Origin: Saprospiraceae bacterium
GTDB lineage: Bacteria; Bacteroidota; Bacteroidia; Chitinophagales; Saprospiraceae
Reading direction: 5' to 3'
Length of the DNA: 32,305 nucleotides
Assembly: GCA_030645295.1 (NCBI GenBank)
Contig: JAUSMG010000220.1
Location: 1-32,305, forward strand
The notes under the pieces were generated by a model, which saw nothing but the letters and a program-made list of their open reading frames with translations, searched no databases and was not told where the DNA came from. Below, piece after piece: positions 1 through 32,305 of the stretch; position 1 is the first letter of the stretch; the number at the start of each line of letters is the position of its first letter. The translations under genes and the position numbers were made by a program.

Positions 1-126
1 GAAGGCATCAACTCTAAAATCCAACTTGCCAAACGACGAGCTAGAGGTTACCGGAACAAAGACAACTTTATGAACATGATCCTTTTCACTTGCGGCAAAC
101 TCAACTTTAAGCACTCACCCATATAA
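1..126 (+). mobile_element. 3' end of an ISL3-family (IS204/IS1001/IS1165-type) transposase, truncated by the window edge
   Basis: Frame 1 reads EGINSKIQLAKRRARGYRNKDNFMNMILFTCGKLNFKHSPI* with TAA at 124-126. The EGINSKIQ-KRRARGYRN-F motif is typical of the ISL3 transposase C-terminus. Confidence 0.8.
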
Positions 127-727
127 AGTCACGAAGAGCCAGAGTTATAATACCAATCTTCTCTATTGGGGTTAAAATTAGCATTTCAGTAATGTAACAT
201 CTTGAAGACATATGACTCCACATTTTAAATGCATCTTTCCGGGATATCAAATATGCATTCTGCAACTCACCTTCTACAATATTCTTAACGTCTTCAACCA
301 AAGCCAGTCGTTGCTTAGGGTCCAGTGCTTTCATTGCAACTTCCCCTTGAGGCGGCATTAAACTGTGTAATTTTTGTAAAGATCTCCTTAAACCAAGCAA
401 ATTCGCAGTCCTGACATTTTTTGCAATTCTTGCATCAAGTGCATAATGTCTGTTTGCAGTTGCGAGCTGACCTCCAATATCTTTTAGCATCTCATCTTGC
501 TTTAAAAGTTGGAGTTGTGAATTCTCATATAAATGTGTGAGTTGACGAAGTTGTAGATCCTGAAGGGAGTCATTCTGAGTTAACTCAAGTGATTTTTGAG
601 CCAGTGTGTTTGCAGTATTTGCCAATCTTGTTGCGATAATAGCAAAATATATAGTAACGAATAACCCTGCGATGGATAAAATCAGTCCACCTCGTTCGAG
701 GTTCCAAAAAGGGGACGTGTTTTGCAT
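107..727 (-). CDS. hypothetical membrane protein with one N-terminal TM segment; C-terminus runs into the transposase end
   Basis: 206 aa ORF with hydrophobic segment GGLILSIAGLFVTIYFAIIA followed by a helical region; its 3' end overlaps the transposase coding end by 20 nt. Confidence 0.6.
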   Translation of the reverse strand: MQNTSPFWNLERGGLILSIAGLFVTIYFAIIATRLANTANTLAQKSLELTQNDSLQDLQLRQLTHLYENSQLQLLKQDEMLKDIGGQLATANRHYALDARIAKNVRTANLLGLRRSLQKLHSLMPPQGEVAMKALDPKQRLALVEDVKNIVEGELQNAYLISRKDAFKMWSHMSSRCYITEMLILTPIEKIGIITLALRDFIWVSA

Positions 728-805
728 GTCGTTTGTAGGTTTAAATTTTTTTTGATGCTTTTGTCTAACAAACGTAAAAACCTAGAATAGCTTGTACTAG
801 TCTTC

Positions 806-988
806 ATTCTCGCCGCGCTTGGTGTTGTCACCATATCTGTCCGAAACCTTGGTTCAGTCTACTGTTGAAATTTTTTAGAATAGAAAAACTGACTCAAAAC
901 GCCGGAGAGCCTTCAGCATTTTCCCGGATTTAAAGCGAGGTTTCATGTTTCGGACAGCTGTGGTGAAAAACCAAGCACGGCGGGAAAT
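806..988. mobile_element. diverged MITE-like element with ~42 bp imperfect terminal inverted repeats
   Basis: Left arm 806-847 (attctcgccgcgcttggtgttgtcacc...ctgtccgaaac) pairs with right arm 948-988 (gtttcggacag...ggtgaaaaaccaagcacggcgggaaat). The outer sequence matches the element at 6105-6213. Confidence 0.6.
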
Positions 989-1008
989 TATTACAATAGC
1001 TCCATAAT

Positions 1009-1118
1009 AAACGGTCACCAGCAGCAGCCAGCCGGAAGAAACATAGTGTGGGAAAGGCGTTTCAAGTAGAGGCATCCGGTTTTCTACCCAAACTACCAAG
1101 CCGTTGCTGGCAGGAAGG
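1009..1118. repeat. ~110 bp direct repeat, copy A (partner 2029-2136)
   Basis: aaacggtcaccagcagcagccagccggaagaaacatagtgtgggaaaggcgtttcaagtagagg is identical to 2029-2092, and ctaccaagccgttgctggcaggaagg matches 2111-2136. Confidence 0.9.
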
Positions 1119-1181
1119 GTAATAAGGTCTTATCCTGTTGACTTAACTATCTATTTGACTATAATATCAGCTAGTCAGTCT

Positions 1182-1559
1182 TTATGATTTCTCGTGTACC
1201 ATTTTTTGAGCACGATAAAAGCCGTCGAGCAACTTTTCTATCAAATGGTCCAATTGCACATTGTTGGATTCAACCCATTGGCTAATGTCGTCTTTCAAAA
1301 CTATCTTTACTTCAGTCTGCTTAGCCTTGGCAGGAGCATTTACCTTGACCCAGTCGCCTTCGAAGTCTTCATCATAGGCATTGTTGTTATCGTCATAGTA
1401 GATCACGGCTTCCGGGACTACTATCCCACCCTTGGACAGTTTCATGACGTCCAATGCTTCTACTTTTATCCGATTAAAGTCAATCGAATAGTTGCTTACC
1501 GATTCCCCCGATTCCAATTTTTGCAGGGCTTCCGAAACAGATATTTTATGATTCGTCAT
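1182..1559 (-). CDS. putative antitoxin partner of the BrnT-like toxin, with RHH-like C-terminus
   Basis: 125 aa; overlaps the 3' end of the BrnT-like ORF by 14 nt. C-terminal TEVKIVLKDDISQWVESNNVQLDHLIEKLLDGFYRAQ looks like a ribbon-helix-helix segment. N-terminal ~75 aa unrecognised. Confidence 0.55.
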   Translation of the reverse strand: MTNHKISVSEALQKLESGESVSNYSIDFNRIKVEALDVMKLSKGGIVVPEAVIYYDDNNNAYDEDFEGDWVKVNAPAKAKQTEVKIVLKDDISQWVESNNVQLDHLIEKLLDGFYRAQKMVHEKS

Positions 1560-1842
1560 CTTCCTTGCTGTTTAGTTTGTTAGACAAATAAGCCCGTCTT
1601 TCGTCTTGGTTGGCCCGTCTTGCAGATATGATTCGTATTATGAGGTCTCTTGCTGTGTAAACTACGCTAATAATCGCCTGAAATGCCTTCCCTACGGTCA
1701 AATATCTAGTTTCTCCTTGTTTATCTGACACATATTCAAGCCTGTTTTTATCGTTGAAAACATCGGTCGCATCTTCAAAAGCAATTTTATGCTTCTCCTG
1801 ATTTGACTTGTTTTTGTTATCGTCCCAATCAAAATTAGGCAT
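1546..1842 (-). CDS. BrnT family toxin
   Basis: MPNFDWDDNKNKSNQEKHKIAFEDATDVFND...RYLTVGKAFQAIISVVYTARDLIIRIISARRANQDERRAY has the BrnT hallmarks (FDWD-KN--N--KHGI-FE-A, G------VV---R----RIISAR-A---ER--Y). Confidence 0.85.
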   Translation of the reverse strand: MPNFDWDDNKNKSNQEKHKIAFEDATDVFNDKNRLEYVSDKQGETRYLTVGKAFQAIISVVYTARDLIIRIISARRANQDERRAYLSNKLNSKEDDES

Positions 1843-1944
1843 GTTTTGGATTCAAAGTTAAATGATTCTACAAAAATCAGAGATACATTTAAAATTTATT
1901 TATGTGATTTTTCATCCTAATCCAATGCACTCGCCTTCGTCCCT

Positions 1945-2182
1945 CCCTGCCTTCATCAAGATTATGGCAGGTAAAATGGGGATATGGCAAAAACCCGCCT
2001 TCGCCCCTAGACGGGGCTATGGCGGGTAAAACGGTCACCAGCAGCAGCCAGCCGGAAGAAACATAGTGTGGGAAAGGCGTTTCAAGTAGAGGGAACTGTC
2101 TTCGCACCACCTACCAAGCCGTTGCTGGCAGGAAGGCTTCGACATTTTACCCGCCGTAGCCTTAGCGTAGGCGGGGTAAAAA
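1945..2182. repeat. cluster of REP-like short palindromes (ACCCGCC...GGCGGGT) around repeat copy B
   Basis: Copies near 1945-1978 (ctgccttcatcaagattatggcaggtaaaa), 1991-2032 (acccgccttcgcccctagacggggctatggcgggtaaaa) and 2146-2182 (ttttacccgccgtagccttagcgtaggcggggtaaaa). Confidence 0.6.
2029..2136. repeat. ~110 bp direct repeat, copy B (partner 1009-1118)
   Basis: See copy A; identical 64 bp and 26 bp blocks separated by a ~18 bp divergent segment. Confidence 0.9.
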
Positions 2183-2230
2183 CATAAATCCCGACTGTCA
2201 AATTGCCGCCCCCGGCGACCGTTATTTCAA

Positions 2231-2341
2231 TTTACGATTTACGATTTTGGATTTACGATTTTGTTGATTCGAAGCGATAAAAGATCTCCCCTTTTTCGGA
2301 TCAAAAAAATCGTAAATCGTAATTCCAAAATCGTAAATCCA
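2231..2341. repeat. inverted repeat of iterated TTTACGATTT units, abutting the nrdA stop codon
   Basis: tttacgatttacgattttggatttacgattttg (2231-2263) pairs with aaatcgtaaatcgtaattccaaaatcgtaaatcc (~2307-2340). Confidence 0.7.
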
Positions 2342-4780
2342 TTATGCAGAACACGCTTCGCAGTCCGGATTATCAATACTGCAAATCTTGCCTGCTACCT
2401 GTTCGATGTCCAGCGCCGACATCTGCACAGGAGCAGGCGCCGCTTTTTCTGCCGCCACGCTCGCCGTTACGATCGGCTCCGTAGACTTTGCATTCTGCAC
2501 AAACTTCTGCTGGTGCTTTTTGCTGAGGGTGAACTTGATCGGGTCGGTGGCCGCCTTGGAGCGGAGGTAGTACATGCCCGTTTTCAGGCCTTTTTGCCAG
2601 GCGTAGAAGTGCATCGACGAGAGTTTAGCAAACGTCGGCGCTTCCATGAACACGTTGAGGCTCTGGCTCTGGCAGATGTAAGCGCCACGATCCGCACTCA
2701 TGTCAATGATGACTTTCTGGCTGATTTCGTAGGCGGTTTTGTACACGTCGCGGACTTCTTTCGGAATGTCCTCGATGCCTTGTACCGAGCCGTTGGCGGC
2801 CATGATGGCTTCGCGCATTTCTTCGTCCCACATGCCGAGGCGCACGAGGTCGCGCATGAGGTGTTTGTTCACCACAATGTGCTCGCCCGCGAGGGTACGA
2901 CGGGTGTAGAGGTTCGAGGTATAAGGCTCGAAGCACTCGTTGTTGCCCAGGATCTGGCTGGTGCTGGCTGTTGGCATCGGCGCCACCAGTAGTGAATTGC
3001 GCAGTCCAACCTGCTTCACGCGCTCGCGCAAACCATCCCAATCCCAACGTTTTGAAGGGGTTACGCCCCATAGATCGAACTGGAACATGCCCTTGCTCAT
3101 CGGCGAACCCTGGAAGGTTTCGTAGGCGCCCAGTTTCTCCGCCAGGCTGGCAGATTCCGTCACTGCGGCGAAATAGATGGTCTCAAAAATGTCCTTGTTC
3201 AACTGCTTCGCTGCCTCGCTGTCGAAGGCCATACCCATCAGAATGAACGCATCGGCCAGTCCCTGCACCCCCAAACCAATGGGACGGTGGCGCATGTTCG
3301 AGTTCCGCGCTTCCGGGATCGGGTAGTAGTTTACATCAATGACCTTGTTCAGGTTGCGGGTCGCCACTTTGGTGATCTCCACAAGTTTGTCAAAGTCAAA
3401 TTTGCCGTTCACTACAAATTTTGGCAACGCAATGGACGCCAGGTTACACACCGCCACCTCGTCTTTCGATGTGTATTCGATGATCTCCGTGCAAAGGTTG
3501 GAGGAGCGAATGGTGCCCAGGTTTTGCTGGTTGCTCTTCTGATTTGCCGCGTCTTTGTAGAGGATGTAGGGAGTACCGGTTTCCGTCTGGCTTTCCATCA
3601 CGGCGTTCCAGAGATCGCGGGCTTTCACCACTTTACGGGCGCGGCCTTCTTTTTCGTACTGGTGGTACAGCGCTTCAAATTTCGCTCCGTACACGTCGAA
3701 CAGGCCCGGCGCTTCGTTCGGATCGAACAGCGTCCAGTCCGCATCGGCTTTCACGCGTTCCATGAATAAGTCGCTGATCCACAGGGCATAGAACAGGTCC
3801 CGGGCGCGGTTTTCTTCCTTGCCGTGGTTCTTTTTTAGTTCCAGAAACTCAAAAATATCGGCGTGCCATGGCTCGATATACACCGCGAAGGCGCCCTTGC
3901 GTTTGCCGCCGCCCTGGTCCACGTAGCGGGCCGCGTCGTTGAACACGCGCAGCATCGGGATGATCCCGTTGGAGGTGCCGCCTGTGCCTTTAATGTAGGA
4001 ACCCGTGGCGCGAATGTTGTGGATGCTCAGGCCGATGCCGCCCGCGCTCTGGCTGATGAGGGCGCAGCGGGAAAGCGTCTCGAAAATGCCCGCAATACTG
4101 TCGTCCGTCATGGTGAGCAGGAAGCAGGACGACATCTGTGGCTTTGGCGAGCCGGCGTTGAACAAGGTGGGCGTGGCGTGGATAAACCAGCGCTCGCTCA
4201 TCAGGTTGTAGGTCTCTATGGCCGCATCGATGTCTTCGCCGTGGATGCCGACGGCTACGCGCATGAAGAGGTGTTGTGGACGTTCCGCCACCTTGCCGTT
4301 CATGCGCATGAGGTAGGAGCGTTCCAGCGTTTTGAAGCCGAAGTAATCGAAGTCAAAATCGCGGTCAAAAATGATCGCCGAGTCGAAGCGGGACTTGTGC
4401 TGCTGCACGGTGCGATGGGTATCATCGCTGATGAGTCCTGCGCGATCGCCGGTTTTAGGATCCACATAGTGATAGAGATCGTCTATCACCTTGGAGAAAG
4501 ATTTTTCGGTCTCCTTGTGGAGGTTGCTCACAGCGATGCGCGCGGCCAACAGGGCATAGTCCGGGTGGATCGTAGCCATGGTGGCGGCTGTTTCTGCCGC
4601 AAGGTTGTCGAGTTCGACGGTGGTCACGCCGTCGTAAAGCCCCATGATGACTTTTTTAGAGACTTCAATGAGGTTGACGTAATTGGTATCGAGACCATAC
4701 GTCATTTTGCGGAGGCGCGCCGTGATCTTGTCGAACGACACTTCCTCTTTCTGACCGCTGCGTTTGATTACTTGCATCAT
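2342..4780 (-). CDS. nrdA: ribonucleoside-diphosphate reductase, alpha (large) subunit, class Ia, eukaryote-like
   Basis: 812 aa; N-terminal ATP-cone ([22 protein letters not shown]), [37 protein letters not shown]-terminal redox tail [13 protein letters not shown] resembling eukaryotic R1 tails. Confidence 0.97.
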
Positions 4781-4845
4781 GATTGTGGGTTGTAGAAATG
4801 TTCTTTTTTATGTCGGATTGGGTTGTGCGATTGATTTTTAGTCTA

Positions 4846-5187
4846 TTATATCTGATTGAGCATATTTTCCATTTGCTGTTTGAAGTCGGCAAGTTTAGTC
4901 TCGCGTATTTCCCAAATGATGTTGTAGTCAATTCCAAAATAATCGTGGGCGATCCTGTGCCGAAGTCCTATAATCCTGCGCCATTCGACTTCTGGGAACT
5001 CGCTGTGCAATCGCTCCTCGATCCGGTTGGCTGCTTCGCCAATGATTTCAAAATTGCGCACAACGGCATCTGCGGTACGTTCGTCCTGCATAAAGTCGCC
5101 GAATTCCATCCCCGCTGTGTAGCGGAATATCTTGTCAATGGACTCAATTATGTCCATCAATAGGTCTTTGTTGCTTCGTTTAGACAT
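4846..5187 (-). CDS. HepT-like HEPN ribonuclease toxin (DUF86)
   Basis: 113 aa; contains RHRIAHDYF, i.e. RX4HXY HEPN motif; start overlaps the end of the upstream nucleotidyltransferase by 8 nt. Confidence 0.88.
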   Translation of the reverse strand: MSKRSNKDLLMDIIESIDKIFRYTAGMEFGDFMQDERTADAVVRNFEIIGEAANRIEERLHSEFPEVEWRRIIGLRHRIAHDYFGIDYNIIWEIRETKLADFKQQMENMLNQI

Positions 5188-5470
5188 ACTTCAAGTCTGA
5201 TTCAATGTGTTTAAAATAGCGGTCTTTCACACCGTTTCGAGTCACTAAGTCCACTTTACAGCCGAGCAGATCCTCCAACTCGCAAGCCAGGTCAATAAAT
5301 TCAATCCCGACTGGTTCGTTGAATTCCACCATGATATCCACATCGCTATCCGGCCTGTTGTCGCCCCGGCTGACCGAGCCGAAAATGGCCAGGCTTTTCA
5401 GCGGGTACTTGCTGAAAAGGTGCTCGCGCTGGGCGGCTAAAGTGGCGGATATGGTGGAGAAGTTGGTCAT
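5180..5470 (-). CDS. MntA-like minimal nucleotidyltransferase (antitoxin)
   Basis: IFGSVSRGDNRPDSDVDIMVEF matches GSX10DXD of MNT domains. Confidence 0.88.
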   Translation of the reverse strand: MTNFSTISATLAAQREHLFSKYPLKSLAIFGSVSRGDNRPDSDVDIMVEFNEPVGIEFIDLACELEDLLGCKVDLVTRNGVKDRYFKHIESDLKYV

Positions 5471-5555
5471 TTTTTATTCTTTTTGGTTTTGCGGAGTTAA
5501 AGGCTGAGGATGGCTTCTATGAGGTTTGGCCTTGGCTGAGCCGATGGTAAAATCA

Positions 5556-6095
5556 TTAAGCCTCAATATGCGCGACTATCTTCTTTTTAGTTAAATTATT
5601 CGAGGAGTATTGTTTGCCTATAGTGGACTCAATTGTAAAGCAAACTTTATCTCTTTCTTTGATTCTACAGATAACTTGTTCAACTAGATCAACAGTATCA
5701 TATTCAAATTCTTGCTGCTGTCCATGTTCTAATTTCATTGGAAATTTATGCTGTTCATTTAATAACACAAGTGAAAACCTATTTTTTCTGTCAATTTTTC
5801 TGGATAGTTTAATACCTGGTTGTTTAATATAAATAGGATTTGAGGATTTGTTAACTATGGTACATTTGATTAAAACTGGCCCTTTTTTTCTACCAAACGA
5901 GCCCAAATAAAGTGTATGCCGCATCTCAGCAGTCACCTTAACCTTTGATGATAAAGATGTGACGTATTGCTTAACTGGTTTGAAAAAAAATGTTATTAAA
6001 AATGTTATTGTACCAATTGTGGCTGCCCAAGTAGCAACTCTTACTTTATCGTCTGATTGATAAAGGTTTAAGTACCAGTTCCACAGTTCTGTCAT
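5556..6095 (-). CDS. hypothetical single-TM protein
   Basis: The 5556-6140 ORF; start moved to MTELWNWYLN (ATG at 6093-6095) because the upstream 15 codons lie partly in the inverted-repeat element. Confidence 0.6.
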   Translation of the reverse strand: MTELWNWYLNLYQSDDKVRVATWAATIGTITFLITFFFKPVKQYVTSLSSKVKVTAEMRHTLYLGSFGRKKGPVLIKCTIVNKSSNPIYIKQPGIKLSRKIDRKNRFSLVLLNEQHKFPMKLEHGQQQEFEYDTVDLVEQVICRIKERDKVCFTIESTIGKQYSSNNLTKKKIVAHIEA

Positions 6096-6104
6096 AAAAA
6101 ATTC

Positions 6105-6213
6105 ATTTCCCGCCGTGCTTGGTGTTTTCACCAAGCACACAGCGGAGTGAGTGTTTCAAATTCAGTTCCCATCCTAGTAGTGCTTGGTGAAAACACCAAG
6201 CACGGCGGGAAAT
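6105..6213. mobile_element. 109 bp MITE-like element with perfect 34 bp terminal inverted repeats
   Basis: atttcccgccgtgcttggtgttttcaccaagcac (6105-6138) is the exact reverse complement of gtgcttggtgaaaacaccaagcacggcgggaaat (6180-6213). Each arm holds its own hairpin gtgcttggtg-tttt-caccaagcac. Confidence 0.85.
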
Positions 6214-6371
6214 CACTGTAGTGCGTCCATGTCAATTTTCCAGTCAGTGACTGGAAAATTAGATATAGTTCGTAAAACTGCCGCATTTGGTACAAGTGCG
6301 TCTTACCGACATGTATGCGGATTCTGGTTGCATGTTTTTTAAAAGGCGTACTTAGTCTGAAAAACATTCTA

Positions 6372-6593
6372 CTATTCCCCTCTCCTGTTCCGCTCATCTT
6401 CTTCCATCTTTTTCCGCAAACTCAGCGGGCGCATATCCGTCCAAACTTCTTCGATATAGGCCAGGCATTCGGCTTTACTGCCTTGCTTGCCTGCATCGTT
6501 CCAGCCGAGTGCGTTTTCCCGGTCGGCGGGCCAGATGCTGTATTGTTCTTCGTGGTTTACGACCACTTTGTAGAGGGTGAGGTCTTCTTCCAT
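6372..6593 (-). CDS. MbtH family protein (solitary)
   Basis: [54 protein letters not shown] closely follows the MbtH signature (NxExQxSxWP...GW...L...WTDxRPxSL). Confidence 0.93.
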
Positions 6594-6640
6594 GGTGGTG
6601 TTAGTTTAGTTATTAGCGATTTTTTGCTTTCATCCGCAGG

Positions 6641-6946
6641 TTCTTCGCTTCGCGCAGAATGACACGCGAGCTTGGAATAGTTTCTTTTTCAAAATCAAAG
6701 CACTCAACACAAGCTTGCGTGTCATTCTGAGCGAAGCGAAGAACCCGTGTGAACCTATTGCAGTGCTTTCATTATCAGGTGCTTCACTTCGTTCAGAATG
6801 ACACGCGCGTTTGGGATGGTTTCTTCTTTTATAATCAAAGCACTCAACTCAAGCTTGCGTGTCATTCTGAGCGAAGCGAAGAACCCGTGTAAACCCTTCG
6901 CAGTGCTTTCATTATCAGGTGCTTCGTTGCGCTCAGCATGACACGT
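6641..6946. repeat. ~140 bp-period tandem repeat with a motif in alternating orientation
   Basis: GCGTGTCATTCTGAGCGAAGCGAAGAA at 6717-6743 and 6857-6883 (offset exactly 140). Reverse-complement variants at 6641-6667, ~6779-6806 and ~6919-6946. Confidence 0.85.
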
Positions 6947-6979
6947 CTGCTTGGGATGGTGAAGTGTGCAAAAGTTTGA

Positions 6980-7336
6980 TCACATATCCCATGGCTCTTC
7001 CCCGATAGTCCAAACTGGCAAATTGCCTTTTTCTATTTCCGCTTCACTATTCAAAAACCGCCAATCAGGATTGAATTTGGCAATCAGCGCCTCCTTTTTC
7101 TTTCGTGTCCAACCTTTGATTTGCTTCTCTCTGGCTATGGCCCACTCAATGTGGAAATAGTATTCGTAATAAATCAAGTTATAGCAGAAGTACTTTCCGG
7201 CAAAGGTCTTTCGCTCGTCCATGTTGTCTGCAAGATGTTCTTCCATTCGGCGTCCGAGGTCATTGGTCACGCCTGTGTACAGCACAGTTTTTACTGGGTT
7301 GGTAGTGATGTAAATAAAGTAGTTGTGGTGTTTCAT
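6980..7336 (-). CDS. GIY-YIG nuclease superfamily protein
   Basis: NYFIYITTNPVKTVLYTGVTNDLGRRMEEH...KYFCYNLIYYEYYFHIEWAIAREKQIKGWTRKKKEALI is typical of small standalone GIY-YIG proteins. Confidence 0.9.
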   Translation of the reverse strand: MKHHNYFIYITTNPVKTVLYTGVTNDLGRRMEEHLADNMDERKTFAGKYFCYNLIYYEYYFHIEWAIAREKQIKGWTRKKKEALIAKFNPDWRFLNSEAEIEKGNLPVWTIGEEPWDM

Positions 7337-7375
7337 GGACTGGTTTTTCTATGCGTTGGTTGATTTCACTTCCCA

Positions 7376-8530
7376 TCATCCCGCCGCCTTCACCACTTTC
7401 ACCCGCGCCACGCTCCCCCCCTGCTTGATCACCACCCAATACATGCCTGGCGCCCAATTCGCTGTCTCTATGCTAATCTGTCCGCCAGCGCTGGGCGAAA
7501 GCGTCTGTTGTAATCTCCCCAGCGCGTCAAAAACTTGAACCCTTTGCACCGGGCGCTGATCTTTGGATTGTAGCACCAAATGGTCCTGCGCCGGATTTGG
7601 GAACGCTGCCCAATTAGTCCCCAGCGATTCAGGCGTTTCCGTTTCCGAAAGTTGATCCAGCCGATACTGACTGAAAAACCGCCAGATCTCTTTGCAGGCG
7701 TTAAAATCCTGATTCGTGACACCAATGTTGAACGCCGCACCCGGCCAGGTGTGTCCGCCACCGATGATCTTGTAATGTTCCACGGTGCTGCCCTGATCAC
7801 CGCCGCTGAAAAGTTGTCGCTCTGCCGTACAGCCATCGGTTGGGTTGGTGTTCGGCACCTGAGTGATGCTGGGGGTAGGATTGCAGTGGTTGAAATCCAC
7901 CCAGGCATCCAACAGGGCAGGGATCGCAACAAAAGTGGCCAGTGGCGAACCATTATAAGGCACCGTGTTATCCGCAGTGCCGTGGATTTCCATCACCGGT
8001 ACCGGGCGTACGGGATCGCAGGCATTGAGTCTGGACTGGATCATACTGCCTGTCACAGAGGCGATGGCGGTGATTCGGTCGTTCAGTTCGCAGGCTAGGG
8101 TATAACTCATGAAGCCGCCGTTGCTCATGCCGGTGCTATACACCCGGTTTGCGTCGATGTTGTAGGTCGTTTGCAGGGTATCGAGCAAATCCCGGATAAA
8201 GCCCACATCGTCTACGTTGGAATTGCCAAGAAAGGTGTTCCAAAAACGTTCTCCCTGTCCATCCAGGGTGCCATTGGGCAGCACGATCAAAAAATTGGCC
8301 GTGTCCGCAAGGGCGCTGAAATCTCCGTAAAACGCCTGTTCCAGGTTGTTGGAAGAATAGCCATGCAGGTTGAAAACAAGCGGCGTCGCAGTGTTTCCAG
8401 TATAGGCTGTCGGGACATATACCAGGTATTCCCGCGTCAGTCCACCGCTCTGGATGGTACCCTGAACAAGATTCTGGGCAAATAATGAGGCTGCAAACAG
8501 CAGGCAGATCAGTGTGTATAAAATGCGCAT
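7376..8530 (-). CDS. secreted PHB depolymerase/feruloyl esterase-like hydrolase with T9SS type A sorting domain
   Basis: Start moved to MRILYTLICLLFAASLFAQ (ATG 8528-8530). LVFNLHGYSSN, nucleophile elbow STGMSNGGFMSY, GGGHTWPG; C-terminal FPNPAQDHLVL...GMYWVVIKQGGSVARVKVVK. Confidence 0.88.
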   Translation of the reverse strand: MRILYTLICLLFAASLFAQNLVQGTIQSGGLTREYLVYVPTAYTGNTATPLVFNLHGYSSNNLEQAFYGDFSALADTANFLIVLPNGTLDGQGERFWNTFLGNSNVDDVGFIRDLLDTLQTTYNIDANRVYSTGMSNGGFMSYTLACELNDRITAIASVTGSMIQSRLNACDPVRPVPVMEIHGTADNTVPYNGSPLATFVAIPALLDAWVDFNHCNPTPSITQVPNTNPTDGCTAERQLFSGGDQGSTVEHYKIIGGGHTWPGAAFNIGVTNQDFNACKEIWRFFSQYRLDQLSETETPESLGTNWAAFPNPAQDHLVLQSKDQRPVQRVQVFDALGRLQQTLSPSAGGQISIETANWAPGMYWVVIKQGGSVARVKVVKAAG

Positions 8531-8565
8531 AGCAGTATAATTTGAATTTATAAGGATATCCTGGC

Positions 8566-9180
8566 TCAATTATTCCCCACAGCCTTCAGCACCTCCTCGG
8601 GCATGATGGTCTCGAAGAGTATTTTCTGCTTCTCTCCAGTGGGGCCTTTCTCGGAGCGTTTGTCTTCAATCAGCGACCATCTTGGAGAAGCGGGATCCTT
8701 GTATGCAATGAGGCGTTTGTTTTTTAAAGCGATTTTCATAGTCGACTCGCCTTCCATCTGCACATTTTCAGCGCCTAATTGATTTTTGAAAATGGTGACC
8801 ATGAGTGCTTTGTACCCTGGTTCGCCCTTCAGTTCCATTCTCATACTTCCATCATATTGGATCATGGTCCAGTAATAGGCACCAGCCTTCTTGATGTTGA
8901 TCTTTTTCTTTTCTTTGAAATCCAGGCCGGTCAGTTGGATCGTCATGTACTCATTGTCCATGGAATGCATCATGCTTGCTTTCAGGGAATCCCGTGGAAC
9001 CACTTCAAACATTTTAGGCGGCATGAACTGGAGGCTGTTATCAAAATCGCCTGCCAGGGTGTACTGCCGATACGCTTCTAAATCACGGGTCAGCATGGCT
9101 GCCAACTCCTTTTTGCTTTGCGCCTCAAGGGTTTGAACCGTTAATAAAAATGCAGTAAGACAAAGAACTAAGTGTTTCAT
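8566..9180 (-). CDS. hypothetical secreted protein
   Basis: 204 aa with signal peptide MKHLVLCLTAFLLTVQTLEAQ. Confidence 0.7.
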   Translation of the reverse strand: MKHLVLCLTAFLLTVQTLEAQSKKELAAMLTRDLEAYRQYTLAGDFDNSLQFMPPKMFEVVPRDSLKASMMHSMDNEYMTIQLTGLDFKEKKKINIKKAGAYYWTMIQYDGSMRMELKGEPGYKALMVTIFKNQLGAENVQMEGESTMKIALKNKRLIAYKDPASPRWSLIEDKRSEKGPTGEKQKILFETIMPEEVLKAVGNN

Positions 9181-9189
9181 GTTGAGAAA

Positions 9190-9317
9190 AAGTTGATGAA
9201 GGTTTATAAGGGTTTATGAAGGTTTATTTTTCACACTCGAGCGGTGGGAAAACCCCGTTCTTTTTACGCTTCGATAATCAACCTTCATAAACCTTCATAA
9301 ACCCTCATCAACCTTAT
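9190..9317. repeat. inverted repeat built from AACCTTCATAAACC units
   Basis: agttgatgaaggtttataagggtttatgaaggttta (~9191-9226) pairs with aaccttcataaaccttcataaaccctcatcaacct (~9281-9315). Confidence 0.75.
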
Positions 9318-9653
9318 TTAGGCTGCGGTCTTGTCGTCCACGGTCGCGTCGGGCGCATTGCTTTTTACGGATTCAATCCCGTTGTCGCGGCTTGCTTCGC
9401 TTTCGTACATTTGGCTGCTGCCGATGATCTGGCCGTTGGTGGACTTGAGATTGAAGTAGTATTTCCCGTTGGAAGATTCTTTGCGCTCGAAACGAGCGTC
9501 GTCGGCGGAATTCTTGCGCACAGATTCAATGCCATTGAGGCAAGATGCTTTGGCGGAGTAGCCCTCGCTGCTGAGGATGACCTGATGGTTGCCAGCAAGT
9601 AGATTGAACTGAAACTCGCCGTTGGCGCGGGTGGTAATGACAAATTTGCCCAT
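9318..9653 (-). CDS. DUF1508 (YegP-like) protein with two tandem repeats
   Basis: GEFQFNLLAGNHQVILSSEGYSAKASCLNGIESVRKN and GKYYFNLKSTNGQIIGSSQMYESEASRDNGIESVKSN. Confidence 0.92.
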   Translation of the reverse strand: MGKFVITTRANGEFQFNLLAGNHQVILSSEGYSAKASCLNGIESVRKNSADDARFERKESSNGKYYFNLKSTNGQIIGSSQMYESEASRDNGIESVKSNAPDATVDDKTAA

Positions 9654-9682
9654 AAAATAAAATTTGGTTGATAATCAATTGT

Positions 9683-10669
9683 TTAGAAGTCCGCTTCGGT
9701 GCTAAACACCTGTTCTTCGCGCTTGGTCATAACCCCTGCTTTGGCGTAGTCGCCTACCCGTTTTTCGAAGAAATTGGTCTTGCCCTGAATAGAGATCATA
9801 TCCATCCAGGAGAAGGGATTGGCGGTGAGGTAAGCCTTCTCACAGCCCAGGGACATGAGCAGGCGGTCGGCCACAAACTCGATGTATTGTCCCATCATCT
9901 CGGCATTCATACCAATGAGCGAAACGGGCAATGCATCGGTCACAAATTCTTTCTCATACTCCACGGCTTCGGTGATGATGGCATGCACCTCGGCAGGGTC
10001 GAGTTTGTTTTCCAGCATCGAATAGAGCAGGCAGGCGAAATCGCAGTGCATGCCTTCGTCGCGGCTGATGAGCTCGTTGGAGAAGGTGAGGCCTGGCATG
10101 AGGCCGCGTTTTTTGAGCCAATAGATGGAACAGAACGAGCCGCTAAAAAAGATGCCTTCTACAGCTGCGAACGCAATAAGCCGGTGCGCGAACGTTGGAG
10201 AGTTTTCTATCCAGCGAAGGGCCCATTGGCCTTTTTTCGACACACATTCGAGGTTTTGAAGTGCATTGAACAGGAAGTCTTTTTCCTTTGGATCTTTAAT
10301 ATAGGTGTCGATAAGCAGCGAGTACATCTCGGCGTGGATGTTCTCGATGGCCACCTGAAAACCGTAGAAACAACGGGCTTCGGGTATCTGTACCTCGCGC
10401 ATGAAGTTGAGCACAAGGTTCTCGTTCACGATGCCGTCGGAAGCTGCGAAAAAGGCCAGTACGTGTTTGACGAATTTGCGGTCGTTGTCGGTGAGTTTGT
10501 TGTCCCAGTCGTTGATGTCCTGCGTAAGGTCCACCTCTTCTACGGTCCAGAAAGAGGCCACCGATTTTTTGTACCAATCCCAGATGGTACCGTATTTAAT
10601 GGGGAAAAGCACGAACCGGTCAGGGTTATCGGCCAGAATTGGTTCGGAAAAGTTGGCTATTTGTACCAT
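9683..10669 (-). CDS. nrdB: ribonucleoside-diphosphate reductase, beta (small) subunit, class Ia, eukaryote-like
   Basis: [41 protein letters not shown] (metal ligands and radical Tyr), C-terminal tail VFSTEADF resembling the R2 tail FTLDADF. Confidence 0.96.
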
Positions 10670-10923
10670 TGGTTATTGCAGTTGCTGCGAATTGGTTTGA
10701 CTATTATTTTGAACTAAAAAAATATCAACACGATGCTTATATATTCCCCAATAGAGCGACTAAAAAGCCCGTTTTTTGAGGCAAGACAGTTCCCCGAACG
10801 GCTTGATGGCCGCTTGGAAAATCTCGATAGGAGTGAAGGGACGATACAGAGGAAAGGCGGAGTAAAAAACCTGCTGAATAGCGGAAGCGAAAGTAGCGCG
10901 TTTCTACCTTTTGTCAAAGATTG

Positions 10924-11023
10924 TTTTCCACAGAATGTTTATAACTTTCGCAAATAATTGATTATCAATGTATAATTTTTATAGAAGAATTTCTCAACAA
11001 TGTGGATAACTTGATGTGGATAA
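10924..11023. promoter_or_regulatory. DnaA-box cluster (two perfect TGTGGATAA boxes plus an inverted TTTTCCACA)
   Basis: TTTTCCACA 10924-10932; TGTGGATAA 11001-11009 and 11015-11023; AT-rich spacer containing the palindrome ATTGATTATCAAT (10957-10969). Confidence 0.6.
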
Positions 11024-11193
11024 ATTCTGAAGAAAAAAAAGCGTATCCGTCCACGGGCAGAAACCAGCTTTATAACCTCTTCATTTTGAGGGGAAAACAG
11101 GGTTGAAAAAATTAAAATTGAGCGATAAGTGCGATGTGGAGATCGTGTTGAAAAGCCTCTTTCCAAAGGCAATCCATTGACAGAAGTCTAAAG

Positions 11194-11201
11194 TATCTTT
11201 G
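11194..11201 (+). promoter_or_regulatory. candidate Bacteroidota -7 box (TAnnTTTG) upstream of the 11244 gene
   Basis: TATCTTTG 43 nt before the ATG; no good -33 TTTG at standard spacing. Confidence 0.4.
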
Positions 11202-11243
11202 CCACACATAGCGCTCTTCAGACCCGAATAAAAAATACTTACC

Positions 11244-12698
11244 ATGCAAAAAACACGCACGTTCCTGGCACTGCTGCTCTTCGCAGCCAAACTCTCTGCC
11301 CAAGCCCCCTACACAGCCAAACAATACGGCTACCGGGTCGAAAAAGACCTGGAATATGGCGTGGCTCCCAATTACGCTGGAATACCAACTTCTCTTACGC
11401 TGGACCTGTACAAACCCATTGGCGATAACAATCTCCAACGACCCATCATGGTGCTCGTGCACGGAGGCTCCTGGCTTTCGGGTTGCAAGGAAACTGAGGC
11501 TTTGTTCGCTGTGGAACTTGCTCAACGCGGCTACGTGGTTGCTTCCGTCAATTACCGGAAAGGTTGGCACAAAGCAGCCTTTGTCGCAAACCCTGGACCA
11601 ACGCCAAACGGGTACCCCAGCAATTGCCTGTATGCGGCTGATTCTCTGGAACTTATCCGCGCCATCTACCGGGGACAGCAGGACGTAAAAGGCGCCATCC
11701 GATGGCTCAAAGCCCGCTCGGCTCAGGATTCAAGTTGCAACCATAAAGTGATCGTGGGCGGCCAAAGTGCCGGGGCTTTCCTTGCCCTTGCCGTTGGACT
11801 GCTCGACCGTCCAGAGGAAAAACCGCTCGCTTGCTTCGCCCTTCCGGACGCGCCTGCCCCCGCAGCAAATGTGACCAACTGCTACGACCAAAACTGCGTA
11901 ATGCAGCTGATAAATCCTACGGGCGCGGCTTTGCAACGCCCTGACCTGGGTTCTCTGGGCGGAACCCTGAACCTGAACGGGTACAACGATAATGTGATCG
12001 GTGTAGCCAGTTTCTTCGGCGGGGTACCTTACGAAGCGCTTCCAAACAACTGGCTTCAGGGTCCTGATACACCGGCAATCTACCTCTACCACCAGACCTG
12101 CGACGGTGTGGTGCCTTTCGGCTACGATCAGCCGATGACCACCCTTTCCGCTTATTGCAACCTCGGTTTTACGCCCTGGCATACCAATTTCATGCACACA
12201 TTTGGCAACGGGGCCATAGCATCAGCCCTGCAGTCCATGCCCGATCCACCACCCTTTACTACTGATTTTCTAGCCTGCGATCCATTCATTCCAGGCCTGG
12301 CTTTGTTTGAATGCGCCCGCTATGGAAACAATGGATCCTACCATTACGCACACAATCCTCTGGATAGGATGCAAAAACTCGCTGATTTTTTCAGCCCTAT
12401 TGTTTTAGGGACGAGCTGTTTCACCGTTTCTGCCCAGGAGCCCAAAACGGACTTACAAGCCCTGGTGTCGCCCAATCCTTTTGTTCAGCAACTGTCTGCT
12501 TTTCTGGACAAAGCAACCGAAGGTGAAGCCAGTATTTTGCTCAGCGATGTTTCAGGAAAAACGGTTTGGTCCTCTAACCGGACACTGAACGCCGGGGAGA
12601 ACATCCTTTTTGAGCAGAATCCATTGCCCGCAGGGTTTTATGCCTTGCAAATTCGGTCGAAGGCGGGAGTAGGGGTTTGGAAAGTGGTAAGGGAGTAA
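11244..12698 (+). CDS. secreted alpha/beta hydrolase (carboxylesterase-like) with T9SS type A sorting domain
   Basis: Signal MQKTRTFLALLLFAAKLSAQ; oxyanion region VLVHGGSWLSG; nucleophile GGQSAGAF; C-terminal VSPNPFVQQLS...GFYALQIRSKAGVGVWKVVRE. Confidence 0.88.
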   Translation: MQKTRTFLALLLFAAKLSAQAPYTAKQYGYRVEKDLEYGVAPNYAGIPTSLTLDLYKPIGDNNLQRPIMVLVHGGSWLSGCKETEALFAVELAQRGYVVASVNYRKGWHKAAFVANPGPTPNGYPSNCLYAADSLELIRAIYRGQQDVKGAIRWLKARSAQDSSCNHKVIVGGQSAGAFLALAVGLLDRPEEKPLACFALPDAPAPAANVTNCYDQNCVMQLINPTGAALQRPDLGSLGGTLNLNGYNDNVIGVASFFGGVPYEALPNNWLQGPDTPAIYLYHQTCDGVVPFGYDQPMTTLSAYCNLGFTPWHTNFMHTFGNGAIASALQSMPDPPPFTTDFLACDPFIPGLALFECARYGNNGSYHYAHNPLDRMQKLADFFSPIVLGTSCFTVSAQEPKTDLQALVSPNPFVQQLSAFLDKATEGEASILLSDVSGKTVWSSNRTLNAGENILFEQNPLPAGFYALQIRSKAGVGVWKVVRE

Positions 12699-12729
12699 AA
12701 CATCTGCGTTACTGGTTAGGCATATTTTC

Positions 12730-12814
12730 TTTTGCCACTAATTGCACTATTTTTCACGAATCAGCATAACAAAACAAGGTGTTTTCGTAAAAATTAGTGC
12801 AATTAGTGGCAAAA
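12730..12814. repeat. 30 bp imperfect inverted repeat (TTTTGCCACTAATTGCACTA...)
   Basis: ttttgccactaattgcactatttttcacga (12730-12759) vs tcgtaaaaattagtgcaattagtggcaaaa (12785-12814). Confidence 0.8.
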
Positions 12815-12939
12815 AACGATTCGCGGCTAAAGCGTTACAAATCTGCAATTTTTGTCGCACTCGGGGCAAAAAGCAGGTTTAGCCTATTTGGTCTTGTTCC
12901 GAACGGTATCCTTGTGGGTAATTTTTAAACCCTGCTGAT

Positions 12940-13893
12940 ATGAATAAGACTTACCTGCTCGTTTTTGGCCTTTTGTTTTTTTGCCAAAATGTTGATGCTC
13001 AAGCAGATACGGTGCCGCCCGTATTGGTGTGCAAGCAGTATTCATCCATTGGTTTTTTCCTCTGCAATCTCTCATTGTCTGTAAACGACTTTGTTGACAG
13101 CCTCTCGGACGACAATAGCCCGGTTGGAGATATAAAACTTGGAATACGGAAAAGATGTGTGGGCAATGGATTTCCGGAAAATAAAGACCGGGTCCATTAT
13201 TATGACGGAAATGATTATGGTTGGCAAACCGTCGAGGTTTGGGCGCGGGACAAAGCAGGGAATATCAGCATCGGTTATTCATCTTTTATATTGACTGAAT
13301 ACCTTGGCATGTGTTGCCTGCCTGGCAATCTTACCGGAATCGCGCATACCGTGAATGATGAGACGATTGATTCGGTAAAGTTCAACATACGGGGTCAAAA
13401 TTGTCTTGCTGATACTGTAGATGTTGAGGGATTTTCAAGCGATGACTGGACCTTCGAGCCAGTGTTTCAATCCTGGGAAGGCCCCTCAAGGCCTGGTTAC
13501 GACTTTACCGTCACCCCTTCCAAAAACGACGACCCGCTCAATGGCGTGACAGAACAGGACCTCACGTTGATTTCCAGACACATCCTTGGCATCGAACCTT
13601 TCGATTCACCTTACAAGATCATCGCCGCAGATGCCAGTCAGGACGGGCAGGTGACCAGTTTAGATATCAAAATCTTGCGAAATCTCCTCCTCGGTAATAT
13701 TGACCAACTTCCGAATGGAAAATCCTGGCGATTTGTACCCTATGATCATAAATTCCCCAGTGTAATAAAACCTTTTTCCGCCCCATTCCCTGAAAAAATC
13801 GAGGTGTCGAACAGCGAGGATCCTATGCCCTCCTATTTTGGGTTCATTGGGGTAAAAATCGGGGATGTGGATTTTTCTGCTGATCCAAACTAG
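12940..13893 (+). CDS. secreted protein with C-terminal dockerin-like/EF-hand-like repeat module
   Basis: Signal MNKTYLLVFGLLFFCQNVDAQ; NGVTEQDLTLISRHILGIEPFDSPYKIIAADASQDGQVTSLDIKILRNLLLG, then FGFIGVKIGDVDFS. Confidence 0.75.
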   Translation: MNKTYLLVFGLLFFCQNVDAQADTVPPVLVCKQYSSIGFFLCNLSLSVNDFVDSLSDDNSPVGDIKLGIRKRCVGNGFPENKDRVHYYDGNDYGWQTVEVWARDKAGNISIGYSSFILTEYLGMCCLPGNLTGIAHTVNDETIDSVKFNIRGQNCLADTVDVEGFSSDDWTFEPVFQSWEGPSRPGYDFTVTPSKNDDPLNGVTEQDLTLISRHILGIEPFDSPYKIIAADASQDGQVTSLDIKILRNLLLGNIDQLPNGKSWRFVPYDHKFPSVIKPFSAPFPEKIEVSNSEDPMPSYFGFIGVKIGDVDFSADPN

Positions 13894-13904
13894 TGGCGAA
13901 CATC

Positions 13905-16900
13905 TCAATCCCGCTCCATCTTCATCGCCTCCCGCACCAATTCCCAGCTAAAAGGCTTGATTACCGGCGTTGCAGACTGTCCGTTTTGTTGCTCCCACAC
14001 ACTTTTATCGGTCACGACCAGCGGTTTTAGTTTCGCTTTGGCCAGTGCATTATTGATGGCCGCAAGGTCTTTTTTGAAGATCCCGTCCGCCTTCTTTTCG
14101 GCTTGCCGCAGTTCTTCACCCAGCACTTTTGCACCCTCCGTGATGGACTGAGTGGGCATATTGTCAGAAAATTCGGTGTACACATAGAGTCTGCCGATAC
14201 GGGCGCGCAATTGTTGTTCGCCCGTAATGCCCTTGGACTCAATGGTTTCGGTCAGGGTTTTTCGGAACGCATCCAGATTGGCACTAAGCTGGCCAAGATC
14301 GGCTTTCAGTTTTTTGTCTTTCACCAACGTGATCCGTTGATCTGTACTGTCTTTCAGGTTGCGCACCTGTGCCTCCAGCAAGCCAAGGTCTTCCACCATG
14401 TCATAAAGACCATCTGAAATGGCGCGTTTTTTGGCGTAATCCAGCTCCGGCTGAATCGGATCAGGCACGAGTTGCAGAACGCCTTCATCTTTAAAATCGC
14501 CTGCCTTGAGCCTGACCTGATAGGTGCCCGGCATGGCCAGGCGACCAATAAATCCGGCGTAAACCCCGAATTCACCCATAACCAAAACGCCTCTCGCAGC
14601 CTTGGGCGGCGCCAACCGCATATCCCAACGCACGAAGTTGATGCCCTTGCGCTTCGTGCCCGGCATGGAGGCAAGCACTTTGAAGGATTCATCCACGATC
14701 TCCACGGTCACTTCCCCCGTATTGAGGCGGTCTTTCAGATAATATTGGATGGTCGCAGTTTCCGGGGCATTGGGTCCGGCATAAGAATCTGTATTGGGGA
14801 ACGACGAACCGTAGTGGCCGCTGCTCACTACCGCAGGTCGCGTCGGCAATAAAGCGGCATCTTTTTGCAGCACGTCCGTTGTCAGGCGGCGCAGCGGAGA
14901 AATGTCGTCAATGATAAAAATACCGCGCCCGTGTGTACCCAGCACCAGATCATTGGTTTTGGGTTGAATAACAATGTCACGAACCGCCACGTATTCGGGC
15001 ACCTTGGATTTGTAAAGCACCCAACTTTTACCACTGTCCGTGCTGATGTACAGGCCAAACTCTGTGCCCAGGAAAAGTAGTTCGCGGTTTTCCAGATCCT
15101 CCACAATGACGTGGGCATATCCCTGCAACACATTGTCCTTGTTGATATTGACCCAGGTTTTTCCGCCGTCGGAAGATTTCGCCACGTAGGTTTTCATGTC
15201 CCCGTAAGCGTGGTTGTCAAAGGTAGCGTACACCAGATTCCGGTCGAAACGGCTTGGGGTAACGCGGCTCACCCAGGTTCCGGCGGGCACATCGGGGATA
15301 TTTTTAGAAACCAGTTCCCAGTTTTTACCGCCATCGCGGGTCACCTGGATGTTGCCATCGTCGGTGCCCACATAGATCAGATTCTCGTCCAATGGCGAGG
15401 TCCCGATGCTAAAAATGGTACAGTGGTTTTCTGCGGAGGTATTGTCCACCGTAACGCCGCCGCTTTCAGCCTGCCGTTGTTTTTCCTGATCATTGGTGGT
15501 CAAATCCGGCGAAATTCGTTGCCAACTGTTGCCCCGGTCATTGGTTTTGAATAGATATTGTGCGCCGATATAGAGGGTTTGTGGATTTTTAGCACCTTTC
15601 ACCAGCGGAGTATTCCAGTTCCAGCGGTGCTTTTCTTCCCCTTTATTGGGTTGAGGTTTAATGAATTGCGACTGGTTAGTGCGCATATTGATCTTTGCTA
15701 CCTCGCCACCCTGGCTTTCGCTGAATATGATTTCCGGGTCGAGCGCATCCGGCTGTACCCAGAAACCATCGCCGCCGCCCACACTTTCCCAGTCGCGGTT
15801 TTCGATGCCGCCTCTACTTTGGGATGGGCCCCGCCAGGAACCATTGTCCTGCAATCCGCCGTACACGTTGTAAGGCGATTGTTCGTCAATTTGAACATGG
15901 TAAAACTGCGAAACCGGCAGGGTATTGAGGTGCGTCCAGGTCACACCCTGGTCTAGACTCATGTACACCCCGCCATCGGTACCGAGGTACATGTGATGGG
16001 TATTGTTCGGGTTGATCCAAAGCGCGTGGTGATCCGAGTGCACCCAGCCGCCTGCGTTGGAGGCGTCGCTGAAAGAATGGCCGCCATCTACACTGGTAGA
16101 AAAAGAAAAAGCAGGACGGTACACTCGTTTTGGATCTTTTGGATCGACCACCAAGGTGCTGAAATAGAAAGGACGTGCGGTCACATTCGAGTTCGCGCTT
16201 TGGTATTTCCAGCTCTCTCCGCCATCCGCAGAGATAAGCAGGCTTGTTTTTTCGCTTTCCACAATGGCCAGCATATTGTCGGGCGAACTGGGTGCCAGCG
16301 CAAGAGCGATTCGACCAAACTCGCCTGAGGGCAATCCGTTCGTGAGTTTGCGCCAGTTTTTGCCGCCATCGGTGCTTTTGTACAAAGCGCTTCCGGGGCC
16401 ACCTGAAACGAAGGAATACGGCGTGCGGCGGAATTGCCACATGGAAGCCAGCAGCACATCAGGGTTTCGCGGATCCATGATGATGTCGGCACAACCCGTT
16501 TTTTCGTCGGTGTAGAGGATTTTTTCCCAGGTTTTGCCGCCGTCGGTGCTTTTGTAGAGGCCGCGATCGGGGCTGTCGCTCCACAGTTTCCCCGGCACCG
16601 CTACATAAAGCGTGTTGGCATCGGTAGGGTGGAGGATGATCTTGGAAATGTGTTCTGAGTTTTCAAGTCCCACGCGGATCCAGTTGCGGCCCGCATCGGT
16701 GGTTTTGTAGAGGCCGAGGCCTACGGCAACGCTGTTGCGCATGTTGCTCTCGCCGGTTCCGACCCAGATGGTCTCCGGCTTTTTTTGGTCAATGGCAAGA
16801 CAGCCGATGCTCTGCGGGTATTTTTCAAAGATCGGCTCGAAGCTGAATCCGGCGGTGGTGGATTTCCAAACGCCGCCGCCAGCCGTGCCAACGTAAATTG

Positions 16901-17072
16901 TTTTGGGACTGCTATCGACGCCTTCAATGGCGGTGATCCGGCCGCCCATTACTGCGGGACCAATGCTCCGCGCTTCTATTGCGCCAAAGGTGGAGGAGCT
17001 GAGTTTGGTTTGGGCATTTACGCCTGACACCAAAAAAAGAAATAAGGAGGATAATAGAAGTTGTTGTTTCAT
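13905..17072 (-). CDS. secreted BNR/sortilin (VPS10)-like beta-propeller glycosyl-hydrolase-type protein
   Basis: 1055 aa, signal peptide, many LYKSTDGGKTW / ISADGGESWKY / TRDGGKNWELV BNR motifs. Confidence 0.9.
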   Translation of the reverse strand: MKQQLLLSSLFLFLVSGVNAQTKLSSSTFGAIEARSIGPAVMGGRITAIEGVDSSPKTIYVGTAGGGVWKSTTAGFSFEPIFEKYPQSIGCLAIDQKKPETIWVGTGESNMRNSVAVGLGLYKTTDAGRNWIRVGLENSEHISKIILHPTDANTLYVAVPGKLWSDSPDRGLYKSTDGGKTWEKILYTDEKTGCADIIMDPRNPDVLLASMWQFRRTPYSFVSGGPGSALYKSTDGGKNWRKLTNGLPSGEFGRIALALAPSSPDNMLAIVESEKTSLLISADGGESWKYQSANSNVTARPFYFSTLVVDPKDPKRVYRPAFSFSTSVDGGHSFSDASNAGGWVHSDHHALWINPNNTHHMYLGTDGGVYMSLDQGVTWTHLNTLPVSQFYHVQIDEQSPYNVYGGLQDNGSWRGPSQSRGGIENRDWESVGGGDGFWVQPDALDPEIIFSESQGGEVAKINMRTNQSQFIKPQPNKGEEKHRWNWNTPLVKGAKNPQTLYIGAQYLFKTNDRGNSWQRISPDLTTNDQEKQRQAESGGVTVDNTSAENHCTIFSIGTSPLDENLIYVGTDDGNIQVTRDGGKNWELVSKNIPDVPAGTWVSRVTPSRFDRNLVYATFDNHAYGDMKTYVAKSSDGGKTWVNINKDNVLQGYAHVIVEDLENRELLFLGTEFGLYISTDSGKSWVLYKSKVPEYVAVRDIVIQPKTNDLVLGTHGRGIFIIDDISPLRRLTTDVLQKDAALLPTRPAVVSSGHYGSSFPNTDSYAGPNAPETATIQYYLKDRLNTGEVTVEIVDESFKVLASMPGTKRKGINFVRWDMRLAPPKAARGVLVMGEFGVYAGFIGRLAMPGTYQVRLKAGDFKDEGVLQLVPDPIQPELDYAKKRAISDGLYDMVEDLGLLEAQVRNLKDSTDQRITLVKDKKLKADLGQLSANLDAFRKTLTETIESKGITGEQQLRARIGRLYVYTEFSDNMPTQSITEGAKVLGEELRQAEKKADGIFKKDLAAINNALAKAKLKPLVVTDKSVWEQQNGQSATPVIKPFSWELVREAMKMERD

Positions 17073-17098
17073 TTTCTATGACTCAATTTGACATTAAA

Positions 17099-17141
17099 AA
17101 ACCGCAGCAGCACAAAATCTTGTTCTGCGCCGCTGCGGTTT
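17099..17141 (-). terminator. intrinsic terminator downstream of the 17170 gene
   Basis: 10 bp stem aaaccgcagc/gctgcggttt; minus-strand reading continues into a T run. Confidence 0.75.
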
Positions 17142-17169
17142 GTATTATTTGAAAGAAAGGAAAGACCAA

Positions 17170-17895
17170 TTACTTGGTAGGCATATCAAATAATTTTACA
17201 TCCACCAAGGGATTGATACTCATGGAAGTAATGGTGACCGTGGAACCGCCCATCATTGGGTCTGCCTGCTGGATGGTGAAAGGAAACACCAAACCGTCCT
17301 GGGTTTTGAAATTGGAATAGAGCGTAGCCGTTTCTGACGCTTTGCCATCTACTTCCTCTACGCGGATGTTCTTGATTTCGTAGTAAGTAGCCGGGTCCAG
17401 GAAGGAATACTCGGAACGACTTCCCCCTTTGTTGATCTTCAGCTTGATGGCCTCTATGCCATCTACATCTTCTGTGCCGACATACTCAACGGTGTAACCT
17501 TTTGCCTTGTAACCAACCAGGGTGCCGTCAACATCTGTCATGTCTTTCATGGCCTTTACCTGGTCGCCAGTAAGCGGCTCAGGGTCCATTTGATTCATGA
17601 ACGGATTGGTAGCCCAGCCGGCGTCGCCATTGATCACTGTGGTTTGGGTCATGCCCATCACGGATACGTCCATGCGAAGGGATCTATCGCGAATGGCGAG
17701 CATGGTCATGCCGATGGTCATGCCTGGAGCGCCGTCAGCGGCAATTTTGGCTTCTGATTTTACGGATTCAACACCCGCCCATTTGCTGCCACCGATGGCT
17801 GCAATGTGTTTTGCCACGATTTCTTCGGCATTTTGTGCTGTTGCGAAACCGGAGACGAAAAATAGAAATGCTGCAAAAGAGAGCGTTTTTTTCAT
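17170..17895 (-). CDS. LolA-like/outer-membrane lipoprotein-sorting-type secreted protein
   Basis: Start moved to MKKTLSFAAFLFFVSGFATAQ (ATG 17893-17895). NAEEIVAKHIAAIGGSKWAGVESVKSEAKI resembles Bacteroidota proteins of this type. Confidence 0.7.
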   Translation of the reverse strand: MKKTLSFAAFLFFVSGFATAQNAEEIVAKHIAAIGGSKWAGVESVKSEAKIAADGAPGMTIGMTMLAIRDRSLRMDVSVMGMTQTTVINGDAGWATNPFMNQMDPEPLTGDQVKAMKDMTDVDGTLVGYKAKGYTVEYVGTEDVDGIEAIKLKINKGGSRSEYSFLDPATYYEIKNIRVEEVDGKASETATLYSNFKTQDGLVFPFTIQQADPMMGGSTVTITSMSINPLVDVKLFDMPTK

Positions 17896-18074
17896 TGTTG
17901 TAATTAATTGATTTGGAAATATACTTGCCAGAAGTGGCATGTTTTCTGTGACAAAGGAACGAAATAGGTGTTCAAAATTGGTCAAAAATTAGATAAGCGG
18001 GCTGATCAGTAGGATAAAAGTAATCTGGTTGCTCACCCCGCGATAATCGCTTTTCTTCATTTCCGAACAAATGA

Positions 18075-18815
18075 TCAATTACAATCGGCCGATTGCTGAA
18101 TGTCTTTAAGATTCGCCATAGCCAAGCGCACCAACTTTTGTGCCGCTTCCCAATTGGGCGCTGCAAGTGCCTGCTGACAATTCAAAACAGCCTCTTCGGC
18201 GGATTGCAATGGTATTTGACAGTCTGACATCGAACCAGCCAAATGTTCTACATCGTGGAGCAATCGAATGGCGTGATCCAATTTTTGAGACAACAGTTGC
18301 ATGCTGGCACTGGCCAGGCCGTCGGAAAGGTCTAGTTCGGCAAGGAGTGCATCGTAGCGCAAGATGTCGCTGGGGCTGAATTCATTCTCCGTATTGGCCA
18401 AATGAGCGTTTTCGGCTTGACAAGCCCGTGCCGCCTGGCCCATTTTCGTCGCTTGTTGTCTGGCTTCCACCGTACGTTGGAGCACGGAATTGAGGTCCTT
18501 ACCCAGGCGATAATTGATCACATCGGTGTGTTTCCGGCCTGACTCGGCGGCGGACCTTGCCGGAATACAGTACAGGTCCGCCGAGGCTACGGCATCGAAT
18601 GCCTGATATGCATTGGTGAGCCGGATCACAATATAGTAAGGCTCGACTTCGCGCATGGCATCTTTAAGCAGGCTTTCTACCCGGATTGCCTGGGCCTCTG
18701 CCCACTGCAAGGTAGTTCGCGAATCCAACTTTTGTGGTTGTGCGATCAAATAGGCTGGCCAGATAGAAATTACCCCCAATAGCGCAAATAGTAGAAAAAA
18801 GGCCCGAATGTTCAT
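18075..18815 (-). CDS. hypothetical secreted/periplasmic helical protein
   Basis: 246 aa, N-terminal signal/TM MNIRAFFLLFALLGVISIWPAYLIAQ. Confidence 0.65.
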   Translation of the reverse strand: MNIRAFFLLFALLGVISIWPAYLIAQPQKLDSRTTLQWAEAQAIRVESLLKDAMREVEPYYIVIRLTNAYQAFDAVASADLYCIPARSAAESGRKHTDVINYRLGKDLNSVLQRTVEARQQATKMGQAARACQAENAHLANTENEFSPSDILRYDALLAELDLSDGLASASMQLLSQKLDHAIRLLHDVEHLAGSMSDCQIPLQSAEEAVLNCQQALAAPNWEAAQKLVRLAMANLKDIQQSADCN

Positions 18816-18828
18816 TTGATAACTTGTT

Positions 18829-18836
18829 TATTTTTG
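18829..18836 (+). promoter_or_regulatory. candidate -7 box for the polyprenyl synthase gene
   Basis: TATTTTTG matches TAnnTTTG in the 123 bp divergent intergenic region. Confidence 0.3.
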
Positions 18837-18938
18837 AACTTATACCCGGATATAAACTTGGGTGTCAAAAAGTTGTTCTCTAAAGCAAAACTTTTTCTGC
18901 CACGCCCCCCACAGAGTTTCTTAGGTTTGCCCCACGCC

Positions 18939-19910
18939 ATGTCCCTAGATACGATCAAACTGCCAATCGCTGCCGAGCTCGACACCTTTGAGCTGCGCTT
19001 CCGTGCTGCCATGAAGAGCAATGTCCCACTTCTGGACAAAATCACCTGGTACATTGTTCAGCGTAAGGGCAAACAAGTGCGCCCCATGCTCGTGTTGCTC
19101 AGCGCGCGGCTCTTTGGGCCAATTAATGAGCCAACTTACACTGCAGCCTCCATGGTGGAACTTCTGCATACCGCAACCCTTGTACACGACGATGTGGTGG
19201 ACGACGCCAACGAGCGCCGGGGCTTTTTCTCCATCAACGCACTTTGGAAAAACAAAATTGCTGTACTGGTGGGTGATTTCCTTTTATCACAGGGCCTGTT
19301 GTTGTCCGTTAAAAGTCAGCAGTTTGTGATGTTGGAATTGGTGAGCCGTGCCGTGAAGGAAATGGCCGAAGGCGAACTCATGCAGATGGAAAAAGCCCGT
19401 CGTTTGGACATCAAAGAGGAGGTTTACTTCGAAATTATCCGGCAAAAGACGGCATCGCTCATTGCAGCGGCATGTTGCGCAGGGGCCGTGAGCACTGCTC
19501 CGGGCGACGACGAGATCCGCCAGCGTATGTGGCTTTTCGGTGAAAAAACCGGCATGGCTTTCCAGATCCGCGATGACCTCTTTGACTTTGGCGACGACGA
19601 TGTGGGCAAACCGCTCGGCATCGATATCAAAGAAAAAAAGATGACCCTGCCGCTTATTTATGCCCTTAACCACGCCGAACGCAGCGAACGCCGTCGGATC
19701 ATCAACATCGTAAAAAATGAAAGCCACAAATCAGAAAAAGTGGACGAGGTGATCCAGTTCGTGCGCCAAAGCGGCGGATTGGATTATGCCCGTGAGGCGA
19801 TGTACAAGTATCGACAGGAGGCTTTTGATCTGTTGGATGCTGCGCCTGAAAGTCCTGCGCGACAGTCGTTGCGGGATTTGTTGGTGTTTGTGACGGAGAG
19901 GAGGCGATAA
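18939..19910 (+). CDS. polyprenyl diphosphate synthase (all-trans, octaprenyl-type)
   Basis: Start at MSLDTIKLPIA. GKQVRPMLVLLSA, LLHTATLVHDDVVDDANERRG (first Asp-rich motif), FQIRDDLFDFGDDDVGKPLGIDIKEKKMTLPLIYAL (second). Confidence 0.94.
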   Translation: MSLDTIKLPIAAELDTFELRFRAAMKSNVPLLDKITWYIVQRKGKQVRPMLVLLSARLFGPINEPTYTAASMVELLHTATLVHDDVVDDANERRGFFSINALWKNKIAVLVGDFLLSQGLLLSVKSQQFVMLELVSRAVKEMAEGELMQMEKARRLDIKEEVYFEIIRQKTASLIAAACCAGAVSTAPGDDEIRQRMWLFGEKTGMAFQIRDDLFDFGDDDVGKPLGIDIKEKKMTLPLIYALNHAERSERRRIINIVKNESHKSEKVDEVIQFVRQSGGLDYAREAMYKYRQEAFDLLDAAPESPARQSLRDLLVFVTERRR

Positions 19911-19965
19911 TATAGCCACCGCAAAGTGGTCATGAAAAAAATCTTTCCAAAGATAGCTTATTGCC
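19911..19965 (+). repeat. 55 bp direct repeat, copy 1 (partner 30308-30362)
   Basis: TATAGCCACCGCAAAGTGGTCATGAAAAAAATCTTTCCAAAGATAGCTTATTGCC; 52/55 identical to copy 2; contains small palindromes CCAC..GTGG and ATCTTTCCAAAGAT. Confidence 0.9.
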
Positions 19966-19971
19966 GGAGGC

Positions 19972-21012
19972 TTAATACCCTGAGCAAACAATACAGCGGT
20001 CGGATTTTCCGAAGCTGGTCTGGAATATGATTTCCAGGCCTCCTGCAAAACGCGATCGCGTGCGTGCAATATCGACATCGTAGGAAATGATGGTAGAGAA
20101 CCGGTCGTTCCCCAGTTGTATGGCAGGAACAATGGTATTTACAGAGAACGCTGAACCTGGCAAACTGCCTCCCCGAAGATAGGCGCCTGCGGTCATCTTC
20201 ATGCCCATTTGTCCGGAAAAACCAGTTTGGTAAAATAAACCTGCCATCGTTTGCCATTGTTTGCTGTTGGATCCGGATCCGGATTGTCTGCGGTACAATA
20301 CCCGTCCATGCAGGTTCTGTCCGAATGCTTTGGTTTTCCAAAAGGTACAGGTGCCATACAGTACCATTCCAACCCCAAGCCTGTTTTCATCTCCTTGCAG
20401 CGAGTAAATGGGTTTGTTTAAATGGCGCCAGGACATTCCAGCCGACCACCCCTGCTTATTGTTATACAAAACAAATCCTGCCGACAAATCCGGCTGGAGG
20501 ATATTGTCGCGAAGAAAATTTTCCCCATTACTGTTAGTCGGGTCATAAGCGCCGTTCTGAAATTGTTCGTCAAATTTCAGCTTTTCCGGATGGATACCCA
20601 TGGCCAGTCCACCCAAACTGCCACCCACTGCGGCAAAGGTCTCCTCGCCCAGATGCTGATGGTAGGCTGCGGTCAACATTCCGTTGCTGTTGTAAAAGTA
20701 CCCAAGCGGACTGAAGTCGTGCTGCAGCCCGATTCCGACGGCGTAAAAGTTCTTTTTGCTGTTCTGCAAGCAGAATCGCATATCCGCCAATACAGCGGCG
20801 CCTTGATAGGATTGCTGATTGATGAGGTTATCCCATTGCCCCCGGTACAATGAAGCAATCCTTATACGGTGTACCGATCCGCTACCTGTGGCTCCGGGAT
20901 TGAGCAATTGAGGCAACTGTATGCTGTTGGCAAAATGATAGTCCTGTCCCCAAACGGCCAATGGGGCAGTTGCCAGGAGTATTAAGAGTAGAAAAGTGCG
21001 CATGTTGTTCAT
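19972..21012 (-). CDS. type IX secretion system membrane protein, PorP/SprF family
   Basis: QDYHFANSIQLPQLLNPGATGSGSVHRIRIASLYRGQWDNLINQQSYQGAAVLADMR is the PorP/SprF N-terminal pattern (NPA.../YR-QW). ATG overlaps the upstream stop (ATGA). Confidence 0.9.
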   Translation of the reverse strand: MNNMRTFLLLILLATAPLAVWGQDYHFANSIQLPQLLNPGATGSGSVHRIRIASLYRGQWDNLINQQSYQGAAVLADMRFCLQNSKKNFYAVGIGLQHDFSPLGYFYNSNGMLTAAYHQHLGEETFAAVGGSLGGLAMGIHPEKLKFDEQFQNGAYDPTNSNGENFLRDNILQPDLSAGFVLYNNKQGWSAGMSWRHLNKPIYSLQGDENRLGVGMVLYGTCTFWKTKAFGQNLHGRVLYRRQSGSGSNSKQWQTMAGLFYQTGFSGQMGMKMTAGAYLRGGSLPGSAFSVNTIVPAIQLGNDRFSTIISYDVDIARTRSRFAGGLEIIFQTSFGKSDRCIVCSGY

Positions 21013-24000
21013 CTTATTAATTGTACAGTGCCCGTAAAGGCTCTGACCACGCCATCAGGGAAGGTAACAGAAACGGTTGCCCGATAGGAACCCGCCTCGG
21101 CTTTATCCCCTCTGAACTGCCCGTCCCAACCGAAGCGGCGGTCTTCCGGGGTTGCCTGATCTTTACCGTCCACCTGGTCAATGTCAAATACGGTTTCATT
21201 GTATTTGTCGAATATCCGGAAATAGTTGATCCGCAATGCTTCCGGGAAATTGCTTCTGAGGTAAAATACATCATTGACGCCGTCATCATTGGGAGTGAAG
21301 GCATTCGGAATGAACAGGGTGGCATCGTAGTCAATACTGAGGTCAATTCTGACAGTGTCAGTTTTGGTGCAACCGTTATTATCAGTGGCCGTAACGGTGT
21401 AAATAACGGGCTGGATTGGCCTTGAGACCGGATTGGCAATGGAGGAGTCGCTCAGCCAGATGGCTGGTTCCCAAAGAAAGTCGACATCGGTTTTATTTAC
21501 TTTGGCGGAAAGGGGGGCGAGTTCACCCATTACGAGCGAAAAATAATCTTCCTCGACACCAAGTTGCAGCTCGTTTATCGGCAGCACCTGGATCATAGTA
21601 TCCTGAACGCATCCCTCGTTACTTTCAGCGCTAATGGTATAGGATCCGGGGAGTAAGCCACGGTGTTCTGACCCGGTAGCGTTGTAGTTGGGGCCGTTCA
21701 CCATCAGGAAATTTTGAGGAGCTGTAAGGGCCACCAGATCTGTACCCAAGGCGGCAGTACAGTTCAATATAGTATTTACCTTCAGATCTGGTACGTGCAG
21801 AATTTCGAAGTTGATATGTGCTGTATCAGGGCATATTCCATCATTTAAGGTATAAAAGGTAGCAGAATAGCTGCCTGGTTGGTCAAAGGTTCTTTCAAAG
21901 GTGAAGTCATCGGAGGAATAACCGTCACTTATTGTCCACTTTACTGTGGTAGCTCCTGTTGCCTGGCTCAGGAAGAGAGCAGTTGCGGGCGCGCAAGCCT
22001 GTGGCAGGTTAAAGGCGAACTGAGCTTCAGGAATGGTTCGGACCATCACCGCAACCGTATCGGCGGCCAGGCATCCTTCTGGAGAAGTCACGATAAGGAT
22101 GGCAGAATAGTTTCCCTGAGCGGAGTATGCATAAGTTTGAAAGCATCCTTCAGCAGAAGTTCCATCGCCAAATTGCCAGGAGCAGAAAGCTTGCGGATGG
22201 TTGCTGGAGCCTTGAAAATGAATGCTGGAGAAGGTGCATACCGAATCGGGCGTGGTAGCCTGCGCCGTTGGCCATTCATGTATGATCAGGCTTCCCGATG
22301 TGGTGCTTTCACAACCGCGCTGTGTTATTGCCCGCGCAAAGGGCGTATAGGCGCCGGGAATGGTATAGCGGTGGGCTATGTTTCTTTGCCAGGTAGAGTC
22401 GCCATCACCAAACCACAACTGAATGCCGGGCGCAACCGAATTCACCCAAAAATTGACGGGTTCTCCCGGACAATTCTGTTCGTCGTGAATAAGCTCAATA
22501 TCCGGGAGCGGATAAACCGTAATCGGAAGTTTTACGCTGTCATAGCCACAGCCATAGGCAAAAAGGGTAATAAAGTATTGTCCGGGTTCGGGGAAATGGA
22601 CCAATATTGTATCCCCCGAATAATGTTCACCGGTGGATACTTCCCATGCAATTTCGGCGCCCGGGGAGGCAAAATTGACCATCTGTGCCAGAACCCCTTC
22701 ACACAAACGTGTGGTATCCGGCAGTCCTGCCAGGGCGGTTACATCGGGCGGGTGCACAATTAGCTGTTGAAATGCAGTGTCGGAGCCGCAAAGGTTGGAT
22801 GACACAAGCATGATTCCAACAGTTTCGGGATAATCACCCGTAAACAATTGAAATTGGGTTGGCTGATCGAAAGAGCCCGTATACTGATGCCCATTGGAAA
22901 CATAGTAGGTATGCTGAAGTGGATTGCCGTAACTACCCAGAGAAAGTGTTGCAATACTTCCTGAGCAGGGCTCGTTAAAATCCACCTCAAAAACAGCCCT
23001 CGGTCTTGGCGCTACTTTTATAGTCTGCTCGTATTCGGCCGCTCCACAGCCATTAACCATCCTTACCCGCACCTGGTAAGCGGTATCAGTGACTCCATCG
23101 TAATAGGTAACAGGAGGAGGATTATACCCGTAATATGTTTGCCCGTTTCCAAGATCCCATACATATTGGCGACCATCATTGGGGCTCTGGTTGTTAAAGT
23201 AAACGGTTAACGGCGCACAACCGGAATCCGGAAACACCTCAAACCGGATGGTTCCCGGTATTTGTGCCGATGGTACTTCCACCCGGGCGCTATCAGTTAT
23301 GGTACAAAGGGGTTCACCCGTTAGCGGATTAACGGTAAAGGCGGTATATTGAACCGGATATACACCCGGTGCAGTGAACTCATGATTGAGTAGCCCAAAC
23401 CCTGAGGTTCCATCGCCCCAATTAACCAGGTATACCACACCAGAGGTGGCATTTGGGATCACTCGTACGGTTTCCCCGCTGCAAACGGTATCTTTGTCCA
23501 GTTCAAAACCGGCATTGGGAGGCCCGTAAACCGTGAGGGTACGGGTATCATGATTGCAGGCATCCGGCAAGGTGGGGTTGGTATAGGTGAATTGGTATGG
23601 GGTATCAATAGTGAGTTGGGTTACATCCACCACATCACCGTTGATAGCAAAACCACTGAAGAAGCCTCCCGGCGAGGTATTGGTCAATTGTATGGTTTGT
23701 TCGGTATCACAAACCGCCAGGTCTTCTCCCGCTTCCACGGCATTTCCCGGCGCAACATTCACGGTGATGGAGTCTATACGCCGACAAAGGTCGAACCCGC
23801 GAACGAAAACCAGCAGATAGGATCCAGGCATCACAGGATCAAAGTAATAGCCGTTGGAATTCTTGAAAATATGCTCGCCCTCCCAAAAGCCGAGAAGGGT
23901 GTCGCTTGCCTCCAGGTAAATGCGGTCTGTTCCCGAACACAAGAAGGTATCCCTGGTAAAGATCTCAACATCTTCAGGAGCGATCAACTCCGAAACAACG

Positions 24001-25631
24001 CTTTTGGACACCAGTCCGCAGGAATTGCCGGCATACGCTGTTATAAGATATGGTCCGAATGCGGCATCCAGATTAATCGGGAAACTATCGGTAATAATAC
24101 CATTGATCTCATAAGTTAAGGTGGAGTCAAAAGGCGTAGGGGTGAATTCCGTTTCCAGGCAGGCGAGTGACGGCGTGTCGAGGGCAACCTGAAGCGGTAG
24201 CTCTACGGTAAAGTGTATGGTATCGGCGCGACGGCAAACACCGATCCCAATGGAAGTGATTACCTCGAATTCCCCAACAGTATTTGGAATAAAATATACT
24301 CCGGTAGAATCGTTCAAAAAGCTTCCAGACGGCCCAAACCAGGCGCCCGCGGGAAAGGCGAATATTTTAATAGTGTCTGAATTGATACAGGCAGTCACAT
24401 CCCCATTGGGAAAAGCTATGGCGATATTGCTCGCAGTACGCAGTGCGAAAGTGTCGTAGGCGTGTACTTCTCCACAGAAGTTTTTCATTTCTGCCTCCAG
24501 AAAATAGAAATTGTTTGATAATGGCAGAAATACAGGGAAGGAGTCGTACTCAATGCCATTAATTGTATACACCGCGGCTGTATCCAAGGGGATTGGGGTA
24601 TAGGCAATCGCTGTACAGGTATCTCCCTGTGCCTGCAATTGAACAGAGGGCGGTTTAATTACATTGACGATGATTTGTGCATCGTCGTCGGCAATACAAG
24701 TGTTGGTGACACGGAGATAAATTTTGTATTGCCCGGGTTGTGAGAATTGCATGGCGACAATATTCGTATCCGGTGCTTCAGGATCCGGATACCATTGCCA
24801 GCCCCCTGCCGGACCTTCTACATTCCAGGAAAAACTGTTGCTGGAAAATGAGTTGGCGCCGGTTAGTTGCAGGTACTCCAGCGAGTCGCCCATGCAAATA
24901 TTGTATTCATTTCCTAATATGTTGATGGCATTGTTGGTGGTAGGGTTGATCACGGCATCCGGTGGACTGGAAACGGTTATGGTGCTGGAGGAGCAAACCG
25001 TATCACAAACGTTTCCTACACAATAGGAGATATTATAAGTGCCGCCGTTTTCAAAAACATATCCCAGGGTATCCCCTGTGTATAGCTGGCCATCGCCCAG
25101 ATCCCAAACTTCGTAGCTAATACCTGCCACCGGACAGTTCACCAATCCTCCTCCCCCGGGTACAACAGAACCCTGAAATGTAACGCCTTCATTTGCACAA
25201 GGATTTGAGGACATTGCAAAGAAAGCCACGGGTGGATTTCTAAAAGTTAATATGAAAGCACTGTTGGTTGGATCTGCCAGAGTGTCAGTCAGATAGGTCT
25301 GCAGAATTATGGTGTAGGATTCCTGAAATTTGCATGATCCGAAAAACGAGGATAGATTATAGGTATGAGTCTGATCTCCAGGATTCGGACTGCCAGGGAC
25401 AATAGTATTGGGAGAATTATCGCCCCAGGTTATCTCAAAGTACACTATACTATCTTTGTTTGGATCATTTGGATCAACGATGATGTTGACACAAACTTCC
25501 TCCAGAGGACCGGTGATGCAATAAAACTGCACCCCGTTGCAAGTTGTAATGGTTGGATTATTGAATGGCTGGGCACTAATAATCCCAAAGCCTCCCACAA
25601 GACAGAGTGCAGACAAAATAAGTTTCTTCAT
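21009..25631 (-). CDS. giant PKD-rich surface protein with T9SS type B (gliding motility-associated) C-terminal domain
   Basis: 1540 aa; signal peptide; many PKD-like segments (e.g. WDLGDGQLYTGDTLGYVFENGGTYNISYCVGNVCDT); FIPNAFTPNDDGVNDVFYLRS...FRIFDKYNETVFD...GWDGQFRGDKAEAGSYRATVSVTFPDG. Confidence 0.95.
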   Translation of the reverse strand: MKKLILSALCLVGGFGIISAQPFNNPTITTCNGVQFYCITGPLEEVCVNIIVDPNDPNKDSIVYFEITWGDNSPNTIVPGSPNPGDQTHTYNLSSFFGSCKFQESYTIILQTYLTDTLADPTNSAFILTFRNPPVAFFAMSSNPCANEGVTFQGSVVPGGGGLVNCPVAGISYEVWDLGDGQLYTGDTLGYVFENGGTYNISYCVGNVCDTVCSSSTITVSSPPDAVINPTTNNAINILGNEYNICMGDSLEYLQLTGANSFSSNSFSWNVEGPAGGWQWYPDPEAPDTNIVAMQFSQPGQYKIYLRVTNTCIADDDAQIIVNVIKPPSVQLQAQGDTCTAIAYTPIPLDTAAVYTINGIEYDSFPVFLPLSNNFYFLEAEMKNFCGEVHAYDTFALRTASNIAIAFPNGDVTACINSDTIKIFAFPAGAWFGPSGSFLNDSTGVYFIPNTVGEFEVITSIGIGVCRRADTIHFTVELPLQVALDTPSLACLETEFTPTPFDSTLTYEINGIITDSFPINLDAAFGPYLITAYAGNSCGLVSKSVVSELIAPEDVEIFTRDTFLCSGTDRIYLEASDTLLGFWEGEHIFKNSNGYYFDPVMPGSYLLVFVRGFDLCRRIDSITVNVAPGNAVEAGEDLAVCDTEQTIQLTNTSPGGFFSGFAINGDVVDVTQLTIDTPYQFTYTNPTLPDACNHDTRTLTVYGPPNAGFELDKDTVCSGETVRVIPNATSGVVYLVNWGDGTSGFGLLNHEFTAPGVYPVQYTAFTVNPLTGEPLCTITDSARVEVPSAQIPGTIRFEVFPDSGCAPLTVYFNNQSPNDGRQYVWDLGNGQTYYGYNPPPVTYYDGVTDTAYQVRVRMVNGCGAAEYEQTIKVAPRPRAVFEVDFNEPCSGSIATLSLGSYGNPLQHTYYVSNGHQYTGSFDQPTQFQLFTGDYPETVGIMLVSSNLCGSDTAFQQLIVHPPDVTALAGLPDTTRLCEGVLAQMVNFASPGAEIAWEVSTGEHYSGDTILVHFPEPGQYFITLFAYGCGYDSVKLPITVYPLPDIELIHDEQNCPGEPVNFWVNSVAPGIQLWFGDGDSTWQRNIAHRYTIPGAYTPFARAITQRGCESTTSGSLIIHEWPTAQATTPDSVCTFSSIHFQGSSNHPQAFCSWQFGDGTSAEGCFQTYAYSAQGNYSAILIVTSPEGCLAADTVAVMVRTIPEAQFAFNLPQACAPATALFLSQATGATTVKWTISDGYSSDDFTFERTFDQPGSYSATFYTLNDGICPDTAHINFEILHVPDLKVNTILNCTAALGTDLVALTAPQNFLMVNGPNYNATGSEHRGLLPGSYTISAESNEGCVQDTMIQVLPINELQLGVEEDYFSLVMGELAPLSAKVNKTDVDFLWEPAIWLSDSSIANPVSRPIQPVIYTVTATDNNGCTKTDTVRIDLSIDYDATLFIPNAFTPNDDGVNDVFYLRSNFPEALRINYFRIFDKYNETVFDIDQVDGKDQATPEDRRFGWDGQFRGDKAEAGSYRATVSVTFPDGVVRAFTGTVQLIR

Positions 25632-28600
25632 TACCTGATAAGTTGAAGCGTTCCACTGAATATAGATACTTTTTGATCAATAAAGCGCACCGCAATCACA
25701 TACCTGTAGGATCCTGCTTCTGCTTTTTGGCCAAAAAAGGCGCCATTCCAACCAAATTCGGGGTTTTCAGGAGTGATCAGGGTGTTTTTATCCAATCTTT
25801 GAGCGTCAAAAACCAGCGCGTTATACTTGTCGTATATCCTGAAATAGTCCAGGCTATGTACCGAGGGACTGATTGTTCTCACATAGAATAGATCGTTTAC
25901 GCCATCATCGTTAGGCGTAAAAGCATCCGGAATGTACACCTCTTCTTCCCGGTTGATTTTCAGCATTACTCTTACGGTATCCACTCTCACACAACCGGTG
26001 GGGTTGGTGGCATAGACATAGTACACCATTGATCTTTCCGGGGTACAGACCGGATTGCTGATATCGGAATTACTGAGGAATAATTCGGGTTCCCAGGAAT
26101 AAACGGCATCCGGCTCATTTGAAATGGCGCTGAATTGTACCGATCCTCCGGGGCGCAACTCGACATAGTCCGGCCCTGCCGCTAATTCAAAGAGGTCGGT
26201 CAACGATAAAAGCACAGTAGTATCCAATACGCAGCCGATTTGATTCCGGACTTTGATGTGATACATTCCGGTATCCAGTGAAGGGTGAAAATCTCCGATC
26301 TGAGTGTAACCTGGAGCGCTGACCGTGACAATATTGGTGGGATCTGTATGGACACGCAAGTCAATGCCATCTTCGGGATCACACAAGGGGTCAACAATGA
26401 TCTCTGCCTGGATAGCATTATCAAATTGTAGGACAAGCAGGCTGCTATCAGTACACAAGCCATTGTAGCTTACGGTCAGTGCGATCTCATGGGCGCCGGG
26501 AGTCAGGAACGGCTGTTCAAATGCTTTCTGGAAGGAAACTGGCAGGCCATTATATTTCCAGATAAAATTGTTCGCAGTCTGTGAATTGACTTGAAACGAG
26601 GCAGTTGCCGGAACACAAGTTTGAGGGAGGGCATATTCAATCGCTGCAGTAGGGGTTTCCAAAACTGTTATAAGGGTGGTATCTGATTGTGTGCAACCAT
26701 TGCCGGCAAATGCGGTAAAAATGGCCTGATAGTCGCCTGGCTGGGAGTATATGTGTGCTGTATGGCATTCAGATGCCACATTGCCGTCGCCAAATCGCCA
26801 ATAACAGCTTACCGGCACGGTAGGGCTGGCGCCGAAATAAAATACTTCCTTTCCTGTACAGCCCTGATTTTCTGCAGTAGCCTGTATTTCGGGCAGCTCA
26901 AGTACATTGATTGGTCTGATGAGTGTGGTTTTGCAGCCAGCGGGACTGGTGGCTGTTGCCAGGATGGAGTAAATGCCCGGAAAGGCATAACTGTGTGTAG
27001 AGGTTGTTTGGGTAGTTGAAACTCCATCGCCATAGGACAAGACCATATCAGTTGCGTTGGTATTGACCTGGAACTGCACCTCCTCTGATGCACAAACATT
27101 CGGGTCGGCTACCAGTCCTAATTCCGGTGTTGGGAATACCTGAATTGTCAGGGTCATACTGTCGTGCCCACAACCGAAGGTATAGAGCGTGGCTGTATAA
27201 GTACCCGGGGTGTTGAAAATTATGGAGACCGTGTCGCTCAGAAAGGTATTGCCGTCTGAAAATTGCCAAAACACAGGAGCCCCCTCGGTAGATTCACTAT
27301 ACAGGATCACCGGACTGCCGACACAGCGGGGGGTAGCAGGGATGCCGATTAAAGCATTTACGGCGGCGGGATGGACTACCACTTCCTGATAGGCAGTATC
27401 GGAGCTACAGGCGTTGGAGGATACCAGCCAGATACCGATAGTGTCAGGATTGTCCTGAGCATAAAACTGAAAAATGGAAGATATTCCCGCTGTTGCAGTT
27501 CTTATTTCTCCCGTTGAGGTGTAATAGGTATTGCTAAGCGGATATTGGGTGCTTAAAAGAGAAGCTTCGAGCATGGAGCCGGAGCATATTTCGCTGGAGG
27601 AAATGGCAAAATCGGCCACGGGGTTGGGCAGCACCTTTATGAATTGCTGCGCTTCATAAAACCCGCAGCCCCCCGGCACACTCAGTCTAATAGGGAATAT
27701 GGTATCGGAAAGGCCATCCGGATAGGTGATCGGTGGGGGAGAGTAGCCATAAAAGCTTTGGCCCGGGCCGCTTTCCCAGAGATAATGATTGTGCTGTGCA
27801 TCACTGAGATTGATGAATTGAACCGTAAGCGGAGCGCAGCCGGCATTCGGTTGTGCTATAAATTCCACCGCTCCCGGTGGCAATGGCGCCGGAATTTCAA
27901 TGGTAGCAGAATCTCTTATGGTGCATAATGGCAGGCCCGTTACCGGATGGACATTATAGGCTACATACTGCAGCAAATAGGTTCCAGGAAGGCTGTAGCT
28001 GGCGGAAAGGGTGTTTGCGATGCCGTTCCCCCAGTCAATGTCATAAACTACTCCGCCAACAGCATTGGGTAGAAGATTGATTGACTCTCCCTGGCAAGCA
28101 GTATCCCTGTCGAGTTGGAACCCTGACACCGGTAATGATCTCACCACCACTGTCAGCTCGTCGCTTCTGCAACCGGGTGGGAAGCTTGGGTTGGTGTACA
28201 GATAGATATAGGCAGAATCGCGTTTAAGGAGCTGAAGATCAATCGTATTTCCGGAAACACCCGTGCCGGTAAAGAAACCGCCCGGTGAAAATCCTGTGAT
28301 TTCTACGGATGATTCCGTTTCACAAACATAAATATCGGCGCCTGCCTCAATACTGTCGGAAGGCGCTACCTGAATGGAAATGGTATCGCGATCCAGGCAG
28401 ATACCCACTCCTCTGGTATAAACCAGTGCAAAAACACCGGGATTCACCGGATTAAACCAGGTCTGTCCCTGAAAGTTAAACAGATGTTCGCCGGTCCAGT
28501 AACCGGTGGAGTCACTTGCCCAAAGCGGAAAGGATGGACTTTGTGTGCAAAGGGCTGTGTCGGGAGAAAGGATATCAACTTCTTTGGGATAAATGACGAG

Positions 28601-30229
28601 CAGGGTGGTAGACACAGTTGTGTCAGTACAAGTGTTCTGCACAGTTGCCACCACATTAAAGGGACTGTTGGCCGCTGTAAGGGGAAAGGGGAAGCTGTCG
28701 ATTACGACATTATTTATGGTGTAAACTGCCTCCGGCTCGAACGTGGCAGGGGTATAGTTCCAAAGCAGACACTCAATGGATGGCGTGTCAATGGTAAGCG
28801 TAATCGGTTTGTCAATTTTCAGCAACAAGGTATCGGCACGGCGGCAGATGCCGTAGTCGCGAAATGCGATGAATCGATAAACACCGGGAATGTTTTGAAC
28901 AAAAAAAGTATCCTGCGGGGTAATCTTTAACCCGGCTCCGGTCCAGATTACCGGCAGATTGGCCTTTAATCTCATGGTGTCTGAGTTCACGCAGATTGCC
29001 AGGCGAGAAGTATCAGGAGACAATATTTCCACCTCACGGGCAGTCTCCACGAGAAAGGTATCCTTCAGCAGCTGGTATTTGCAGGTATGGATCAATTCGG
29101 CTTCAACATAATAGGGTGTAGTGCTGACAGGAAGCATGACGGGAAACGAGTCGGCCTGTATGCCATTGATCCGGTAAATGGCCTCCGGAATAAAAGGAGA
29201 TGGCGTATAGGAAAGGTCCAGGCAGGTGTCACGTTGGGGTGAAAGGGAAAGTGTGGGCGGTTCCACTACCTCCACCTTCAGGGTCACGGTATCCGGTTGC
29301 CGACACAGGTTGTCAGCCTTGAGCTTGATTTCATAGGTTCCCGGTTCAATAAAAAGAATTCTTGCCACACTGGTATCTGCTGGATTTGGATTTGGATACC
29401 AGAACCAGTTTTGTTGACCATCCCCCAACCAGGAGTAAAAATCTTCAAATAATGAGACACTCCCGTCAAGCCTGATGATAGACCAGGGCTCTTCAAAGCA
29501 AACCCGGTAATGCAGGTTTCCTAATTGTGTGGCTCCTGAATCGATCACAGCATTGGCTTGAGTAGCATTTAAAGCGGCAATTAATGTGGTGCGGCAAACG
29601 GTGTCACACACATTACCGGCGCAATATCTCAGCGTTTGTACACCTGCTGAGTCCCATTGATAGTTTACCTGGTTTCCCAACAAAAACGTGCTGTCCTGAA
29701 CCAGCCAAGACTGATAATTAAGGCTTTTATCTGAACAAGGAACATCTTCTCCGGTTCCAATAAATTTAACCGGCTCACCCAGGCAAGCTATATAAGAATC
29801 CACATGGAAGTTAGCCTTGGGTGGATTTCGCAATGTTAGTATAAACGCACTGTTGGTGGGCTCTATGGAGGGTAAGGTATAGTGTGTTCGCAAAATGATG
29901 ATATGGAAGCCCTGGTAGGTACAGGAGTCGGCAAATTCGGTCAGATCGTAAAAATGAGTCTGCGGCGGCGGATTAATACTGCCCGGGATGATGGTAGGAT
30001 TGGAATTGTCGCCCCAGTCGATTTCGAAATAATCAACAAATGCCAGGTTACTGTAGGTGGTGTCTATCACGATCTTTACACACGCCTCCATGGTGTCTGC
30101 CGTAACACACAGGTATTGCTTGCCATCGCAGGCAGAAATCGTAGGATTGCTGTTCTGGGCCAGCACAGATCCTTGACCTGCGAGTAAAAGCAAGAACAAA
30201 ACAGTGGTAATACCTTTCAGGATATACAA
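25631..30229 (-). CDS. giant PKD-rich surface protein with T9SS type B C-terminal domain, paralogue of 21009-25631
   Basis: 1532 aa; collinear similarity to the neighbour throughout; YIPDAFTPNDDGVNDLFYVRT...FRIYDKYNALVFD...GWNGAFFGQKAEAGSYRYVIAVRFID. Stop overlaps next start by 1 nt (TAATG). Confidence 0.95.
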   Translation of the reverse strand: MYILKGITTVLFLLLLAGQGSVLAQNSNPTISACDGKQYLCVTADTMEACVKIVIDTTYSNLAFVDYFEIDWGDNSNPTIIPGSINPPPQTHFYDLTEFADSCTYQGFHIIILRTHYTLPSIEPTNSAFILTLRNPPKANFHVDSYIACLGEPVKFIGTGEDVPCSDKSLNYQSWLVQDSTFLLGNQVNYQWDSAGVQTLRYCAGNVCDTVCRTTLIAALNATQANAVIDSGATQLGNLHYRVCFEEPWSIIRLDGSVSLFEDFYSWLGDGQQNWFWYPNPNPADTSVARILFIEPGTYEIKLKADNLCRQPDTVTLKVEVVEPPTLSLSPQRDTCLDLSYTPSPFIPEAIYRINGIQADSFPVMLPVSTTPYYVEAELIHTCKYQLLKDTFLVETAREVEILSPDTSRLAICVNSDTMRLKANLPVIWTGAGLKITPQDTFFVQNIPGVYRFIAFRDYGICRRADTLLLKIDKPITLTIDTPSIECLLWNYTPATFEPEAVYTINNVVIDSFPFPLTAANSPFNVVATVQNTCTDTTVSTTLLVIYPKEVDILSPDTALCTQSPSFPLWASDSTGYWTGEHLFNFQGQTWFNPVNPGVFALVYTRGVGICLDRDTISIQVAPSDSIEAGADIYVCETESSVEITGFSPGGFFTGTGVSGNTIDLQLLKRDSAYIYLYTNPSFPPGCRSDELTVVVRSLPVSGFQLDRDTACQGESINLLPNAVGGVVYDIDWGNGIANTLSASYSLPGTYLLQYVAYNVHPVTGLPLCTIRDSATIEIPAPLPPGAVEFIAQPNAGCAPLTVQFINLSDAQHNHYLWESGPGQSFYGYSPPPITYPDGLSDTIFPIRLSVPGGCGFYEAQQFIKVLPNPVADFAISSSEICSGSMLEASLLSTQYPLSNTYYTSTGEIRTATAGISSIFQFYAQDNPDTIGIWLVSSNACSSDTAYQEVVVHPAAVNALIGIPATPRCVGSPVILYSESTEGAPVFWQFSDGNTFLSDTVSIIFNTPGTYTATLYTFGCGHDSMTLTIQVFPTPELGLVADPNVCASEEVQFQVNTNATDMVLSYGDGVSTTQTTSTHSYAFPGIYSILATATSPAGCKTTLIRPINVLELPEIQATAENQGCTGKEVFYFGASPTVPVSCYWRFGDGNVASECHTAHIYSQPGDYQAIFTAFAGNGCTQSDTTLITVLETPTAAIEYALPQTCVPATASFQVNSQTANNFIWKYNGLPVSFQKAFEQPFLTPGAHEIALTVSYNGLCTDSSLLVLQFDNAIQAEIIVDPLCDPEDGIDLRVHTDPTNIVTVSAPGYTQIGDFHPSLDTGMYHIKVRNQIGCVLDTTVLLSLTDLFELAAGPDYVELRPGGSVQFSAISNEPDAVYSWEPELFLSNSDISNPVCTPERSMVYYVYATNPTGCVRVDTVRVMLKINREEEVYIPDAFTPNDDGVNDLFYVRTISPSVHSLDYFRIYDKYNALVFDAQRLDKNTLITPENPEFGWNGAFFGQKAEAGSYRYVIAVRFIDQKVSIFSGTLQLIR

Positions 30230-30266
30230 TGTTTACGACAATTTTGTACTTGTAAAAAATTCTGTG

Positions 30267-30274
30267 CAAATCTA
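30267..30274 (-). promoter_or_regulatory. candidate Bacteroidota -7 box for the giant-protein operon
   Basis: Minus strand TAGATTTG matches TAnnTTTG, 38 nt upstream of the ATG; no clear -33 element. Confidence 0.4.
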
Positions 30275-30307
30275 TAAAATAACTTTAATAAGTAATAAAT
30301 TTATAAT

Positions 30308-30362
30308 TATAGCCACCAAAAAGTGGTCATGAAAAAAATCTTTCCAAAGATATCTTATTGCC
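30308..30362 (+). repeat. 55 bp direct repeat, copy 2 (partner 19911-19965)
   Basis: TATAGCCACCAAAAAGTGGTCATGAAAAAAATCTTTCCAAAGATATCTTATTGCC. Confidence 0.9.
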
Positions 30363-30405
30363 TGATTTTGCCTTGAGTTTAATTTGCAGAATTTAACTTT
30401 GCCGG

Positions 30406-30640
30406 ATGAACAGTTGTTTTTTAAGTCCACCAGATCGAGCATTTTTAGAAAAGGCCCGGGCAATATTGAGGAAGTTGGGCTTTGTTTACAAGCAGACTAT
30501 GGCGGTTCCGGGCAGGGTAGATGTTGCAGAGCAAGCGCACTTTTGGGAACAATTAGAGCCGTTTTTGGCGGAAACCGAGGCTGACGAGGTTGTTTTTTTT
30601 TATAGATGCGGTACACCCCCAACACAATAGTGGCCCATCT
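30406..30640 (+). pseudogene. IS630-family transposase relic (internal fragment, frameshifted)
   Basis: ARAILRKLGFVYKQTMAVPGRVDVAEQAHFWEQLEPFLAETEADEVVFF, then after shifting frame at a T9 run, IDAVHPQHNSGPS: the catalytic DAVHPQHN segment of IS630 transposases. Confidence 0.75.
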
Positions 30641-32305
30641 ATTTTTGATTTTTCATTGCTTCCACCACCGCCATAGACAGCAGCGGTAATCCAATTTTGG
30701 CCCGAAATTCATTGATTGTGTCCTCATCGCCTTCCCAGGGTTTTACCCCCCCGTTTTCTGAGGGTCTTAGGTCGGTAAGATACCGTTGCGGTTTGCCCAG
30801 GGAGAGCCTGCAGCGATCAAATAATACCGCGTAGTTGATCCAGGGCGTTTCTCCATCCGCACAGGATTTTTCGACTATGGGAAGCCAGTTCATATACTCA
30901 AGGATTACGCCTGAGTTTAGGAGGATGCTTAAGGCGGCGTGACAGGCACTTTCCCCGAATTCAGATTTCTTGGGCCAGCCAGTTTTGGCAAGCATTGGTT
31001 GCAGCACTGCAAAATGCTCGTCGCGCTTTTTTTGAATGACCGCATAGGACAATGGTTGCATTTCATAGAGCTCGCTTTCCAACTCCGGATGGTAGCCAGA
31101 CAGGGCATTCAATCCCGTCAGGTAACCCATCGATGTGAGTTCGCCGGAAGCACTGCGTTCATCCAGGCGCAGAGAATCCAGTAGAAAGGAGTATCCCGGA
31201 TATTTGAGTTTACTGTACTTGTCGCGTATTTTTTGATCCAGAAGGCTCCAGCGGTTGTCTTTGTGGAGCACCTCAAAACGTGGGTCAAATTGCACGATTA
31301 TTCCGCTACCATACCCTTGGTTAAGTTTTATCAACCACTTATTCAAAAAAGAAAAAGCCTCTGAATAGCGCTCTTCTTCCACGGCTTTTAGTGCATTTCT
31401 ATAAAAGATACTGGCTAGATCCAGGCGAGATTGCCGGATCTCCGCACGTCGGTTCAAAATCCTGCCTTCCTCTGTACTGTTGGGCCGGAAGAGCTCTTTG
31501 CTGCTCATCGCCAGCGGAATAAACCGGAATGCGGGAAGCTTGTGCGTTTCTGTCAGGCATTTAAACACGGACTGCATCCGGTTTTGGGACAAAGCCAGAT
31601 TTTTAGTTCCAATGCTGTCGGTATGGCCAGATATTTCAAAAACCAGATCCGGATAATTCCTGGCAAATCCGGCAAAAGAGTCTAAAACAGTTTTGTGCGC
31701 TTCGGTCAGGGCAAAAGCATCATTTTGAAACAACAAAGTTTGATTATCCATTTGGGGGGGGATCCCCAATGAAACGGGATCATAGCGGCTGCAATAATAG
31801 AAGGCGCTGTCAGAAACCGCCGATACCGAAGGAATTTCGGTCACGGAGACTTTATCCACAAAATACTTGACCTGCACATAACTCCGGTTTTGATGCCAGT
31901 GATGATCCTCAAACACGCCGATCATAAGGTAATTGCTGGTGCAAAGTGGCCTGATGCGCCACTTCACGGGATACCAGGTGTCATACAGTACGGTATCTAT
32001 TTTGAGGAATGGAAGAATTACTTCAGTTTGGCCCAGACCATGCATTTTGAGGTTTTGAGGCAATAATGCGATGCCTATATGACTGGCCCAATCGGGATCG
32101 GACCGCTTTTTGCTCTCAATGTGAATCCAAAAACTTACCTCATACAATTGCCCCACCTGCATGGGTTGCGTGGTCCGGGCAGTTAGATAAGTAGCCCCTT
32201 CATGGATATTGCCCCCGCATTCCGGGTGATACCACATTTCAATCATCGCCTTGCCCTCCTTCGGAATCATTTTATCAAATGGATTGCCCAGATATTTATT
32301 ATCAT
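30639..32305 (-). CDS. OmpA-family protein, N-terminus outside the window
   Basis: Frame stays open upstream of the listed Met to the window edge (DNKYLGNPFDKMIPKEG). OmpA-like core LVFEISGHTDSIGTKNLALSQNRMQSVFKCL...EGRILNRRAEIRQ. Confidence 0.85.
   Translation of the reverse strand, partial: DNKYLGNPFDKMIPKEGKAMIEMWYHPECGGNIHEGATYLTARTTQPMQVGQLYEVSFWIHIESKKRSDPDWASHIGIALLPQNLKMHGLGQTEVILPFLKIDTVLYDTWYPVKWRIRPLCTSNYLMIGVFEDHHWHQNRSYVQVKYFVDKVSVTEIPSVSAVSDSAFYYCSRYDPVSLGIPPQMDNQTLLFQNDAFALTEAHKTVLDSFAGFARNYPDLVFEISGHTDSIGTKNLALSQNRMQSVFKCLTETHKLPAFRFIPLAMSSKELFRPNSTEEGRILNRRAEIRQSRLDLASIFYRNALKAVEEERYSEAFSFLNKWLIKLNQGYGSGIIVQFDPRFEVLHKDNRWSLLDQKIRDKYSKLKYPGYSFLLDSLRLDERSASGELTSMGYLTGLNALSGYHPELESELYEMQPLSYAVIQKKRDEHFAVLQPMLAKTGWPKKSEFGESACHAALSILLNSGVILEYMNWLPIVEKSCADGETPWINYAVLFDRCRLSLGKPQRYLTDLRPSENGGVKPWEGDEDTINEFRAKIGLPLLSMAVVEAMKNQK

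Follow-up and report, generated by a model that had tools for sequence, protein, structure and literature searches.

A conserved DnaA-box array phased to the nrdB promoter in Saprospiraceae suggests DnaA control of ribonucleotide reductase transcription

In a 32,305-nucleotide stretch of DNA from a Saprospiraceae bacterium (the whole of it is called the window below), a cluster of DnaA boxes lies upstream of nrdB, which encodes the small subunit of a class I ribonucleotide reductase (RNR). Comparison with related genomes indicates that the cluster serves the nrdB promoter as a regulatory array bound by DnaA and that nrdB transcription is DnaA-controlled, a reading to which we assign a probability of roughly 0.8. 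Since the DnaA sites in front of the promoter are conserved and precisely spaced, a DnaA-controlled switch is the most likely explanation, and not a replication origin. A first-pass annotation of the sequence had proposed either of the two, and it is the promoter reading that is strongly supported by the comparison, through the conserved array, the fixed promoter distance and the independence of the divergent esterase gene.

Anatomy of the box array and the nrdB promoter

The elements of the region have the following window coordinates.

2342..4780, minus strand: nrdA, large RNR subunit with ATP-cone, 4.9 kb downstream of nrdB
9683..10669, minus strand: nrdB, class I RNR small subunit (Pfam Ribonuc_red_sm, E 5e-117)
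10888..10895, minus strand: nrdB promoter, predicted -7 element TACTTTCG, with 28 bp to D2
10915..10918, minus strand: nrdB promoter, predicted -33 element TTTG, with 19 bp to the -7 element
10924..10932, plus strand: DnaA box D2, TTTTCCACA (TGTGGAAAA read toward nrdB), one mismatch
10936..10944, minus strand: DnaA box D1, TTATAAACA, two mismatches here
10957..10969, no strand assigned: perfect 13-bp palindrome ATTGATTATCAAT between both box modules
10991..10999, plus strand: U3, degenerate inverted box TTCTCAACA, two mismatches
11001..11009, minus strand: DnaA box U2, exact TTATCCACA inside the conserved block GAGTTATCCACATTGT, at a family-conserved 77 bp from D2 (start to start)
11015..11023, minus strand: DnaA box U1, exact TTATCCACA
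11244..12698, plus strand: divergent secreted esterase

The boxes exist, stand at the positions first given for them and exceed by far what chance would produce. The first-pass annotation had reported the two exact boxes U2 and U1, 14 bp apart from start to start, as well as the one-mismatch box D2, and all three are present as described, in a non-coding gap that measures 574 bp from the nrdB start codon (10669) to the esterase ORF (11244), close to the earlier figure of about 570 bp. The AT-rich character of the region was also borne out, with a GC content of 0.32 at 10900-11099 compared to about 0.5 in genes, while D1, U3 and the palindrome had been missed. The number of boxes in the window is by itself weak evidence, since 12 boxes with at most one mismatch, where 7.5 are expected, were reached by 4 of 100 shuffles. 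Nor is the 9-mer enriched over the 4.96 Mb genome as a whole, which has 47 exact boxes against 41 for the reversed motif. It is the clustering that is strong, as the earlier remark about two boxes within 23 bp had implied: the U2-U1 pair is the single case of a direct box pair within 20 bp in the entire genome, where by our own arithmetic about 0.005 such pairs are expected from 47 random boxes. At least two DnaA boxes, beyond chance, are found upstream of this RNR gene.

The boxes form two modules. U1 and U2 are tandem and separated by 5 bp, and several relatives carry a near-consensus inverted box directly after U2, at the position of U3. D1 and D2 make up a convergent double box with 3 bp between the boxes, and D1 is exact or has one mismatch in many relatives. 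The palindrome lies within the AT-rich spacer between the modules and reads ATTGATAATCAAT on the minus strand, toward nrdB (10969-10957); together with the next bases it also matches the IHF consensus WATCAANNNNTTR. Palindrome-type matches number 2 in the window against 0.12 expected, the second of them being a near-copy, GTTGATAATCAAT, located directly behind the nrdB stop codon (9667-9679).

The promoter reading into nrdB has the layout TTTG-N19-TACTTTCG (10888-10918), which is of the Bacteroidota type. Its elements match the consensus of -33 TTTG and -7 TAnnTTTG (as quoted in PMC7366714), the -7 element differing at one position. This would place the start of transcription some 215 bp before the first codon of nrdB. 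The corresponding 5' leader of about 215 nt (10680-10888, minus strand) contains a moderately conserved TTTACTCCGCCTTT block, and a search of the leader against Rfam for an RNA element returned no family.

In most named relatives nrdA is found close behind nrdB. In the 4.9 kb that separate the two genes in the window we find a HepT-like/nucleotidyltransferase pair (4846-5470), a GIY-YIG-like ORF (6980-7336), a secreted esterase (7376-8569) and a DUF1508 protein (9318-9653).

Conservation of the array upstream of nrdB and of dnaB

The DNA upstream of nrdB was compared among relatives, the named near relatives being Saprospiraceae and other Bacteroidota, and one locus (L058) was left out because the nrdB start was not found there. 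When 36 same-genus genomes are aligned, the conserved blocks coincide precisely with U2, with the palindrome, with the D1-D2 pair and with the -7 element, and the sequence between them is poorly conserved. For quantification, boxes were counted in the 520 bp upstream of nrdB, with the mean of 40 permuted motifs as control; as the genomes are related, the counts are not independent. The conserved boxes that the first-pass annotation had suggested looking for in relatives are there: 35 same-genus genomes contain 40 exact boxes (0.12 for permuted motifs) and 134 boxes with at most one mismatch (4.2 for permuted motifs), and 15 genomes from other genera of the family contain 20 exact boxes (0.05 for permuted motifs) and 44 with at most one mismatch. 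Among 79 named genomes we counted 51 exact boxes and 141 with at most one mismatch. In this named set boxes were found upstream of nrdB in Saprospiraceae, Hymenobacter and Pontibacter, and were not found in Pedobacter, Flectobacillus and most Chitinophagaceae. The array is also absent at nrdB of G137, a closed Saprospiraceae genome (one closed genus examined). These absences imply that members of the phylum can express nrdB without the array.

The geometry of the array is conserved as well. In all 36 same-genus genomes a -7 motif follows D2 at 28-30 bp, and between 3 and 79 bp it was seen at no other spacing, which places the boxes close to, and in phase with, a recognisable nrdB promoter in every one of them. 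Distances from an upstream box to D2 cluster at 76-78 and 89-92 bp both in the genus and in other genera, with 77 or 90-91 bp as the spacing between the modules, and the layout is kept between genera despite differing flanking sequence. A search for the convergent double box pattern TTATNNACANNNTGTGGANAA in the family gave 57 places, or about one per genome. Of these, 42 lie within 700 bp upstream of nrdB; reversed controls give 0-1 per genome. The esterase is present upstream of the array in only 9 of 51 family loci and is therefore not a conserved target of the boxes, whose conservation is independent of the gene on the other side. Taken together, the placement of TTATNNACANNNTGTGGANAA, the promoter spacing and the rarity of the esterase point to nrdB as the target. 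The palindrome is conserved in the genus and present in some other genera, and it was absent from the dnaB and oriC regions examined.

Convergent double boxes were also seen at other places. Two species carry a second one between nrdB and nrdA (G008:C23:19278-19298 and G024:C258:15772-15792), and at least three same-genus species have one upstream of an ORF resembling a peptidoglycan peptidase, of M23 type as judged by eye (L337:~700-850, L346 and L347). Yet another lies just upstream of a ParA-like gene with a small partner ORF (L335; G046:C49:56216), which is perhaps a plasmid or partition locus.

A box array with fixed spacing (20, 27 and 22 bp) is conserved in the genus upstream of dnaB (L101:4970-5210 in G009:C4, L102 and L201-L230), and in our own genome it is found at G000:C462:720-932 with five boxes of at most one mismatch. 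When 36 dnaB loci, some of which duplicate one another, are pooled, they contain 44 exact boxes, where permuted motifs give 0.1. In the family's other genera, closed genomes have few boxes upstream of dnaB or none. The dnaB reading frames themselves are 711-1076 aa long in many same-genus genomes (G008, G022, G024, G017, G029, G035, G000:C263 and others); in the long frames the DnaB homology is broken after about residue 244 or 413, and G007 and G009 have no interruptions. The interruptions are probably inteins at two sites.

Alternative explanations and the origin of replication

The datA and DARS sites consist of DnaA boxes with an IHF-like motif, and it could be argued that the cluster is a titration or reactivation site of this kind which lies in the nrdB intergenic region by chance. 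The composition is indeed similar, with clustered boxes and an IHF-like motif between them, and a cluster of this strength must bind some DnaA. Unlike datA and DARS, however, the nrdB array is phased to a promoter and tied to one gene: the distance to the -7 element is fixed at 28-30 bp in all 36 genomes, the gene is the same in all genera though the upstream neighbour changes, and the second copy of two species lies between nrdB and nrdA. We consider it unlikely that the main role of the cluster is of the datA or DARS kind, though it may also titrate DnaA.

It is highly improbable that another transcription factor is the main regulator, with the palindrome as its site and the TTATCCACA-like repeats as part of its operator. 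The palindrome would suit such a factor in being conserved in the genus and, among the regions examined, specific to the nrdB region. It is lost, however, in several species that keep the boxes, and the repeats agree with the DnaA consensus not only in sequence but also in occurring in both orientations. The origin clusters of 18-22 boxes in the family, which are described below, are built from this motif too.

The suggestion that the cluster is the chromosomal oriC next to nrdB was a natural one, considering several DnaA boxes and an AT-rich stretch in an intergenic region between divergent genes, but it was not borne out. In three closed Saprospiraceae genomes (G207, G142 and G137) the GC-skew minimum, which the first-pass annotation had proposed to look for at the cluster, is instead located by the COX15 and SRAP genes, far from nrdB. 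In G207 (main contig 7.3 Mb) a cluster of 22 boxes between COX15 and SRAP marks the change from negative to positive skew, at 0.378 Mb, and nrdB is found at 4.01 Mb, near the opposite skew change and almost opposite to oriC. In G142, a single contig of 7.5 Mb, the turn comes at approximately 2.35-2.5 Mb, beside COX15/SRAP, and nrdB at 0.298 Mb still has five boxes in about 100 bp. In G137 the skew changes near 2.05 Mb at the COX15/SRAP gap with its 18 boxes, and nrdB lies at 0.955 Mb. G207 and G137 thereby also provide the better DnaA-box cluster elsewhere that was to speak against an origin at nrdB. The candidate origins are the following.

L276:3952-5244 (G207): COX15-SRAP gap, candidate oriC, 22 boxes
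L302:1828-3237 (G137): COX15-SRAP gap, candidate oriC, 18 boxes
L296:8752-9397 (G142): COX15-SRAP gap, candidate oriC, 5 boxes

The oriC of the family is thus probably situated between the COX15 and SRAP genes, at the GC-skew minimum of the three closed genomes. It shares the 9-mer and the AT-rich setting with the nrdB array and differs from it in having 5 to 22 boxes over 0.65-1.4 kb, in its position at the skew minimum and in that nrdB is not nearby. In our own, incomplete assembly the oriC can be placed only tentatively, by the synteny in the family: COX15 is found at G000:C475:5118-6182, and the stretch upstream has only three boxes with at most one mismatch, which makes this region a weaker candidate. 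Sampled in 20 kb pieces, the skew of the same-genus genome G009 does not change sign from one side of nrdB to the other; these data are too noisy to place the origin of G009 itself. With nrdB megabases away from the skew change in the closed relatives and the array phased to the nrdB promoter, we regard an origin at nrdB as extremely improbable. The cluster upstream of dnaB was likewise considered as oriC and rejected, since dnaB of G137 is located at 2.79 Mb, 0.7 Mb from the skew change, and since in other genera the closed genomes carry few boxes at this place or none.

Finally, that the boxes regulate the esterase, which is the other flanking gene and has a possible -7 motif TATCTTTG at 11194-11201, or form a non-functional chance cluster, can be dismissed almost entirely, as 170 bp separate the boxes from that motif, their spacing to the nrdB promoter is fixed, they persist at family loci where the esterase is missing, and the enrichment over permuted motifs excludes chance.

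Putative DnaA control of nrdB and its relation to known systems

From the arrangement of the sites we infer that DnaA would bind cooperatively at two places. One is the convergent double box D1-D2, between whose end and the -33 element about 5 bp remain, and the other is the tandem pair U1-U2, which lies about 77-91 bp farther upstream. Across the AT-rich spacer the two modules may be connected at the palindrome by a protein that bends DNA or is dimeric, and the presence of a second module and a palindrome suggests that the complex is looped or bent. The level or nucleotide state of DnaA would then set the transcription of RNR. Regarding the sign of the regulation, the closeness of D1-D2 to the -33 element, on its upstream side, and the analogy with E. 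coli suggest activation or an E. coli-like dual switch rather than simple repression. Counting against DnaA control of nrdB are the degenerate D1 box of our own genome and the absence of the array from G137 and the other groups named above.

The lineage has a DnaA protein with a box-binding domain: DnaA of the same-genus genome G009 contains all domains, including the ATPase and the C-terminal DNA-binding domain (Bac_DnaA_C). A full-length dnaA gene was not found in our own assembly, which is 88.6% complete. The gene nrdR (TIGR00244) was found in none of 61 genomes of relatives, whereas 9 of 14 control genomes were positive, and no NrdR-box match was found near nrdB; regulation of nrdB by NrdR was therefore rejected.

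DnaA control of RNR is established in E. coli and has been proposed in Caulobacter and B. subtilis (PMC8203912). For nrdAB of E. coli it is known from experiments (PMC8203912; PMC11317965): DnaA binds cooperatively to a double box upstream of nrdA, gTTATCCACAaagTTATGCACTt, with 3 bp between the boxes (PMC11317965), and activates or represses depending on its level and nucleotide state (PMC8203912). The nrdB array is similar in having a double DnaA box with a 3 bp gap upstream of an RNR gene, the cooperative binding being that of E. coli. It differs in that the near double box is convergent and not tandem, in having a second tandem module 77-91 bp further up with a palindrome between, in the Bacteroidota -33/-7 promoter, in the gene order with nrdB first and nrdA 4.9 kb downstream, and in that NrdR was not found. 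In Caulobacter DnaA has been proposed to act on the RNR genes and dnaB; the regulon comprises nrd genes, dnaB and dnaQ, and dnaB has predicted DnaA boxes upstream (PMC8203912). An RNR gene and dnaB are likewise the two genes with conserved arrays in the genus studied here, in a different phylum, with a different layout and without detectable NrdR, which Caulobacter possesses (it served as positive control).

DnaA control of RNR as such is thus already known, and what would be new, judging from the comparison of sequences, is a DnaA-controlled RNR promoter with a layout of its own in a lineage without detectable NrdR. Our literature search found no work joining Saprospiraceae with DnaA, and none joining DnaA boxes, Bacteroidetes and ribonucleotide reductase. 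A broader proposal is possible, if on balance doubtful: DnaA may be the main transcriptional controller of class I RNR in several lineages of the Bacteroidota, a phylum that seems to lack NrdR, acting through a looped two-module complex with a second protein at the palindrome, and the same regulon may drive dnaB in the genus. If this is true, the supply of dNTPs and of helicase would follow the initiator DnaA itself. A promoter-phased array in the absence of detectable NrdR suggests either a far greater age or a repeated origin of the coupling between dNTP supply and the initiator, and for the Saprospiraceae the analysis yields a concrete candidate DnaA regulon, nrdB and dnaB, together with a likely address for oriC between COX15 and SRAP.
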